Part shown: in pieces, positions 1 through 64,000 of the stretch | Numbering within the stretch: the stretch's first letter is position 1 | Layout: each line of letters starts with the position of its first letter | Virus record (IMG/VR): IMGVR_UViG_3300033997_000478 | Coordinates: 232,675 to 296,674 of that record | DNA from: a virus | Direction: 5' to 3' (one strand) | Length of the DNA stretch: 64,000 nt | The notes under the pieces: model-generated | The model's database searches: none | What the model was told of the DNA's origin: nothing | Seen by the model: the letters and a program-made list of their open reading frames with translations, nothing else | Made by a program: the position numbers and the translations under genes

Positions 1-1311
1 CTGCGGGAACTGGGTCTGCCAGTTCGGCCAGTAGTCCAGCGGGTAGATGTTCATGCTGTAGCTGCCCGGACCGGTAATGCCGACCTCGAAGTAGACCTCA
101 CGGGTCTTGTTCGACTGCGCCAGATCGACCCACTCGCACTTGCCCAGGCCGATGACCATGCCTTCGTAGACGGCCAGTGCGTGCACACGGATCTGCGGTT
201 CGGGCACGATCTCCGGCGAGCTGGACCATTCGTGGAACAGCTTGATGCGGTTCCAGTTGACAGCGTCTTCGGATTGGTGCAGCCAGGTGGTGGGCTCGTA
301 GGAGAGCTTGTTGTCGTCGGGCTCTTCGCTGGTCATGGCCAGCGTATTGGCATCGGCGGCAATGGCCGGTAGGAAGGTGTTCTGCAGCGCGATGATCGGC
401 TGGAAGTTGAACACGCCACCGGTTTCGTCTTCTTCCTGCAGGCGGCACACCCAGAGGATGTTGGTCGCAGCGTGGATGAAGTAACCGTAGACAGCACCCT
501 TGAAATACGCCAGCATGCGACCGGTGAACTTCCAATCCGGATAGCCCTGCGTGTTACCTTGGACCGGACCTTCGTCGTTACGCAGGTCGTCCTTACGCCA
601 GACCTGGCCGCCGTTGGTGGTGCGATGCAGGGTGGTCCACTGGTTCTTGCCCAGGAAGGCCCAGATACGGCCTGCCTTGTCGCCAACAGCCGCTTCGGTC
701 TTGACGTACTGCCAGTTGGTGCCGAACACCGGGGCCAGCGAATCGGGGATCGACTCGTAGGTGGCAAAGTCGCTGGTGACGCCACGGGCCATGGAGTTGG
801 ACAGGAAGAAGCCGGTCTTACCCGTCGGCTCCGGATCAACTGGACCGGTGGAACCTTCGCCCACGGTGCAGGCCAGTTCGCCAAACAGCAGGTAGGAGGT
901 CGACTTGGCCTTGATGGTCACGCTGAACGGCGCAGTGCCACTGCGGTCGATCGGCTCGTCGATGATGTCATCGGCGGTGATCGTGATGCCAGCGCGAGCG
1001 GACAGCTTGGGCAGCAGCTGATGGGTGCCGGTCTCGTTGCCGTCAGCGAACTCCTTGCTGCGCAGGGAGAACAGCTTCTGCAGCTGCAGGCGGTTGTAGG
1101 TGACATCCAAGTCGACCGAGGGTTCAGCACCGGCCTTGGTGGAGATCTTGGTGGACGTATTGCGCTTGCCGGCGACGGACAGGTCCAGCACGGTGGGGTC
1201 AACCAGCACCAGCGGAGCGTAGTCAACTTGTGCCAGGGTAAGCTCGGTCTGCAGGCGTGCATTGACCAAATCCAGCAGGTGCTGCTGGATGTTCGTGATG
1301 GGTTGGGACAT
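1..1311 (-). CDS. Adaptor-module protein with beta-propeller-like C-terminus (partial)
   Basis: The reading frame is open from the start at 1311 to the window edge, so 437 residues are visible and the C-terminus is missing. The ATG follows a GAGGAG ribosome site at 1319-1325. Residues 1-145 belong to the module shared by several proteins here (motif VTYNRLQLQKLF, then a later ITADDIIDEPID stretch and a closing beta-strand). The remainder contains an Asp-box-like TTNGGQVW and a weaker SEDAVNW, as in sialidase/BNR beta-propellers. It is probably a virion surface protein: anchor plus carbohydrate-recognising or display head. No enzymatic residues can be assigned. It is the last gene of the minus-strand block that starts at 4430. 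Confidence 0.7.
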   Translation of the reverse strand, partial: MSQPITNIQQHLLDLVNARLQTELTLAQVDYAPLVLVDPTVLDLSVAGKRNTSTKISTKAGAEPSVDLDVTYNRLQLQKLFSLRSKEFADGNETGTHQLLPKLSARAGITITADDIIDEPIDRSGTAPFSVTIKAKSTSYLLFGELACTVGEGSTGPVDPEPTGKTGFFLSNSMARGVTSDFATYESIPDSLAPVFGTNWQYVKTEAAVGDKAGRIWAFLGKNQWTTLHRTTNGGQVWRKDDLRNDEGPVQGNTQGYPDWKFTGRMLAYFKGAVYGYFIHAATNILWVCRLQEEDETGGVFNFQPIIALQNTFLPAIAADANTLAMTSEEPDDNKLSYEPTTWLHQSEDAVNWNRIKLFHEWSSSPEIVPEPQIRVHALAVYEGMVIGLGKCEWVDLAQSNKTREVYFEVGITGPGSYSMNIYPLDYWPNWQTQFPQ

Positions 1312-1373
1312 CTGAAACTCCTCGTCGGAACGAAAGGGTGTTATCGAATTTGAAATCGACTCACAACATAAGT

Positions 1374-1395
1374 GGAGGTCCCCGAAGGGACCTCC
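1374..1395 (-). terminator. Hairpin terminator with TTATG tail
   Basis: A 9-bp stem (GGAGGTCCC) closes on a CGAA/TTCG tetraloop, downstream of the gene ending at 1420. In the direction of transcription it is followed by ACTTATG rather than a long T-run. Confidence 0.7.
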
Positions 1396-1419
1396 TTACT
1401 CATGCTACAAAACTGGAGA

Positions 1420-1875
1420 TTACTGCTGATTGGCCGAGCGCTTGACTTGGATCTGTACCGTACCAAACACGCCGTAGGAGTTCGCCTTCGCAGTCAACTG
1501 CAAAGTGGCGTTGTCGCTGTCGCCGACAGGAACGGTGTCTTCAATATCAGCCGTACCAACCTCCCGGCCCAACCATTGGGAGAGCGTAGCGACGATCTGG
1601 TGAGCGCTGGTGGGCATTACATCCACTACCAGCAGGTTGCTCTTCAGTCCGGCCAACTTGGCCAGACTCAGACGATTGTACTCAAGTACCAGATTTAGCT
1701 TGGGATCGGTAGGTAGCTTGTTGGTAAAGCGTACCGAGGTGTTGCGGATGTCGGGATCTTCAAACCCCGTGGCATCGTTGAGTTTGATCGGCAGTCCAAC
1801 ATTGGCGTTGTCTAGACTCAGTTCGGTCTGGAATAGCTTGTTGGCGTACCCAATCACTCTAGTCAGATTATCCAC
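1420..1875 (-). CDS. Virion adaptor-module protein, single module (151 aa)
   Basis: This protein consists of one copy of the shared module and nothing else: LEYNRLSLAKLA near residue 70, GTADIEDTVPV near residue 108, and a final GTVQIQVK strand. The start is GTG at 1875, preceded by GGAGGT that lies inside the end of the upstream gene; the two genes overlap by 13 nt, so translation is probably coupled. The role is inferred to be structural because its relatives are fused to Ig-like and propeller domains. No catalytic motif is visible. Confidence 0.72.
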   Translation of the reverse strand: MDNLTRVIGYANKLFQTELSLDNANVGLPIKLNDATGFEDPDIRNTSVRFTNKLPTDPKLNLVLEYNRLSLAKLAGLKSNLLVVDVMPTSAHQIVATLSQWLGREVGTADIEDTVPVGDSDNATLQLTAKANSYGVFGTVQIQVKRSANQQ

Positions 1876-2324
1876 GTGTTACCTCCTGGCGGCCGGACAT
1901 CGATCTCCACCGCACCGGTCACGGCCAACGAACCAGGCTTGGCAACCAAGGTGATGATGGCCGTATCCCCGTTCTTCGGGATGGGCGCATCTTCCACGTC
2001 TTGCGGTCCCAAACGAATGCGCAGGTAAGTGGCCAAGATGGGCAGAGCTTCGTGGACAGTGGCAGGTAGCTGCTGCGCGTGAAGTTCCGGAGCCAGCGCT
2101 ACAGTCAGCTGTTCCAGATCCAGTCGGTTGTAGTACACCAACAGATCACGCGGCTTGACGGGTTGGTTCTTGATCTCCACCGAGATCGAGGTGTTCTTAC
2201 CTTCCCCACCTACGCCGGGCACGCCGTACAGCAGGTCTTCCTCACGCAGGTTGAACTGGAAGCCGGCGTTATCCATGGTCTTCTGGATAAGGTCACGCAT
2301 CATTTCAGAGGGCGTCTGGATCAC
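1863..2324 (-). CDS. Virion adaptor-module protein, single module (153 aa)
   Basis: A second single-module member of the family. It carries VYYNRLDLEQLT near residue 83, LGPQDVEDAPIP near residue 117, and a GAVEIDVR closing strand. The start is GTG at 2324, overlapping the TGA of the gene upstream (GTGA arrangement) with AGGAG just before it. The tight overlaps on both sides show that this and its neighbours are one operon. Function is unknown; assembly into the particle is inferred from family context. Confidence 0.72.
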   Translation of the reverse strand: MIQTPSEMMRDLIQKTMDNAGFQFNLREEDLLYGVPGVGGEGKNTSISVEIKNQPVKPRDLLVYYNRLDLEQLTVALAPELHAQQLPATVHEALPILATYLRIRLGPQDVEDAPIPKNGDTAIITLVAKPGSLAVTGAVEIDVRPPGGNTWII

Positions 2325-2803
2325 GGCGCAGCTCCTGTTACAGTGAAGCGCTCCAGACCGAAGTAGGTGCGCGATTCAGGATGGGCTTCCACGTCCACCA
2401 CCAGCGGCCAAACACCAGCGCCGTCAATGGGGCGATCCACCAGATCTTCGGCACTGATGGGCATGCCAGAGATGGCGGCCAACTGCGGGGCCAGATCACG
2501 GGTAGAGGTCGGCTGACCGCTCAATACGTGCTCACGGCCATAGAAAAGGTTGGGGATGAAAATGCGGTTATAGTGCAGCTCAGTATCAAACGCTCGTCGA
2601 GCATCAGGCGTGGAGGACATCCGGATGGTGCTGTTACGCGGCGCTTGGTGGATGTTGGTTGCCGAGGCGTCGATCAACACTGGCACTCCAAAGACAACCT
2701 CCGAGAGCAGCACGGCCGTTTGATTGCGCACATTGAGGTGGAGCAACAGCAGCTCCTCTACACTCAAGTCCGCAGACGGGTACTCGGGCAACTGGTCAGA
2801 CAT
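2321..2803 (-). CDS. Virion adaptor-module protein, single module (160 aa)
   Basis: Third single-module member. The hallmark motif is altered to LHYNRIFIPNLF near residue 78, followed by ISAEDLVDRPID near residue 116 and a GLERFTVTG end strand. The ATG at 2803 has only a weak upstream purine stretch. It overlaps the following gene by 4 nt. Sequence identity to the neighbours is low outside the motif, which suggests an old duplication. Probably structural. Confidence 0.68.
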   Translation of the reverse strand: MSDQLPEYPSADLSVEELLLLHLNVRNQTAVLLSEVVFGVPVLIDASATNIHQAPRNSTIRMSSTPDARRAFDTELHYNRIFIPNLFYGREHVLSGQPTSTRDLAPQLAAISGMPISAEDLVDRPIDGAGVWPLVVDVEAHPESRTYFGLERFTVTGAAP

Positions 2804-2834
2804 GGCTTCACCGAAAAGAAAGGCGAGATAAAAA

Positions 2835-2858
2835 CCCTCCTGCCCGAAGGCAGGAGGG
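2835..2858 (-). terminator. Rho-independent terminator
   Basis: A 10-bp stem (CCCTCCTGCC and its complement) with a CGAA/TTCG loop is followed on the minus strand by GGGTTTTTATC. It lies 24 nt downstream of the stop at 2883, so the first gene of the block has its own terminator. Confidence 0.8.
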
Positions 2859-2882
2859 CACGCTGCAACGCGTTGGTGTTAC

Positions 2883-4430
2883 TTAGGCAGCCGCACGGTT
2901 GTCGGTGATGGACTCAACGGTCCATTCAGCGCCATCGGCGGTCAGCTTGAAGACCGAACCCACTTCCAGGTCTTCGACCAGGGCTTCGACGAACTCGCCG
3001 TCAACCTGGATCCACACAGCTTCGCTGGCGCCGCTGGAGAAGTTGCTCAGGTTGCCTTCGGCGTCACGAGCGGAGTACTCGAAGTCCGACTTCTCTTCAG
3101 CTTCGTCTTCGGACTGCACTTCCTCGGCCGGAGCAGCAGCCGGTTCTTCAGCCGGTGCGTCCTGGATGGACACGTTCTCGTCCGAACCGGCGCTGTCGGT
3201 GGCAGCTTCATCAGCCGCGCTGTTGTCGGCGCTGTCGACGTCGCCATCGGTGAAACCTTCTTCGTCGCCAACCGGGGCGGAGAAGGAAGCGATCATCGCC
3301 TGCGGCACTTCGCCGCCATCGGCAACCTTGGTGGCGCTGACGGTGTAGCTCACCACGACCGGATCGATACCGGTGGCCTGCTTACGCACGGCCTTGGCTT
3401 CGATGGTGTAGTCGCCCAGCAGGGCGCCGGCTTCATTGGTTTCCACGCTGCCGAAGGCCTGCTTGTAGGCCGACAGGCGCTGGATGTCCTGGTAGACCGA
3501 CTGGTCGCCCGAGACGAAGCCGTTGACGATGCGCAGATCGTTGGCGGTGTCGACGAAGACCAGCTTGCCGTATTCGCGCTTCAGGGCGAAGTTGAGCACG
3601 CCGCCGCCGGTACCGGCAGTGACCTTCAGGGAGATGTCGTACAGGTCGGTGATGGTCGAGCCGTTCTTCTTGTTCAGCAGGGCGAAGCTGTACGGCAGGT
3701 TCCAGTCGGCGGTTTCGCCGACCACCAGCGCGTAGCTGTTCTCGCTCGGAGCGACCAGGTTGGCGTTCTTGAACAGGCGGGCGCCGACGGCGATTTCCAG
3801 TTCACCGTTGTCGGCCACGATCAGCTTGCCATTCGGGTTGCCGGTGCCGGCAGCGAGGGTACCGTCGGCCTTCAGCGCCAGCGGCGCGGCGATCGGAGCA
3901 TTGACGACTTCTTCGACCGGGGTGATGATGCTGGTATCCTGCACGATGGCCTTGGCCACGTCCACGGCGAACTGGCCGGTGAAGCGCAGCGAGGTATCGG
4001 TGGCACGCAGCAGCACGCTGGTCGGCAGCTTGGTCGGATCAACGGTCACCGCAGCCAGGTCGGCGTCGCCGGCGACGGTCTCGAAGACGACCTTGACTTC
4101 GTCCTTGATCTTGGCAGCGATGCTGACGATGTCGATCGTCTCGCCTTCGGCAAAGCGCAGGGTCAGGTGCTTGTTCAGGAACAGCCGGCCCAGGTCGAGG
4201 CGGTTGTAGTGGATCGGGACCAGCAGGCCGGTTTCGCCTTCCGGCAGCACCACGGCTTCAGGAAGGGCTTCCTTCTTGATGGTGATGTCGATGTCGGTGT
4301 TGTAGTCGACGTCGGCCGAGGAGGTCGGGGCGCCGATGATCAGGTCGCTGACGGTGTAGCTGGTGCCGTTTTCTTGGTTGAGCAGCTGGACGATGGTTTC
4401 TTCACCACCGTGGATCAGTTCAATGGACAC
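2883..4430 (-). CDS. Large adaptor-module virion protein with acidic region (515 aa)
   Basis: The start is GTG at 4430 with AGGAG five bases upstream; the frame is open further upstream but that stretch reads as non-coding. Residues 1-170 are the shared module (IHYNRLDLGRLF near residue 72). A long beta-rich middle follows, then a strongly acidic Asp/Glu/Ala-rich segment at about 375-435 and a small C-terminal domain with EVGSVFKLTADG. Codon use is strongly biased to G/C-ending codons, as in the capsid gene, which suggests an abundant virion protein. It leads the minus-strand block and faces a plus-strand block across 120 bp. The exact role is unknown. Confidence 0.7.
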   Translation of the reverse strand: MSIELIHGGEETIVQLLNQENGTSYTVSDLIIGAPTSSADVDYNTDIDITIKKEALPEAVVLPEGETGLLVPIHYNRLDLGRLFLNKHLTLRFAEGETIDIVSIAAKIKDEVKVVFETVAGDADLAAVTVDPTKLPTSVLLRATDTSLRFTGQFAVDVAKAIVQDTSIITPVEEVVNAPIAAPLALKADGTLAAGTGNPNGKLIVADNGELEIAVGARLFKNANLVAPSENSYALVVGETADWNLPYSFALLNKKNGSTITDLYDISLKVTAGTGGGVLNFALKREYGKLVFVDTANDLRIVNGFVSGDQSVYQDIQRLSAYKQAFGSVETNEAGALLGDYTIEAKAVRKQATGIDPVVVSYTVSATKVADGGEVPQAMIASFSAPVGDEEGFTDGDVDSADNSAADEAATDSAGSDENVSIQDAPAEEPAAAPAEEVQSEDEAEEKSDFEYSARDAEGNLSNFSSGASEAVWIQVDGEFVEALVEDLEVGSVFKLTADGAEWTVESITDNRAAA

Positions 4431-4550
4431 AGGGTCTCCTTGTTTCGTGAACGAGTTGTTATTTGACTTGGGGGCCTTTGCATAGGATGAGACGTCCCAA
4501 GCTAAAAAATTAATGGTCTGACACCTTTCTATAGAGCCAGAGGACACGTT
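4431..4550. promoter_or_regulatory. Divergent intergenic control region
   Basis: This 120-bp AT-richer gap lies between oppositely directed genes starting at 4430 and 4551. It holds a TTGACT at 4463-4468, but no well-spaced -10 follows (TAGGAT is only 14 nt on). Promoters for both blocks are expected here; I cannot place them. Confidence 0.35.
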
Positions 4551-5087
4551 ATGTCTAACGTCTATCAATTCACACCCAAGACAGCACAAAGGCATATCAT
4601 GACCGACGGTGAGCGAGAGTCTGTGGTTCGCACTCTCAACGCTCGGGCACATGAAGCCTTCTTCCCCCTCAACCGGTTGTTCACTCGTTTTGCCATCACC
4701 GTCAACGAGTATCCGCTGGAGAATCCAGTCATCAAGGACTTGGAGAAGGTTGGCACGCTCATGACCGCCGACTATCCCAACTTCGATCTGACGTGGTTGT
4801 TTCGCATCGAAAAGATCCGCAGCAAACCCCGCATGCCGGCCATTCCCGATGACCAGATCTACGGGTTACTGAGAAAGGGCGCTGAGGCGTTGGGTTTGAT
4901 TCCCCATGGCGTCAGGTTTGCCTATCGCTACTTGCACGAGCTTGGTAGCGTGGTGTGGTGCGAATCGATCATTGTCATAGAGGACAGTATCATCGTGGAC
5001 GGCTTCATCGCAGCCGAACACTTGGGCGCAGAGGGAGATCGCACCTATCATCCGTTTAAGATGGTGGTCCGAAAACTGCCTCAATGA
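4551..5087 (+). CDS. Hypothetical protein (178 aa)
   Basis: ATG at 4551 is preceded by AGAGGACACGTT. The protein is mixed alpha/beta with no membrane segment and no motif I recognise (for example MSNVYQFTPKTAQRH at the start and a C-terminal IIVIEDSIIVDGFIAAEH strand pair). It opens the plus-strand block of small genes and is separated from the next gene by 72 bp containing a possible promoter. Small size and location in a cluster of unrelated short genes suggest an accessory or host-interaction role; this is inference only. Confidence 0.65.
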   Translation: MSNVYQFTPKTAQRHIMTDGERESVVRTLNARAHEAFFPLNRLFTRFAITVNEYPLENPVIKDLEKVGTLMTADYPNFDLTWLFRIEKIRSKPRMPAIPDDQIYGLLRKGAEALGLIPHGVRFAYRYLHELGSVVWCESIIVIEDSIIVDGFIAAEHLGAEGDRTYHPFKMVVRKLPQ

Positions 5088-5102
5088 AAATACTTTCAGG
5101 AC

Positions 5103-5108
5103 TATAAT
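5103..5108 (+). promoter_or_regulatory. Candidate -10 element TATAAT
   Basis: A perfect TATAAT lies 52 bp upstream of the ATG at 5160 in the gap between two plus-strand genes. The matching -35 position is poor (TCAATG), so this is only a candidate host-type promoter. Confidence 0.3.
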
Positions 5109-5159
5109 ACCTCAGTGAAGTAGTAGCACAAAAACCTACCCACTGACGGAGAGCAAGAC

Positions 5160-5726
5160 ATGTACAACAAGATCAAGCGTGAAATCCTGACCATCGCCAT
5201 CGTTCTGAACCGTATCTTCTACGGCCTGCACAATCGCAGCGAGAACTTCGGTCATTGGTTCTTCAATCTGACCCTGTATCGGGGTCGTCCGGGTTATGTC
5301 GAGTTCAACATCGACAATGATGAGTACGATGGCCACATCGTCCATCGCGTGACCCACCGCCAGTACCGCGATGAAGTCGGTGCTGAAGTCAACACGCAGG
5401 TGCAGGAGCGGATGACCTTCCGCATCACCAACCGCTGGCTGGTCCGCAATGGCCGTCTGCCGGACGTTGATGCGCTGTGGGCCATCTGCACCGATGCCCA
5501 GACCCGCGAAGGTCTGGTGGTCGTTGAGGTGGTCTGCGGTAAGGAAGCACACAAGCAGGTGAAGTTCCGTCCGTTCGATCTCTCGCGCCTGCCGCCGCAG
5601 GAAGTACTGGATCGTCGCAACGCTCGTCGCATGTGGGTGCAGAACTTCTTCAGCCGTCTGTTCCCGGTGGCTGCTGACGCACATCTGCACGAAGACATGC
5701 GTGGCTTCATCATCAAGCGCGTCTAA
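5160..5726 (+). CDS. Hypothetical protein (188 aa)
   Basis: ATG at 5160 follows GGAGAGCAAGAC. The sequence is basic and soluble in character, with many Arg residues and a C-terminal RRMWVQNFFSRLFPV segment. I do not recognise a family. It is followed 9 bp later by the first of the HKG-motif genes and so is probably co-transcribed with them, but it lacks the motif itself. Confidence 0.68.
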   Translation: MYNKIKREILTIAIVLNRIFYGLHNRSENFGHWFFNLTLYRGRPGYVEFNIDNDEYDGHIVHRVTHRQYRDEVGAEVNTQVQERMTFRITNRWLVRNGRLPDVDALWAICTDAQTREGLVVVEVVCGKEAHKQVKFRPFDLSRLPPQEVLDRRNARRMWVQNFFSRLFPVAADAHLHEDMRGFIIKRV

Positions 5727-5735
5727 GGTGCGGAC

Positions 5736-6005
5736 ATGATCGACATCTTGACCCTCTTTATCAACCCGATCAGCCAGATGCGCGGGCGTTACATTCACGC
5801 CCACAAGGGACGCGGGCGCAGGCGGGGACATCCCAAACCCTTCGAACCGTCCTCCAAAACGCGGCGGCGTCAGGAGGCGATGTTCCAACAGGCCCAGCAG
5901 GAACTCGATCTACGCCGGCAGTTGGATGAGTGGTTCAGTCAGAACATGGGTCGCATCAGCCCTGCCTTCGGCGTGATGTTGCAAAACCCTGAGAAGTCTG
6001 TATAG
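5736..6005 (+). CDS. HKG-motif small basic protein 1 (89 aa)
   Basis: ATG at 5736 with AAGGTG upstream. Residues 15-34 contain MRGRYIHAHKGRGRRRGH, the first of five copies of a basic motif shared by neighbouring genes (see the entries at 6090, 6677, 6863 and 7365). The rest is a charged, probably helical segment (RRRQEAMFQQAQQELDLRRQ). The very high Arg/Lys/His content suggests nucleic-acid or ribosome contact, but no known family is evident. A TTCG hairpin follows the gene. Confidence 0.68.
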   Translation: MIDILTLFINPISQMRGRYIHAHKGRGRRRGHPKPFEPSSKTRRRQEAMFQQAQQELDLRRQLDEWFSQNMGRISPAFGVMLQNPEKSV

Positions 6006-6036
6006 TTCGAATCACTGGCTTCGGCCAGGTTCCAAA

Positions 6037-6056
6037 CGAAGGTCTTCGGACCTTCG
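6037..6056 (+). terminator. TTCG hairpin terminator
   Basis: A perfect 8-bp stem CGAAGGTC closes on a TTCG tetraloop and is followed by GCTTTATA. It sits between the genes ending at 6005 and starting at 6090, so it may attenuate rather than end the operon. Confidence 0.6.
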
Positions 6057-6089
6057 GCTTTATACCCTCAACCTAGAAAGGATAGCTAC

Positions 6090-6434
6090 ATGAGCGTTAC
6101 CGTTGAAGATTTCACCACGGAGTGGAATCGCGAGCTGGATCGTCGCAATCGCTTCTCTCACATCCTGCGCGGCATTGCCCGTGAGAACGCTCAGTCGCTC
6201 AATGCGGCAGAGCTGAACAAGATGGAGATCGACGAGAAGATCCGTCAGGCCATCTACGTGTGGGCCCACCGCAATCAGCGCGGACGCTACCTGCACAGCC
6301 ACAAGGGTAAGGCGCGTCGGCAGCACAAGCGGACTCCGATGATGCAGTCGCAGGCCCGCTACCGGATTGCCCGGATGGTGGGGCGTGAGTCCCAGCGCAC
6401 CAGTAGTCTGGACCGGCTGCTGATCGCTGCGTAA
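6090..6434 (+). CDS. HKG-motif small basic protein 2 (114 aa)
   Basis: ATG at 6090 after AGAAAGGATAGCTAC. The motif QRGRYLHSHKGKARRQHKR lies at residues 67-85, directly after a helical segment (KIRQAIYVWAHRN). The N-terminal half is a charged helix-rich region unlike the other members, so only the motif is shared. It has its own flanking hairpins at 6037 and 6453, suggesting independent dosage. Function unknown; the conserved basic patch suggests RNA, DNA or ribosome binding. Confidence 0.7.
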   Translation: MSVTVEDFTTEWNRELDRRNRFSHILRGIARENAQSLNAAELNKMEIDEKIRQAIYVWAHRNQRGRYLHSHKGKARRQHKRTPMMQSQARYRIARMVGRESQRTSSLDRLLIAA

Positions 6435-6452
6435 GTAACAGCGGTAACACAG

Positions 6453-6476
6453 GGGCGGGTGCGGAAGCATCCGCCC
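6453..6476 (+). terminator. Rho-independent terminator
   Basis: A 10-bp stem with one G-T pair (GGGCGGGTGC / GCATCCGCCC) and a GGAA loop is followed by TTATTCTTTCTCTTTCT. It ends the gene at 6434. Confidence 0.75.
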
Positions 6477-6509
6477 TTATTCTTTCTCTTTCTCACAAGG
6501 AACGCTACA

Positions 6510-6680
6510 ATGAAAACCATCGAGAATTCCGTTCTGGAAATGGCCGAGCAGATCAAGGCCGGTATGAAGGTCACCGAAGAGGGCCTGATCGAAGCGGGCG
6601 ACATGCACATTGGTTCGATGTCACCTACTCGTGATCAGATGGCGGCCGGTCACATGACGCAGGTTGCGGTGAAGTCATGA
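6510..6680 (+). CDS. Small hypothetical protein (56 aa)
   Basis: ATG at 6510 is preceded by AAGGAA at 6497-6502, which fits better than the upstream in-frame start at 6459, because that one lies in the preceding terminator. The protein is acidic and helix-prone (NSVLEMAEQIKAGMKV) with no known motif. Its TGA overlaps the ATG of the next gene (ATGA), so the two are translationally coupled; an acidic partner for the strongly basic 60-residue HKG protein downstream is a reasonable guess. Confidence 0.6.
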   Translation: MKTIENSVLEMAEQIKAGMKVTEEGLIEAGDMHIGSMSPTRDQMAAGHMTQVAVKS

Positions 6681-6859
6681 GGTTCCGTTACGTAATGGAC
6701 GTGCGGATTGCTCAGGCGCTCTACCTGCGCGGTAAGTACGTGCACAGTCACAAGGGCAAGTACAAGCGCCGTCACAGGCGAGCATCGGTGGCACGCGTGG
6801 TGCCGCAGATCTTCGTCGGTGAAATCCACTTCGCAACCACTGTTGTTACCCCGGAGTAA
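6677..6859 (+). CDS. HKG-motif small basic protein 3 (60 aa)
   Basis: The shortest member of the set. It overlaps the upstream gene by 4 nt. Residues 15-33 are YLRGKYVHSHKGKYKRRHRR-like and make up a third of the protein, preceded by a short helix (MDVRIAQAL) and followed by a hydrophobic tail with VVPQIFVGEIHFATTVV. That the protein is little more than the motif indicates the motif folds or acts on its own. No family recognised. Confidence 0.68.
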   Translation: MRFRYVMDVRIAQALYLRGKYVHSHKGKYKRRHRRASVARVVPQIFVGEIHFATTVVTPE

Positions 6860-6862
6860 GCC

Positions 6863-7336
6863 ATGGTTACCGACTCAGTTATCCCCGTGTGTGATTGCGG
6901 CAAGACCGTTGGTGCTTCCAAGGTGGGCTTGATGTGTGAGCACTGCAACAGTCCGGTAAAAGCTGTCGTCGATCTGTTCCTGCCTTTAGCGACGTCTTCC
7001 TACAGGCGGATGAGGACCCGTGAGACGGTCAAGAACATCATGACCGGGCCTGCACCTGAACAACCCAAGTCCCCCTACCCGCGCCGCAACCCGGCGCGCA
7101 TTCCTGGCGCCTACGAACGAACCATCTGGGGCCTGGAGAAACGCGGCAAGACCTACAGTGTCGACCAGCTGCTTCGTGGCCGCTACGTCCTGCGTCACAA
7201 GGGCAAGCCGCTGCGGCAGCACAAGCTCACCTCCAAGGGACATCTCCACCTCGGCATGCGCGAGATCCTGGCGAACGAACCGCGCCTGCTCGTCACCATC
7301 AATCGCATGCCGAAGTTCAACCCTTTCGTTGTCTAA
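6863..7336 (+). CDS. Zinc-ribbon plus HKG-motif protein (157 aa)
   Basis: ATG at 6863 after GGAGTAAGCC. Residues 10-29 hold a four-cysteine pattern, CDCG...MCEHC, typical of a small zinc ribbon such as those at nucleic-acid-binding ends of transcription or primase proteins. A linker rich in Pro and Arg follows, then LRGRYVLRHKGKPLRQHK at about 105-122. This is the only member joining the motif to a recognisable domain, and it supports a nucleic-acid role for the family. The gene starts 4 nt after the previous stop. Confidence 0.68.
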   Translation: MVTDSVIPVCDCGKTVGASKVGLMCEHCNSPVKAVVDLFLPLATSSYRRMRTRETVKNIMTGPAPEQPKSPYPRRNPARIPGAYERTIWGLEKRGKTYSVDQLLRGRYVLRHKGKPLRQHKLTSKGHLHLGMREILANEPRLLVTINRMPKFNPFVV

Positions 7337-7364
7337 TCGATTCGCCCCCACAAGGACCGCACCA

Positions 7365-7808
7365 ATGAATGACCTTCCCACCCACCACAACGAACGCATC
7401 GTCCCAACGTTCGTCAGTCCTGATGATTCGCGTCTGCAAGGGATCGAACATCGTGACAACTGGTACGAGCCGCGCAATGACGCAGAATGGGCTGAAGTGA
7501 CGAAAGATCAAGCCACTGCCAAGTGGCTGATCGCTAACCATAAGGCGAAGATGCGCAATGAACTGCGCGGGCGCTTTGTGCACATGCACAAGAGCCGTCG
7601 TTTGCGTAAGCATGCTCGTCGCGCCGGCCACTACCACTTCCACGCCCAACTGATGAATGACCAGAACATCCTGAGTCTTCAGACGGGTCTGCTGAGGTGG
7701 AGCGCTCGCCAGCCGGTTCGACTGATGGGTGAGTCCGAAGTTCGCTTGGTCCAAGTTGTTGTTTCGCCCTCCGTAATCACCTCTCTCCTGAAGGATTCTG
7801 ATCTATGA
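7365..7808 (+). CDS. HKG-motif basic protein 5 (147 aa)
   Basis: ATG at 7365 with AAGGA at 7352-7356; the longer in-frame extension to 7158 overlaps the previous gene and is not expected to be coding. The motif here is LRGRFVHMHKSRRLRKHARR at about residues 66-85, with Gly replaced by Ser. The N-terminal half is acidic (NWYEPRNDAEWAEV), the C-terminal third is hydrophobic-basic. It overlaps the DUF4262 gene by 4 nt. Function unknown. Confidence 0.68.
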   Translation: MNDLPTHHNERIVPTFVSPDDSRLQGIEHRDNWYEPRNDAEWAEVTKDQATAKWLIANHKAKMRNELRGRFVHMHKSRRLRKHARRAGHYHFHAQLMNDQNILSLQTGLLRWSARQPVRLMGESEVRLVQVVVSPSVITSLLKDSDL

Positions 7809-8323
7809 GCAATGAACAGCGCGTCAATGACGAACTGGAACGACAGCGCGATCGCTACCGTTCCATGATGAAGAACCACGGCTACGCACTGGTGACAGTG
7901 GAGGATGATGACAATGATCTTCCCTTCCACTACACGGTGGGGCTGACCAACGGCGGCCTGCCGGAACTGCTGTTGGTTGGCAAGTTCGAACGCCCGGTGG
8001 CCGAGCACATCCTCAACAGCGTGGCCGCGATCCTGATCGGTCGTGGCGCCACCAACCAGTTGGGTCAGTACAGCCAGATCAAGCTCACCGATCTACTGGC
8101 TGATGCCGAAGACCGGCCGATCCCGCTGCGCCTGCAGCTGATCAACCAAGCCGAGGCGGAACGGATGTACCTGATCCAAGCCGAACCCATCCTCCAAGAC
8201 CATCTGGTGGGTGTGGTGCAGATCCTGACGCCGGACAATTGGGGACGCTATCCGGACGATTCGGGTTACAACTTCAACGACTACCCGCAGGTGCTGGCAG
8301 CACCAAAGGCCTACAGCCAATGA
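7805..8323 (+). CDS. DUF4262 domain protein (172 aa)
   Basis: ATGA overlap with the upstream gene. Residues 22-110 match the DUF4262 pattern as I know it: HGYALVTVEDDD, then FHYTVGLTNGGLPELLLVG and a run of hydrophobic helices with LNSVAAILIGRG. Proteins of this family occur in many bacteria and phages without an assigned biochemical role. The C-terminal part (LQDHLVGVVQILTPDNWGRYPDD) is also typical of the family. It is the ninth gene of the plus-strand accessory block. Confidence 0.8.
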   Translation: MSNEQRVNDELERQRDRYRSMMKNHGYALVTVEDDDNDLPFHYTVGLTNGGLPELLLVGKFERPVAEHILNSVAAILIGRGATNQLGQYSQIKLTDLLADAEDRPIPLRLQLINQAEAERMYLIQAEPILQDHLVGVVQILTPDNWGRYPDDSGYNFNDYPQVLAAPKAYSQ

Positions 8324-8841
8324 GCGACCTTGCCCCTCACACTGGGTTTGCTCGTGTCACCTCCGATCCCTTCCTGGCCTACTTCCGTATGCGCTGGGCC
8401 AACTGGGAACGGCACGGCTTCCCCAACTGCGACAAGAAGATGTTGCCCCTGATGCCGATGTTGGGCGCCTTACCCGGCTTGGTGCCGGTGGCGTGCTGCT
8501 CCTCGCATCCTGATCGGGGTACCAGTGATCGTGACCGGACCTTCTTCATCAACTTCGCCACCGATGAGCAAGGTCTGGAAACGATGGACGTGTTGTGTGG
8601 GCTGGTCATGCCGCACGATCCGTTCCTGGAGTTCAAGCGCTGGCAGCCGATAGAACCGATGTACCCCACCGAGTCCCGTGACGTGAATGCCCGCAAGTGG
8701 ATGGGTTATCGCTTCAACCGGATTTGGCACACCCTGCATCACACCAATGCCAACGTCGATGAACTGCTGAAGAACTTCGAACGCGGCCTGCGCAATACCC
8801 TGTCGATCTTGGAAGTTGAACTTCCGAACAAGGCAGCATAA
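8320..8841 (+). CDS. Hypothetical protein (173 aa)
   Basis: The start at 8320 overlaps the upstream TGA (ATGA). The centre has VACCSSHPD followed by FFINFATDEQGLETMDVLCG, which recalls small phage proteins with a CxxHP core, but I cannot name the family. The cysteine/histidine cluster could bind a metal. It is the last gene before a strong hairpin, so it probably ends the transcript begun at 4551. Confidence 0.62.
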   Translation: MSDLAPHTGFARVTSDPFLAYFRMRWANWERHGFPNCDKKMLPLMPMLGALPGLVPVACCSSHPDRGTSDRDRTFFINFATDEQGLETMDVLCGLVMPHDPFLEFKRWQPIEPMYPTESRDVNARKWMGYRFNRIWHTLHHTNANVDELLKNFERGLRNTLSILEVELPNKAA

Positions 8842-8852
8842 ACGCCATATCG

Positions 8853-8881
8853 CCCTCTCCCTCCATTGCGGAGGGAGAGGG
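8853..8881 (+). terminator. Strong hairpin terminator with TTATG tail
   Basis: A 12-bp perfect stem (CCCTCTCCCTCC) with loop ATTGC is followed by CTTTATGACTGCC and then TTGTTTTTGG. It also has CATAA to its left. It ends the plus-strand block and lies opposite the end of a minus-strand gene. Confidence 0.8.
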
Positions 8882-8910
8882 CTTTATGACTGCCGATTGT
8901 TTTTGGCTTT

Positions 8911-9255
8911 TCAGCACCAAACCAGGAAACTCGTTACAAGAACGTAGACCACCACCATCCCCAACTCGCAGGTGATGTGACGGCTGAGCATCTTGCGTAG
9001 CGGAGCCTCTCTCTCAAACAGCGTGGTAGCCACCACACCGGACAGCTCGATCAGCAGGACGAGCACGACCGACTCCAGTGAGAACTGCGAGAGAACATAC
9101 ATCGTGCCCGCTAACTCGGCCAGGCTATGGAAGAGCAGACCCAAGTACCAGAGCTTATTCTGCTGTCGCCGTGAGGCGCTGTAGCCGAAGTCTACCAAAT
9201 GGGCCAGCAGTCCATGCTTGAGCAGGAGGAGTCCTAGCAATTGCGCCCCTGTCAT
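8911..9255 (-). CDS. Small membrane protein, possibly DUF3307-like (114 aa)
   Basis: ATG at 9255 with AGGAG upstream. Three to four hydrophobic stretches are visible: LLGLLLLKHGLLAHLV at the start, a central LGLLFHSLAELAGTMYVL, SVVLVLLIELSGVVATTL, and a C-terminal LGMVVVYVLVTSFLV. The N-terminal LLLKHGLLAHLVDF resembles DUF3307 integral membrane proteins, but the match is by eye. A holin role is possible for a small multi-pass phage protein; nothing in the neighbourhood (helicase upstream) supports it directly. Confidence 0.55.
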   Translation of the reverse strand: MTGAQLLGLLLLKHGLLAHLVDFGYSASRRQQNKLWYLGLLFHSLAELAGTMYVLSQFSLESVVLVLLIELSGVVATTLFEREAPLRKMLSRHITCELGMVVVYVLVTSFLVWC

Positions 9256-9304
9256 CTCCGGCTCCTAGGTAGAGACTTACCGACCCCTACATAGAATGCG
9301 CATA

Positions 9305-9332
9305 AGAGAGCAGCCCCACGGGGCTGCTCTCT
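9305..9332. terminator. Hairpin between helicase and membrane protein genes
   Basis: A 12-bp stem AGAGAGCAGCCC with loop CACG. On the minus strand it is followed by TTATGCGC, the recurring tail; on the plus strand a TTTTTTCTTTT run follows 15 nt later, so it may act in both directions. Confidence 0.65.
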
Positions 9333-9357
9333 CTGCGGTGGGCTTTTTTCTTTTGGC

Positions 9358-10950
9358 TTACAGGGGCAAACCAGCAGTGACGCCACCGGGTGCATGCCAC
9401 GGAATCTCCTCACCACTACCCATCGGACCGCCGCCGGGTGCTTTGAGGGAGATGTCCGCCTTGCCGTAGTCATCGCGGATGTCGGCAATGGGACTGAACG
9501 GCAGCACGGTGTAGCGATGACGAATCGGAGTATCGCGCGGCTTACGGTGCTTACCACGCTGGATCGTCAGGAACGACTCTTGGTTAATGACTTCCTTGTG
9601 GATGAAGATCTCCAGATCCACCTCTTGGTCAATCGTACCGCAGGAGTCGTAGTAACCCTTGCCTTCCAGATGCTTGACGAAGTCGTTGACGCCCAGGCGG
9701 GTCATCTTCTTCGCTTCAGTGGACAGCTGGGCCGGGGTGATGAAGGTGATACCGCGCGGAGCAGTGAAGTTACGAACACGACGGAACAGGTCACGGATTT
9801 CCGAACCGGTCGGACCGCCCTGGATGCAGCCTCGCTTGGAGATCATGTTCAGGTAGTCAAAGACGATGGCGTGGATTTCATAGCCCTGCGACTCCAGCGC
9901 CGTGATCATGTCAAAGATGCGCTCGTAGGTCATCTCCGACGGATCGCAACGGCCCATCATCACGTTGTAGCCATTGACCGACATCTTCTCGTAGATGTAT
10001 GCCTTGGCCTCGTCGATGGCCGCCTGCTTGATCAGCGGGTCCGGATCGGAGAACATGGCCGTCGGTGCCAGCTGGCCGGTCTCGTTCTCGTACAGGTAGC
10101 GGTACAGCTGCACGATGTTCAGCTGCAGCTCGTTCTCAGCCGAGATATGCAACAGCAACGGCTTCTTGGTCGGGTCACGCATGTACGGGGTGTTGTACAG
10201 GGCGATCTGACGGAACAGGTGCAGGGTGAAGCCGGTCTTGAAGTTGTGCTGCAGTGCGCCGATCAGGACGAACTCACCACGACGCAGGCCTTGGTGTTCG
10301 CCGAGCATGCGATTGATCGCCTGCCAGCCCAGACGCAGAACACCTTCCAACGAGGTTTCCTCACCGGCCCGGTTGATCAGGCGGGAGATGTTGTCACCGT
10401 CAGACAGATCGACCATGTCAATCATGCCGCCGATCTTGAACTCTTCGGAGGTGTTGTTGCGGTACGGGTCGAGCTTTTCGTGGACTTCACTGATCAGGCT
10501 GGACCAGTTGACCTTCTCCGGATTGAAGTTGGCCTTATAGGAGAACTCTTTGAGGATCTCCTTGATCTTGGTCTGATTGACGTAGTCGCGCAGCTCCATG
10601 CGCTGGGCCATGCAGCGCTTTTTCAGGACGATCAGGTCGGTGGTGTCACCGATACCCTGCTCGAACCCGTAGTACAAACCTTCTTCATCCGAAGAATTGA
10701 CACGTATTCTTTGAAGAACAATCGTACGATCCAGCTCTTCGCCGGGAGCGCGTTCTGCCATCCACTCCACGGTACGTTTGAGATTCAGCAAGATCTCACG
10801 GGATCGATCGAAGTCGACGCCGGGCTCGCCGAACTTGATGGTCTCCAGCACTTCCTGCACGAGGTTGACCGAATGGATCGTCGGATCTTTCAGTTGGCCC
10901 TCGTTGAACAACAGTGTTGCTAGTTTGACCAGAAGCAGCTTGGGGTCCAT
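9358..10950 (-). CDS. DnaB/gp41-like replicative DNA helicase (530 aa)
   Basis: An N-terminal helical domain (1-190) is followed by a RecA-fold motor. The P-loop reads GALQHNFKTG with K238-T239 retained but the usual Gly before Lys replaced by Phe. Next come LLLHISAENE (switch region after strand 2), the Walker B strand IHAIVFDYLNMIS, and the TPAQLSTEAKK sensor motif. This order is that of hexameric replicative helicases such as DnaB and T4 gp41. A proline/glycine-rich tail closes the protein. ATG at 10950 faces a plus-strand gene 31 bp away. No primase is visible beside it. Confidence 0.82.
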   Translation of the reverse strand: MDPKLLLVKLATLLFNEGQLKDPTIHSVNLVQEVLETIKFGEPGVDFDRSREILLNLKRTVEWMAERAPGEELDRTIVLQRIRVNSSDEEGLYYGFEQGIGDTTDLIVLKKRCMAQRMELRDYVNQTKIKEILKEFSYKANFNPEKVNWSSLISEVHEKLDPYRNNTSEEFKIGGMIDMVDLSDGDNISRLINRAGEETSLEGVLRLGWQAINRMLGEHQGLRRGEFVLIGALQHNFKTGFTLHLFRQIALYNTPYMRDPTKKPLLLHISAENELQLNIVQLYRYLYENETGQLAPTAMFSDPDPLIKQAAIDEAKAYIYEKMSVNGYNVMMGRCDPSEMTYERIFDMITALESQGYEIHAIVFDYLNMISKRGCIQGGPTGSEIRDLFRRVRNFTAPRGITFITPAQLSTEAKKMTRLGVNDFVKHLEGKGYYDSCGTIDQEVDLEIFIHKEVINQESFLTIQRGKHRKPRDTPIRHRYTVLPFSPIADIRDDYGKADISLKAPGGGPMGSGEEIPWHAPGGVTAGLPL

Positions 10951-10981
10951 TTCTAATTATCCAACCTTAAAGGTTTTTCTG

Positions 10982-11515
10982 ATGAAGATCGTCTATGTTC
11001 CGCAACACATCTACGGCGCGCTGAAGCAGGCGGGTCTGGCTTCGCGCGACCTGTGCGATGTTGGGAAGCTCTTGGGCACACTATCGGCGGAAGATGTAGC
11101 TTTTTATTTCTACGCCAACACGCCGGGAAAAAGCTGCCCCATTCCCAAGCCGCTGAGCGACTACCTGCCGAACCTGTTCTTCCACACCGACAACGGCGCT
11201 GCGCCCTTTGACAGCAGCGACCCGATGCAGGCGCAAGCTATGCGTATGTGGAACTCGTTCGTAAAGAACGGCTCCGCTGCATCACTGTATGAGAAAAATT
11301 CGGTTCTCACTTCGGACTGCTCCGAAGAGGACCTGCTCATCCTCACCCACGTAGCACAGCCCGACGCTGCGGACGGTGAGAAGCCGAAGTTCGATGAAAC
11401 GGCATTCTATGACCGGGTCATCCAGCAACTGCTGGCTTTCCAAAGCCCCGAGCAAGTCATGGCCTCTCCGGTCCTGACCGCTTGGCTGAAGTCGGTGCGG
11501 CCCTCTGCTGCGTAA
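10982..11515 (+). CDS. Hypothetical protein (177 aa)
   Basis: ATG at 10982 with AAAGG upstream; the in-frame extension to 10778 runs antisense through the helicase and is rejected. The protein is soluble, with DLLILTHVAQPDAADGEK and a helical end (RVIQQLLAFQSPEQVM). No family recognised. It sits between the helicase and the capsid gene, separated from the latter by a 273-bp leader. It may be expressed with the capsid block or separately. Confidence 0.65.
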   Translation: MKIVYVPQHIYGALKQAGLASRDLCDVGKLLGTLSAEDVAFYFYANTPGKSCPIPKPLSDYLPNLFFHTDNGAAPFDSSDPMQAQAMRMWNSFVKNGSAASLYEKNSVLTSDCSEEDLLILTHVAQPDAADGEKPKFDETAFYDRVIQQLLAFQSPEQVMASPVLTAWLKSVRPSAA

Positions 11516-11788
11516 CCCCCAACAGCAGAGCTTGTAACAAAAACCTGCTTTCACAATGACTAATGATTTGGTAGTTGTTCTACCAAGAGCTTTTAGCTCG
11601 CCCCATTGCGTATGTAAAAACGTATTCTGTACGTAAAAACGTAATGGTGTGAGGTTAGCCCTCGTTAGAGTGGTGGTCCATAGATTGCCTGCCAGACCCG
11701 GCAGCGGCTAGGAGGCCCCATCAATTAGTGAAAGCGGTGGGGAAAAGGCTACTACTGCTGCCCTTCAAACTCAAGGAACCAAAGAACC
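11516..11788 (+). promoter_or_regulatory. Upstream region of capsid gene with 19-bp-spaced direct repeat
   Basis: This is the longest non-coding gap in the window. It holds a perfect 7-bp hairpin TTGGTAG-TTGTT-CTACCAA at 11568-11586, and an 11-bp direct repeat GTAAAAACGTA at 11614-11624 and 11633-11643 (period 19 bp, about two helical turns). AAGGAA at 11773-11778 is the ribosome site for the capsid gene. The repeat looks like an operator or a phage-specific promoter element. Confidence 0.45.
11614..11643 (+). repeat. Two direct copies of GTAAAAACGTA
   Basis: Identical 11-mers begin at 11614 and 11633, each containing the short palindrome TACGTA-like end. They are AT-rich islands in GC-rich surroundings about 145 bp upstream of the capsid start. 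Confidence 0.85.
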
Positions 11789-14059
11789 ATGTCCTCTCTG
11801 AAGCTCAAGGGTCGGAACCAGGCCCCGCTGACCAAGCTGGCCCACACCCTGAAGGCGAACATCGCCACCCAGGGCGCTGACTTCGTCTCCGCCGGCCAGA
11901 CCAACACCCTCATCTCGATGGAAGGCTTCTCCGATGCGCAGGCTGCCAGCCTGCAGAGCACCTTCGACCAGGTCCGCAGCGACATCCGCGACGAACTGAA
12001 GAAGTTCAAGCTGGGCGCCGGCTTCGGCTTCGAAGCCCTTGCCGACGGCTGCGAAGATCCGGAAGCCATCCGTCAGCTCGACACCGCGCTGGACGCCGGC
12101 GCCATGGCCGCCATGGCTGCGGGCAACCCGGTTGCCTACGCACAGCAGGCCTACAACGGCCAGCCGGTTGCCACCGGCGAGAACGTCACCCTGGTCGACA
12201 CCATGGCCCTGCAGGGCGGTGCCAACTCGATGGACTACCGCGCCAACGTGGCGATGGAAGCCTTCAACGAGCAGGAACTGCGTGATCACCTGCCGTACTC
12301 GATCCTGTTCAACGTCTTCGCCTCGCGCCAGGACGACTTCAGCGAAATGCTGTTCCCGACCACCGTCGTGCCGCCGGATCAAGCCGGTCTGGACATCACC
12401 GTGGCCCGCATGCAGGTCTTCAACGAAGTCCGTCACCAGGCCTCCGGCGCCAAGATCGACTTCGGCAAGCGCAACCTGATCGACGCCGCCATCGACCACA
12501 CCATCCTGGCCGATGAGCACACCCGCCTGGTCCCGGTCGTCCTGGAAGACGGCAGCAACGCCGACAAGTTCGTCGACGAAGCCGTGGTTCCGACCTTCTT
12601 CCAGCGCGTGGGCAACTTCGACGTGCCGACCTCGGCGCTGAAGCTGGATGAAACCATCGACCTGCTGGGCATCTCGCAGTGGCAGCCGCTGCTGGGCGCT
12701 GGCGTGATCGACCACTCCGACGACGTCGACGCTCGCGTCGTGCTGTCCGAGCTGTACCTGCAGTCGGCCGACGGCGCCGTTGCTGTCAAGTTCCCGGTCG
12801 AGCGTCTGGCTCGCAACCAGTTCAACAAGACCACCGAAGGCAACAGCCGCCTGACCGGTCTGCAGTTCACCTCCACCGACCTGGTCATCGACAAGAACTC
12901 GAAGGCCCTCGACGGCACCGACGTCGCCGCGTTCGCCGGCATCGTCACCGGTGAGTACACCGTGCGCCTGTCGGTCAACGTGTCGGGTGAGCTGAACCAC
13001 GAGTTCGGCAACATCAAGGTCTGGGCCTCGAAGGTCTCGGTCGCCTCGATCCAGGACAAGAACGGCAATGCCATTCCGACCTCGGCCGGTGCCGGCAAGG
13101 CCGTCGCTGATGCCCTGAAGCCGCTGTCCATCATCGGCTACACCATCCGCGCCAACCGTACCAACGCCAACAAGCGTACCCGTGGCCACCTGCTGGACAC
13201 CGTGTACGAAACCCAGCGCTACACCATCCCGCTGGGCAGCCCGCTGTCGATCACCTCCCCGGTGAGCCATGGCGATGCCCGCGACGCCGCTGACCAGAAG
13301 ACCCTGATCGCTGCCGCTCGTATGCGCAACAGCAACAACGCGGTCACCGCGCTGTTCGCCATTGCCGACCAGCTGCGCGAAGTCACCAAGGGTCCGAAGC
13401 TGCCGGCCGGTGAGTACTGCGGCGTGGGCGGCCTGGGCCGCTTCCTGGTCGATCCGTTCTTCGAAGAGCACACCGTCGACCTGGTGCAGTGCCTGAACAG
13501 CATCAAGTCGCAGGACCGTGCGCTGGACATCAGCTCGGTGCTGGTCAACGTGCTGCGTGACATCGCCTACCGCATGTACCGCGACACCAAGATCCAGCCG
13601 GCGATCGACGCCCAGACCGGTACCACCGGCGAAGCTCCGATCCTGCTGGTCGGTACCGACCAGGTGCTGATCCGTCACCTGCTGATCAACGGCGACAGCC
13701 GCACCTTCGGCACCGTGTTCGACAAGGCCGTCGTCAAGGCCTCGCTGGACCGCCGCATGTACGGCAAGATCGTCCTGACCCTGACCCGCGCCAACGCGGA
13801 AGGTCCGGATCCGCTGACCTTCGGTACCCACGCCTGGATGTCGGAACTGATCGCCACCATGCCGATCAGCCGCAACGGCGCCACCACCAAGGAAGCGACC
13901 GTTCAGCCGCGTACCCTGCACATCAACAACATGCCGGTCCTGGCCATCGTGTCGGTGAAGGGTCTGTCGAAGGTCCTGGTCGACAAGACCAGCACCCCGG
14001 CGATCGCTGCTGCCGTCACCAACGTGTACCTGGACGGCCTGAAGTACCCGACCCTGTAA
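11789..14059 (+). CDS. Major capsid protein candidate (756 aa)
   Basis: The protein starts at an ATG with AAGGAA upstream. Codon use is almost entirely the G/C-ending optimal set, the strongest in the window, as expected for the most abundant virion protein. A helical N-terminal region (about 1-130) could be a delta-like scaffold segment. It is followed by LPYSILFNVFASRQDDFSEMLFPTTVV, a motif style I associate with large-phage capsid proteins, and by long alpha/beta HK97-like stretches. It stands alone between its own leader and a strong hairpin. Identification rests on length, codon bias, context and motif style, not on a database match. Confidence 0.72.
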   Translation: MSSLKLKGRNQAPLTKLAHTLKANIATQGADFVSAGQTNTLISMEGFSDAQAASLQSTFDQVRSDIRDELKKFKLGAGFGFEALADGCEDPEAIRQLDTALDAGAMAAMAAGNPVAYAQQAYNGQPVATGENVTLVDTMALQGGANSMDYRANVAMEAFNEQELRDHLPYSILFNVFASRQDDFSEMLFPTTVVPPDQAGLDITVARMQVFNEVRHQASGAKIDFGKRNLIDAAIDHTILADEHTRLVPVVLEDGSNADKFVDEAVVPTFFQRVGNFDVPTSALKLDETIDLLGISQWQPLLGAGVIDHSDDVDARVVLSELYLQSADGAVAVKFPVERLARNQFNKTTEGNSRLTGLQFTSTDLVIDKNSKALDGTDVAAFAGIVTGEYTVRLSVNVSGELNHEFGNIKVWASKVSVASIQDKNGNAIPTSAGAGKAVADALKPLSIIGYTIRANRTNANKRTRGHLLDTVYETQRYTIPLGSPLSITSPVSHGDARDAADQKTLIAAARMRNSNNAVTALFAIADQLREVTKGPKLPAGEYCGVGGLGRFLVDPFFEEHTVDLVQCLNSIKSQDRALDISSVLVNVLRDIAYRMYRDTKIQPAIDAQTGTTGEAPILLVGTDQVLIRHLLINGDSRTFGTVFDKAVVKASLDRRMYGKIVLTLTRANAEGPDPLTFGTHAWMSELIATMPISRNGATTKEATVQPRTLHINNMPVLAIVSVKGLSKVLVDKTSTPAIAAAVTNVYLDGLKYPTL

Positions 14060-14118
14060 TAGGGCGGCGTGCAGGCTACGTGCAAAGAACCATAGCGTAG
14101 TAGCCGACGTAACGGTAG

Positions 14119-14144
14119 CCGAGGCCCTCGAAAGAGGGCCTCGG
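14119..14144 (+). terminator. Capsid gene terminator with TTATG tail
   Basis: An 11-bp perfect stem (CCGAGGCCCTC) with a GAAA tetraloop is followed by TTTTATGCTGCC. It insulates the capsid gene from the genes downstream. Confidence 0.8.
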
Positions 14145-14244
14145 TTTTATGCTGCCTTTTGGTTGAACCGGATTACAAACCCTTACTATCTACTTGTAGC
14201 AGTTCTCGAAAAGCTACGAAACACCATCCAGCAGAAAGACAGGT

Positions 14245-15414
14245 ATGGGAAAAAATCCACAACAACCAAGGCACTACCGAACCAAGGTAGTGGCGTCCAC
14301 GGGGGAACGGTTCCAAAATCTCTCGGCGGCCGGGGAGTTTGGATACCAGATCTTTAACACGATGTATCGGTCGCTCTTCGTGGCCACCCGTGCCGGGGTG
14401 CGCTTTGAAGTTCCGCGACAGTCAGTACGGGTCAACAAGGATCCCGGAGTCCTGATTCGCGTGAAGGTTGCTGCCTCACCTTCCGTAAATCTAGACGTAT
14501 CTGGGCTATCTAATGACAAAGGTACAAAAGCATCCACGCAGGAAGCAACCGCCTATATTGGCGCTATTGAATCTGCTGCTGCTAAGGCATTGGGTCAGGC
14601 ATCTCGGGTCTGCTACGTAGACTACAAGATCCCTGAGGAGGATTTCGACAACAATGGAGGTTTGCTGTTCCTCCAGAATTTGGACATCCAGCTTTCCGTA
14701 CTCAGTGCTGCCAATACCCCTCACCATCCCTACTCCATTTCTGGTCAGCGCGACCGGGACGCTTATGCCCTCAGGCAGAGCAAGGAGATCACCACGATGT
14801 ACGGAGTGACCATCCGCGACAAGGATGGATATTTCGGCAATCGTTTCTTGAACATCAACGGCGAGGTCTATCGAGTCCCCGTCATCCGCGATGGTCAAGA
14901 ACCTGATGGTGTCTACCGTCATGTCACCGGCCGCACGACCGGTGAGTTCACAGTAGATCGTACCGCTGTCGAGTTCTTCGAGTTTGAAGAAGCCGACAAG
15001 GAACTGGGGTTGTACCTCACCTACAACGAAGCCTTGGCCCTCGGGAACCAGGCCGATAAGAACAAGCGCGAGTATGAAGAAAAGGCCAATGCCCACCGGC
15101 AGGCTGAACTTCAGGCAAAGCTCTACCAGAGCCAAGCCGATGCAGCGTTCTCCCGCGAGAAGGAGGCGATGCGTCTACATGCAGCGCGACGAGAGCACGC
15201 CTTGCGTGAACTCGAACTTGCCCAGCAGGCCCTCGAAGTTGCACTCAATCAACGCGAGGCTTTGCTCAGGCGCGACATCCTGTTGCTGAAGGAACTGTCC
15301 GAGAAGTCCAGTTATGCCCGTCGCGAGACGGCAGACCTGATGAAGACAATCCCGATGCTGATCACCTCTGGTATCGCCCTAGTAGTTGCAATTCAGAAAC
15401 TCCGCTCCGCTTAA
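14245..15414 (+). CDS. Structural protein with coiled coil and C-terminal membrane-like segment (389 aa)
   Basis: ATG at 14245 after AGAAAGACAGGT. Residues 1-255 form a globular region with no recognised fold. Residues 260-360 are a long charged helix rich in Ala, Glu, Arg and Gln, predicted to be coiled coil. The protein ends in a hydrophobic stretch (MLITSGIALVVAIQKL, about 369-384). A tail-anchored architecture is unusual for a gene lying just downstream of the capsid gene. It could be an internal or ejected protein that enters the membrane, or a membrane organiser of assembly. No family known to me. Confidence 0.68.
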   Translation: MGKNPQQPRHYRTKVVASTGERFQNLSAAGEFGYQIFNTMYRSLFVATRAGVRFEVPRQSVRVNKDPGVLIRVKVAASPSVNLDVSGLSNDKGTKASTQEATAYIGAIESAAAKALGQASRVCYVDYKIPEEDFDNNGGLLFLQNLDIQLSVLSAANTPHHPYSISGQRDRDAYALRQSKEITTMYGVTIRDKDGYFGNRFLNINGEVYRVPVIRDGQEPDGVYRHVTGRTTGEFTVDRTAVEFFEFEEADKELGLYLTYNEALALGNQADKNKREYEEKANAHRQAELQAKLYQSQADAAFSREKEAMRLHAARREHALRELELAQQALEVALNQREALLRRDILLLKELSEKSSYARRETADLMKTIPMLITSGIALVVAIQKLRSA

Positions 15415-15433
15415 AAGAAGGCACACGTCCATC

Positions 15434-17056
15434 ATGGATAAATACGCGTTTGGCATCATCGATCGCGAAGGCCCCAAGCACAACCGAAAGATCGTCGATG
15501 GACTGGCGACAGAAGAGTTCAAACAGATCGAGGCCTACATCGATCGAATCTGGCGCACGGCTACCGCCGAGCTGTCGCCGGAGATCACTTATCACGGACT
15601 GCGTGCTTGCAGTGTCCGTGAAGAGTATCAGGAACTGACCCGACGCACCGGTGGTCGCAACACGATCGAACTGGCTCGCTCCAATGCCCGGATGATCGAG
15701 ATCGACCTGCGTCACAATGGCGATCCGCTTCCTAAGCGGTACATGTACATCCCCTTCGTTCGTCGTGGTGGGCTGATCACCCTGCGTGGCAGTGACTTTG
15801 CGATCTCTCCGGTGATGGCTGACAAGGCTATCTCAGTGGGTCCGAATCTGATCTTCATTCCGATGGCATGGGATCGGATCAACTTCCTGCGCGTGACGCA
15901 CTACTTCTACGCCAATGGCGTACAGGAGTCGGTGCCGGTGGTCTGGTCCAAGATTCACCACTACGTCCTGAAGCAGCGTCGGACGAACTCCAAGATGGAC
16001 GTTCGTGCCAACACTACTCTTCCGCATTACCTCTTCGCCAAGTACGGCGTGACTCGCGCCTTTGCTGAGATGCTCAACACGCACGTCGTGGTGGGACCTT
16101 CTGGCGAAGTGAACAAGGAAACCTACCCGCCGGATAAGTGGGTGGTGTGCGAATCCAACCGAGAGAAGCCGCGTTCGGTTCGTGACAAGGCCTACATGCC
16201 GCCGGATGTCCGCATTGCGGTTCCGCTGGAGAAGTGGGGCCCGGCTGTGGCGCATCTGGTGGCAGGCTTCTACTACGTGGCCGATCACTTCCCTGATCGT
16301 GTCGTGGCCGATGAAGTTGACGAGCCGCGTCTGTGGCGCGTGCTGTTGGGTTACATGATCTTTGGCCCCGGCCAGAGTGAGGGTAAGCTGTACGACAACA
16401 TCTCCGAGCACTTTGGCTCGCTGGACAACTACATCGAAGTCCAGACCCGCCAGCGCTTGGAAAGTGTCGGTGTGTACGTGGAAGACATCTATCAGCTGTT
16501 CATGCACCTGATCGAGAACTTCGACTACTACCTGGCCCAGTCCACCACCAACCTGTCCAGTACGTACGGCAAGCGCCTGATGGCGATGAGCTATGCGACC
16601 TCGGACATCACGTGGGCAATCCACCGCTTCATGTTCATGGTCCAGACCCAGCGCAAGCGCAAGACGCTTACGAAGGACGATGTGCTCAAGATCATGAACA
16701 AGACGCTCAAGACCCAGACCATGTTCAGGATGAACAAGAACCATGGTGAGGTCAATCCGGTCTCTGTGTCCGGCGACAACATCTACTTCAAGATCACCTC
16801 CCACGTGGTCCCGCAGGAATCCTCCAGCGGCGCCCGTACCAAGCAGCGCTCCACCGCAGACGATCCGTCCAAGATCCTGCACATCTCGCTGGCAGAGAAC
16901 GGTAGCTACAGCACGATGAAGAAAGCTGAGCCTACGGGCAACGGCGCTCTGAATCCGATGGCCATTCTCAGCCCGCATGACAACGAGCTGCTGCGGAACC
17001 CGAAACTGCTGGACATCACCGAGAAGACTCAGGCGATGATTCAGCGTACCGCCTAA
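15434..17056 (+). CDS. Putative structural protein (540 aa)
   Basis: ATG at 15434, 19 bp after the previous stop, with AAGAAGG upstream. The protein is large and soluble, with many aromatic residues in the middle (MHLIENFDYYLAQ, HRFMFMVQTQRK) and a basic C-terminal third. No catalytic motif or known fold is apparent. Position between the coiled-coil protein and another large gene of the capsid block suggests a head or head-associated protein. It is well expressed judging by codon use, though less biased than the capsid gene. Confidence 0.65.
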   Translation: MDKYAFGIIDREGPKHNRKIVDGLATEEFKQIEAYIDRIWRTATAELSPEITYHGLRACSVREEYQELTRRTGGRNTIELARSNARMIEIDLRHNGDPLPKRYMYIPFVRRGGLITLRGSDFAISPVMADKAISVGPNLIFIPMAWDRINFLRVTHYFYANGVQESVPVVWSKIHHYVLKQRRTNSKMDVRANTTLPHYLFAKYGVTRAFAEMLNTHVVVGPSGEVNKETYPPDKWVVCESNREKPRSVRDKAYMPPDVRIAVPLEKWGPAVAHLVAGFYYVADHFPDRVVADEVDEPRLWRVLLGYMIFGPGQSEGKLYDNISEHFGSLDNYIEVQTRQRLESVGVYVEDIYQLFMHLIENFDYYLAQSTTNLSSTYGKRLMAMSYATSDITWAIHRFMFMVQTQRKRKTLTKDDVLKIMNKTLKTQTMFRMNKNHGEVNPVSVSGDNIYFKITSHVVPQESSSGARTKQRSTADDPSKILHISLAENGSYSTMKKAEPTGNGALNPMAILSPHDNELLRNPKLLDITEKTQAMIQRTA

Positions 17057-17105
17057 AGCGTCTTAGAACGCTGGCACCACCCGCCTACGGAGATATTGAA
17101 ACCCA

Positions 17106-19076
17106 ATGTCCAACAACATCATCTACAATCCACCAGTTGTGGTCAACGTCAATGTTGAACCGGAACTGCGTCCTGCAATTCCGTTGTTCAGCGGCTACGC
17201 CATTGCAGCACTGACGGACATCCCTAACGACCATCGTGGTCCGGGCCGTGCGCTGTACCGGGACATCATGGAGAAAGACCAGAACCTGTTCCAGGAGATG
17301 GTCCAGATCCTGGCCTCGGCCACCGAGTACGTGCTGATCACCAACAGCGGCGATCCGCACAACCAGCGTCATGTCGAACAGGCCATCACCACGGTACTGG
17401 GCACGATCATCGACGGCTTCTACGGCGTGGTCATCGACCGCTACACCCGTGACTTCGAGCAGAGCGGGGCAATCAGTCAACAGCAGTACGATGACCGCAT
17501 CAAGGTTCAGCGTGCCCTGCAAGAGCTGGTGGCCGAGATGGATCAGTTCGCTCGGGGCGGTCAGGCCCAGCCGCGCGGTCGCGGTGGTTGGGGCGGTGGC
17601 GGCACTGCCACCGGCGGCGGTGGCTGGGGAACCAACACTGGCGGTAACTGGGGTGCAGGCAACCGCAGTGCCGTCAGCAACGACGTACGCAAGGCTGCCG
17701 ATCAGGTGTTCACCGCAGCTGATGGTCGTCGTGGTACTGCCACCCGTGATACCGACAACTTCTCCAGCGGCGGCCGTGTCGCCCGGCAGGTCATCAAGGA
17801 ACCGGATCAGGTCATCCACAAGCCGAACTTCTGGGAAGGTCGTCAGTTCCTGCCGATGATGACCGGCAGCACCGGCTATCCGCTGACGCTCAATCCGAAG
17901 CGTCCGTGGGACTGGGTGGTGGCGCGTCCGGATGGTCTGATGATCCAGCCGGCCAGCTCCAGCAGCTGGAAGCTGACTGACAAGGCCGGCTTCACCGTAC
18001 GCTGGTACGACCCGCAGAAGGCGATCCTGATGTACCTGAAGGATCCGGAAGGAAAGGTGACGGCAACTGCCCTTGAACGCGAGATCGACATGAACTACCT
18101 GGACCATGAGCAAGACCCGGAACTGCGCCTGATGGCCAAGGAAGAAGCAATGGCCCGTGACGGCAAGATCCAGCCGGCGTTTGCACTGGTTGATCAGATC
18201 CGTCCGCAGCCGGGCCGCCCGCTGGCGGAGCTGGGCCCGATCGGTAGCGATGATTCCATCGAAACCGAAGTGCTCAGCGTGCCGGATACCTTCGAGCTGA
18301 TCAACAACGTGCGGGCGATGTACGACCGCAACATGCTGCGCCTGAAGGTGGGTGAAGATCCCTCGCAGAAGAAGGCCTACGAGTTCTACGCCGATGTGGC
18401 CGAACTGATCGCCGTGGTCAATCCGAACCTGAAGCTGCTGGGCGAGATGGCCGATCAGACCGACTTCGGTCGACTGGCGGCACTGCTCACCGCTGCCCTG
18501 GGTCGTGATGAAGATCGGGAAATGGCAGAAAGCGCCAATGCCCGCATGACCGAAGCGATCAACCACGCACTACTCGTGAACATGGGCCTGAAGGGTTGGT
18601 CGATCGACAGCTTCCACGAGGACATCGTGGATTGCATCGATAAGCTGGGCAAGCATGCTGGCGAGCAGTCGGCGTTCGTGCTCAACGACAGCGCGGTGGA
18701 ACTGATCAGCGCAACGCTGGCACACTTCACGGCCGAGGAAGGCCACGACGGTGTCTACGAGGCGCTGGGCATGGCCGATGCCGTGAAGGAAGATGAGAGC
18801 CTGCTGATCTGGCGCAACCGCACCTCGATCACCCGCATCCCGTTGACCTCCCACGAGCTGGGCCTGCCGGCCGAAGCACGCCTGATCGACCAGGGCAACT
18901 TCCCGGCGTTCTACAACGCCTGTGAGTCGATCTTCGGTCGTACCCCGGATCATCCGGTGGCGTTCAAGAACCGCTACCTGGCCCTGACCGATGGTAAGGT
19001 CTACGAGCTGGTGGCTGGCTACTACAACCGCGGTGCACTGATCATCAAGCGTGCCGACTTCGTGGTAGCCAAGTAA
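17106..19076 (+). CDS. Putative structural protein with Gly/Trp-rich linker (656 aa)
   Basis: ATG at 17106 after GGAGATATTGA. The N-terminal domain (1-155) and C-terminal domain (about 215-656) are joined by a low-complexity segment at about 156-186 made of GGWG-type repeats with Thr and Asn. Such linkers are flexible and, with regular Trp, may self-associate. The C-terminal domain includes long helices (LAALLTAALGRDEDREM) and beta strands near the end. I cannot name the family. It closes the first capsid-proximal transcript and is followed by a TTCG hairpin. Confidence 0.66.
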   Translation: MSNNIIYNPPVVVNVNVEPELRPAIPLFSGYAIAALTDIPNDHRGPGRALYRDIMEKDQNLFQEMVQILASATEYVLITNSGDPHNQRHVEQAITTVLGTIIDGFYGVVIDRYTRDFEQSGAISQQQYDDRIKVQRALQELVAEMDQFARGGQAQPRGRGGWGGGGTATGGGGWGTNTGGNWGAGNRSAVSNDVRKAADQVFTAADGRRGTATRDTDNFSSGGRVARQVIKEPDQVIHKPNFWEGRQFLPMMTGSTGYPLTLNPKRPWDWVVARPDGLMIQPASSSSWKLTDKAGFTVRWYDPQKAILMYLKDPEGKVTATALEREIDMNYLDHEQDPELRLMAKEEAMARDGKIQPAFALVDQIRPQPGRPLAELGPIGSDDSIETEVLSVPDTFELINNVRAMYDRNMLRLKVGEDPSQKKAYEFYADVAELIAVVNPNLKLLGEMADQTDFGRLAALLTAALGRDEDREMAESANARMTEAINHALLVNMGLKGWSIDSFHEDIVDCIDKLGKHAGEQSAFVLNDSAVELISATLAHFTAEEGHDGVYEALGMADAVKEDESLLIWRNRTSITRIPLTSHELGLPAEARLIDQGNFPAFYNACESIFGRTPDHPVAFKNRYLALTDGKVYELVAGYYNRGALIIKRADFVVAK

Positions 19077-19086
19077 CGGCATAACG

Positions 19087-19106
19087 CCCCCGCCTTCGGG
19101 CGGGGG
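19087..19106 (+). terminator. TTCG hairpin terminator
   Basis: An 8-bp stem CCCCCGCC with a TTCG loop, preceded by GCATAACG and followed by TTCTATGG. The ribosome site GGAGGT of the next gene starts 7 nt after the stem, so the hairpin could also affect its translation. Confidence 0.65.
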
Positions 19107-19121
19107 TTCTATGGAGGTCGC

Positions 19122-19403
19122 TTGAACAACGATCAAATTTCCCAAGCCATTACCGAACTCAATGGCCGCATCGAACAGCTGCGCCATGAACTCCACACCA
19201 ATGGGAAGCTGAGCAATGATTCGGTGGTGGTTCTGACGGCTATGCGTGAGCAGGTCGGCGAGCTGCGCAAGATCCACATTTATCAGTCGGTAAATGAGGG
19301 TAACCTCATGAAACTCGTTGCCCAAGCCAATGGTGTCACTGTTGGTCGGGTCAGTCAAATCTGCAAAGAGATGAGGGAAAAGCATGCTCGGCAAAACAAC
19401 TAA
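19122..19403 (+). CDS. Small hypothetical protein, TTG start, HTH-like end (93 aa)
   Basis: The only in-frame start compatible with the strong GGAGGT at 19113-19118 is TTG at 19122; the ATG at 19111 meets a stop after four codons. The first half is a helical, heptad-like region (ITELNGRIEQLRHELH). The second half has VAQANGVTVGRVSQICKEM, which looks like a helix-turn-helix. A small DNA-binding regulator is possible. It overlaps the next gene by 20 nt. Confidence 0.6.
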   Translation: MNNDQISQAITELNGRIEQLRHELHTNGKLSNDSVVVLTAMREQVGELRKIHIYQSVNEGNLMKLVAQANGVTVGRVSQICKEMREKHARQNN

Positions 19404-19617
19404 GCCCATTTTCACCCTCCCACCGATCATCAACACTGGTTTGAAGCGGGGTGAATTTGCATTGCAGATGGTCATGCCCCACGCAGGCACACCCATCAAG
19501 TCAGATTTCGTCGGCGGCCTAGTCCGGCAGATGCATACCGACGGCAAGATCACCGACCAGCAGCTGGAAGATTTCTACAAGAAGCGCCTCGAGAAGATGG
19601 CGCCTTTCGGTCTGTAA
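19384..19617 (+). CDS. Small hypothetical protein (77 aa)
   Basis: ATG at 19384 lies inside the end of the previous gene with GAGGGAAAAGC upstream. The sequence ends in a charged helix (DQQLEDFYKKRLEKM). No motif recognised. It is coupled to the TTG-start gene by overlap and is probably a small accessory factor of the capsid block. Confidence 0.6.
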   Translation: MLGKTTKPIFTLPPIINTGLKRGEFALQMVMPHAGTPIKSDFVGGLVRQMHTDGKITDQQLEDFYKKRLEKMAPFGL

Positions 19618-19644
19618 CTCATTCATTCAAGGAGAGCAGTACAG

Positions 19645-19998
19645 ATGTCTGAAGCATACCACGCCCCCAATACCCTGATTCCCATCAACACCATCATCGA
19701 AGATTACAGCGGCACGCCTTACCTGGCATCGCTGGCATTCTTCTGGGAAGTCGAGTTGGCGGCGATCTATCAGCAGCACCCGCATCTCAACCCCACTGCA
19801 TTCTTCAACTTCGACTACGACGAAGAAGAGATCCAAGAAGAGCTGTTCAAGGTCTTGGTTCAGAAGAACCTGCTGAAGAAAGTCGAGCCCAATTTCACTG
19901 CAATGACCTACCTCAATCACAAGAACAACACCGCCGACACCATGCTGTTGTCAGTGACTACGGAACTGCGTGGACCGGTCGACAAGGTCAGTGCATAA
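19645..19998 (+). CDS. Hypothetical acidic protein (117 aa)
   Basis: ATG at 19645 with AAGGAGAG at 19629-19636. The protein is acidic, with FFNFDYDEEEIQEELFKVL in the middle, a probable helix. No recognised family. It is the last plus-strand gene before a double hairpin that faces the minus-strand portal gene. Confidence 0.62.
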   Translation: MSEAYHAPNTLIPINTIIEDYSGTPYLASLAFFWEVELAAIYQQHPHLNPTAFFNFDYDEEEIQEELFKVLVQKNLLKKVEPNFTAMTYLNHKNNTADTMLLSVTTELRGPVDKVSA

Positions 19999-20033
19999 CC
20001 CATTCCATCCGTTGATGGCGTAGGCGGCATAGA

Positions 20034-20092
20034 CGCCTCTCCCAAAGGAGAGGCGCTTGCCTTTTGGTAAGGGGCCTCCATCTGGAGGCCCC
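20034..20092. terminator. Double hairpin between convergent genes
   Basis: Two stems lie between convergent genes: CGCCTCTCC (20034-20055, loop CAAA) and GGGGCCTCC (20071-20092, loop ATCT). The second is followed on the plus strand by TCTTTTTATGCCC and a nine-T run. Each probably serves one direction. Confidence 0.8.
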
Positions 20093-20117
20093 TCTTTTTA
20101 TGCCCTTTTTTTTTGGC

Positions 20118-23006
20118 TTACAGAGGGGGCAGGGACATGTCGCCACCGCCGCCTTCCTCGCCAGTACCGGTTTCATCCGCCGGCGGTTCACCGCCAGTTT
20201 CATCGCCCGGAGGCACGTCCAACGCATCACCACCGCCGACGTCCATGCCGGGGTCCAGGAGATCATCGCTCGGATTGGCCGGAGCGCTCTGGTAGTCATA
20301 GCTACCACCGCCACCGAAGTCGTCATTGGGACCGACGATCTTCTTCAGGCGTTCCACGGCCGGGCCAGTGCGACGCTGGGTCGTTGCCAGTGCGTACATC
20401 ACATGCAGCAGCGACTTGGACATCGACTTGACATGGTCCTCGATACCGCGGATCAGGTCAGGCTGTTCGTCCGGGTCCGGATTGGTCAGCAGGGTGAAGA
20501 TTTCCGGCATGACGTTGTTGTCAGCCATCCAGTCACGCATGATCTTGGCCTTGGCCGCCTCCTTGACCATCGGCACCAGATCCTTCAGATCGCCCAGACC
20601 CTGTTCGGTCAGGTAAGCTTCATTGATCCAGTTACCCAGGCACTTGTCCACGAATTCTTCGCGAGAATTGTAGGCGCTGGCCTGTGCTTCGGCCGTAGCC
20701 ATATCCGGCTTGGGCAGTCGCAGACGCAGAGCTTGCAAGAACTCCATGATGACCGCATCGCGACCCATGGCTTGCAGATCTTCCAGACGCTCGCTCATGC
20801 TCTCCATCGAGGCCGAGGTCTTACCCTTGGTCAGCGCATCACGCTGATCCTTGGCGTCCTTGGAGATCTCGTTGGCGCGCTGCTGTTCACGGGTGAGCTT
20901 GTTGCGGTTCTCATCCACCAGCTTGCGCAGCTCGGCCATCAAGGCGCCGTCGGCCAGTACGTACTTGATGACGAAGTCGTTGAGGAAGCCCTCAAACTCG
21001 GTCTGGTAGGTCAGCACGCGCTTGGCCAGCAGCAGGTTGTTGGCCAGGACCGAAGTAGCGAAGTCCGCACCTTGACCGGCATCGACCATGTCCGGGCTCA
21101 GACCCATCGCCTGCAAGTGCGCATCGCGCAGCTTGTCGGTGAAATCGGTATCAGGCTTGACACGGTTGGACTGGCGCTCGGTGACATCCATCTTGATTTC
21201 GGGGTAGCGGGTGTTACCCGTCACTACCACGTCAATCGATGCGCGCTGCAGGTAGCTGTTGATGTCCACCGGATTGGTGGCGCCCAGCGGGAAGATGCCC
21301 TGACGGGTCTTGGCGAACTCGTGCAGCAAGAACTCCACCGTCTGCGACGGATTGGGATCGGTCGGCTCCAGCTGGATAGCCAGCTGCGTGCGGTTGATCG
21401 AGTTCTTGATACCGGCCATGGCATCAGCCAGCAGGCTGACCACGCGGATACCGCCGAGCACCTTGGACTGCTGCAGCAAGGACTGGCCGATGCCGTACTT
21501 GTTGTAGTCGAAGGCAATGTAGACCATCATCTGCGCCGGCACGTAGAGCACCTTGGTGCGCTGGTGGGCCATACGACGGGCAAACATCACGCGGTAGATT
21601 TCTTCCGGCACCGTCACTTCCAGCTGACGGCCGTACGGACCTGCTTCCAGACGCTGGGTCAGCTCGCGGTCGATCATGCGACCATACACGCGGGCCATTT
21701 CTTCGATCTCGGTCTGACGGCTGGTTTCCTGTCCCATCAGAGCGCGCTTGGCCTGAGCCAAGATCTGCGAGCCCATGGACGAATTCGTGTTGAGCGAATT
21801 GGCCATGTCGGTGAAGTAGTCGCGCTGGTCGACCGAGTTGATCGGGTTGCCCAGTTCATCCAGCAGGATGAAGTAACCCAGATGCTTGCGCGGCGCGCCT
21901 GGCTGGTGGACCGGAATGACCGATTCCGACGGCAGCTTCATCACCGTAGGGTGGCCGATCGTATCGCGGGCGATCTCGTGGTTGGTCTTGATGATCTCCA
22001 GCGGCACGTGCGCTTGGCTGAGCTTACGGCGGGTGCCGAGGTTGTATTCGGTGTACGCACCGAAGCTTTCCTGGGAGACCGCAAACTGCACGCCGTTGAC
22101 CTGCAACATGCCCTGCTTTTGCATGATGGCATCGATGCGATCTTGAGCCATGCGTTCACGCAGGGCAGGCATCTTCAAGATGCTGGGGTTGTCCACCACT
22201 TCCATGAGGGTGTCAACTTCCATCTTGTCGCCGGCCTTGATGCCGTTCTCTTCATCATCGACTACCGCGTTCATGCCGATGACCATCTTCGGCACGTAGG
22301 TATGGGTGCCGTAGCTGCCATTGCCCGACAATGCTTCCAGGCCCAGGTTCATCGCAGCGCCGTTCTTGGGTGCGACGGGATTGCCCAGATAACCCAGATG
22401 GCGCAGGTTGTCGTCCTTGACCTGGTCGTTGATGCTTTCCATCGTAACCCGGCCCACCGAGTTGATCGCAACGTCGATGGAGTTCTCCGGCAGGATCAGC
22501 AACGGGTAGGAGCCGGTCATGAAAAGCGCGTCTTCCAGCGAAGGTGTCAACAAGTCGCTAATCTTGTAGACCTTCTCAAAATGCTCTTCGATAACGCCTT
22601 GCATGGCGCTGGCCAGGTCGCTGCTGAAGCGATTCTGTTCCAGACCGAAGTTGATGCTGGTGGTCACCATGTCCTTCGGGGACAGGATCGAGCTGGTGAG
22701 GATCTGCATGGCCAACTGCGTCTCCGGCAGCAGCTGGAAGATGCTGCGGGCGTCGTTGACGTCATTGGCCGTCATGTCGCTGATCTTGGTCAGCAACGAC
22801 AGATCCAGATGCTCGATGGACTTGTTCTTACCAGCCTTGGCATCGGTGGACAGACCACCAACACCGACACGCTGTGACGGTACTTCCGGGACCAGTTTTG
22901 ACATGATCGCAGCCATGCCCGTTTCCCGCGCGTCGGGAAGCATTCGGGCATATTGGGCTCGCGTGTCGACGGGGAAGACCGACGAAGTAGGCGGACGGTT
23001 ATACAT
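20118..23006 (-). CDS. Portal protein candidate (962 aa)
   Basis: ATG at 23006 with GAGGT upstream; the 23-residue in-frame extension is rejected because it lacks a ribosome site. Portal-like features include an N-terminal LSPKDMV region, DALFMTGSYPLLILPE, LGYFILLDELGNPIN, the strand-rich YVPAQMMVYIAFDYNKYG segment, a QAMGLSPDMVD site and a C-terminal helical crown. The sequence order is like gp20-type portals, but it is nearly twice as long as the 524-residue T4 protein. The last 65 residues are a Gly/Asp/Glu/Pro-rich acidic tail. It is alone on the minus strand between two plus-strand structural blocks. Confidence 0.68.
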   Translation of the reverse strand: MYNRPPTSSVFPVDTRAQYARMLPDARETGMAAIMSKLVPEVPSQRVGVGGLSTDAKAGKNKSIEHLDLSLLTKISDMTANDVNDARSIFQLLPETQLAMQILTSSILSPKDMVTTSINFGLEQNRFSSDLASAMQGVIEEHFEKVYKISDLLTPSLEDALFMTGSYPLLILPENSIDVAINSVGRVTMESINDQVKDDNLRHLGYLGNPVAPKNGAAMNLGLEALSGNGSYGTHTYVPKMVIGMNAVVDDEENGIKAGDKMEVDTLMEVVDNPSILKMPALRERMAQDRIDAIMQKQGMLQVNGVQFAVSQESFGAYTEYNLGTRRKLSQAHVPLEIIKTNHEIARDTIGHPTVMKLPSESVIPVHQPGAPRKHLGYFILLDELGNPINSVDQRDYFTDMANSLNTNSSMGSQILAQAKRALMGQETSRQTEIEEMARVYGRMIDRELTQRLEAGPYGRQLEVTVPEEIYRVMFARRMAHQRTKVLYVPAQMMVYIAFDYNKYGIGQSLLQQSKVLGGIRVVSLLADAMAGIKNSINRTQLAIQLEPTDPNPSQTVEFLLHEFAKTRQGIFPLGATNPVDINSYLQRASIDVVVTGNTRYPEIKMDVTERQSNRVKPDTDFTDKLRDAHLQAMGLSPDMVDAGQGADFATSVLANNLLLAKRVLTYQTEFEGFLNDFVIKYVLADGALMAELRKLVDENRNKLTREQQRANEISKDAKDQRDALTKGKTSASMESMSERLEDLQAMGRDAVIMEFLQALRLRLPKPDMATAEAQASAYNSREEFVDKCLGNWINEAYLTEQGLGDLKDLVPMVKEAAKAKIMRDWMADNNVMPEIFTLLTNPDPDEQPDLIRGIEDHVKSMSKSLLHVMYALATTQRRTGPAVERLKKIVGPNDDFGGGGSYDYQSAPANPSDDLLDPGMDVGGGDALDVPPGDETGGEPPADETGTGEEGGGGDMSLPPL

Positions 23007-23055
23007 GCATGCTACCTCAAAGAGCTTTCTTTTTTCGTAAGTTGGGAGACGCCCA

Positions 23056-25806
23056 GTGTCACAGGCGCAATACAAAATCTACCTCAGCAAGGTGTTTAGC
23101 CTCGCCAAGACTCTGGTGGTCAAAAGTTCCGCTGCGGCACGGGCTATCAATACCGAGCTGGTGCGGTTGGGACACACCATCAATGAGAACGATCCGGCGA
23201 GCTGGAAGTACTATCTCCACCTGAACGGTGAGTACCATTACACTGACCGGGTGATGAAGATCACGTCACTGGATACGCAATCAGAAATAACTTTTAACAA
23301 GAATGCCCTTACGGTACATTTGGCCACTGCGCGTGAGTACGCCAGTGGCGGACAGTACTACAAGACCCTGGTCAGTCAGTTCCCCGACCAAGAGGATCTG
23401 ATTCGCGGCATTCTCAATCCAGTGGACATCTCCACGGCCATTGCGGCCGAGGACGGACAGATCCTGTACTACAATCCGGCTCTGGTGGAAGAGAATGAGG
23501 AAAACCTCATCCCCAAGCTGGAGCAATGGTGCAAAGACTTCTCCCGGCGTTGGTTCGTTCGAGCCTACACGCTGGTGGATGATCTGTACGTGGCTGCACA
23601 CCTGAGTACGATGTACACGCTCATCCCCATGGTGGTGACGAGCATTCGGGCGGCCAATTGTCATACCAATTACGCGCACTCCTTCCATATCCGCGAGTAT
23701 CTGAACAGTCATCAGTACTTGGGTGATGAGGTTGACTACCTCACCACCAAGCAACGGCTGTGGCTGTATCGGCAGATTCGCTTCCTCGAGCGCAATGCCG
23801 GTAAGCAGTCCACGTTCAAGGAGCTGGTCAAGAACCTGCTCACCGAACGCAACCTGCCGCTGTCGGAATGGAACATGCGACATGACCTGAGCAAGATGCC
23901 TGATGAAGAGCTGGGGCCCCGAGCCTCGTTCTATCGGGAATCGCTCAACATGGACCTGAGCATTGCCGGTGTGGAAACCCGCAACATCACCGAGATGCTC
24001 GAGGCGGAGATTCCGGTAGCGCGTAACAACGAACGGGCCATCCAGGACAACGTCACTGACATCCGCAAGAAGATCGAACACAGCCAGGGTGATTTCCTCA
24101 AGACCAAGGTCTTGGAATCCTCGGTGCTGGATCTGTCTGATGCTGGTTACTTCTCACTGGCTGACACCATGCTCAACCATTGGCTGTACCTGTCCCAAGT
24201 GGGGCGGTACACGGCAGTGATCAGTGTGGAGAATCCGGCCAACGGTGGCAACTTGGTGCTCTCGGCCAAGGAAGCGTTCATTGTCTTCCTGTACGTGTTC
24301 AACAAGTCGATGGGCATTGAGCTGGTGGACGTACCGGTGTTGCAAGCCAACAACGTGCGTAAGCTATCCACGCCGCTGCGCCCTGAGATTGAGGGCATGA
24401 TCGACAAGAAGCTGTTGAACCCGTACGTGGTGGATGGTCTGTACAAGGCGATCGATCTGATCCCGCCGATCATCTCTACCGAAGCGTTCAACCGCACGGT
24501 GGCCAAGATCCACGAGGGCTTGCAGATTCATCGCTGGATCTGGACGACCCGTGAACATAAGGACGAGCGCGGTCAGGTGGAAGCGGCAGCCATGCACTTC
24601 TATCACGACTGGACCTGCCGACTGGACGCTCCAGAGCTCTACCCGAAATGGCTTTCCGATCGTGGCCTGGACCTGTTGAACCTGACGCGCCTGGAATGCT
24701 CGATTCTGGCAGAGCAGCTGATCTCCCGTGCAACCGGTGCAGATCTGTTCGCTACCTACAGCGTACGTGACATCCAGACTGCCATGCTGCGCCTGATGAC
24801 GCAGCTGTCCTCGTACTCGATCCAGTTCCTGCAATCGATCAACCCCTCGCCGATCATCTTCATCGATTGGCAGCCGCCGCGCATCGGCAACATCGAAGCT
24901 GACGGTGGTGATGACTTCAACGTGGACATGGCAACGGTATACGTGGAGGACATCCACGCCCAAGGCCTGGCCAAGTTTGACATCCAGCAAGTGGGTTGGT
25001 TGGATGACATGGACCTGAAGGCGCGCGGTTACGATCGCATGCGCATCGAGTCGGACATCAACGCCACCATTACCAGCAACACCGGGTACTTCTTCAAGGT
25101 TGAGATCCCGCAGATTGACGTGGTGGGCGATGAGTTCCCTGAGTCGCTGATCACCGACATCACCAAGTACACCGAGCATTACCTGCCACAGGATCGTCAG
25201 GATCTGAGTGAAGCCTTTGATCACCTCAACAGTCCGCATTACGCGCTGACGCAGGCCGATAAGGACGAACTGACCGAACGCTGGAATGAGCGTCCGGCCG
25301 ATCCGCCGATCACCCTGATCGCAGAGGGCCTGCAGCTGCCGAACCTGTACGATGAAATCAGTGGCGTCGATGTGATGCGCACGCCCACCCTGACCGGGTC
25401 GGTCTCGCTACCCACGATTGACTACCCGCTGGTTGATGGCAAGATGGAACTGGATACCTTGCTGTATCCGGGCCTGGTCATGGACATCGTGCTGGACGTC
25501 TACGGTTATCCGGTACTGCGTGATGTGGCCGAACTTGATGGCCTGCGTTATCCGATGACCCAGCAGACGCTGGTGCTGGACACGCTGACTTACCCGCATC
25601 TGAATATGGCAGGTGAGTTGGACGGGCTGGATTATCCGGAGTATGTCGACAGCGGCAAGATCTCTGAGTTCACCTATCCGTTCGTGCTGGCCTTCAACGC
25701 ACTGGATGGTCTGTCCTTCGGTCTGAACGGCTCCATGTCGTTCAACACGCTGGACTACCCGCCGGTTCCGCCGTTGGATCTGGACACGTTGGATTACCCG
25801 CAATAA
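23056..25806 (+). CDS. Large structural protein with C-terminal LDxLxYP repeats (916 aa)
   Basis: GTG at 23056 with GGGAG seven bases upstream; no nearby ATG fits. Residues 1-770 are a mixed alpha/beta body with long helices and no recognised fold. From about residue 790 to the end (nucleotides 25420-25803) about ten short repeats follow, each near 14 residues with a core such as LDTLTYP or LDGLDYP. Regular hydrophobic-acidic-aromatic spacing suggests a stacked beta structure. The gene is divergent from the portal gene by only 49 bp. It is followed by a good terminator, so it may be regulated separately from the adaptor genes after it. Confidence 0.68.
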   Translation: MSQAQYKIYLSKVFSLAKTLVVKSSAAARAINTELVRLGHTINENDPASWKYYLHLNGEYHYTDRVMKITSLDTQSEITFNKNALTVHLATAREYASGGQYYKTLVSQFPDQEDLIRGILNPVDISTAIAAEDGQILYYNPALVEENEENLIPKLEQWCKDFSRRWFVRAYTLVDDLYVAAHLSTMYTLIPMVVTSIRAANCHTNYAHSFHIREYLNSHQYLGDEVDYLTTKQRLWLYRQIRFLERNAGKQSTFKELVKNLLTERNLPLSEWNMRHDLSKMPDEELGPRASFYRESLNMDLSIAGVETRNITEMLEAEIPVARNNERAIQDNVTDIRKKIEHSQGDFLKTKVLESSVLDLSDAGYFSLADTMLNHWLYLSQVGRYTAVISVENPANGGNLVLSAKEAFIVFLYVFNKSMGIELVDVPVLQANNVRKLSTPLRPEIEGMIDKKLLNPYVVDGLYKAIDLIPPIISTEAFNRTVAKIHEGLQIHRWIWTTREHKDERGQVEAAAMHFYHDWTCRLDAPELYPKWLSDRGLDLLNLTRLECSILAEQLISRATGADLFATYSVRDIQTAMLRLMTQLSSYSIQFLQSINPSPIIFIDWQPPRIGNIEADGGDDFNVDMATVYVEDIHAQGLAKFDIQQVGWLDDMDLKARGYDRMRIESDINATITSNTGYFFKVEIPQIDVVGDEFPESLITDITKYTEHYLPQDRQDLSEAFDHLNSPHYALTQADKDELTERWNERPADPPITLIAEGLQLPNLYDEISGVDVMRTPTLTGSVSLPTIDYPLVDGKMELDTLLYPGLVMDIVLDVYGYPVLRDVAELDGLRYPMTQQTLVLDTLTYPHLNMAGELDGLDYPEYVDSGKISEFTYPFVLAFNALDGLSFGLNGSMSFNTLDYPPVPPLDLDTLDYPQ
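25420..25803 (+). repeat. Coding repeat, about ten LD(T/G)LxYP units
   Basis: Codons for the D-(T/G)-L-x-Y-P core recur roughly every 42-48 nt at the 3' end of the gene. Some units are degenerate (DVYGYP, SEFTYP, DGLSFG). Confidence 0.75.
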
Positions 25807-25811
25807 GGACA

Positions 25812-25835
25812 GGCGGGGGTTGAAAGACCCCCGCC
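25812..25835 (+). terminator. Rho-independent terminator
   Basis: A 9-bp stem GGCGGGGGT with loop TGAAAG is followed by TTTT. It lies 6 nt after the stop at 25806. Confidence 0.8.
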
Positions 25836-25858
25836 TTTTCCCCAGCCAAGAGACTCCC

Positions 25859-26314
25859 ATGCCTACTTCCCTTGATCTGCTGGCCCTGCCGCATGCGCAG
25901 GCTGCCAAGCAAATTCTCGCCGAGGCCCTCAAGCCTGGCGTGGATCCGAACAAGCTTCTTCTGGGCGAAGAGGTTGTCGGTACTGGCAACAAGATGATCC
26001 TCCCGGTCTATGTCGATGGCTCTGCCTTCGTGGACCCGAACTGGAAATTCTACGGAACTGTTGACATGACCTATCAACGTTTGGACCTGCAAGAAAGTCT
26101 GGGTCACCTGAATCTGGAGCTGGCTGTTGGTGCGATGTATACCTCGCGCGAACTGGCCACCCGTATCGGGCAGATCCTCAAGATCGACTTTGAGGATGTG
26201 GACTATGTCCACGAAACCCGAGTCATGAACGGTCTGAGTGAGAACTACGTACTCAGGGCCGAAGAGAATTCGCCACGCTGGATGGGTCAGGTTTCCATCC
26301 GCGTCTTCCGCTAA
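25859..26314 (+). CDS. Virion adaptor-module protein, single module (151 aa)
   Basis: ATG at 25859 is chosen over an upstream TTG at 25820, which lies in the terminator hairpin. This is a single copy of the shared module: MTYQRLDLQESL near residue 62, DFEDVDYVHETR near residue 108, and a final WMGQVSIRVFR strand. It heads a run of four related plus-strand genes with 8 bp to the next one. Probably a virion decoration or tail-associated subunit. Confidence 0.72.
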   Translation: MPTSLDLLALPHAQAAKQILAEALKPGVDPNKLLLGEEVVGTGNKMILPVYVDGSAFVDPNWKFYGTVDMTYQRLDLQESLGHLNLELAVGAMYTSRELATRIGQILKIDFEDVDYVHETRVMNGLSENYVLRAEENSPRWMGQVSIRVFR

Positions 26315-26322
26315 GGACGCCC

Positions 26323-28086
26323 ATGCAAGTCACCACCGAAGACCTGCTCAAGTACAGTGTACGCGGGGCCATCGTCACGATGGTCAACGCAGAGAACGGC
26401 ACCTTCTTCGATGGAGGTGAGGCGGGCCAACTGGTCATCTCCGAACCGATCTCTGTGGGTGGTCGCCGCACCGAGGTGGAGCTGTCGATCCGTCGGCGCG
26501 TCAGCAAGATCGACGCGCTGCCCTATGCGGGCAAGATCGCCTTCCGCTTCAATCGACTGGACGTGAGCGGCACGCTCTCTGGCACGCTGGCTGGTTTCTA
26601 CCCGCCCCTGCCGACGTCAACGCGCATCCTGCTTGATGAGATGACCAAGCGCTCAGGCATTGTCTTTGAAGACGATGACTTTGTGCTGGAAGACATCATC
26701 CGCAGCAATGCGGCACCTTATGTCCTGAAGGCCAAGCGCGAGTCGCTGCGCTGGATTGGTCAGATGGAGATTCCGCTGCTGAACCTGATTGACCTGCAGC
26801 AACTGGTTCGCCAGGGCATGGGGTCGCAGGTGCCACAGTTGGATCAATCCCGTCAACTGGTCGCTGCTGAAGACAACCAACCTTACCTCAATGCCACCCC
26901 GCTGCTGGAACGGCTTGATGCGATCCTGCTCAACTCCCCCGTGGTAGACACCACCCATCCCTTGGTGGATGTGGTCAGGGGCGTCGTGCCGGAGTTGGGT
27001 CAATACCTGCAAAGCTCACCCACGCCGTGGGACGTGCGTTCGGGTAACAGCGGTTACAACCTGCGCGGCGCCATGTTGGTCTCGCGTGATGTGGCGGCAG
27101 ATAACGCCAACACCATCAACCCTGCGCTGAACCTGACGGCTACTGTCCGTTTGGCTGCGGCCGATACGATGTACCTGAGTAAGGACATCGTCATTCCCTA
27201 TGCGCGTCTGAGCTTTGGTAGTAGCGACTTTGATGACGCTCCGCGCCTGACTACCTCGGCGGTTATCAACGCCAGTGACGCCACAGCTTGGAATGCGTGG
27301 GTCAACAGCCTGCAAGTGGGCACGTTGATCACCTCACTGCCGGCAGGAATGGATCTGCGCTGGAGTGGTCCGGAGCAGTGGGTTGCCAATGCCGCCGCGC
27401 CCAGTCGCACCAACCTGTATGGCTGCGGTATCCTGTACAACGGTCCGCGTCGTGGTTACGATCCGTCTCCGTACTACAACCGCTGCAACCGCGTCTTGGC
27501 CTTGGCCATGTCGTTGAACAACACCGCCTACCGCGGTACGTACATCATCCACTACCGGGCACCGATCATCCTCAATGAGGTGATTCCCAATATCGTGGCT
27601 GGCGTACCCTTCGACTTTGACTTCAATCCCACCGAAGGTCAAGCACCTTACACGGTGCGTCATGTGTCCGGCTCACTTCCTCCGGGTTTGAGCATCGGCA
27701 GTGACAACCATCTCACCGGCACGGTGCAGGTGGAGGGCAACTACAGCTTTGGTGTGGAAGTCACCGATGGTCGCGGCGTCAAGGTGGGCTACACCTACAG
27801 TACGATCTCCCGCATTGCGCCGTTGGTGATCAGTGGTCTGCCCACGGCCGCGCGTATCGGTCAACCCTACAGCTTCAGCTTCACTGTCAGCGGCGGCGTG
27901 CCGCCGTACGACTTCAACATCGCCAGCGGTTCGCTGGGTCCGGGTCTGTCTTTGCCGGATCTTCGCCAACCCACCATCTCCGGTACGCCGCAGGCACCTG
28001 CGGGCACACGTACCTTCATCATCGAGGTCAACGACGCACGCAGTGTCTCGGCGACCACGAACGCATCCCTTACGGTCAACTCATGA
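26323..28086 (+). CDS. Adaptor module fused to Ig-like (He_PIG) domains (587 aa)
   Basis: Residues 1-150 are the shared module (FRFNRLDVSGTL near residue 66, FVLEDIIRSNAAPY later, then RWIGQMEIPLL). A middle region up to about 410 has no recognised fold. Two putative-Ig (He_PIG-type) repeats follow at about 420-500 and 505-587, with the hallmark LPPGLSIG....LTGTV and LGPGLSL....ISGTP. He_PIG domains are common on phage and bacterial surface proteins and bind sugars or strengthen stalks. The stop overlaps the next gene by 4 nt. Confidence 0.8.
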   Translation: MQVTTEDLLKYSVRGAIVTMVNAENGTFFDGGEAGQLVISEPISVGGRRTEVELSIRRRVSKIDALPYAGKIAFRFNRLDVSGTLSGTLAGFYPPLPTSTRILLDEMTKRSGIVFEDDDFVLEDIIRSNAAPYVLKAKRESLRWIGQMEIPLLNLIDLQQLVRQGMGSQVPQLDQSRQLVAAEDNQPYLNATPLLERLDAILLNSPVVDTTHPLVDVVRGVVPELGQYLQSSPTPWDVRSGNSGYNLRGAMLVSRDVAADNANTINPALNLTATVRLAAADTMYLSKDIVIPYARLSFGSSDFDDAPRLTTSAVINASDATAWNAWVNSLQVGTLITSLPAGMDLRWSGPEQWVANAAAPSRTNLYGCGILYNGPRRGYDPSPYYNRCNRVLALAMSLNNTAYRGTYIIHYRAPIILNEVIPNIVAGVPFDFDFNPTEGQAPYTVRHVSGSLPPGLSIGSDNHLTGTVQVEGNYSFGVEVTDGRGVKVGYTYSTISRIAPLVISGLPTAARIGQPYSFSFTVSGGVPPYDFNIASGSLGPGLSLPDLRQPTISGTPQAPAGTRTFIIEVNDARSVSATTNASLTVNS

Positions 28087-28646
28087 GTAAGCTCAATCAA
28101 CTCAGTGCGCTGGGGAAAACCGCACTGGAAGCAGTGGTGGAGATGTTCTTCTCCGTGTTCACTCGTGAACTGGATCGCAACCATGTTCGCTTCGAACTGG
28201 ATGTGGCCAATTCCGAACTGATCATCACCTCACTGGATCAAACCGCCAGTGGCGCTACGGGCATCTACCGGGGTACGGCGCGAGTGCCGTACCTGAAGGC
28301 TGACCTCTCGCAGGTCTGCCCCTACCCCTTGGCTGTGCAAACCACCTATCCGGTTACGTTCCGGGAATTGCGTGCGCAGCTGCGCAGTCGTTACGACATC
28401 ATCTTGGAACAAGGTGAGATGGCTGCCAAACTCAATGGTACGCCGCTCACTGACGAGATGACCATCAGCGAACCCCTCATGGCCGAATACGGTCAGTTCA
28501 AGCTCTACGCCACCCAGTTCTCTGGGCGCTATCGGGCAGGCACCAGCATGACGCTGATCTTCATCCAGCCCAACAAACGCGTACCGCTGAGCGCCCTACT
28601 CGACTTGGAGAATGCCCTGTCGATGAAACCGCTCATGGTCCGTTGA
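28083..28646 (+). CDS. Divergent adaptor-module protein (187 aa)
   Basis: ATGA overlap with the preceding gene. The length and C-terminal pattern (long strand, then a TSMTLIFIQ closing strand after AEYGQFKLYATQF) fit the adaptor family, but the YNRLDL signature is reduced to ARVPYLKADLSQV. I place it in the family with less certainty than the others. It lies between two Ig-domain proteins and is coupled to both, so it is probably part of the same complex. Confidence 0.62.
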   Translation: MSKLNQLSALGKTALEAVVEMFFSVFTRELDRNHVRFELDVANSELIITSLDQTASGATGIYRGTARVPYLKADLSQVCPYPLAVQTTYPVTFRELRAQLRSRYDIILEQGEMAAKLNGTPLTDEMTISEPLMAEYGQFKLYATQFSGRYRAGTSMTLIFIQPNKRVPLSALLDLENALSMKPLMVR

Positions 28647-28655
28647 GGAGACTCC

Positions 28656-30647
28656 ATGGCAGGTAACAAGACCATCTACAACAGCACCTTCCAGGAGGTG
28701 CTGCTGGAGACGCTCTACCGTACCACGGCATGGAATGCACGCCAGTTGGCCGACAACGTCAACATCGCCTTCCAAGCCTTCCCGAACTACACCCAGTGGA
28801 CACTCACCCCCACCCCTGCCGGTACGGTAGCAGGTCTGGTGAACTCCACCACGGGTCGGTTCAACAAGCAGAACCTGAGTAACCGCTTCCCGCAGGACAT
28901 GTGTTACAGCGCCCTGTATCCAGCCAACTTTGAAACGATTGCCAGTTTCTTCCTGACCTCCTACGACCTGCTGGTTGAACCTGGCTGCTGGCGTCTGGTC
29001 AAGGGCAATCGTTCGATCGTGCTGGATGAGTTGGCGTGGGTCGACTTTGATCTGTCTGACACCCGTTCGATTCGGATGGAAGTCACCGACAGTCACCCGC
29101 TGTTTGCACCGGGCACGGGCTTCCCCCTGCTGGTGACCGGTTCGACCAATTCGATCTCCCCGCTGACGGCGCGCCTGAACGGACCCACCCAAGGCGCAGT
29201 CGGACAGAACCTGGTCAAGGAGCTGTACATCCTGGGCGGGCGTTCGCCGTACACGGTAACCCTCAAGTCAGGCACCCCACCGGTGCCGCTGCGTACCAAT
29301 CCCTTCCGACTGGAAGGTGTCCCCACTACCGATGGTCTTTACACCTTCGTGTTGCATGTGGAAGATGCCGACGGACGTTGGGTTGATGTGGAGGGTAGCT
29401 GCGACATCGCCCTGAATGCTTTCACAGTCAGTGGCACGCTCCCCAACGGTACGGTCGGTCAATCCTACACAGGCCAGCTGACTTTCAGTGGCGGTGTGAT
29501 GCCCTACACTCTAGTCTCCCAGTCCGGTGTTCCACTGGGCTTGGAAGTGGGTGTGGATGGATTCATCTCTGGTATTCCCGACGCAGGTACTTACGCACCC
29601 AAGATCGTGTTCAAGGACGCGATGAATCGTCAAGCCACGTTCAATGGTTCGATGACCATCGCCGGTCGCTCTGATCGCGCCGTTGCTCAGCTGACGCTGG
29701 ACGGTCTGACTGAGTGGGTGGACTTTGAAGGCGGTGTGGTCTCCGGCGTTAAGCCGGTGTCTTACATCAGCGCATCGCCATGGGCCAACAAGGTTACCAA
29801 TGGTGCCGACGTGCGTGGCCCTCGAGTGGCTGCGTACAAGATCAACGATGGTTACTTCCAGCAGACCGCGCAGGTGCGTAAGGATGGTGCCATCGCCATC
29901 GGTCTGTGGTTGGAAGCTGACGACTATCCGGTCGGTTCGTGTATTGCCAGTTGCCGTGACGGTAACGGCGGTTGGGAGTTGTCGGTGGGCGACTCTGACA
30001 GCAAGCAGCTGCGCTTTACCTTGAACATCAATGGTAACTGGCGGGCCATCACGATTTCCGATCCCGCGCCTCCGTCCAACGGAGAGTGGTCGTACTACGT
30101 GCTGCAGTTTGCAGACAACTACGTGGCGGCTTTCCGCAACGGTCGTCTGCTGACCTCGGCCAAAGAAGTGGGTCAGTATTTCGATGCTGATACGGCGTTG
30201 CTCACCATCGGGCGGCGCTCCAACAATCTCACCGGTTGGCAATGGGTGGGTAAGATCGGCAAACTGACGCTCAGCGATGAACGTCTGTGGGCTGATCAAC
30301 AAAAGCAGCTGTACAACGCGGGTAAGGGGGTTACGATTCGTGACCTCAAGAACGCGGCCAATGTCTCGACTCCCGCTCAAGTACGCGTCACCGGTTCCCT
30401 TAGCAATGGAGTTGTCGGTGCGTTGTATCGTGAAGAGTTGCAGATCACAGGCGGAGCAGCACGGCAGACGACGCGACGTTTGCTGGGCACGGTTCCACCT
30501 GGACTGTCGGTAGTGACCACCGATCCCGATCGACTGGTAATCACCGGCACGCCCACGATGGCGGGGAACTTCTCCTCCTTCTGGGTGATCGTCAGTCAAG
30601 AAGACGTCGTTGGTTTTGACCTCAACATCAACGTGGTTTCCGGATAA
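28656..30647 (+). CDS. Adhesin-like protein with He_PIG and LamG-like domains (663 aa)
   Basis: ATG at 28656 after GAGGAGACTCC. Residues 1-165 are possibly a very divergent adaptor module (SYDLLVEPGCWRLV). Two He_PIG-type Ig repeats follow (about 175-335; GTPPVPL...LEGVP, GVPLGLEV...ISGIP). A LamG/concanavalin-like jelly-roll is seen at about 345-570, with GAIAIGLWLEADDYP, WELSVGDSDSKQLRF and a WSYYVLQFADNYVAAFRNG strand pair. A third Ig repeat closes the protein (LLGTVPPGLSV...ITGTP). Domain content points to binding of surface polysaccharide. It ends the adaptor sub-block before a terminator. Confidence 0.75.
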   Translation: MAGNKTIYNSTFQEVLLETLYRTTAWNARQLADNVNIAFQAFPNYTQWTLTPTPAGTVAGLVNSTTGRFNKQNLSNRFPQDMCYSALYPANFETIASFFLTSYDLLVEPGCWRLVKGNRSIVLDELAWVDFDLSDTRSIRMEVTDSHPLFAPGTGFPLLVTGSTNSISPLTARLNGPTQGAVGQNLVKELYILGGRSPYTVTLKSGTPPVPLRTNPFRLEGVPTTDGLYTFVLHVEDADGRWVDVEGSCDIALNAFTVSGTLPNGTVGQSYTGQLTFSGGVMPYTLVSQSGVPLGLEVGVDGFISGIPDAGTYAPKIVFKDAMNRQATFNGSMTIAGRSDRAVAQLTLDGLTEWVDFEGGVVSGVKPVSYISASPWANKVTNGADVRGPRVAAYKINDGYFQQTAQVRKDGAIAIGLWLEADDYPVGSCIASCRDGNGGWELSVGDSDSKQLRFTLNINGNWRAITISDPAPPSNGEWSYYVLQFADNYVAAFRNGRLLTSAKEVGQYFDADTALLTIGRRSNNLTGWQWVGKIGKLTLSDERLWADQQKQLYNAGKGVTIRDLKNAANVSTPAQVRVTGSLSNGVVGALYREELQITGGAARQTTRRLLGTVPPGLSVVTTDPDRLVITGTPTMAGNFSSFWVIVSQEDVVGFDLNINVVSG

Positions 30648-30659
30648 GACGACATAACG

Positions 30660-30679
30660 CCCCCTCCTTCGGGAGGGGG
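30660..30679 (+). terminator. TTCG hairpin terminator with TTTATG tail
   Basis: An 8-bp stem CCCCCTCC with a TTCG loop, preceded by GACATAACG and followed by TTTATGCTGCCC and TTTTTT. Confidence 0.8.
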
Positions 30680-30765
30680 TTTATGCTGCCCTTTTTTCTT
30701 AGTCCTATCTTGTGTGCGCCGCTGTTGCGGCTAAGAATTTCTTCGCCCTCTTTGAGGAATGTTGC

Positions 30766-31935
30766 ATGTCCAACCATAATCCGATTGCCGCGCTGATGCA
30801 TGCCCTGAGCAGCCTGCCTGTGCACCCCAACATCCAGGGTTTGAAGTATGTCATCGTCGATACCGTCAACGGTCCGCGTCGGTTGGACTTCAACGAACTG
30901 GTCACCCCGCCCAACCTGAACTTCTCGCCTGAGTTGATCGGCAAGAAGGTGCTGGAACTGGAAGGTCGTATCGATCAGTTGCAGGCCACGCAGGTCGAAC
31001 TGGAACCGCTCTACGAAGACGTCAAGCCGTTTGAGCCGGAAGAGTCGGTGGCCATCGGCGACTGCGCCCTTGCCAATGGCTCCAAGGACCGCCACAACGT
31101 CGCTGTAGGCGCTTTCGCTGGCTACGCGCTGGAAGGTAGCGGCAACGTGGTCATCGGCCCGTATGCGGCCACTGGTGTGAACTACGAGCTGGATAACAGC
31201 GTGGTCATCGGCAGTGCAGCGCTGCCTGACGCAGAGCTGGACCTGACCAACGTCATCGTGGTGGGTGCGCATGCGCGTGCCACTGGTTCCAACCAGTTCG
31301 TACTTGGCCATAGCGGTACTGACGCATACAACCTCAGCGGCCTGCATCGTCGTGCCGACGTGCGCGATTTCACCAGCATCGAAGATCTGGACTTGGGTCT
31401 GGACTTCATCTTGCAGGTCCCGGTGATCCAGTATCAGGTCGATCCGCGTGAAGCGTACATCGACTGGTCCACCAAACCCGAAGAGCCGCAGTCGCCAGGC
31501 CCGGAACCGGAGCCTGTCACGCTGGCTGACTCCCAAGAAGCGATCATCGCCTACAACTGCCGCAAGGCACAGTGGGACCGCGATCAGAAGCAGTACACGC
31601 TGGACATGGCCAATTATGTCAGCGAACTGAACGAGTGGTCGCGCGTTAACAACCTGGCCAACATCGAACGTACTGGCGAGTTCGCCGGTAAGCGTACGCA
31701 TTACGGCTACAACGGTCGTGCCTTGCTGGACCTGTGTGAGCGCTTCGGCGTCAACCCGGCTCTGGTGCAAGATCATGCCGTGGCAGAAGGCGATGCACAG
31801 ATCACGGTCAACGACGCCCACTTGGTGCCGGTGTTGATCCGCGCTGTGCAGCAACTGCACAAAACCATGCACAGCCCCGAGTACATCGACACGCTGATCA
31901 GCGCCATCGAAACCAAGAAGAACGCGTCGTCCTAA
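30766..31935 (+). CDS. Short tail fibre with beta-helix head and degenerate S74-like region (389 aa)
   Basis: ATG at 30766 with GAGG at 30754-30757. Residues 1-95 include a coiled stretch (LIGKKVLELEGRIDQLQATQ). Residues 98-190 contain YadA-head-like left-handed repeats (VAIGDCALANGS, VAVGAFAGYAL, VVIGSAALPDA, VVGAHARATGS). At 196 an S74-like start appears, RADVRDFTSIEDL...LDFIL, but the residue that should be the nucleophilic Ser is Ala197. The helical C-terminus follows. It is likely a trimeric fibre that is not self-cleaved. It precedes two S74 fibres that have the intact Ser-Asp. Confidence 0.72.
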   Translation: MSNHNPIAALMHALSSLPVHPNIQGLKYVIVDTVNGPRRLDFNELVTPPNLNFSPELIGKKVLELEGRIDQLQATQVELEPLYEDVKPFEPEESVAIGDCALANGSKDRHNVAVGAFAGYALEGSGNVVIGPYAATGVNYELDNSVVIGSAALPDAELDLTNVIVVGAHARATGSNQFVLGHSGTDAYNLSGLHRRADVRDFTSIEDLDLGLDFILQVPVIQYQVDPREAYIDWSTKPEEPQSPGPEPEPVTLADSQEAIIAYNCRKAQWDRDQKQYTLDMANYVSELNEWSRVNNLANIERTGEFAGKRTHYGYNGRALLDLCERFGVNPALVQDHAVAEGDAQITVNDAHLVPVLIRAVQQLHKTMHSPEYIDTLISAIETKKNASS

Positions 31936-31998
31936 GGGGCGACCGTTTTTCCCGGCTCGGATTTGAGTAATTTTCTACACCAAAAAGGTACGTGACAC

Positions 31999-34900
31999 AT
32001 GAGCCTGCTTTTGCAAAGCCTGGCTGCTCTGGAAACGGCTGGGTCCGTCCAGAACAATCAGCGCTTGACGCTTATCACTGCCGGTGGTCTGGTCAATGTC
32101 AATTGGGGAACGCTTTCCAATGCGGTGAGTGCGCCGCTGGATGCACGCCTGACGGCTTTGGAAGGCGGCGCTGGTGCGGCCAAGCCTTCGATCTGGCCAA
32201 CGGCACGTACGATCTCTCTGACGGGCATCGTCACCGGTTCGGTGGCACTGGATGGTAGCGGTGATGTATCGCTGGCCACCTCGATCGCCAATGGCGCACT
32301 GACCACGGCCAAGACTGCCGGTCTTCAATCTACGCTGGACAACCTGACCACTGGTCTGGGTAATCGTTGGGGCACGGGCGTCACCGAAGGTCCCAACCCT
32401 AGCATCTACACCGGCGATCTGAATCTGCTGGCGGGTGCGACGTTTGTACGCGCCACCAACCCAGCTACCAACTTGCCGACGGTGGGTGGTCCGAACTTCA
32501 CGGTACTGACCAACGGTCTGATCAACTACGGCAACCAGCTGGCTTTCGGTGCCGACACGCTCAGCTTCCGTACGCAGAACGCAGGTACTTGGGGTAGCTG
32601 GCGTAATCTCTGGCACTCGGGCAATCTGGACCCGTCCAACCTGCTGCTCAAGACCGACACTGCAACGGCCGCTTCCAAGTTGGCTACGGCTCGTTCGTTC
32701 TCGTTGACCGGTGCTGTGACTGCTTCGGCAGTGCAGTTTGATGGTTCGCAGAACGTCACGCTCAATACGTCGATCACCGATGGCTCGATTGCTATCGCCT
32801 CGGTATCGGGGCTGACCTCGGCATTGGCGTTGAAGGCTGAGCAGTACGGGCTGATTCCAGCTGGTCGTCCGTTGAACTCCAACGGCAACACTGGCTTCTA
32901 CGGTCAGACGGTTGCAGCCCAAGCTACGCTGGCTAACAACTACCCGGTGGCCGGTGCTTTGGGTGTACTCAACGTCACCCAGCAGACCGGTTACATCGAG
33001 CAGGAATACATCACCACCTCCAATGCGCATTACCGTCGCTTCTTCAACGGTAGTTCGTGGTCAGGCTGGGCGCGTCTGTGGAGTTCGGATGATTTCGATC
33101 CCACCTCCAAGTACGACAAGACCGGCGGTGTGATCAACGGTAACGTGACTGTCACCGGTACGGTGGCGTCCAACAACACGATTACCGGCACGACGTTCAT
33201 CTCCACGGTCGCACCGACGGTCACGCCTCTGTGGCTGCTCTCCGGCGCCGGCTATACCGGTCGCACGCGCGGCATCCAGATGAACGAAGACTACGTGATG
33301 CTGGTCAACAACGAGACCAGTGGCACGGCCAACTACAACCTGCGTCTGAGCAATGCTGGTCTGCTGGAACTGCGCACACCCACCAACACGCTCAGCGTGT
33401 GGCATGCGGGTAACTTCACCCCGGACAGCCCGGTGGACAGCAGCGGTCAGATCCGTATCGGCCCCTCTGACGCAGACTCGGTTCGTTTCCGTAAGGACGG
33501 CTACTTCTCCGTTGCAGGCGGCGCCTGGAAGGCTCTGGGTGCAGGTGACTCCACCGCAGATCCGATTTTCAACACGATCTCCTTCGGCACTGCTTCCGGC
33601 GCGATGCTGGGTACCAGTGAATCGAACACGGGTATCGGCGTTGCTGTCGGCGCGCCGGGAGCGCGCAAGTCCTTCTCCTTCGGCTCCAATGGTGACTTCA
33701 CTGTTGGCAGCGGTCGTTTGATCGTTGGCAGCAACGTTGTCTGGCACGCTGGTAACTTTGACCCGTCCACCAAGTTGGGCACCACGGCTACTGCCGCGGC
33801 AGCGACCAAGCTCGCCACCGCTCGCACGATCAACGGTGTGGCCTTTGACGGTACGGCAAATATCACCGTCCCCAGTAACGTCAATCCGGATGACTTCGTT
33901 AAGGTCATTCAGACTGCGGCCACGTACACCAATGCCGATAGCCTGAACGGTAAGCTGGCGTATGCGGTTTCCGGCGGCACGGCCTTGGGTGTGCCTGAAG
34001 CCTACATGACCACGTGGAACTTCGGTGACAACGGTTCGCGTGATGGTCAGTTTGCTTGGACCTACAGCGCCACCAATCGCCTGTACTTCCGCAGTCGTCT
34101 GGACACGGGCAGCTCGTGGAAGCCGTGGTATCAGGTTTGGACCGCAGCTTCGTTCAATCCCAATACCAAGGCCGACATCCAAGACCCGGTGTTCAAGGGC
34201 ACCGCCTACTTCGACGTCGACAACGGCTCAACGGCCAAGGGTCGCTTCATCGCTGGTGCCAGCAACGGTATCAACCTTGATGCGGTCAATGACGATGCCT
34301 CACAGTTCGCTCCGCTGAACCTGCGAGGTACAGCGGTAACGATTAACGGCAACACGCCGTGGACCAACGCCAACTTCGACCCGAACTCCAAGTTGAATGC
34401 CCGCGACGAACTGGGCGCAGTGGCTCGCACGCACAGCGACTGGAACACTGCTACGACCAACGGGTGGTGGATGGCTGCCAATGCAACCAACGCCCCGGTG
34501 GGTAACTGGCTGCTCGGTATTGTCACTCAACACAACAACGATTGGATTCAGCAGGAGGTCTACGACTTCACCGGCGGCATCAGTGGTCCGAAGTGGTACC
34601 GTTGGAAGCTGGGCGGCACCTGGAGCGCGTGGACGCAGGACTTCAATGTCGGCGGCGCGCTGTACGCAGGTCGTATCTGGACCGGTTGGGACTCCGGCAT
34701 CGGTGGTTCGATCTCCTGCTCCAACTGGTTCCGTTCTCAAGGCCAGACTGGCATCTACTTCGCCGACTACGGCGGCGGTTGGAACATGACCGACACCACG
34801 TATGTGCGCGCCTACAACGGCAAGCAGTGTGCGGCCGGTGACTTTGTCATCTCCTCCGACGTACGCCTGAAGACTGCGATCAATCCGCTGGAGTTCCGTG

Positions 34901-35181
34901 GCCGCTTGCGTCCTGTGCATTTCACGATGCGTAAGGACGGTCGTCGCGACATGGGCTTCATCGCTGACGAAGTTGAGAAGCTCTATCCCGAAGCGGTTGG
35001 TGAAATCGAATGCGTCGAAGACGGTCCGCTCAAGGGCAAGATGATCAAGCAGCTGTCCCAGCAGAAGCTGGTGGCTGTGGTGTCCCATCAGGTCAACGCC
35101 GTTGAAGATGATGTCATTGCACTGCGTGCCGAATTGGCCGCGCTCCGGCAAGAGATTGCCGAGTTGAAGAACAACCGGTAA
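31999..35181 (+). CDS. Tail fibre with S74 intramolecular chaperone (1060 aa)
   Basis: ATG at 31999. The N-terminal 110 residues match the next fibre closely (AKPSIWP.ART region, then GSVALDGSGDVSLATSI), so they probably form the virion-attachment part. The shaft is made of long-fibre repeats with VWHAGNFDP and ATKLATARTINGVAFDG units. The C-terminus is a peptidase S74 (endosialidase-type) chaperone: S953-D954 in SSDVRLKTAINPLEF, then RDMGFIADEVEKLYPEAV and a heptad tail. By family knowledge this domain trimerises the fibre and releases itself after Ser953. Receptor binding is the expected role. Confidence 0.88.
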   Translation: MSLLLQSLAALETAGSVQNNQRLTLITAGGLVNVNWGTLSNAVSAPLDARLTALEGGAGAAKPSIWPTARTISLTGIVTGSVALDGSGDVSLATSIANGALTTAKTAGLQSTLDNLTTGLGNRWGTGVTEGPNPSIYTGDLNLLAGATFVRATNPATNLPTVGGPNFTVLTNGLINYGNQLAFGADTLSFRTQNAGTWGSWRNLWHSGNLDPSNLLLKTDTATAASKLATARSFSLTGAVTASAVQFDGSQNVTLNTSITDGSIAIASVSGLTSALALKAEQYGLIPAGRPLNSNGNTGFYGQTVAAQATLANNYPVAGALGVLNVTQQTGYIEQEYITTSNAHYRRFFNGSSWSGWARLWSSDDFDPTSKYDKTGGVINGNVTVTGTVASNNTITGTTFISTVAPTVTPLWLLSGAGYTGRTRGIQMNEDYVMLVNNETSGTANYNLRLSNAGLLELRTPTNTLSVWHAGNFTPDSPVDSSGQIRIGPSDADSVRFRKDGYFSVAGGAWKALGAGDSTADPIFNTISFGTASGAMLGTSESNTGIGVAVGAPGARKSFSFGSNGDFTVGSGRLIVGSNVVWHAGNFDPSTKLGTTATAAAATKLATARTINGVAFDGTANITVPSNVNPDDFVKVIQTAATYTNADSLNGKLAYAVSGGTALGVPEAYMTTWNFGDNGSRDGQFAWTYSATNRLYFRSRLDTGSSWKPWYQVWTAASFNPNTKADIQDPVFKGTAYFDVDNGSTAKGRFIAGASNGINLDAVNDDASQFAPLNLRGTAVTINGNTPWTNANFDPNSKLNARDELGAVARTHSDWNTATTNGWWMAANATNAPVGNWLLGIVTQHNNDWIQQEVYDFTGGISGPKWYRWKLGGTWSAWTQDFNVGGALYAGRIWTGWDSGIGGSISCSNWFRSQGQTGIYFADYGGGWNMTDTTYVRAYNGKQCAAGDFVISSDVRLKTAINPLEFRGRLRPVHFTMRKDGRRDMGFIADEVEKLYPEAVGEIECVEDGPLKGKMIKQLSQQKLVAVVSHQVNAVEDDVIALRAELAALRQEIAELKNNR

Positions 35182-35190
35182 TCACAACCT

Positions 35191-35212
35191 CCCCCTAGGG
35201 CGACCTAGGGGG
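35191..35212 (+). terminator. Hairpin between fibre genes
   Basis: A 9-bp stem CCCCCTAGG with loop GCGA is followed by CTTGCCTTTC. It separates the two long fibre genes. Confidence 0.7.
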
Positions 35213-35233
35213 CTTGCCTTTCAAGGATCCAAC

Positions 35234-38200
35234 ATGTCTCTCAATACGCTCAGCTTCAAGGGTTTTGCTTTCACTGAAAACCCGCAAAGCGCGCAGTACG
35301 TCTCCGTACGTACCGGGCCAGGGGATGAGGACTTTGCCAACGTACTGCTGAGCGATCTGCGTACCTTCATCACCGCAGAGGTGGAGGTTCGTCTTGCTGC
35401 TCTGGAGGCCGGCGAGTCTGGGGGCGCCAAGCCCTCCATCTGGCCTGTGGCCCGCACGATGACGCTGTCCGGTCCGGTGACCGGTTCGGCTTCGTTTGAC
35501 GGTTCGCAGAACTTCTCACTGAGCACGTCCATTGCCGACGGTGCTCTGACGATTGCCAAGACCAATGGTCTGCAAGGACAACTGACCACGCTGCAAACCA
35601 ACATCGACGGCAAGGCGCCGTTGGTGCACAGCCACATCGGCACCCAGCCGAACCTGAACTCGATTCCCGGCGGCGTCCTGCCGGTCGGCGCCGTTGTAGG
35701 TAGTGGCTCCACCGCTCTGGACGGATTCACCAACCCGTTGTACCTGTCCGCCTATGATGGACAAACGCGTGCCTCGCAGTTGATCTTCGACAATGCTACC
35801 GATGAAGTAGGCTTCCGCCGCTTCACCGCGGGCAACTGGCGATCGGTTCGCAAGATCTGGACTGAAGCTAACTTCGATCCGAGTGTCAAGGCCAGCACCG
35901 GCGGTAACACCTTCACCGGTCTGAACACCTTCGCCAATGGTCGGGTGGTGATCCGTGCTGACGTGGCTGCCACGCAGTCGGCGTTGCAGTTCCAGGATGA
36001 GTCGGCTGTGCTGCAAGGCATGGTCTACTACAACCGCACCGACAAGGCCATGACGATCTATACGGCCGCAGGTGATGGCACCTCCAAGGTGATGTCACTC
36101 AAGCCCGACGGTCTGTACTGGGATGCCAAGAAGGTTTGGCATGCGGGGAACTTCGATCCGGCTACCTACAACTACATGACGGTCACGCCGACGTTGTACA
36201 ACGCCAGCGCAGGTATCAACTGCGACAATCTGGTTGTCGGCTCCAAGGCCTTCGTGCACAACGCCAACACCAACACGCCGGGTACGGCCGCCACCTATTG
36301 GCACATTGAAACTGTGCAGCTGGGTGATGTGGCTGGTTCGCTGATCCAACGCGCCTACGCCGCTGACAGCAGCGAAATGTGGACGCGTGTGTATAACGCT
36401 GGTTGGAAAGCCTGGCGGCGGGTGTGGACCTCGGAGAACTTCAACCCGGTCAACAAGCTTGACGCCAACGCAGCGGCAGCCAGCGCACAGAAGCTCACCA
36501 TTGCGCGTACGATCGCCCTGACGGGCGTCGTGACCGGTAGCGTGTCCTTTGATGGTAGCGCCAACGCAAGCATCACCACGGCCTTCTCAGGCGATGTCAC
36601 CAACAGCGCCGGTGGCTTCATTGTTGCTGGCGGTGGTGCGGTGCAGGTTAACAACCCCAACGCCAGTTCGGCTTCGATCAAGATGGACTGGAACGGCGAT
36701 ATGCCGCGCTTGCGCATCGGTGGATCTGGCACCGGCTCGAACGCAACGTTCTTGATTGTGGGTCAAAGTGAAAAGACCCGCATGTCGTTGGACCTCAACG
36801 GCAACGCCATGTTCGCCGGCAATATCCTGGCCAACGGTGACAAGACGGTCTATCACTCTGGCAATCTGGACTTGACTGATTTCACCCGCGTGGGCACCAC
36901 CAACCTGGGTAAGGTCGGTTCCACTACGGTTGGTCCGGGTACGCTGAATTCACCTGCGGCATGGTCCAACCTGCCCACTGGCTTCTCCAGCTTCGTGCTT
37001 AACACCGTGGGCACGGCCAACGGCGCACCGGGTGACGGCTACGGCTACTTCCACAAGATCGCCCAGCGTGATACGCAAGGCGGTTGGGCCGGTATCTGGC
37101 TGCCGCATCTGTTCAATGGCGCACAAGTCATCCAGGCGTACCTGGGTGGTGCCAACGACAGCACCTCATATGCTCGCTGGGCTAAGATCTGGAATGACAC
37201 CAACCATGGTGCAGGTTCCGGTCTGGATGCTGACTTGCTCGATGGTAAGGATGGCGGCTACTACCTGAGTAAGGACACCCTGCTCGGCGGTGCCAACATG
37301 GCCCGCAATGGTAGCTTTGAAAGTCAGTACAACAGCGGTCGTCCGTACTTCTGGAACTTGGGTGGCAATGCCACCGGTCGCAGTGGTTCGTTCGTGGTCA
37401 GCGCTGCTGGTCCGGCGGGTGTCGGTTTCCGCATTGATGCTACTTCGGCTACGGCCGGTCAGTACATCGACATGATGCAACCGCTGCTGGAAGACGGTAC
37501 AGACCCGCGTCCGACTTGTGTACCCAATCGCCCCTATACGGCCAGCTGCGACTTCCGCGGCACCGAAGGTGCGATGGTGCGCATGTACATCCAGTTCTAC
37601 GACAGCAGCGATACGGTGATCGCCACGGCCACCTCGCAGGACTTCACCGCTTCGGCCACGAACTACCAGCGCGCTTTCGTGACTGGTCGCGCACCGGCCA
37701 ACGCTGTCAAGCTGCGCATGTACTGTCCGCGACTGCACAACAACGGTCTGGGTGGCGCCACGGTACCGCTGTTTGTGGAATACGCAGGTGCCTCGCTTCA
37801 AGAAGGTGACAGCTACAGCACCTTCCATTATCCGGGCTCCTCGTTCCTGCGCAATGACATTGCCAATCTCCAGGACGTGCGCCTGGCAACGGGCAATGGT
37901 CGCGGTCTGCGCTTCTTCGACAACGAGCAGTACAAGATCTTCATGTCGGTGGCCACCGACGCAACCTACGGCGGCCGAATCGCAGGTGAAACCACCTCCG
38001 ATTACAACATGTACTTCCGCATGGCCAGCGGCACCAACCGCGGTTTCGTGTTTGAGAAGGACAACGGCAACAAGCTGCTGTCGATCAATCCCAACGGTGT
38101 GCGTTCGGCGGTGGACATCACCGCACCGATCATCACTGCAACCACGCAGTTCCAGGTGTCCAACCCGAACAACACCGCAGCTCGCGTGTGGATGGACTGG

Positions 38201-40375
38201 TTGAATGACAACCCGCGCATTCGTGTGGGTGGCAGTGGTGCCGGTGCAGCCGGTACGCTGCAGTTCACCTGGCCCAGTGAGACGGTCAACTTCAGCATCA
38301 CCAATGCCGGTAACGCCGACCTGCGCGGTCAGCTGTCGGTACTGAAGCTGATCACCAAGAACGACCAAACCTCGTTGTTCGGTGACGGTGGTGCATCGAT
38401 CCGTGGTACGGGCACCGGTAGCGTTGTGCTCTCCTCGGGCACTCAGGCCGGCGGTTACATCTACCTGCGACCCAACGGTGACACCGTCACCACCGGTCAG
38501 GCGGTGCTCTACGCCAACGGTCAGTTCGAGATGACCAGTGCCAAGGTGGGCATGGGTGTGGGTGCGGGCGGTGTCATGCTGGAGCTGGCAGGCGATCGTG
38601 CTTGGCAGTTCCGTCAGTCCGGCACGGGCGCTACTTCGGCGCTGGAGCTGTTTGACACCACTGGCGGTAAGCGGGTGGATTTCACCACCACTTCCAGTTC
38701 GAACAAGGTCAGTATCGATCCCAATAGTAGCACGGTCTCAGCTTCGACCTTCGCAGGTACGGCGACCAACGCAGCCAAGTGGACCACTGCTCGCAACCTC
38801 TACCTCCAGAACGATCTGGTGGGTAATGTGGCGATCGATGGTAGCGCTGACATCTCGTTGAACGCCTACTCGCGTGCTTACACCACGGGCAACACGGGCA
38901 ACACCTATCCCGGTCAATACGTCCGGGTGGCGTCCATCACGCTGGGCGCGCTGTACGAGGATTCCTCGGTAGCGCTTCAGTTCATGGGCTACGGCGATAG
39001 CGCCGGTACCGGCCGTTACGGTCGTGTGCGTTTCCGCGCCAAGCAACAAGTAGCTCTGCCGGGTCTGCCGTATGTGGACGTCTCCTTGGAGGCAGCCAAC
39101 TACCTGAACCCGGATGACTTCGTTGCGGTGATCGGCGATACCTCCGCCTATCCGGTGAAGGTGGACCTGTTCATCAAGATGTCGGGTACGTACTCGGGTC
39201 TGAAGTGCACGGTCATGGGTCGCGGCGGTAGCCGTACGACTCAGGTGCTGGAGAACGACGGCTACGCTACGGCGCTGCCGGCGGGCACGCAAGTGGTGGG
39301 TGTGGCTGACGCCAGTCGCGTGTACGCAGGCACCTTCAACGGTGCTCTGTCGGGCAACGCAGCTACGGCGACGAAACTGGCCACGGCTCGCACGATCAAC
39401 GGTGTGGCTTTCGATGGTACGGCCAACATCACCGTACCGGCGACGTGGAACGGCGGCACGGTCAACGGCGCCATCAACATCTTCAACGGCACGTTGAACG
39501 CTCAGGCCTCGCACATCACCTTGGCGTGGAGCGGCGGCAGCACCCGTTGGGCACACGTGATGGAAAGCTCCGGTGATTACGCCATCTACGGCTACAATGC
39601 CAGCGGCGGCGCGCCGTACCAACAGCTGATCCTGCGCAACACCTCGTTGGCAGCAGCGGCAGACAAGTACCGTGCTTTGGAAGTTCAAGGCGGCATCAAG
39701 TCGGGTGGTGCTAATTCTGCGCTGATCGTGGTCGACCGTGGTAACAATGCGGCCGAATATCACGCTTACGTGCAGGACAATGGTGGTTCGTGGGCCATCT
39801 GGCGACAGGGCTACGATGACATCTTCAAGGTTGCGGCGAGTGGCAAGATCGCGCAAGCAGGTGTCTTCTCCGCCGCACTGAGCACAGCTAACAGCCCGAA
39901 CGTGTCGGCTGATCAGGCTTCCTTCCGCGCCTACGGCAACTACGGTGGCGGTTACGGTCTGATCGATGGCTCCTACCAGATCTGCATGTACTCGATCAGT
40001 GGCAACCTGAACTTCGGTTTTGGTTCCTCGGGTAATGCACCGTCGAAGGCCTCGTTGCGCAATGACGGTACGTTCTTCGCTACTGACTATGCTATCAACT
40101 CCGACGCCAGCCTGAAGGAGAACGTGGTCGAGTTGTTCTACAACGGGCGCCTGCGTCCGGTGGAGTTCGACTGGATCGACGGGAAGAAGCATGACCTGGG
40201 CTTCATCGCGCAGGAAGTGCAGAAGCTGTACCCCGATGCCGTTCAGCCCGATGAGGTTACCGGTAAGCTGCGTCTGTCGCCGATGAAGCTGATTGCGGTG
40301 TTGTCCTCGCAGGTCAACTCGCTGGAAGATCGTCTGGCCCAGCTCGAGGCTCTCGTGGCCTCGAAGATCCAATAG
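35234..40375 (+). CDS. Very long tail fibre with S74 chaperone (1713 aa)
   Basis: ATG at 35234 after AAGGATCCAAC. The largest gene in the window. The N-terminus is homologous to the preceding fibre. The shaft carries many long-fibre units (KVWHAGNFDP, VYHSGNLDL, GNAATATKLATARTING). At about residues 686-865 a probable carbohydrate-binding jelly-roll is inserted (ARNGSFESQYN start, YTASCDFRGTEGAMVRMYI, ending near FVEYAGASLQEG), like CBM4/9 modules. The S74 domain begins at S1623-D1624 (NSDASLKENV) with HDLGFIAQEVQKLYPDAV and a coiled-coil end. It should trimerise and self-cleave. Confidence 0.88.
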   Translation: MSLNTLSFKGFAFTENPQSAQYVSVRTGPGDEDFANVLLSDLRTFITAEVEVRLAALEAGESGGAKPSIWPVARTMTLSGPVTGSASFDGSQNFSLSTSIADGALTIAKTNGLQGQLTTLQTNIDGKAPLVHSHIGTQPNLNSIPGGVLPVGAVVGSGSTALDGFTNPLYLSAYDGQTRASQLIFDNATDEVGFRRFTAGNWRSVRKIWTEANFDPSVKASTGGNTFTGLNTFANGRVVIRADVAATQSALQFQDESAVLQGMVYYNRTDKAMTIYTAAGDGTSKVMSLKPDGLYWDAKKVWHAGNFDPATYNYMTVTPTLYNASAGINCDNLVVGSKAFVHNANTNTPGTAATYWHIETVQLGDVAGSLIQRAYAADSSEMWTRVYNAGWKAWRRVWTSENFNPVNKLDANAAAASAQKLTIARTIALTGVVTGSVSFDGSANASITTAFSGDVTNSAGGFIVAGGGAVQVNNPNASSASIKMDWNGDMPRLRIGGSGTGSNATFLIVGQSEKTRMSLDLNGNAMFAGNILANGDKTVYHSGNLDLTDFTRVGTTNLGKVGSTTVGPGTLNSPAAWSNLPTGFSSFVLNTVGTANGAPGDGYGYFHKIAQRDTQGGWAGIWLPHLFNGAQVIQAYLGGANDSTSYARWAKIWNDTNHGAGSGLDADLLDGKDGGYYLSKDTLLGGANMARNGSFESQYNSGRPYFWNLGGNATGRSGSFVVSAAGPAGVGFRIDATSATAGQYIDMMQPLLEDGTDPRPTCVPNRPYTASCDFRGTEGAMVRMYIQFYDSSDTVIATATSQDFTASATNYQRAFVTGRAPANAVKLRMYCPRLHNNGLGGATVPLFVEYAGASLQEGDSYSTFHYPGSSFLRNDIANLQDVRLATGNGRGLRFFDNEQYKIFMSVATDATYGGRIAGETTSDYNMYFRMASGTNRGFVFEKDNGNKLLSINPNGVRSAVDITAPIITATTQFQVSNPNNTAARVWMDWLNDNPRIRVGGSGAGAAGTLQFTWPSETVNFSITNAGNADLRGQLSVLKLITKNDQTSLFGDGGASIRGTGTGSVVLSSGTQAGGYIYLRPNGDTVTTGQAVLYANGQFEMTSAKVGMGVGAGGVMLELAGDRAWQFRQSGTGATSALELFDTTGGKRVDFTTTSSSNKVSIDPNSSTVSASTFAGTATNAAKWTTARNLYLQNDLVGNVAIDGSADISLNAYSRAYTTGNTGNTYPGQYVRVASITLGALYEDSSVALQFMGYGDSAGTGRYGRVRFRAKQQVALPGLPYVDVSLEAANYLNPDDFVAVIGDTSAYPVKVDLFIKMSGTYSGLKCTVMGRGGSRTTQVLENDGYATALPAGTQVVGVADASRVYAGTFNGALSGNAATATKLATARTINGVAFDGTANITVPATWNGGTVNGAINIFNGTLNAQASHITLAWSGGSTRWAHVMESSGDYAIYGYNASGGAPYQQLILRNTSLAAAADKYRALEVQGGIKSGGANSALIVVDRGNNAAEYHAYVQDNGGSWAIWRQGYDDIFKVAASGKIAQAGVFSAALSTANSPNVSADQASFRAYGNYGGGYGLIDGSYQICMYSISGNLNFGFGSSGNAPSKASLRNDGTFFATDYAINSDASLKENVVELFYNGRLRPVEFDWIDGKKHDLGFIAQEVQKLYPDAVQPDEVTGKLRLSPMKLIAVLSSQVNSLEDRLAQLEALVASKIQ

Positions 40376-40382
40376 GCACCAT

Positions 40383-40408
40383 AGAGCCCGGCCTTTCGGC
40401 CGGGCTCT
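40383..40408 (+). terminator. Long-fibre gene terminator
   Basis: An 11-bp perfect stem AGAGCCCGGCC with loop TTTC is followed by TCTTTC. It sits 8 nt after the fibre stop. Confidence 0.8.
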
Positions 40409-40423
40409 TCTTTCGAGGTTCAC

Positions 40424-40828
40424 ATGAGCAATCCCAACAACGCACGTTTCGTGGATATGGGTGGCGGCAACATTGCCGAGTACATCTCCTTCCAGATCCA
40501 AATGAACTACAATCCCACCACCCAGCATGTACGCGTGGTTTTTAACGGCGCGCCGTATATCCTCATGGGTACTGCTTACCAGAAGATCGGTGAAAAGCAG
40601 GACATCCTTGAGGCCGACCTGACGGGCTTGGAAGGGATGCGGTTGATTCCGCAGGGCGTGAAAGATCCGGTCACCGGGATGGACCTATCGGGTCTGTCGA
40701 TCGGTGGTTTGATCCTGGCCCACAAGATGGCCTATGACTACTTCTTCAACATCCGCGCCGGCACGTCCGGCTACACGGGGAAGAATACGATCATCGGTCC
40801 AGATCCGCAGTTCCCGCCCACGATCTAA
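40424..40828 (+). CDS. Putative tail-fibre-associated protein (134 aa)
   Basis: ATG at 40424 with GAGGTTCAC upstream. The protein is a compact alpha/beta domain of no recognised family (QHVRVVFNGAPYILMGTAY, then LSIGGLILAHKMAYDYFF). Its position directly behind a 1713-residue fibre and ahead of two small tail-type proteins suggests a fibre cap, assembly chaperone or tail component. It has no signal peptide or membrane segment. Confidence 0.6.
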   Translation: MSNPNNARFVDMGGGNIAEYISFQIQMNYNPTTQHVRVVFNGAPYILMGTAYQKIGEKQDILEADLTGLEGMRLIPQGVKDPVTGMDLSGLSIGGLILAHKMAYDYFFNIRAGTSGYTGKNTIIGPDPQFPPTI

Positions 40829-40840
40829 AGGACTAGAGCC

Positions 40841-41314
40841 ATGCCATTGGGCACCAATCCAACACTGCTTCAAATCCAGGCGTTCTTTGGTGGCCCAGGC
40901 AATCTCAGGGCCTATTATCGTGGCGGTCCGTATGTACCGGACATTTCCGCCAATGCGGCGATCTCAACAGATCCCAACAGCTTGACCTTGCGCCAGTTCT
41001 CTGGCGCTGACAAGGTGCAGGACTGGTCTGTGAGTATGACGCCGACTTTCGTGGCAATTGCCAACAGCACCAACAACACTAGCGTGCAAATGACCATCAC
41101 CGTCAACAACGCGCCTGGGCCGGCCAGCTATAACACCGTGGCCTTGCCTGGTGAAGGTATGCTCTGTTCTGTTGACAACGCAAACACCGCCGCCCCGATT
41201 GTTCGTGGTAGGCGCAGTACACAACAGCCCTCCTTCGAGGAAGGTTCGGTGCGAGCTGACGTCACGATCAATGGTGTTACCAAGTCGGCGGTTTCCCGCA
41301 TGAACTTCGGCTAA
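40841..41314 (+). CDS. Small virion-type protein, FFGGPGNLRAYYRGG family (157 aa)
   Basis: ATG at 40841 with AAAGGACT upstream. The first 60 residues carry FFGGPGNLRAYYRGGPYVP followed by ISANAAISTDPN...LRQFSGADK. This repeated turn, in which a short fold ends in 'L..F.GA', is seen in small tail or adhesin proteins of many phages. The rest is beta-rich and resembles an Ig-like sandwich (VQMTITVNNAPGPASY). It is a close relative of the next gene. Probably a tail tip or fibre-associated protein. Confidence 0.65.
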   Translation: MPLGTNPTLLQIQAFFGGPGNLRAYYRGGPYVPDISANAAISTDPNSLTLRQFSGADKVQDWSVSMTPTFVAIANSTNNTSVQMTITVNNAPGPASYNTVALPGEGMLCSVDNANTAAPIVRGRRSTQQPSFEEGSVRADVTINGVTKSAVSRMNFG

Positions 41315-41326
41315 GGTCGGGCATGG

Positions 41327-41350
41327 CTAAGGAGGTTTCGGCCTCCTTAG
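41327..41350 (+). terminator. Hairpin terminator with TTTATG tail
   Basis: A 9-bp stem CTAAGGAGG with loop TTTCGG is followed by TTTATGTCCC and then CCTTTTTTCC. It separates the two paralogues at 40841 and 41386. Confidence 0.75.
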
Positions 41351-41385
41351 TTTATGTCCCTTCCTTTTTTCCTAGCAGTAGAAGT

Positions 41386-41958
41386 ATGCCTTTAGGTCTC
41401 AACCCCACCCTCATTCAAATTCGCGACTTCTTCGGAGGTCCGGGTAATCTTCGTGCGTACTACCGCGGTGGTCCGTACGTGCCGGATATTTCGGCGAACG
41501 CCAACATCTCCACCGATCCCAATCAATTGCGTTTGACGCAGTTCTCTTACGCTGACAAGATCACCTCACCACCTCTACCCAACTTCGGCAATGCCAGCGT
41601 TTCGGCTGACATCTTTGTTAGCGGTAACGGTGGCGGCTGTAACAGCTACTTGGAAATCCGTCCCAACGGTATGGTCTACTCCTATTCGTCCAGTAACGGC
41701 GAAGGTAACCTATACCAGTGGTTGCCAGCCGGGCGTTCCCCTGGGGAATACATGGCCCGTCGTTCTACCAATGGCGGACCGTGGGAGGCATGGCAATCGC
41801 TTGCGTCGGTCTTCGGTGCAGCTTCTTCCTCGGCGTATTCCGACGGCTTCTACAGCGAATCCGATTCGCAGGAGTCGGTCGTACAGATCGGTTACGGCGG
41901 CAACGTACAAGCACAGGCCACCTTTAGTGCCTACTCCTCGGCCAACGGCCGCGGTTAA
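41386..41958 (+). CDS. Small virion-type protein, paralogue of the 40841 gene (190 aa)
   Basis: ATG at 41386; the longer frame from 41323 starts inside the terminator and is rejected. Residues 1-55 are nearly the same as in the previous gene (IRDFFGGPGNLRAYYRGGPYVPD-type core). The C-terminal part is unrelated: Gly/Ser/Tyr-rich with YSYSSSNGEGNLYQWL and a repetitive end. The pattern of conserved N-terminus and replaced C-terminus suggests an anchor with a swapped binding end. Confidence 0.66.
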   Translation: MPLGLNPTLIQIRDFFGGPGNLRAYYRGGPYVPDISANANISTDPNQLRLTQFSYADKITSPPLPNFGNASVSADIFVSGNGGGCNSYLEIRPNGMVYSYSSSNGEGNLYQWLPAGRSPGEYMARRSTNGGPWEAWQSLASVFGAASSSAYSDGFYSESDSQESVVQIGYGGNVQAQATFSAYSSANGRG

Positions 41959-41970
41959 CAAGGACCACCT

Positions 41971-42222
41971 ATGGACATTCGCACCCTCGCCAAACAGGCG
42001 CGCCTGAAGCGCAACTGTTTACTTGATGCGGCGGTGGGAGTTCTGAACCGACATCGCAATCAAGTGGACTTCGGTGTGAATCCGTCCCTTGGTCCTGATG
42101 AGGTTATCGAAGTGGCACACTTTGCGCAGTCACTGCGCGATGTGCCGCAGCAGATGGACTTCCCGAGCCTGATCATATGGCCAAACGTTCCACGATGCCT
42201 GCAAAAGCAAATCGTGGCCTAA
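41971..42222 (+). CDS. Small hypothetical protein (83 aa)
   Basis: ATG at 41971 with AAGGACCACCT upstream. Basic N-terminal helix (LAKQARLKRNCLLDAAV) and a middle helix with EVIEVAHFAQSLRDV. No recognised family. It lies 18 nt ahead of an adaptor-module gene and is likely co-transcribed with it. Confidence 0.58.
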   Translation: MDIRTLAKQARLKRNCLLDAAVGVLNRHRNQVDFGVNPSLGPDEVIEVAHFAQSLRDVPQQMDFPSLIIWPNVPRCLQKQIVA

Positions 42223-42240
42223 CAACAACAAGGCAACTTC

Positions 42241-42843
42241 ATGAGCGACTTTCATATCGACCGACGTTTCGATAAGCCGGGACATGAATCCCTCGTTGAC
42301 TTGATCAACGACAGCAACAAGACGTACATCAAGCCGGGGGAGATCGAAGGCGATCAGATCACTGCGGTCGAAGGTCTTCCATTGGGCTTGAATACGAGTG
42401 TGCGTATTCGCCTGAAAGGAGCAAAGGAAGGCGCCCCCTCATCCACGCTGTTTTACCGTCGACTGGACATCGGTAAGTATCTGGCCGATCGCGGTCCGTT
42501 CCCTTACGACCTCGAGCGTGAGGACAAGGACCAGCAAGAAATCCTTGATGCCATCAAGGCCCAGTACGGCGTGGAGCTGTCCCTCGAAGATGTTGGAATC
42601 ATCTACAACTGGACCGATACGGCCCAGTACGTCATCTTGGTGATGTACTCGCGAAACCCGGTGTTCTACGGTGAGGTGCGTTTGCAAGGCAAGCCACCTT
42701 CGGACCTCAGTTGGGTGGTCGATGAGATCATGCGTGACCTGACGCTGGCAGATGTCATGACCGGTACGGAAATCATTCCGGCCATTCAGGACGTCATCCC
42801 CAAGCAGATGCGCAAGCTCCGCATTACTGACGTCAAGCTTTAA
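42241..42843 (+). CDS. Virion adaptor-module protein (200 aa)
   Basis: ATG at 42241 after AAGGCAACTTC. The module is clear: LFYRRLDIGKYL near residue 76, LSLEDVGIIYNW near residue 116, and a VFYGEVRLQG strand near 150. About 45 residues follow that are not in the shorter members and include a helix (DLTLADVMTGTEI). This is the only copy located away from the 0-4.4 kb and 25.8-30.6 kb groups. A TTCG hairpin ends the transcript. Confidence 0.7.
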   Translation: MSDFHIDRRFDKPGHESLVDLINDSNKTYIKPGEIEGDQITAVEGLPLGLNTSVRIRLKGAKEGAPSSTLFYRRLDIGKYLADRGPFPYDLEREDKDQQEILDAIKAQYGVELSLEDVGIIYNWTDTAQYVILVMYSRNPVFYGEVRLQGKPPSDLSWVVDEIMRDLTLADVMTGTEIIPAIQDVIPKQMRKLRITDVKL

Positions 42844-42849
42844 ACATAG

Positions 42850-42869
42850 CGGAGGTCTTCGGACCTCCG
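42850..42869 (+). terminator. TTCG hairpin terminator with TTTATG tail
   Basis: An 8-bp stem CGGAGGTC with a TTCG loop is followed by TTTATGTCGC. TATACT at 42881-42886 just beyond is a possible -10 for the next gene. Confidence 0.78.
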
Positions 42870-42880
42870 TTTATGTCGCT

Positions 42881-42886
42881 TATACT
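42881..42886 (+). promoter_or_regulatory. Candidate -10 element TATACT
   Basis: TATACT lies 58 bp upstream of a gene with highly biased codon use and directly after a terminator, where a promoter is expected. The -35 position falls in the hairpin loop and does not match well. Confidence 0.25.
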
Positions 42887-42943
42887 GTGACTAGCCTGGC
42901 CTGACGGGCTTTGCTTAACCTCTTTATCCACGGAGCACTCTCG

Positions 42944-43819
42944 ATGGCGACCACCACGCCGCGCGTTATCACCCGTACCATCAACGGCACGCGCATCCTC
43001 ACCGCCCTGCAGCGCGGTAAGCCGTACACCCACGTCCCGTACACCACGCTCAACGAGCTGCACGGCATCCAAGCCGGCGTGATGCCGGACAACGCCGAGA
43101 CCCCGCGCGTGCAGTATTTCTGCATTGGCACGAATGGTCATGTGAACCGCACCGGCGCTGACGGTGGTCACTACACCTCTGCCCGCAAGCATGGGCCGGA
43201 CGATTTCGGCCTGTACACCCAGATCCCGTTCCTGCTGCGCCGTCCCGGTGAAGACCTGACCCAGGACCAGCGTCAGAAGTACGCCCTGCGCAAGATCATC
43301 GAGATCAATGGCGAGAACTGGATCGCCTACTATCTGATGAAGATCCCGACTGACACCGAGCCGGTGCGCATGCTGCTCAACACGGTCAAGGACGGCGTCA
43401 CCACCACCGAGCCGTTCATCCCGAAGGCTTCCAACCTGCAGCCGCAGCCGAAGGAACCGCCGGCCAATGGCGCCATCAGCACCAACGGCTCGTACTTGTC
43501 GGTGACCTCGATGACCGACATCGTGCTCAGCGCCCTGGACGTCACCGAACAGATCGAAGTTGCCAAGATCATCCACGGCAACCCCGAGCGCGCTCTGATC
43601 TCCGAGATCGGCCTGGTGGCCGCTTCGCCGAAGATCGTCACCTTCACCGATCCGGGCGGCGGCAACGTCCAGATGGAAGAAGCGGTCATGGCGCAGATCA
43701 CCACCCACATCACCGGCCTGTGGCCTGTGGCCTTCGCCACCGAAGGTTTCCGTTTCGGTCTGGATCTGGGCGGCACCGAGCCGCTGATCGGTCTGGACAC
43801 CACCAACACCACCCCCTAA
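42944..43819 (+). CDS. Abundant virion protein candidate (291 aa)
   Basis: ATG at 42944 with GGAG at 42932-42935; an in-frame start at 42911 lacks a ribosome site. Codon use is strongly biased toward the same G/C-ending set as the capsid gene. The protein is a soluble alpha/beta fold with QYFCIGTNGHVNRTGADGG and a C-terminal half rich in Thr and Ile. It is monocistronic-looking, between a terminator and a RuvC gene. High expression with this length would fit a tail tube or similar repeated subunit, but I see no family signature. Confidence 0.66.
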   Translation: MATTTPRVITRTINGTRILTALQRGKPYTHVPYTTLNELHGIQAGVMPDNAETPRVQYFCIGTNGHVNRTGADGGHYTSARKHGPDDFGLYTQIPFLLRRPGEDLTQDQRQKYALRKIIEINGENWIAYYLMKIPTDTEPVRMLLNTVKDGVTTTEPFIPKASNLQPQPKEPPANGAISTNGSYLSVTSMTDIVLSALDVTEQIEVAKIIHGNPERALISEIGLVAASPKIVTFTDPGGGNVQMEEAVMAQITTHITGLWPVAFATEGFRFGLDLGGTEPLIGLDTTNTTP

Positions 43820-43831
43820 GCGAACACCCCC

Positions 43832-44446
43832 ATGAACACACGTCAAGAACAAGATGTAACCTTGCGTGTGGCAGGCATCGATCCAGGTACGACGACTCTC
43901 GGGTTGTCGTTTCTGGACCTGAACCTTTCCAACGGCCGCTGCGTCATCGCCTATTCCAAGACGGCAGACGGCGGCAAGTTGGGTAAGGACTATCGTCTGG
44001 AAGCTGAAACACATGGCGACCGTTTCGCACGCTTGACCGCCATTGAGGATTTCCTGTTCGTCGTCTTTGAGATGATGCAGCCTCATGCGTTCTGCACTGA
44101 ATCTCCCTTCCTGCGCAAGTTCCCAGCGACCTTCGCAGCACTGACCGAGTGTGTCAGCCATTGCCGCCGCGCGGTGCATCGTTACGATCGCCACGCACGC
44201 ATGGATACGGTGGACCCGCCCACAGCCAAGCTCGGTGTGGGCATGACCATCAAGAAGGGTGCAACGAAAGACGATGTAAAGGCTGCAATCTTGCGCCTTG
44301 TGGACTCCAAGCTTCCCAACGGCCTTCCGGCCTTGGAAGTGGCCCCAGATGTGAATCTCGCCGAGTTGGACGAACATGAGATCGACTCGATCGCAGTGGC
44401 CTACCACCTAGTGCAACAGCTCCGCAAACAAATCCCCGGCCTTTAA
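43832..44446 (+). CDS. RuvC-like Holliday junction resolvase (204 aa)
   Basis: ATG at 43832. The RNase H-like fold of RuvC nucleases is readable: first acidic site in VAGIDPGTTTLGLS (residues 13-26), second in FCTESPFLRKF, and the final pair in LDEHEIDSIAVAYH near the C-terminus. By family knowledge it cleaves branched DNA such as Holliday junctions. In a phage this serves recombination and the trimming of replicating DNA before packaging. Length (204) is typical. It lies within structural genes rather than with the gp46-like or helicase genes. Confidence 0.88.
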   Translation: MNTRQEQDVTLRVAGIDPGTTTLGLSFLDLNLSNGRCVIAYSKTADGGKLGKDYRLEAETHGDRFARLTAIEDFLFVVFEMMQPHAFCTESPFLRKFPATFAALTECVSHCRRAVHRYDRHARMDTVDPPTAKLGVGMTIKKGATKDDVKAAILRLVDSKLPNGLPALEVAPDVNLAELDEHEIDSIAVAYHLVQQLRKQIPGL

Positions 44447-44455
44447 GGTAACGTC

Positions 44456-44956
44456 ATGAACCTCAGTGAGATTCTGAAGATGGCTGGGAGCCAACCGTTC
44501 TCCACGTTCAAGTGGGGGCCGGCGGCAGTGTTGATGATCAATGACTATCTAGCTGCCGGCTCCAAGCTGTCAGTGGATAGCACCGGTCAAGACGCTGAGG
44601 TTGCATTGAGCGCGCTGCCCACTGGCATGGGTTTGAACTTGTTGACTCGTGAAGTACAAGTCATGAACGACAATGTCATGCTCAAGCCGGTGGGGCCTGA
44701 GGTAACTGGCGTACCACCCACCGTGGCCCCTGCTCCGCGCAGGACCAATCCGCTGGTCATGATGATCTTTGTTGTGTTGGCCCTGATCAGTCTGGGTCTG
44801 ACCTTCAGCATCATGTCCACGGCCAATCGTACTGGGCAGATGCCCGACTCGACCGCACTGGTTGAGATTACCAAGACGATGGTGGGGTTGATCAAGGACG
44901 ATAGCAGCCGACCCGACAAGGAACAGCCTGCGGATCCTCCTCCCCAGAATCCGTAA
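44456..44956 (+). CDS. Single-pass membrane protein (166 aa)
   Basis: ATG at 44456 with AAGGTAACGTC upstream. Residues 1-95 are a soluble domain followed by a Pro-rich stretch. One strong transmembrane segment is visible at about 98-119 (LVMMIFVVLALISLGLTF). A Pro/Asp-rich tail follows. Function unknown; a membrane factor for lysis, injection or assembly is possible. It ends the long plus-strand block. Confidence 0.65.
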   Translation: MNLSEILKMAGSQPFSTFKWGPAAVLMINDYLAAGSKLSVDSTGQDAEVALSALPTGMGLNLLTREVQVMNDNVMLKPVGPEVTGVPPTVAPAPRRTNPLVMMIFVVLALISLGLTFSIMSTANRTGQMPDSTALVEITKTMVGLIKDDSSRPDKEQPADPPPQNP

Positions 44957-44968
44957 AACCCCATAACG

Positions 44969-44988
44969 CCCCCGCCCGTAGGCGGGGG
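44969..44988. terminator. Bidirectional hairpin, CATAA...TTATG
   Basis: An 8-bp stem CCCCCGCC with loop CGTA lies between convergent genes, flanked by CATAACG on the left and CTTATGCC on the right, so both strands read a TTATG tail. Confidence 0.8.
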
Positions 44989-44997
44989 CTTATGCCG

Positions 44998-45618
44998 TCA
45001 GTTCGCTGCCAGTGCGGCGGCAGCATCAGCACGCTTGCGCTTGTCCAGTGCCACGGTGACCTGCCGCAAGATCGCGGTGGGTTCCCGGTAGGTGCCGGCT
45101 TGACGCATGTACTCCGTCTCGATCTGACGCTTCTGGATCAGACGAGCCATGTTGGTCTTGCCGCCAAAGATCGACCAGGCACGCACTGCACCGTACATCA
45201 GCGAGCGAGTGAACCAGTTCACGCCTGCAGCTTTCATGGCCTCCAGGAAGATGGCATCGGCCTCTTTACGAGTGATGGTCACCGGGATTTCATTGTGGAA
45301 CAGGGTCTTGGTTTCGCACAGGATGTCATGCAGCGTTGCAGCCTGTCCGTAGGCGCCCCACGGCGGCACCAGCCACCACAGCGGACGCGGTACGGAGGCA
45401 CCATCGGTGAGGAAGCCGGCGGGCACGTAGCCCCACGTGGAGCGATCCTCAGCACTGCGGTAGAAGCGGAAGGACGTGATGACACGGTAGTAGTCCTTAC
45501 GCAGTACCTTCGATGCGTACTCGTCGTATTCGATGGCCAGCTTGGCATCGAAGTTGGTAAAGGGAATGGCCTCCGCGATCTGGGTGGCCGTGGGAACATA
45601 GGGATTGTTGATGTCCAT
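44998..45618 (-). CDS. DUF1353 family protein (206 aa)
   Basis: ATG at 45618. The centre matches DUF1353 as I know it: VPAGFLTDGASVPRPLWWLVPPWG followed by AATLHDILC, then a helical end. Members occur widely in phages and prophages, often near tail or lysis genes, without a proven function. The conserved His-Asp (HD) and Asp-Gly-Ala-Ser elements suggest a small enzyme fold. It is the last gene of the minus-strand fibre block. Confidence 0.82.
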   Translation of the reverse strand: MDINNPYVPTATQIAEAIPFTNFDAKLAIEYDEYASKVLRKDYYRVITSFRFYRSAEDRSTWGYVPAGFLTDGASVPRPLWWLVPPWGAYGQAATLHDILCETKTLFHNEIPVTITRKEADAIFLEAMKAAGVNWFTRSLMYGAVRAWSIFGGKTNMARLIQKRQIETEYMRQAGTYREPTAILRQVTVALDKRKRADAAAALAAN

Positions 45619-45644
45619 TAGTCACCGCAGGGGCTAAATAAGAA

Positions 45645-45666
45645 CCGGGGAGGTTTCCCTCCCCGG
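45645..45666 (-). terminator. Hairpin after Hint-domain gene
   Basis: A 9-bp stem CCGGGGAGG with loop TTTC lies 8 nt downstream of the stop at 45674. Confidence 0.72.
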
Positions 45667-45673
45667 CACGGTC

Positions 45674-47005
45674 TTACATGATCTGCTTGACTTCAGAGGC
45701 GTTGTGCGTAGCGATACGACGATCGCCTTGCTCGCCTGCGAAGTAGGACTGGTCGTTCACATTGAAGAGCACCACATCCTTAACACCGACGTATTGCACT
45801 TCACGCACGCGTTCCCAGCGCAGCTCACCGCGGTCGTTGACGAAGACTTCCTCACCATACATCTGCGGGCCGAACATGCTACACGAACCATCGCGCATGG
45901 TCATCGGCGTCGAGTTGGAAGCAACGATGCTGATGCCCGATTCGGTGACGATACGGAAGCACGGTTGCGGCATGACCTTGTTGGCACGGACCTGACGCAG
46001 CGTCATGATGTCCGGATTGTAGGCCGAGCCATCAATCCAGTCGCCGATGGCGATCTCATGAGCCTGACGCTCAGTATCCATCCACATGTCAGTGGCCACA
46101 CAACCACCACCGCCACCACCGCCTCCGCCACCACCCGAACCGCCGCCGGTGTTACCACCTTCGGGGACGATGATGTCCAGGTCGTTGAAGCTGTTGGTGA
46201 GGTTGTAGTAGAAGCGGAACTGGTTAACGACGTTACCGTTGCGCTTGATCGTGACCAAGAACCAGCCGCGATTGAAAACTCGCAGCACCGAGTTGGGATC
46301 TCGGTAAGCGTAGTTGTTGGCCTGCGTGGTCATGTCCAACAGCAGCAGCAGCTCACGGTTCTGGTTCAACGGCATGTCCACACCTTCACCGGTGATGACA
46401 ACGGTGGAGTTGTTGAACGCACCGGGCACGCCCGGCTGCCATTGCCACGTGTTGGGATTGGCCGGCATCGGAATCCACCAACGACCACGGTCCAGACTTT
46501 GCAGCTGGTAGGAGATCGTGTAGGTGTCGCCGAAATCAGGGCGCGGACTCTGCGCCCAGTTGCCATTGCTGATCACACGACCATCCGGATACAAGTAGCC
46601 GATCTGACCTTGGCCAGCTCGAACCACCAGTGCTCGGTAGTTGCGCGTCATCTGCCAGATGTCCCACGTCCCGTCACGACGGAACGTCAGCCTCAGCTGG
46701 TTGGTGTTGTGCGCCACGTGCCAGATCACCGAAGGGCAATCGGACATGGGCATGTCCATGTAGCCGATGTCACCCATCGGATTGGTGTAGCCCACCGAAC
46801 CACGTGCTGCCCAGTAGTTGGACACGTCCGGACCATCGGGGTGGTAGAACCCGGCGTCCTGGGCTCGAGAGCCCAGGCTGATCGGTGCATAGCGCAGCGG
46901 GTTACCGGCCACGTCGTAGTAACCGGGAATCACTACACCGCCGGAGTCAGGTTCGAACAGGTCATTGAAGCTGGGACCGTTGGGAGCGAAGAATTGGTCA
47001 CCCAT
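45674..47005 (-). CDS. Tail protein with poly-Gly hinge and C-terminal Hint domain (443 aa)
   Basis: ATG at 47005 with AGGAGAA upstream; an open extension to 47263 runs antisense through the fibre gene and is rejected. Residues 1-285 are a beta-rich tail domain. A run of glycines at about 288-301 leads directly to C302, the first residue of a Hint domain: CVATDMWM, then EIAIGDWIDG, a GISIVASNSTPM block, and a C-terminal YFAGEQG...ATHN ending in H434-N435 (block G). Eight residues follow, starting with Ala rather than Cys/Ser/Thr, as in bacterial intein-like domains. The domain may cleave or attach the protein. It starts 11 nt after the fibre gene ending at 47016. Confidence 0.82.
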   Translation of the reverse strand: MGDQFFAPNGPSFNDLFEPDSGGVVIPGYYDVAGNPLRYAPISLGSRAQDAGFYHPDGPDVSNYWAARGSVGYTNPMGDIGYMDMPMSDCPSVIWHVAHNTNQLRLTFRRDGTWDIWQMTRNYRALVVRAGQGQIGYLYPDGRVISNGNWAQSPRPDFGDTYTISYQLQSLDRGRWWIPMPANPNTWQWQPGVPGAFNNSTVVITGEGVDMPLNQNRELLLLLDMTTQANNYAYRDPNSVLRVFNRGWFLVTIKRNGNVVNQFRFYYNLTNSFNDLDIIVPEGGNTGGGSGGGGGGGGGGGCVATDMWMDTERQAHEIAIGDWIDGSAYNPDIMTLRQVRANKVMPQPCFRIVTESGISIVASNSTPMTMRDGSCSMFGPQMYGEEVFVNDRGELRWERVREVQYVGVKDVVLFNVNDQSYFAGEQGDRRIATHNASEVKQIM

Positions 47006-47015
47006 GGTGTTCTCC

Positions 47016-49115
47016 TCACTTACCCAGGCGGGCCAGAACCTGCGCGAGCTGCGACTCCAGATTGGCGATACGCAGTTCCTGCGACTGCACGACAGTGCGC
47101 AGCAGGGCGACCTCTTCCAGTGCTTGGTCAGCCGCTTCACCGGCAGCGAATGCCGATTCCATGGCCAGACCAGCGGTGTTGATCGCCAGACGCTTGGTCT
47201 TCTTGCCCGGCTCGGTGAACTCGCTGACGTAATCGGCAGCCACCTCGTTGAGCTCCTGCGCAATCACGCCGCGCTGATGCTCATCGTTGCGCTTGAGGTT
47301 CCACTGCTTCCACTTCAGCAGGCGCCACAGGGCACGCGCTTGAGCCGACTTGATGTTCTTCTTCAGTCGACGATCGGATGGCTGGAAACCACCGCCGGCG
47401 TAGATACGACCGTTGGAGGCAGTGAAGTTACCGTCGTTGCCGAAGGTGAACCACTTGTAGTTGTTGGACGGACCGGTACGCAGGCCCAGACCATTGCCAC
47501 CGTCGTACAGGTAGTAAGCCCAGCCGCCGAGGGTGATCGAGTTCACGCGCGCATCGGAGTTGATCACGATGCGGTTGTTGATCTGGTTCTGCAGCGGGTT
47601 GATGGCAATCACCTGCACCAGCTGCCGACCGCGCATCGGAGTCAGATAACGGTCGTTGGCGTTACCACCTTCCGCTTCACCTTGAGTGGCGATCGGATAG
47701 TTCTCCACCGAACCCAGACCGACCTGTGCTTTGGTCGTAGCGTGCGGGTTGCTGCTGTTGTTCATGTGGTTGGTCAGTGCCGCACCAATGCCGTTGGTGA
47801 TCTGCTGCGCAGTGCGCAGCGGCGTCATGAACGTGGCGTTGTCAGTCGCACCCTGCGCCTGAGCCTGGGTGGCGGTCGGGTAATTGTCAACATTACCCAA
47901 GCCGACCTGAGCCTTGGTCACCTGGTGGGGGTTGCTGATGTTGGCGATGTGGGCCTGCAGAGCATTGCCCGCCACTGCATCAATCAGGGACCGACCACCT
48001 TGCGGAGTCAGGAACAGGTTGTTGGCCGTACCGGCCGTGGCTTCAGGAACCGTAGCGGTCTTGAAGTTGTCCACGTTACCCAAACCGACTTGCGCCTTGG
48101 TGGTGGCGTGCGGGTTGTTGGTATTGCCGATGTGCGCGTTGAGCGGATTGACCGCTTGGGCGGTGATTGCCGCTGCGGTCAGCACGGCCGACATGTAACC
48201 ATCGCCCGTGCCCTGCTGGGCTTGGGTGGTGGTGGCCATCGGGTTGTTCACCACGCTACCCAGACCCACCTGTGCCTTGGTGACACCGTGGGGGTTGTTG
48301 GTGTTGTTGATGTGCGCAGTCAGGGCGTTGCCCACCAATACCTGGATCTGCTGACGACCGCGCAGCGGGGTCATGTACAGGTTGTTGGCGTTGCCGTCTT
48401 CGGCTTCGGCCTGCGTGGCAATGCGGTAGTTCTCGACCAGACCCAAACCGACCTGGGCCTTGGTGACCGCATGCGGGTTGTTCTTGTCGTTGATGTGCTC
48501 TTGGAAGTTGGCCTGCAGCTGATTGATCAGCGCACGCAGCACGGCATCTTGAAGATCCACGTACTGACGCATCTCATCAAACGCTGCCTGGTCACCCAGC
48601 AGAATCGCACGACGCACCTGCTCGACAGCGGCCACGAGGTATTCGAAACCGAACACGTCGCCGATGTCGTGCAAGTGGGCGGCCGGCGGGAAGTACTCCG
48701 GCACATCGATCAGGTCACCCCAGTGAACCTTGCGGTTGTCCAGGTCCAGACCGTCCAGCAGCTGCTGGATGACGGTAGCCGACAGGCTGTAGACGTCACC
48801 CACCGCGTGGTAGGAGAACTTCAGGTCCAGACCACCACGGTAGGTATCGGGAATGAAGATGACCGAGCAGACTTCCTGGCCAGATTGCAGCGAGGGCTTG
48901 GGCACCATGTGCACCGGCTTGTAGTCCACGTCCGGAACCAGTTCACGGCCAGACGTAGCATCCACCAGTACCATGTTGCGGGTGTAGAAGGCACCGCGCG
49001 AGGGGACGAACGCGCGGTTGCCGGCGGCTGCGATACGTACCGGTTCGTCCCCGACGAAATTCGTCGGGGCTTCACCAGTCAGATCGAGCGGGAGTTGAAG
49101 AACGGGGGGATTCAT
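47016..49115 (-). CDS. Tail fibre with NPH repeats and S74 chaperone (699 aa)
   Basis: ATG at 49115 with AGGAG upstream. Residues 1-200 form an anchor related to that of the gene upstream (LTGEAPTN...VPSRGAFY and an HINDKNNPH start). Five fibre repeats of about 65 residues follow, each with a core such as NPHATTKAQVGLGNVDN. The C-terminus is an S74 chaperone with S580-D581 (PSDRRLKKNI), GVIAQELNEVAADYV and a coiled coil (LLRTVVQSQELRIANLESQL). It should trimerise and self-release. Receptor binding is the likely role. Confidence 0.88.
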   Translation of the reverse strand: MNPPVLQLPLDLTGEAPTNFVGDEPVRIAAAGNRAFVPSRGAFYTRNMVLVDATSGRELVPDVDYKPVHMVPKPSLQSGQEVCSVIFIPDTYRGGLDLKFSYHAVGDVYSLSATVIQQLLDGLDLDNRKVHWGDLIDVPEYFPPAAHLHDIGDVFGFEYLVAAVEQVRRAILLGDQAAFDEMRQYVDLQDAVLRALINQLQANFQEHINDKNNPHAVTKAQVGLGLVENYRIATQAEAEDGNANNLYMTPLRGRQQIQVLVGNALTAHINNTNNPHGVTKAQVGLGSVVNNPMATTTQAQQGTGDGYMSAVLTAAAITAQAVNPLNAHIGNTNNPHATTKAQVGLGNVDNFKTATVPEATAGTANNLFLTPQGGRSLIDAVAGNALQAHIANISNPHQVTKAQVGLGNVDNYPTATQAQAQGATDNATFMTPLRTAQQITNGIGAALTNHMNNSSNPHATTKAQVGLGSVENYPIATQGEAEGGNANDRYLTPMRGRQLVQVIAINPLQNQINNRIVINSDARVNSITLGGWAYYLYDGGNGLGLRTGPSNNYKWFTFGNDGNFTASNGRIYAGGGFQPSDRRLKKNIKSAQARALWRLLKWKQWNLKRNDEHQRGVIAQELNEVAADYVSEFTEPGKKTKRLAINTAGLAMESAFAAGEAADQALEEVALLRTVVQSQELRIANLESQLAQVLARLGK
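47690..48510 (-). repeat. Five fibre repeats (NPHxVTKxQVGLGNVxN)
   Basis: Each unit encodes the NPH...VGLG core and is about 195 nt long. DNA identity between units is high enough to allow recombination with the similar array in the upstream gene. Confidence 0.8.
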
Positions 49116-49148
49116 GGCCCGTAGTGCTCCTGTTGCTGTCTGAATTGA

Positions 49149-52100
49149 TTACGGAGTCATGAACGTCGTATTGCTGCGAGTGTAGGCTTCCACCAACACC
49201 GGACGCAGACGCGCGTTGCGCTGCGACTGATAGAGGATGCCGTTGTAATCGCTGAAATACAGCCGTCCCGGACGTGCCGCGGGATGGTTGATACCCAGAT
49301 AGGCGTATTCCCACGCCGTGCCGTTGTAGGTGTAGTAGCGCTGCTTGTCCTTGTCGCCGGTGGCGCCGATACGGATGTAATCCTTGTACTGGCGCGGACG
49401 GGAGACGACCTTGAACGAGACGTTGGGCTGACGCAGGGAGATCAGACCCCACTGCGACGGCGCGTCCACGAACATCGACAGCGTCGGCGTGTCGGCCAGA
49501 TCGATCACGATCTGTTCGGAAGCCACGTAGGCGGTGGCGCCGTACTGACTGGTATCGATCGTCAGGATGTTGCCTGCGCGCTTGACGCGGATTCGGGTTG
49601 CGCCATTGGTGGACCAACCCTTACCGGCCTCGATGAAGTCAGCCGGCGGACGGGTGTCTTGCACCTGACCGTCGCCCCACTTGAGCAGGCCGTTCTTACC
49701 AGCGATCTTACGACCGTCGTTCTGCAGCGGGTTGAGAACCACCGAGAGCAGGGTGTAGACTTCGCCACCGGGCTGATCGCTGATCTTGTTCATGCCGCCG
49801 GGCGTGCGGATCACCGCCAGCGTGTACTGACGACCACCGGAGACGACCGAGGCTGCAATGACACCTGCGCCCTTGGCCGCATCGAAGTTGGAGGAAACAT
49901 CCACTTCGAAGGTGTAGTTCAGCGAAGCTTCCGGGGACAGCAGTGCGCCAGTGTTGGGCACCGTGGTGGTCTCCAACTGAATGGCACCTGCGGTGTCGTC
50001 CCACACCCAGTCATCGAGGATCTGCTGATCGGCGTAGTAGTTCTGGTTACCCGCGGCCGAAGACGGCAGCCACTGCGGGTAATCGTCCTTGACCGAATTG
50101 GACAGACCACGAATGGTGAGTTCGTCAGCATCGGTGGTTGCCACCGGCACCTGCTCTACGAGCGAACCGACGATCTGGTTGCGGTTGGCCGAACCGGGGA
50201 AGTCACCGAAGTTGACATCGCCGAAGGTTGCACGCGGATTGGCGTACGGCGGCAGCACACGCGACAGGTAGACAATACCAGCCGGCTCAGCGTTGGTGAC
50301 CGAATTGGTGTTGACGTAGAACTGATTGGACGCGTTCTGCGACAGGACCGTAGCGGTTGCCGCTTGGCGCGGGCCGTTGGTGCGCATGTACAGCGTCAGT
50401 TCCTTGCCATTGGTCACGTCGGTGTAGACGTAACCGAACACCACGTTGGCGTTGGACTCTTCCTCCATCAGCGTCACCGAGGAGCGGCCCATGGCGCGCG
50501 GACTCAGACGAATCAGGTAGGTGCTCGAAGCCAGGCGGGCGTAATCGTCGCCGCCGGTCACGTAAGCCACGATGTCCGGAACCGGATTGGCCAGCAGGTT
50601 GGACGGAATGACCGTCGAGCCCAACTTGGTCCAGCTGTTGCCAACCGAACTGGTGTTGGCCGGGTAGGTCACCATCGGAGCGAGGGCTTCCATCACCTGG
50701 GCGTAGGTCTGACCTGCGAACTTGGTCGAGTCAGCCGCCACACCGGTCTTGTCCAACTTCGCGTTCAGCTTGTTGTCGGTGGTGGCCTTGTCGTAGGCAC
50801 CCACCTGCTCAGCGGTCACTTGGTGCGGGTTGTTGCGCGCGCCGGTGTGCTGGGTCAGGGAGACGCCGATCGTTGCATCGATCAGGGCCTTGCCGGTCAG
50901 CGGAGTCAGCCACACGTTGTTGAGCGTTCCGCCCTGCGCCTCGATCGAGGTGGCCGTCTTGAAGTTGTCGACGTTACCCAGACCCACCTGTTCCTTGTTG
51001 ACCTGGTGGGGATTGTTCAGATCGGCCAAGTGAGCAGCCAGCTCCGGTCCGGAGCTGCCACCACCGTTGTTGGCGACATACAGCGCCACACCACGCGGGG
51101 TCATCAGCAGGTTGTTGGCCGTACCGGCCAGAGCCTGCATGTCATCGGCCGCCGCAAAGTTCGGGACGTTAGCCAGACCTACTTGGGCCTTGGTCGTACC
51201 ATGCGGGTTGGACGAATCGTTGATGTGGTTGGTGATCGTCGGCTGGAACAGGGCAGCCACCATCTGGCGACCACGCAGCACAGTCAGCAGCTTGTTGTTG
51301 ACGTTGCCTTCCTCGGCTTCAGCCTGCGTGGCCGGACCGAAGTTGGGCACCTGATCCAAACCCACCTGGGCCTTGGTGGTGTTGTGCGGGTTGTTGGTGT
51401 CGTTGACGTGACTGGTGATCGGCGCCAAGGCGATCGCATCGATTGCGGCCTTGGTGGTCAGCGGGGTCATCACTACGTCGTCGGCAACACCCAACTGAGC
51501 AGCCACCGTATCGGCCTTGCCGAAGTTCTGCACATTGCCCAGGCCCACTTGGGCCTTGGTCACGGCATGGGGGTTGTTCTTGTTGTTGATGTGGGTGTTC
51601 AGCGGCGCCACAGCGAAGATGTCAACCAACTGCTTACCACGCAACACCGTCAGGAAACGGTTGGTGGCCGTGCCGGCTTCAGCTTCGGCCTGCGTCGCGG
51701 TGGGGTTGTTCTCAACGTTGCTCAGCCCCACCTGCGCCTTGGTGGTGTTGTGGGGATTGTTGCTATCGTTGATGTGCTGATCCATCCGATTGCCGTACAG
51801 CGCCTGCATCATCTGAGCGCCACGCAGGACGGTCAGGTAATGGGAGTTGCTGACGCCGGCTTGCGCGGTGGCAATATCGGCGACCGGGTAGTTCTGCACG
51901 TTGCCCAAGCCGACCTGGCTCTTGGTGACTTGGTGCGGGTTGTTCTTGTCGTTGATGTGATTGGTCAGGCCTTCCGAGCCCGAAGCCAAGATCGCATCAC
52001 GAATGCCGTTCAGCGCCGCTTCCAGTTCCTTGGCACCGACCATGTCATCCAGATGCCACTCGTGGTCGATGACCGGGAAGGCGATCGGCAGATTGACGAT

Positions 52101-52508
52101 CTGTTCCCAGTTGACGCGACGCGGGTTGAGCAGCTTGTTGGACAGGATCTCCAGGATCTTCTCGGCACTGATCGTCCACACACCGCCCAGGGTCTGGTAG
52201 TTGTACTCGATCGCACCTTGCAGGGTCTGATCGTAGAACACGAACGAACCGTAGATGCGATCTGCACACGCCAGCGAGGCGTCGTGGAAGTAGTGGCCCG
52301 GCGCCCAGTCCTGACCTTGGATCAGTTCTCGACGGGAGGGCAGCAGGTACATCTTCACCGAGTCAGCGAAGTACGGGGCCGCCGCCGGAAGAACGAAGTG
52401 GTACTGACCCAACTCAGGCGGTGCGATCGGCTGACGCTCGGCCGTGATCTTGTTGGTAGCGGCCTTACCCGTCGGGTCAAACGGGTAGGCAACTTGAGGG
52501 TTGCTCAT
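49149..52508 (-). CDS. Long tail fibre with NPH repeats (1119 aa)
   Basis: ATG at 52508 with GGAG upstream. The N-terminus parallels that of the downstream fibre (FDPTGKAATNK, then VNWEQIVNLPIAFP and an HLDD stretch), so the two share a virion anchor. Six clear repeats and one degenerate repeat (NPHQVTAEQVGAYDKAT) form the shaft, residues about 180-575. The outer part (about 580-1119) is unique, beta-rich and Asn/Thr-rich, ending in a strand-turn region with FSDYNGILYQSQ. No S74 domain is present, so this fibre must fold by another route or with a separate chaperone. Confidence 0.85.
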   Translation of the reverse strand: MSNPQVAYPFDPTGKAATNKITAERQPIAPPELGQYHFVLPAAAPYFADSVKMYLLPSRRELIQGQDWAPGHYFHDASLACADRIYGSFVFYDQTLQGAIEYNYQTLGGVWTISAEKILEILSNKLLNPRRVNWEQIVNLPIAFPVIDHEWHLDDMVGAKELEAALNGIRDAILASGSEGLTNHINDKNNPHQVTKSQVGLGNVQNYPVADIATAQAGVSNSHYLTVLRGAQMMQALYGNRMDQHINDSNNPHNTTKAQVGLSNVENNPTATQAEAEAGTATNRFLTVLRGKQLVDIFAVAPLNTHINNKNNPHAVTKAQVGLGNVQNFGKADTVAAQLGVADDVVMTPLTTKAAIDAIALAPITSHVNDTNNPHNTTKAQVGLDQVPNFGPATQAEAEEGNVNNKLLTVLRGRQMVAALFQPTITNHINDSSNPHGTTKAQVGLANVPNFAAADDMQALAGTANNLLMTPRGVALYVANNGGGSSGPELAAHLADLNNPHQVNKEQVGLGNVDNFKTATSIEAQGGTLNNVWLTPLTGKALIDATIGVSLTQHTGARNNPHQVTAEQVGAYDKATTDNKLNAKLDKTGVAADSTKFAGQTYAQVMEALAPMVTYPANTSSVGNSWTKLGSTVIPSNLLANPVPDIVAYVTGGDDYARLASSTYLIRLSPRAMGRSSVTLMEEESNANVVFGYVYTDVTNGKELTLYMRTNGPRQAATATVLSQNASNQFYVNTNSVTNAEPAGIVYLSRVLPPYANPRATFGDVNFGDFPGSANRNQIVGSLVEQVPVATTDADELTIRGLSNSVKDDYPQWLPSSAAGNQNYYADQQILDDWVWDDTAGAIQLETTTVPNTGALLSPEASLNYTFEVDVSSNFDAAKGAGVIAASVVSGGRQYTLAVIRTPGGMNKISDQPGGEVYTLLSVVLNPLQNDGRKIAGKNGLLKWGDGQVQDTRPPADFIEAGKGWSTNGATRIRVKRAGNILTIDTSQYGATAYVASEQIVIDLADTPTLSMFVDAPSQWGLISLRQPNVSFKVVSRPRQYKDYIRIGATGDKDKQRYYTYNGTAWEYAYLGINHPAARPGRLYFSDYNGILYQSQRNARLRPVLVEAYTRSNTTFMTP
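50790..51970 (-). repeat. Seven fibre repeats (NPHxxTKAQVGLxxV)
   Basis: Six intact and one degenerate unit at roughly 190-nt spacing. They are homologous to the array at 47690-48510 in the adjacent gene. Confidence 0.8.
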
Positions 52509-52636
52509 TGTTGAAATTCTCCAGCGAGGACGCCATCGTATGGCACGATGTTAAAATATACGTGTACCATAACATAGCTATTTGGCCCCCACTGGTACGC
52601 GTTTAAAGACCCACATTTCTCAGGAGTTTCCATCCC
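52509..52636. promoter_or_regulatory. Divergent intergenic control region
   Basis: A 128-bp gap between a minus-strand fibre gene and a plus-strand gene. An AT-rich island, TTAAAATATA at 52551-52560, stands out in GC-rich surroundings and could hold a -10 for either direction. AGGAG at 52622-52626 serves the plus-strand gene. Confidence 0.4.
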
Positions 52637-53881
52637 ATGTCTTACACGCTTGTAGCGGCCAAAGCCCGCTCTCGTGGGCTCGATGCTGAGTGGGCCGAGG
52701 TCGACATTTCCGCAGTGACGATCAAGGTTCTGTTTGAGCGCTACGCCCGCATCTGGGTCACGCTCACGCACCCGACGCTGGTCAAGCCCGAGTACCTCGA
52801 GCTGAGCACCATGCGCGATGAGCTCTCCAGTCAGCACTACATGAACACCGTCCAGCAGTGGCTGGACACGCTGGGCAACCGAGCACTGCCCACCGAACCG
52901 GTGCTGCCCGAACTGAAGCTGCGACGCGTCCATTATCAGGATGCATGGCGCAGTGGCTACGACATCAAGCCGATCGATCGTTTCCGTGCTTCTGATGCCG
53001 AGCTTCCGGAAGGGGCCAAGAACGATCTACTGCTGTCCAAGGAAGGCATCGACTTCCGCAGTCAGTGGCGCTACTGCATGGTCACCGTCAACGGCTTCTT
53101 CCATCGCGTCGGTGGTCAGATCGAAGGTCTGGAAGTGATCGACGGTGCACGCTCGGGCCGCATCGCCAATGACAACGCCGTGGGTATCCATTCCTTCAAG
53201 GAAGTCGGCGCGTTGGAGTACATCCCGATCACCCCGCAGATGATCTACCGACTGGACAGTCGTCAGAAGTACGCTGACGCCATGCACATCCAACTGCCGG
53301 CCGGTTCGGAAGGCAAGACGGTTCTGCTGGTGATGGGCGGCTACCTGCATGTGCTCGATGACATGTACTCCCGTCCGAGTCCGAACAGCATCCGCATCAA
53401 CACCAAGCTGCTGGCACTGCCCGAGCGCATCTTCGAGAGTCGCAAGTTCATCGATCTGTCCAGCCTGCCGATGCAGTTGCTGGAAGGTGACAAGAACGTG
53501 TTGGGCGTGCAGGATCTGTACTCCGACGAAAACCTGGTGGCGTACATGTGCTTGCCGCAGTCCTATCTGGTCATGCTCAAGACCGAGGACTTCTTCTTGC
53601 GTCGTCATCCGGTGACCTCCTGCGGTCTGCCGGGTCGCTTCCTGGTGCCGGGTGAGAACAAGCGCTTCCCGCTGTTCGGCGGACTGGGTCGTTGCTACGA
53701 TCACCGCGTGTTCAACGACTGGGGCACGCAGGTTCTGGCGACCAACGACAACTGGCGCTTCAACTACCTGTTCCGCACCACGCACTGGCGCGAGAACCAA
53801 ACCATCGACGATTCGCTGGAAGGTAACAACCACAAACAGTTTGTGGACGCCTTCTATCTGGAAATGGGTCGTTTCCAATAA
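52637..53881 (+). CDS. Putative structural protein (414 aa)
   Basis: ATG at 52637 with AGGAG at 52622-52626. The protein is a mixed alpha/beta chain with many Tyr, Phe and Trp and no recognised motif. The features include YCMVTVNGFFHRVGGQIEGL and TVLLVMGGYLHVLDD. It stands alone on the plus strand between the fibre block and the spike block, facing both. Baseplate or neck protein is a reasonable expectation from position only. Confidence 0.65.
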   Translation: MSYTLVAAKARSRGLDAEWAEVDISAVTIKVLFERYARIWVTLTHPTLVKPEYLELSTMRDELSSQHYMNTVQQWLDTLGNRALPTEPVLPELKLRRVHYQDAWRSGYDIKPIDRFRASDAELPEGAKNDLLLSKEGIDFRSQWRYCMVTVNGFFHRVGGQIEGLEVIDGARSGRIANDNAVGIHSFKEVGALEYIPITPQMIYRLDSRQKYADAMHIQLPAGSEGKTVLLVMGGYLHVLDDMYSRPSPNSIRINTKLLALPERIFESRKFIDLSSLPMQLLEGDKNVLGVQDLYSDENLVAYMCLPQSYLVMLKTEDFFLRRHPVTSCGLPGRFLVPGENKRFPLFGGLGRCYDHRVFNDWGTQVLATNDNWRFNYLFRTTHWRENQTIDDSLEGNNHKQFVDAFYLEMGRFQ

Positions 53882-53891
53882 GCGGCATAAA

Positions 53892-53915
53892 GCAGGGGCC
53901 CTTCGGGGCCCCTGC
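53892..53915. terminator. Bidirectional hairpin GGCATAA...TTATGCC
   Basis: A 10-bp stem GCAGGGGCCC with a TTCG loop lies between convergent genes. The outer flanks GGCATAA and TTATGCC are themselves complementary, making the best example of the recurring palindromic element. Confidence 0.82.
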
Positions 53916-53917
53916 AC

Positions 53918-54400
53918 TTATGCCGGCATGACGGCGAACGGTACGCGACTCATGAACAGACGGGTGGTGAGCTCGCCCACCACCTTGAACCCCAGCGACG
54001 TGTAGAGCTTGATGGCAGCGGCGTTGCCCGGCATGACGTAAAGCGTCTGCAAATTGTGGTGCTGGATGTATTGCGTTGCCAGACCCAGGCCGCGGTAAGT
54101 CGGGGCGATGAAGATCTGCCCCAAATGCAGTCGGTTGGCATCATAGCGAGCATACCCCACCAACTCGTCGAACAGATAGATGCCCTCTACCTTCAGGTTG
54201 TACACCATGGAGCGATGCAGACGCAGTACATCCTTGTCGACATCGGTGTTGTCAACCAGATTCCGGCAAAGGAACGGACTCAGATCCTCCCAACTGATCG
54301 GTCGATACTCGGGAGCCTTCTGAAGCTGTAGCTTGCGAGTGAGGTACTTAGCATCCGGCTTCGGTGGGTCGATTTTACCAAAACGATAGTAGTGGTCCAT
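53918..54400 (-). CDS. GNAT-family N-acetyltransferase (160 aa)
   Basis: The ATG at 54400 overlaps the stop of the upstream spike gene (TAATG). The acetyl-CoA-binding signature IAPTYRGLGLATQYI (motif A, R/Q-x-x-G-x-G/A) and the following VMPGNAAAIKLYTSLGF motif B region are clear. The substrate cannot be read from sequence. Coupling to a virion spike gene suggests co-production late in infection; it may modify a phage or host protein. An N-terminal basic region (about 1-60) precedes the domain. Confidence 0.82.
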   Translation of the reverse strand: MDHYYRFGKIDPPKPDAKYLTRKLQLQKAPEYRPISWEDLSPFLCRNLVDNTDVDKDVLRLHRSMVYNLKVEGIYLFDELVGYARYDANRLHLGQIFIAPTYRGLGLATQYIQHHNLQTLYVMPGNAAAIKLYTSLGFKVVGELTTRLFMSRVPFAVMPA

Positions 54401-55449
54401 TAAATTGATCCGGTAGGGCCCTTGATCGTGGCCGACGACTCGATGCCGTTGGCAGTGATCTTCTGTTGGAAAGTGACCGGACCAGCCCAGGTGGCTTGGT
54501 TGCCGGAGGTGTTGGACATGTTGCCGTTCAGACCGAAGTTGCCCTTCAGGTTGAAGTTGCCTTCCCAGTTGGTCGTGCCGACCTTGACGTTGGCCACAGC
54601 TGCTTCCAGATTCAACGTGGCCAGCTGCATCGTCAGTGTTTCAGTGGCCAGATTGATGGTGTCATCAGCAGCCAGATCGATCTTCTGTGCCTTCAGGTAA
54701 AGCTGAAGGGTTTCAAAGGTCATGGTCTTGCCCGCTTCCATCGAGATGGTTTCCGGGGCATAGACGTAGAAGCTCTTCTGTGCTGCTTGGAACAGCGTGC
54801 CGTCGCCGTTCTGCATCGAGATGGCCTTCAGAACCGACTCGAGCTGGATGAAGTTGCCGTGGCTGTCCTTGATCAGGAACACGCCGTCCTTGGTGTTGAG
54901 CTGGAAGCGATACCGGGACAGTTCCTTGTTGGCATCGGTGGTGTTGATCTCGATCATACCCAAGTGGGTGCTGACGTAGATCGTGTACCAGTTGTTGGGG
55001 TCGTCCATGTCCGCATTCTCATCAACCGTAGCCGAGAAGCGGAAGCGCACGGTTTCACCCCGGCGCAGGTGGTCATCCCAGCCCAGCTCCTTCCAGTAGA
55101 ACTGGTCGGTGTCGGCGTAGCGGAAGATCAGCACGCGCTCACCACGACGTACGTCCGGGGCAGTATCGCGATTGCTACCGTAGGGTAGCCACATGCAATT
55201 CAGGGCGGTGTCGAGCACGACCTTGGTGCTGTACTCGGTGCCATTGGCACGCACACCCGTGACCGTGGAGTCAAACGGCAGGGAGATCACCTCACCGTCG
55301 AGCAGGTTCAGTACCTCAGTGGGTACCACCTGAAGCTCCATGGACTCCAGTTCCTTGTTGGATGCAGCTACGCCCATGGAGTACAGGCGCAGCTTGGAAA
55401 TCTCCGGATCGTCCGGAATCTCCAGCGGGGCAGATTGATGATCAGACAT
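54400..55449 (-). CDS. Baseplate central spike-like protein, gp5/gpV type (349 aa)
   Basis: ATG at 55449. Residues about 60-165 look like an OB-fold of the kind found in T4 gp5 and gpV spikes (GERVLIFRYADTDQFYWKELGWDD). The C-terminal half is a chain of short, regular strands (MTFETLQLYLKAQKIDLAADDTI, then LNLEAAVANVKV, and NLKGNFGLNG) that reads as a triple-stranded beta-helix. There is no lysozyme domain. It would sit at the tail tip and puncture the outer membrane. The match is by pattern, so this is probable rather than certain. Confidence 0.6.
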   Translation of the reverse strand: MSDHQSAPLEIPDDPEISKLRLYSMGVAASNKELESMELQVVPTEVLNLLDGEVISLPFDSTVTGVRANGTEYSTKVVLDTALNCMWLPYGSNRDTAPDVRRGERVLIFRYADTDQFYWKELGWDDHLRRGETVRFRFSATVDENADMDDPNNWYTIYVSTHLGMIEINTTDANKELSRYRFQLNTKDGVFLIKDSHGNFIQLESVLKAISMQNGDGTLFQAAQKSFYVYAPETISMEAGKTMTFETLQLYLKAQKIDLAADDTINLATETLTMQLATLNLEAAVANVKVGTTNWEGNFNLKGNFGLNGNMSNTSGNQATWAGPVTFQQKITANGIESSATIKGPTGSI

Positions 55450-55541
55450 ATTTCAGGCCGTTGATAAGCTCATAACAAGTAACCCGTTATTTCTTTACGC
55501 CCACCCTCGAAAGGTATGTACGCTCCCGATAAGTTCAGGCC
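55450..55541. promoter_or_regulatory. Divergent intergenic region between spike and gp46-like genes
   Basis: A 92-bp AT-richer gap with TTGATA at about 55460 and repeated TAA-rich segments. Promoters for both strands are expected; none can be fixed with confidence. Confidence 0.3.
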
Positions 55542-58004
55542 ATGCGAATTGAGAAATTGGAACTGTTTGGGTTCACGCGACTGACGTTGAAGAACATCCG
55601 TCATTTCGTCTACACCCCGCAGTCCCCCTACCAGTTGATCCTGGGTACCAACGGCTCGGGTAAGAGCTCTGTACTGAGCGAGCTCTCCCCGCTGCCGGCC
55701 CACAAGGACAACTTCGAGAAAGACGGTTACAAGCGCATCACCATTTCCCATCGGGGCAAGACCTACCAGCTGAACTCTGACTTCAAGACCGGCAAGCACA
55801 GCTTTGACGTGGACGGTCAGGTTCTCAACCCCGGTGGTACGGCTGAGGTCCAGAAGACCTTGGTCCAGCAGCACTTCAGCTACACCAAGGAAATCCATGA
55901 GTTGGCCACCGGTGAGATTCGCTTCACCGAGATGTCGCCCAACGAGCGTCGGCATTGGATCATGATGTTCTCCAAGACCGACTATACCTTTGCCATGAAC
56001 GCCTTCAAGCGACTGGCGTCTATGCTGCGCGATCAGACCGGTGCAGCCAAGCACCTGCGGGCACGCCTGCTCAGTGAAACCAACACGCTGGCTTCCTTGC
56101 AAGAGGAGCATGGGTTGGAAGAGCGCGCTGCCAAGTTGCGAGAGGAAATGAATCAGCTGATGCTCGAGCGCATTCCCAACATGCCCTCGCTGACACAGCA
56201 ACAGCAGCGCCTGTCGCAGCTGTACGATCAGGTCCAGCAGTGGTGCAAGGACTACTGGCGCAACCTGACCTACGTGCCTAGCGATAAGAAGTACAGCTCG
56301 CTCGATGACGTGCGTATGGACATCCAACGCATTGAAACGGGCATCCAGACCTCACAGGCCGTTTTGGATCGCATGGGTTCGGAGTACAATGAGGTCGAGG
56401 CACTGATCAACTCGGTGCAGGTTGATGCCGGTGAATCGTTGGAAGAACTACCCAACCTGATCGCCGATGCACAACGGGCCATTGGTGAGTTGCAAGATCG
56501 CCAGTTCACCTTCCCGCATCTGCTGGACCCCGAGCAAGTCCAGCGCGATTGGCTGACCATTCGCACCGAAGTCATCCCGGTCTTCCGTAGTCTACCGGAC
56601 AACACCGATCGCAAGTTCACGCGCGAGACGATGCAGCAGGCGCGAGACAAGATCGCCCATTACCAAGGACATGTGGATGTTGGCACCAACAAGATCGAGG
56701 CGATGCGTCGTCGCCAAGAGATCATGTCAGAGGCCAAGGAAACCAAATGTCCCAGCTGTAACTACATCTGGCGTGAAGGGTATTCCGAACTGGAGTACGG
56801 TGATCTGAGTCGATGGATCACAGAACACGCTGAGAAGGTCTCTGAGGCCCGCGAACAGATCAAGCAGGCTCAGCTCTTCTTGGAGGAGTGTGAGGTTCAC
56901 AACGCCAATTATCAGCGTTTCCGTGGCTTTGTCGGGGGCTACCCTCGCTTGCAGCCGTTGTGGGACTTTATCCTGTCCAATTCACTGCTGTTCAACAACC
57001 CGGCCCAGCAGCTGGGTGTGTTTGTGACCTGGGAAAACGATCTGGACACCCACGTCAAGCTGGAAGCGGCCCGTCGCCGCCTCAGCCGCTACGAGGAGGT
57101 CCAGCAGCGCCATAACGCCATGGGCGATGCCGCCCGCTTTGCCAAGCGCATGCGTACCTTGCAAGACGAAATCCAGTTGATGACGGCCCACGTGCTCCGA
57201 CAGCGTGACGAGCATCGCCGCATCACTCGCTTCATGTCCCGCATGACTCAGATCCATGGGATCGTGGCGGATCTGGAACGGACGCAGCTGGAGATCGGAC
57301 GGATCGAAGGTCAGCTGGTTGATGCACTGCGCAACCAAGTGATCGATGAGACGGTCGATACCCATCAGTCTGAGATGGTGGCCATCAATCGCAAGATCTC
57401 CGAGAAGGAAGGTCAGGCGGGTCTGGTGCGTGACATTCAGAACGACTTGAAGAACGTCGAACTGGAAACCTCTGCTCTGCAACTGGTGGTACAGACCTTC
57501 TCGCCGAAGGAGGGCTTGATTGCCGAACAGCTGGCTGGTGACATTGGCTGTCTGGTTGCTCAGTTGAACTCGATCATCGCCAGCGTCTGGACCTACGAAA
57601 TGAAGGTGCTGTCCTGCGGCATCGAGCAGGCCGAACTGGATTACCGCTTCCCGGTGGAATTCAGCCTTGCAGCTGGTTGGCGCTCCAAGGATGTCTCCAA
57701 GACCTCCAAGGGCCAGAAGCAGATGTTTGACATCGCCTTCCACCTGACGGTGATGATGTATCTGGGGTTGGAGAACTACCCGCTGTTCTTGGATGAACCG
57801 GGTGAGGGCTTTGACGAACAGCACCGCATCAACCTGATGTCCTTTGTCAAGCAGCTGATGGACATGAACCAGTTTAGCCAACTGTTCATGGTCTCGCACT
57901 ACGCTTCCAGCCATGGGTCGTTCACCAACGCTGAAGTGCTGGTGCTGGATGAAACCAACATCGCTGTCCCCGGCAACTACAACCAACACGTCGTGCTCAA
58001 TTGA
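55542..58004 (+). CDS. Rad50/SbcC/gp46-like recombination ATPase (820 aa)
   Basis: ATG at 55542. Walker A is GTNGSGKSS at residues 35-43. Two long coiled-coil arms flank a zinc hook CPSC (C403, C406). Walker B is LFLDEPGEGFDE near residues 748-758, with a signature-like KTSKGQKQM upstream and a downstream His switch (MVSHYASSH). By family knowledge, such proteins pair with an Mre11/gp47 nuclease to process DNA ends for recombination-dependent replication. No gp47 gene lies next to it in this window. The following gene is 69 bp away. Confidence 0.9.
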   Translation: MRIEKLELFGFTRLTLKNIRHFVYTPQSPYQLILGTNGSGKSSVLSELSPLPAHKDNFEKDGYKRITISHRGKTYQLNSDFKTGKHSFDVDGQVLNPGGTAEVQKTLVQQHFSYTKEIHELATGEIRFTEMSPNERRHWIMMFSKTDYTFAMNAFKRLASMLRDQTGAAKHLRARLLSETNTLASLQEEHGLEERAAKLREEMNQLMLERIPNMPSLTQQQQRLSQLYDQVQQWCKDYWRNLTYVPSDKKYSSLDDVRMDIQRIETGIQTSQAVLDRMGSEYNEVEALINSVQVDAGESLEELPNLIADAQRAIGELQDRQFTFPHLLDPEQVQRDWLTIRTEVIPVFRSLPDNTDRKFTRETMQQARDKIAHYQGHVDVGTNKIEAMRRRQEIMSEAKETKCPSCNYIWREGYSELEYGDLSRWITEHAEKVSEAREQIKQAQLFLEECEVHNANYQRFRGFVGGYPRLQPLWDFILSNSLLFNNPAQQLGVFVTWENDLDTHVKLEAARRRLSRYEEVQQRHNAMGDAARFAKRMRTLQDEIQLMTAHVLRQRDEHRRITRFMSRMTQIHGIVADLERTQLEIGRIEGQLVDALRNQVIDETVDTHQSEMVAINRKISEKEGQAGLVRDIQNDLKNVELETSALQLVVQTFSPKEGLIAEQLAGDIGCLVAQLNSIIASVWTYEMKVLSCGIEQAELDYRFPVEFSLAAGWRSKDVSKTSKGQKQMFDIAFHLTVMMYLGLENYPLFLDEPGEGFDEQHRINLMSFVKQLMDMNQFSQLFMVSHYASSHGSFTNAEVLVLDETNIAVPGNYNQHVVLN

Positions 58005-58073
58005 GCACGACTTTCAAGTGCTGCTTTCCCGGCAGTCTTACATGAAGTACCAACCCACAGAAGAAAACGCCCA

Positions 58074-59123
58074 ATGAAGCCCTTCACCAACCCTCTCTCC
58101 GCCAATCAGCAAGTACTCTCGGGCAGCGTGGCCATCGTGGCCCATTCCCAGCGTGCGCTGCTGCAACTGCTGACCGAAACCACCCCGCTGCTCAAACCGC
58201 AACTGGAGCAACTGCGACAGCAGCTCGAAGCCGGCCTGAGTCAGGTCGAAGCCAGCGCCCAGCGCGCCGTTCTGGAAGGTCGCGGCGTCAAGGGCAACCT
58301 GCGCACGATCTTCTCGATCACCTACGACAAGGTCAGCTCGGCCGAAAGCGTCCTGCCGGCCGTCTCCGCCAACCCGGCCACCGCCGAGGGCGTGCTGAAG
58401 GCCTTCTACCGTGCGATCGGCATGTACACCGAACAGGGTACGATTGCCTGGGCGGCGCCGTTCAAGGAAAGCTTCCCGCGCGGCGTCACCAAGGCGGTCA
58501 GCCTCGAAGAAGCTGACAAGTTCGATCCGGTCGCGTACTCCTCGGGCATCTACCCGGTACAGGACGGCGAGGACATCCGCGGCTTCATCGTCGTGGTGCG
58601 TGTGGACGACAACTCCTTCGTGGTGATGTCCAGCCAGAGCGCACCGCAGCTGTACACCTTCGTCGAGATCGAAGGCGAGTGGCTGTCGCACGGTGAGTGG
58701 GACTACCTGGACATGGAAGCCTTCCAGGCCGCCCTGGCCAAGCTGACCGCCGGCAACCTGGGTTCGTTCACCTTCGATGAGAAGAAGTGGGCTGCACTGT
58801 TCAAGGCACTGCCGGCCAAGGCATACGAAAGCGTTGGCGCCACCTCGCGCGGCGGCACGGGTGCCGAGATCAAGATCGACGAAAACCTCATCCTGAACTT
58901 CGATGGCGAGAAGGCCTTCCTGACCGTGGACAAGGCGCCGTACGGCGAAGTCGGTCCGGAAGAAGAACGCTACATCCCGTTCGTGGCTGGCGAGCAGTTC
59001 GACTACTCTTTCCCGTTCCTGAACAACAAGTTCAAGTCGCTGGAAGAGCGCTTCAACGACCACATCACCGGCAAGCCGGCCGAGAAGGTCACCAAGGCCG
59101 CCACCAAGAAGGCCCGCCGCTAA
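58074..59123 (+). CDS. Abundant protein candidate (349 aa)
   Basis: ATG at 58074 with AGAAGAAAACG upstream. Codon use is as biased as the capsid gene. The N-terminus is helical (LLQLLTETTPLLKPQLEQLRQQLEAGL), followed by a globular alpha/beta domain with FIVVVRVDDNSFVVMSS and a C-terminal Lys/Arg/Ala-rich tail (KVTKAATKKARR). The basic tail suggests contact with DNA or an acidic partner. No family recognised. It may be a DNA-associated or internal head protein. Confidence 0.66.
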   Translation: MKPFTNPLSANQQVLSGSVAIVAHSQRALLQLLTETTPLLKPQLEQLRQQLEAGLSQVEASAQRAVLEGRGVKGNLRTIFSITYDKVSSAESVLPAVSANPATAEGVLKAFYRAIGMYTEQGTIAWAAPFKESFPRGVTKAVSLEEADKFDPVAYSSGIYPVQDGEDIRGFIVVVRVDDNSFVVMSSQSAPQLYTFVEIEGEWLSHGEWDYLDMEAFQAALAKLTAGNLGSFTFDEKKWAALFKALPAKAYESVGATSRGGTGAEIKIDENLILNFDGEKAFLTVDKAPYGEVGPEEERYIPFVAGEQFDYSFPFLNNKFKSLEERFNDHITGKPAEKVTKAATKKARR

Positions 59124-59133
59124 GGCGACATAA

Positions 59134-59157
59134 GCCCCCTCCCGGACGGGAGGGGGC
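59134..59157. terminator. Bidirectional hairpin, CATAA...TTATG
   Basis: A 10-bp stem GCCCCCTCCC with loop GGAC lies between convergent genes, flanked by GACATAA and GTTATGCTGC. Confidence 0.8.
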
Positions 59158-59167
59158 GTTATGCTGC

Positions 59168-59788
59168 TTACGGGGTGGGCGTACCACCGTGGTCGATGAT
59201 CCACTGCGTCAGCGCATTGTTCTTGGCAGTGAGTGCATCCACCAACGCGTTCAGTCGAATGACCTCAGCGTAGGGCGTGGTGCGATTGGTGATCTCCGCC
59301 TGACGACGGGTCTCCATGATCTCATGCTGCTCCTGACTGATCAGGCCGCTGAACGGAGCGATGTGTTCTTGCACCGCCGACTCCACACCGATCGTGTCAC
59401 TCACCACTTCGGCCACGTTGGCCTTCAGGTCAGTCAGATCGGTGGTATCCGGCAACGGTCCAAGCAGTACCGAGAGCACCACCCGCTTGTAGGCCACACC
59501 GGTGACATCAGGGAAGGCCTCGATGTAGGTATCCGGCACGTGGATGACCGGCAGGGTCTCCGACTCCAGGGTGATGATGTTTGCACCCAGTGCCAGATCG
59601 GCCTCGTACTTGTCCCTGGTTTCGTCCTTGGGCAAGTAGAAACGCTTGAAGACGTCGTCGCCGCGTTCGATGAAGTCACGGAAGCTACGAATAGCGATGA
59701 CTTCAAAGACGTGATCAGCCGGCGCATTCCACGGCGTCTTGAGCTTGAAGACACCCCTGGCGTGCAGGGGTGGGGTCATGATGGCCAT
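59168..59788 (-). CDS. Putative structural protein (206 aa)
   Basis: ATG at 59788 with AAGAGGTAGCCC upstream. The first two thirds are beta-rich (HVFEVIAIRSFRDF, VVLSVLLGPL). The C-terminal third is a helix with heptad spacing (AEVIRLNALVDALTAKNNALTQWI), so oligomerisation is likely. It follows the 580-residue gene by 10 nt and is probably part of the same complex. No family known to me. Confidence 0.64.
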   Translation of the reverse strand: MAIMTPPLHARGVFKLKTPWNAPADHVFEVIAIRSFRDFIERGDDVFKRFYLPKDETRDKYEADLALGANIITLESETLPVIHVPDTYIEAFPDVTGVAYKRVVLSVLLGPLPDTTDLTDLKANVAEVVSDTIGVESAVQEHIAPFSGLISQEQHEIMETRRQAEITNRTTPYAEVIRLNALVDALTAKNNALTQWIIDHGGTPTP

Positions 59789-59798
59789 GGGCTACCTC

Positions 59799-61541
59799 TT
59801 ACGGAGCCTGCGAGGTGAAGATGTGCATGGTGAACACCTTACTCGCGCGGGTGGTGGAGTCGTCGGTGACAGCCACCTCGACCTGGATGTCGCCAGCGAT
59901 CAGCGGGGTGCCGGTGAACTCGCCCGAGTTCGGATCGATCATGGCATTGGCGAACTTGCTGGTATCGGACACGCTGACCAGTTCGTACTCGAACGGCGCC
60001 TTACCACCGACCGCTTCGAAGGTCGTGCGGTAGTTGCCCAGACGGATGTCGGCATGCGGCATTGCCACCACGCCCACGGCGCCTTCGCTAGTGATCTGCA
60101 GTGCGTCGACGTTGGTCGGCGGGAAGTATTGCTGCACGGTGCGGCGGCTGGCCACCAGGTACTGCACGTTGAGGTGATTGGCCACCACGTACTGGAACAC
60201 TTCGCCGGCATCGTTGGTGCGCTTGACGCGGGTCATGTCTTGCGGCAGGTCCGAGAAGTCGGTCAGCTCTTCGGCCACCACCAACATGCGGTTGATCAGC
60301 ACGATCCAGTCACGGGTCGGCTTGGACATGCGCGAGAAGTCGGTGGAGCTGGTCGGTACGTTCAGGTAGTCGGGGAACTGCTCTTCAAAGCGGTTCACGC
60401 CTTCGCGGTTTTCCGGACCACCCACGATCAACAGGCTCATCGACTTGTACGGGATGCCCGTGATGGCCAGGACCTTGTCGATATGGGCTTGGGTGTAAGC
60501 CGTGCCGATACTGGTGCGACGGGCCATCTGCATACCGGCCACTGCGTTGACCACCGGCGAATGCATGCCGGCCAGCTGGGTCTTGTTGGGGATGGCGAAG
60601 AAGGACCAGCCAGGGGTGATCACGAACTCGGTGCTGGTGAAGATGTCCGGGAAGATCACCGCCCATTCTTGACGGGTGTGGGTGGAGTTGGCCAGGATCC
60701 ATTCGGCCAGACCGGCCTTGAGGGAGTCGACGTTGTCGCCAGCTGCACCCCAGATGATGAAGTTCCAGTTGGTGTCCAGCCGGTACGTACGATCGTTGGG
60801 ATCGTGGTACTGGAAGGTCATCGCGGTGATCTTGGTCTCCGGATTCCCTTCCTTGGCCAGATGGATCTCGGTCTGCATCTGCGGGATGGTGCGCTCAGCG
60901 ACCATGTCTGCCACCAACTCAGCGCGCTGGAAGAAGTCATCCAGACGACTGGTTGCCACCGGCGCCACGAACTCCAGCTCAAACTCGTCGTACTGGGTGC
61001 GGAAGGCCGAGTCGGCAAACCACAGCTTGATGCGCGAACGCTCCAGGTCTGCCAGCTCTTCCGGCGTCCATGCACTGCCCAGGGCCGCAGGCAGCAGGTA
61101 GAAGGACACGTTGGAGGGCAACCACAGACCGTTGTGGGTAACCATCTCGGCCACTTGTGCGTCGAGCACATAACCGTCGAATTCGGCCATGAAGCGCTGG
61201 CGGAAGGATTCGGTGGTGGGACCGAAAGCGCCGGCCGAAGCCTGCTCTTGGCTCCAGCGGATCACGCGCAGCAGGAAGTCGGAGTATTCGGTCGGAACGT
61301 CGTAGTAACGCTCACTGACGGTCTTGCTGGAAAACACCGACAGAGCCATCGGCACCGGGCTGCCGGAACTGCCGGCCGTGGTCGCATAGACCGCACGGTC
61401 AGTGGCGTAGGTGGCGCTCAGCAGGGACAGCTCACCCAGGGGAGCAGTCTGGTGGCGCCCGTTGTCAGCGAACGAGCCGATAATTACAAAGCCCTTCAGG
61501 CTGTAAGTATCGGTTTGGGAATCATTGATGGGGTCACTCAC
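59799..61541 (-). CDS. Structural protein with C-terminal He_PIG-like domain (580 aa)
   Basis: GTG at 61541 with GGAG upstream. Residues 1-490 form a large domain of no recognised family, beginning with LKGFVIIGSFADNG. The last 90 residues look like a He_PIG-type Ig repeat: GGKAPFEYELVSVSD, then MIDPNSGEFTGTPLIAGD and a VEVAVTDDS strand. The same Ig type occurs in the adhesin genes at 26323 and 28656, so this is probably another virion surface component. It is divergent from the spanin-like pair by 73 bp. Confidence 0.68.
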   Translation of the reverse strand: MSDPINDSQTDTYSLKGFVIIGSFADNGRHQTAPLGELSLLSATYATDRAVYATTAGSSGSPVPMALSVFSSKTVSERYYDVPTEYSDFLLRVIRWSQEQASAGAFGPTTESFRQRFMAEFDGYVLDAQVAEMVTHNGLWLPSNVSFYLLPAALGSAWTPEELADLERSRIKLWFADSAFRTQYDEFELEFVAPVATSRLDDFFQRAELVADMVAERTIPQMQTEIHLAKEGNPETKITAMTFQYHDPNDRTYRLDTNWNFIIWGAAGDNVDSLKAGLAEWILANSTHTRQEWAVIFPDIFTSTEFVITPGWSFFAIPNKTQLAGMHSPVVNAVAGMQMARRTSIGTAYTQAHIDKVLAITGIPYKSMSLLIVGGPENREGVNRFEEQFPDYLNVPTSSTDFSRMSKPTRDWIVLINRMLVVAEELTDFSDLPQDMTRVKRTNDAGEVFQYVVANHLNVQYLVASRRTVQQYFPPTNVDALQITSEGAVGVVAMPHADIRLGNYRTTFEAVGGKAPFEYELVSVSDTSKFANAMIDPNSGEFTGTPLIAGDIQVEVAVTDDSTTRASKVFTMHIFTSQAP

Positions 61542-61614
61542 GTGGGTCGCTCCAATGGTTGGGATCGAGTTAATCTATGACGGAACTCTATACCATAAAC
61601 CCACGGGCACACCA

Positions 61615-62202
61615 ATGACTTTCCTTAGTGTACTTATCGCCCTGTTCCGGGAGGTGATGCCTTTCATCAAGGAGGCCCTGCTTGAGGGGCAAACTTTCGG
61701 GGCGTGGCTTCGCAACAATTGGATGACCTTCACCGCCTTGGTGGTGGTGACGGTCTTGACCTTCAATACGGCCTATCTGGTGGATTCCTTTCACCGCGAG
61801 CGCAAGGAGCGCCAGGTCACTGAAACGGTGGTGCGTGAACTCAAAGCACCGCTGAGTTTTGTCCAGGTGCGTCTGCAACGCCTGATGGACCAGAATGCGT
61901 ATTTGCGTGGTGAGAACAAGCGACTGTCTGAACAGATCGTAACCCTCACCGCCAACAGCAGTGAACAAGCGACCAAGCTTCAGCAGTACGAAAAGTGGAT
62001 GAAAGCTTGCGGTGTGGATCCCAATCGCGGCGGGCAGTGTCGGGCGCAAGTCTCGGCAACGCCCAAGCGTCGGGCACCGACCCCCAAGCCCAAGCCTGAC
62101 TTGAATGTCATCCCGCCTCCCGATCCTCCGCCCAAAGAGGGAAAGCGTGGTTTCTGGAAGAGCCTGCGCGATGCCTTGAGCGGAAAGAAGAACGACGAAT
62201 GA
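61615..62202 (+). CDS. Inner-membrane spanin-like protein (195 aa)
   Basis: ATG at 61615 is chosen because the protein then begins with its membrane region; in-frame starts at 61525 and 61555 would overlap the divergent gene's control region. A hydrophobic N-terminus and a clear transmembrane segment at about 37-56 (MTFTALVVVTVLTFNTAYLV) are followed by a charged coiled-coil (VQVRLQRLMDQNAYLRGENKRLSEQ) and a Pro/Lys-rich tail. This is the layout of i-spanins. The gene overlaps the lipoprotein gene after it by 4 nt. It would join inner and outer membranes during lysis. Confidence 0.6.
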   Translation: MTFLSVLIALFREVMPFIKEALLEGQTFGAWLRNNWMTFTALVVVTVLTFNTAYLVDSFHRERKERQVTETVVRELKAPLSFVQVRLQRLMDQNAYLRGENKRLSEQIVTLTANSSEQATKLQQYEKWMKACGVDPNRGGQCRAQVSATPKRRAPTPKPKPDLNVIPPPDPPPKEGKRGFWKSLRDALSGKKNDE

Positions 62203-62504
62203 AAACCTCGCTGCTGATTCTGCCGCTGTTGCTCACGGGTTGTGTGACCATCACCATGCCGCCCGTGCAGCAACAAGCAGTCCAAAACGACAAACCGGTC
62301 AGCACCTGTCCGGTCTATCAACGTCCCAGTCGCGAAGCCCTACCCACCAGCCCAGATCTGGATCCGTCAGAGATGGCGGATCTGGAAGCTGTGGGTTTGA
62401 AACTGGCCAAGCACATCCGCAGGCTCTACGACTACATCGACGCTGGCGAACGGGAAGAGGCCAAGTCCTACAGTCGCTATCTGGAAAACTGCAAGACGGA
62501 GTAA
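62199..62504 (+). CDS. Outer-membrane lipoprotein, o-spanin-like (101 aa)
   Basis: ATGA overlap with the upstream gene. A signal peptide with lipobox LLTGC (C15) is clear, so the protein should be lipidated and sorted to the outer membrane. The mature part is short, with Pro in its first half and helical, acidic residues in the second. Together with the upstream one-pass protein it resembles an Rz/Rz1-type spanin pair, although the mature chain is longer than in many o-spanins. No endolysin is seen beside it. Confidence 0.62.
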   Translation: MKTSLLILPLLLTGCVTITMPPVQQQAVQNDKPVSTCPVYQRPSREALPTSPDLDPSEMADLEAVGLKLAKHIRRLYDYIDAGEREEAKSYSRYLENCKTE

Positions 62505-62556
62505 ATCTGAACTCAGGGCCGCAATCCTACGATAGTTTGACCGCAACGGATCTTTC

Positions 62557-64000
62557 ATGAGCAACGAATCAATCAAGCCGACCCATGGCGTGTTCTACGG
62601 TGACGGCGGGTGCGACAACCCCACCATCGCAGGCTACGGCATCCATGCCTACCTGTTCACCAATGAGCCGGCCAAGCAGGGTACCGGTAACCCGAAAGCG
62701 TTGCCCACCTCTAAGTGTTACGAGATGGGGGGTTCGGGTAAGCCGGAGATCACCCTGACCCACTACATCGATGGGTTCTCTTCGATTACCCAGAATGCCA
62801 CCAACAACGTGGCAGAGCTGGGCGCCGGCATCAAGGTGCTGGAGATGACCAAGGAATGGGGCTTGAAGCACACCACCATGGTCTTTGACAGCAAGTACGT
62901 GCTCGACGGCTTTGACAAGTGGATGCATGACTGGAGCAAGAACAATTGGGTCAAGCCCGACGGTTCGCCGCGCTCCAATGCTGACCTGTGGAAGCGCATG
63001 CTCGAACTGAAGCAGGAACTGAAGGACGCTGGTGTGGAAGTCAAGACCCATTGGGTCAAGGGCCACAGCGGTGAACTCGGCAACGAGCGTGCTGACTCCC
63101 TGGCTGGTTGGGGTAAGATGGCTGCACGCAATGGTGCGCCCACCACCCGCTTCAACGTCAAAGAAGCCAAGGGCTACTGGTCGCCCAAGAGTGAGCGCAA
63201 CCGCATGCTCTCACTGCCCAACTGGTATTTCGCTGCCTTCACCGATAAGGATGTAGAGAAGTCCAAGTGTGGGCGCCACGTCTACAGCTGCGGCACGATC
63301 CGCGAAAAGTCCGAACTGATCGGCAAGGCGATCTCCGATGCCTCCTTCTCTGTGTCCTACCTGCGCGAACGCGATGAGGTGTTGGACATCGTGATGGCTG
63401 GTGCTGAGGATCTCTACGTCGGTCGCCCGCAGGGTGTGTTCATCGCTTACCTCGATCTGATCTTCAAGCCTGCGATGTACGAACAGCTGGCCGACTACGG
63501 TCGCATCCTGCTGATCCAAGACCGTCGTGGTCGTCACCTGTCCACCAAGGTGAAGGTCAACCGCAACAACGAGGTCAAGGAAGAAGTACTGCCGGTGTTG
63601 GAAGAGGTGGACCCACCGGGTCTGTCCTTCCGTTTGATCGATCACCTCGGTCAGCTGCGCGATCGTCTGGACTCCTACTTGGAGCCGAAGGAAGGTGGTG
63701 AGATGCGAATCAATGACATCACACACCTAATCTATGAGATTGGCGAGTCCAAGGGTAAAACCACCGTCAAGCTCAATCCGAAAACGATCACCACAGCAAC
63801 GCGGTCGATCGAGGTCGATGGCTCCTATGCCAAGGATGCAGGTGAAGACGGGATGATGAAGTTCCTGTTGACGCTCGCTCAAGACCTCCCCGATCGCAAC
63901 ACTCTCAATGCGCTTGGCGTGGAGGGGGTGAAGGTGTCCCTGCTGACCTGGCCGGAATCAGGTATGGCGGTGCGCTTTGCTACCGTGATCGAGGCCAACG
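62557..64000 (+). CDS. RNase HI domain fused to large C-terminal region (partial, 481+ aa)
   Basis: ATG at 62557, 52 bp after the lipoprotein gene; the frame is open to the window edge. Residues 8-190 are an RNase HI fold with the catalytic set D16 (FYGDGG), E87 (NNVAELGA), D111 (VFDSKYV), H170 and D180 (GHSGELGNERAD). By family knowledge this removes RNA from RNA-DNA hybrids, for example Okazaki primers. The remaining 290+ residues are not part of ordinary RNase HI (about 155 residues) and match nothing I know; they include beta-rich stretches and an EVDGSYAKDAGEDG segment. Confidence 0.86.
   Translation, partial: MSNESIKPTHGVFYGDGGCDNPTIAGYGIHAYLFTNEPAKQGTGNPKALPTSKCYEMGGSGKPEITLTHYIDGFSSITQNATNNVAELGAGIKVLEMTKEWGLKHTTMVFDSKYVLDGFDKWMHDWSKNNWVKPDGSPRSNADLWKRMLELKQELKDAGVEVKTHWVKGHSGELGNERADSLAGWGKMAARNGAPTTRFNVKEAKGYWSPKSERNRMLSLPNWYFAAFTDKDVEKSKCGRHVYSCGTIREKSELIGKAISDASFSVSYLRERDEVLDIVMAGAEDLYVGRPQGVFIAYLDLIFKPAMYEQLADYGRILLIQDRRGRHLSTKVKVNRNNEVKEEVLPVLEEVDPPGLSFRLIDHLGQLRDRLDSYLEPKEGGEMRINDITHLIYEIGESKGKTTVKLNPKTITTATRSIEVDGSYAKDAGEDGMMKFLLTLAQDLPDRNTLNALGVEGVKVSLLTWPESGMAVRFATVIEAN

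Follow-up and report, generated by a model that had tools for sequence, protein, structure and literature searches.

A short basic patch on otherwise dissimilar small proteins of a LucasX-like jumbo phage

Five neighboring small genes in a viral genome carry the same short basic patch, which raises the question of whether they form one family, how far such a family extends, and what the patch could be for. The analysis covered a 64 kb stretch (hereafter the window), which corresponds to bases 232675–296674 of a phage record of 324,428 bases. The source genome, 324 kb in size, is that of a phiKZ-like jumbo phage. Among named phages, the closest relative is Xanthomonas phage LucasX (vB_XciM_LucasX, MW825358), which is itself a phiKZ-like jumbo phage. 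To our knowledge, most genes in jumbo phages are without known function. Coordinates of the genes discussed, along with their immediate surroundings, are summarized in Table 1.

The patch and the proteins that carry it

The patch has the consensus L-R-G-x-[YF]-[VIL]-H-x-H-K-G-[KR]-x-x-[RK]; aligned, the copies of the five window genes read RGRYIHAHKGRGRRRGH, RGRYLHSHKGKARRQHK, RGKYVHSHKGKYKRRHR, RGRYVLRHKGKPLRQHK, and RGRFVHMHKSRRLRKHA. Column statistics taken over 21 patch copies give Gly in 19/19, Lys in 21/21, His in 19/21, Arg in 17/19, and Tyr or Phe in 19/20, with Arg or Lys at column 18 in 21/21. Codons of the invariant residues vary (GGG, GGA, GGT, and GGC for Gly; CGC and CGT for Arg), and because this variation is synonymous and falls at the third base, selection on the patch acts at the protein level. 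The proteins are small (60–163 aa), with a pI of 9.5–11.6 across the 13 for which it was computed, and the position of the patch differs among members: near the N terminus, in the middle, or at the C terminus.

Table 1. Features of the patch cluster and neighboring genes, in window coordinates.
Feature	Position	Strand	Remarks
Early-promoter-like element	5094..5117	+	TTTCAGGACTATAATACCTCAGTG; lies shortly before the 188-aa gene and patch cluster
188-aa gene	5160..5726	+	no patch; left slot border; LUCX_279 orthologue
Patch gene 1	5736..6005	+	89 aa; pI 11.4; patch RGRYIHAHKGRGRRRG at 5781-5828
Terminator-like hairpin	6020..6065		between patch genes; read by eye
Patch gene 2	6090..6434	+	114 aa; pI 11.3; patch RGRYLHSHKGKARRQH at 6279-6326
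Terminator-like hairpin	6451..6478		between patch genes
Small ORF	6510..6680	+	56 aa; no patch; within cluster; overlaps start of patch gene 3; read directly
Patch gene 3	6677..6859	+	60 aa; pI 11.3; patch RGKYVHSHKGKYKRRH at 6728-6775
Patch gene 4	6863..7336	+	157 aa; zinc ribbon at N terminus, followed by patch RGRYVLRHKGKPLRQH at 7175-7222
Patch gene 5	7365..7808	+	147 aa; pI 10.1; patch RGRFVHMHKSRRLRKH at 7566-7613; starts at ATG 7365, not with the longer mechanical ORF beginning at 7158
DUF4262 gene	7805..8323	+	right slot border; LUCX_280 orthologue; PF14081, E 8.8e-17
DnaB-like helicase	9358..10950	-	67% identical to LucasX counterpart
Major capsid protein	11789..14059		74% identical to LucasX counterpart

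All five genes singled out by the first-pass annotation carry the patch where it had been placed. A profile trained solely on 14 patch copies from other phages, run against 1097 window frames, recovers 5/5 of them as its top matches (31.7, 29.3, 22.0, 18.6, and 16.2 bits; E 7e-9 to 5e-4), against a best score of 7.2 bits over 20 residue shuffles of the same frames. A pattern search of the 324-kb genome returned seven matches, and the reversed-pattern control zero. Together with the search of bacterial genomes described below, the reversed-pattern and shuffled-profile controls rule out chance or Arg-rich composition as the source of the patch. One further frame near window position 1316 (12.9 bits) was not counted; it is without the RGxY half and runs antisense to a likely gene.

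The statement that these genes share little else also held: once the 19 residues surrounding HK are masked, any likeness left between two window genes stays within the range of the shuffled control. Unmasked, patch genes 2 and 3 align at 48% over 35 aa, including about 10 helix residues preceding the patch. Two orthologous pairs do align beyond the patch, G3_37091 vs. own178 (36% over 75 aa) and G3_41602 vs. LUCX210 (33% over 63 aa).

The first-pass annotation knew no family with this motif, and none was found in Pfam, NCBIfam, PHROGs, or the PDB. Comparison of the patch with Pfam, NCBIfam, PHROGs, and PADLOC produced sub-threshold matches only, the Rfam search gave zero matches, and the patch proteins bear no likeness to any known RNA- or DNA-binding family. 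Matches to Glutaredoxin, Vsr, and oligonucleotide cyclase were dismissed as sub-threshold singletons, and the PDB profile search picked out the segment LHEHKGKKAR of a RAF kinase (E about 0.7), which we attribute to chance. AT-hook peptides are similar in being short basic segments, and an R-G-x or K-G-R-P core occurs in some patch members, but the third residue is free (R, K, L, H, D, V, or Q) and the core Pro is missing in most. We did not class the patch as an AT-hook, which requires a G-R-P core, whereas the consensus here is R-G-x-[YF] and K-G-R-P is found in a minority, after HK. Two outcomes had been named in advance as counting against the motif, a known generic domain or matches at chance level, and neither occurred in the profile searches.

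Distribution among phages and recurring genomic slots

One short profile unites 22 proteins of five related phages, their patch unmatched in family libraries, into one family: eight in the source phage, six in G003, four in G001, and two each in G004 and LucasX. The LucasX copies, LUCX_210 and LUCX_226, carry the same patch at corresponding slots and are annotated as hypothetical only. Three of the source-genome copies lie beyond the window, at contig positions 178336, 180458, and 197121.

A profile search found zero patch copies in seven additional phiKZ-like phages from the phage collection, and 30 of 33 further phiKZ-like records, including phiKZ, OBP, PhiPA3, and Goslar, are patch-free, several of these negative records being fragments. 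A single weak profile match in G027 (E 0.096) was excluded from the count. When members were compared with 50,697 phage records by tblastn, LucasX was the sole match; three other pattern matches on viral contigs were isolated frames and were set aside. In 257 Gb of bacterial genomes, a degenerate DNA pattern gave 42 isolated matches vs. roughly 60 estimated for random sequence, and the best bacterial match reached 22.6 bits, without family context, whereas the 13 members that make up the profile score 32–44 bits. Since the patch is absent from the other phiKZ-like records and bacterial matches are at chance level, the family appears restricted to the LucasX-like clade.

Patch copies recur in three neighborhoods, all among replication and nucleotide-metabolism genes: those of RecJ, the LUCX_211 orthologue, and DnaB. 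In the RecJ slot, LUCX_226 directly follows RecJ in LucasX, a G003 copy (G3_54367, at 54.4 kb) comes immediately after RecJ (52403-54160), and the source phage has its 197-kb copy (own197) 2.6 kb beyond RecJ (192767-194500). Between this RecJ and the 197-kb copy, at contig 195981-196652 (L111:5982-6653), we noted a gene with a sub-threshold Macro-domain match (E 6e-4). In the second slot, LUCX_210 precedes LUCX_211 in LucasX, and the orthologue of LUCX_211 has three G003 copies ahead of it (at 37.1, 37.4, and 41.6 kb); in the source phage, of own178 and own180, one stands before and one after it, and in G004 both copies lie between dCTP deaminase and this gene. The DnaB slot, bounded by the LUCX_279 and LUCX_280 orthologues, holds five copies in the source phage and one in G003; LucasX differs in having none. 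In G005, the 188-aa gene is followed directly by the next conserved gene with zero copies between them, and G004 has neither the 188-aa orthologue nor a patch copy in this slot. A whole-genome search found the patch only in small ORFs, the large replication proteins being without it. Judged by their sequences, the patch proteins are a lineage-specific, fast-turnover family whose sole conserved part is one basic module with a predicted helix end and loop.

Beyond what the first-pass annotation contained, these results add the boundary of the family, eight copies in the genome, gain and loss slot by slot, and a probable early setting of the cluster, to which we now turn.

Early-promoter-like element, zinc ribbon, and structure models

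The motif TATAWTACC has one occurrence in the 64 kb, against 0.04 expected. At the orthologous place, LucasX (L017:9415) carries CCTGAGAACTATATTACCTTGGTG, with two mismatches relative to the source element. Both elements resemble promoter sequences tabulated for N1M2, OBP, 201phi2-1, and phiKZ, those of OBP being described as early (PMC7058600), and the virion RNA polymerase is presumed to recognize such motifs where they precede early operons (PMC7598289). From the element, we infer that the patch cluster is expressed early. Co-transcription from 5094 is not assured, because terminator-like hairpins stand between some of the cluster genes. No early-promoter-like element was found near the source copies at 178-180 kb and 197 kb. 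In G001, early-promoter-like elements (L112:3221, 5256, and 9651) lie upstream of a region with a three-gene patch cluster.

The first-pass annotation had also pointed to a 60-residue member and a zinc-ribbon member, which are patch genes 3 and 4, respectively. The N-terminal ribbon of gene 4 (C-x-C-x12-C-x2-C) has Cys spacing identical to that of phage RNA polymerase beta', matches phrog_2987 (E 5e-4), and, in a three-sequence BLAST search, aligns locally with beta' of LucasX, the source phage, and G001 (E 8e-7 to 3e-5). Membership in this ribbon family extends to the gene 4 N terminus only, the other patch members being ribbon-free. The segment at window 6863-6960 resembles the source phage's own beta', apparently copied into a small protein.

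In the AlphaFold2 model of gene 2, a long helix (residues 5-69) ends in RGRYLH; after it come a basic loop containing SHKGKARRQHKR and then another helix (83-113); mean pLDDT is 81 and pTM 0.41, with pLDDT only 64-73 over residues 61-114, which include the patch. For gene 3, whose structure prediction had been suggested earlier, a helix at 3-26 is modeled at low confidence (pLDDT 63). Both models are weak (pTM 0.32 and 0.41), and both place a helix before a basic loop. A Foldseek comparison of the helical model with the PDB gave zero matches.

Candidate roles of the module

Our main reading, at a rough probability of 0.45, is that these are early accessory proteins whose module binds nucleic acid, most likely rRNA or the ribosome. 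The module of about 20 residues would comprise a helix end, R-G-x-[YF]-[VIL]-H, with a basic loop after it, x-H-K-G-[KR]-x-x-[RK]. It would settle onto a nucleic-acid surface, with Arg and Lys touching the backbone and the aromatic residue and His inserting or stacking, while the variable parts may give each protein its own effect in accessory host-takeover or replication-phase roles. Within a small number of set genomic slots, copies come and go and multiply in tandem. Nucleic-acid binding is the best single guess because of the charge, the conserved aromatic residue and His, the basic loop after a helix, and the early-type setting. Against it stand the weak models without a PDB match, the missing likeness to RNA- or DNA-binding families, the hairpins within the cluster, and the negative search for a promoter-like element near the source copies at 178-180 kb and 197 kb. 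We would guess rRNA or the ribosome first as partner and DNA second; the ribosome leads because an early phiKZ protein works there. That protein, PHIKZ014, binds the 50S subunit, where it engages rRNA with Arg/Lys, Trp, and two inserted His residues (PMC10914614). The likeness is one of functional analogy, not membership: both would be early proteins of phiKZ-like phages aimed at a host machine, but PHIKZ014 is larger and multi-domain, and a search of the phiKZ genome with the patch profile gives no match.

The first-pass annotation had proposed a common partner for the five proteins. One conserved basic module, dissimilar small proteins, no family in the libraries searched, protein-level selection, and occurrence in four related phages are as that proposal predicts, but the same picture would arise from divergent paralogues that had preserved nothing but a shared functional core. 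With some doubt, we entertain the possibility that in the patch this phage lineage has a short binding module of a new kind, attached to unrelated small proteins, one of them with the polymerase-like zinc ribbon, as an interchangeable tag to one target such as the ribosome, phage DNA, or the phage nucleus. It is unlikely, in our estimate, that the patch is instead an address tag for one protein partner (the phage RNA polymerase, or else the shell of the phage nucleus or its import machinery) and no binder of nucleic acid. A short conserved module on unrelated proteins does resemble a docking motif, gene 4 couples it to a polymerase-like ribbon, and the slots lie among replication and nucleotide-metabolism genes; against this, the large replication proteins are patch-free, the patch is missing from other phiKZ-like phages, including several in which a nucleus is known to form, and a term search of the import-pathway paper finds no mention of a linear import signal. 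Similarly improbable is that the members descend from one small domain, with the patch as no more than its slowest-evolving part, and that, having diverged as paralogues, they now act differently with no shared partner. Such descent would account for the two orthologous pairs that align beyond the patch and for the preceding helix common to genes 2 and 3, but not readily for the loss of all flank similarity among the five window genes on masking, the differing position of the patch, or the retention of invariant residues while wobble bases vary freely.

A further alternative is that these are basic proteins that condense DNA and are packaged in the virion. Their strong positive charge is compatible with this, but an early-promoter-like element precedes the DnaB-slot copies, and copies are missing from most relatives and vary in number, so that we consider it very unlikely. 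Least credible to us are remnants or small relatives of mobile HNH or Vsr-like nucleases coming and going in intergenic slots: slot-bound gain and loss, the H-x-H-K motif, and one very weak Vsr match in a single member (E 0.074, below the cut-off) are set against proteins that are too small, a conserved acidic residue that is absent, a first His that is replaced in several, and no nuclease match in Pfam, NCBIfam, or PHROGs.

The profile points to residues for mutation, and one slot offers a natural series of 0, 1, and 5 copies. Should the module turn out to attach to rRNA, DNA, or the phage nucleus, a single mutation test would reveal the target of every member at once.

Two minor observations concern the flanks of the cluster. 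To its left, at window 2883-4652 (minus strand), diverged paralogous proteins stand in a tandem row, as they also do at LucasX L017:5311-8787 and G004 L184:6574-8851, their number differing between phages. To its right, the DUF4262 protein is stand-alone in the source phage, whereas in LucasX (LUCX_280) and G003 (L167:6886-7824) it has an N-terminal extension of about 130-150 residues.
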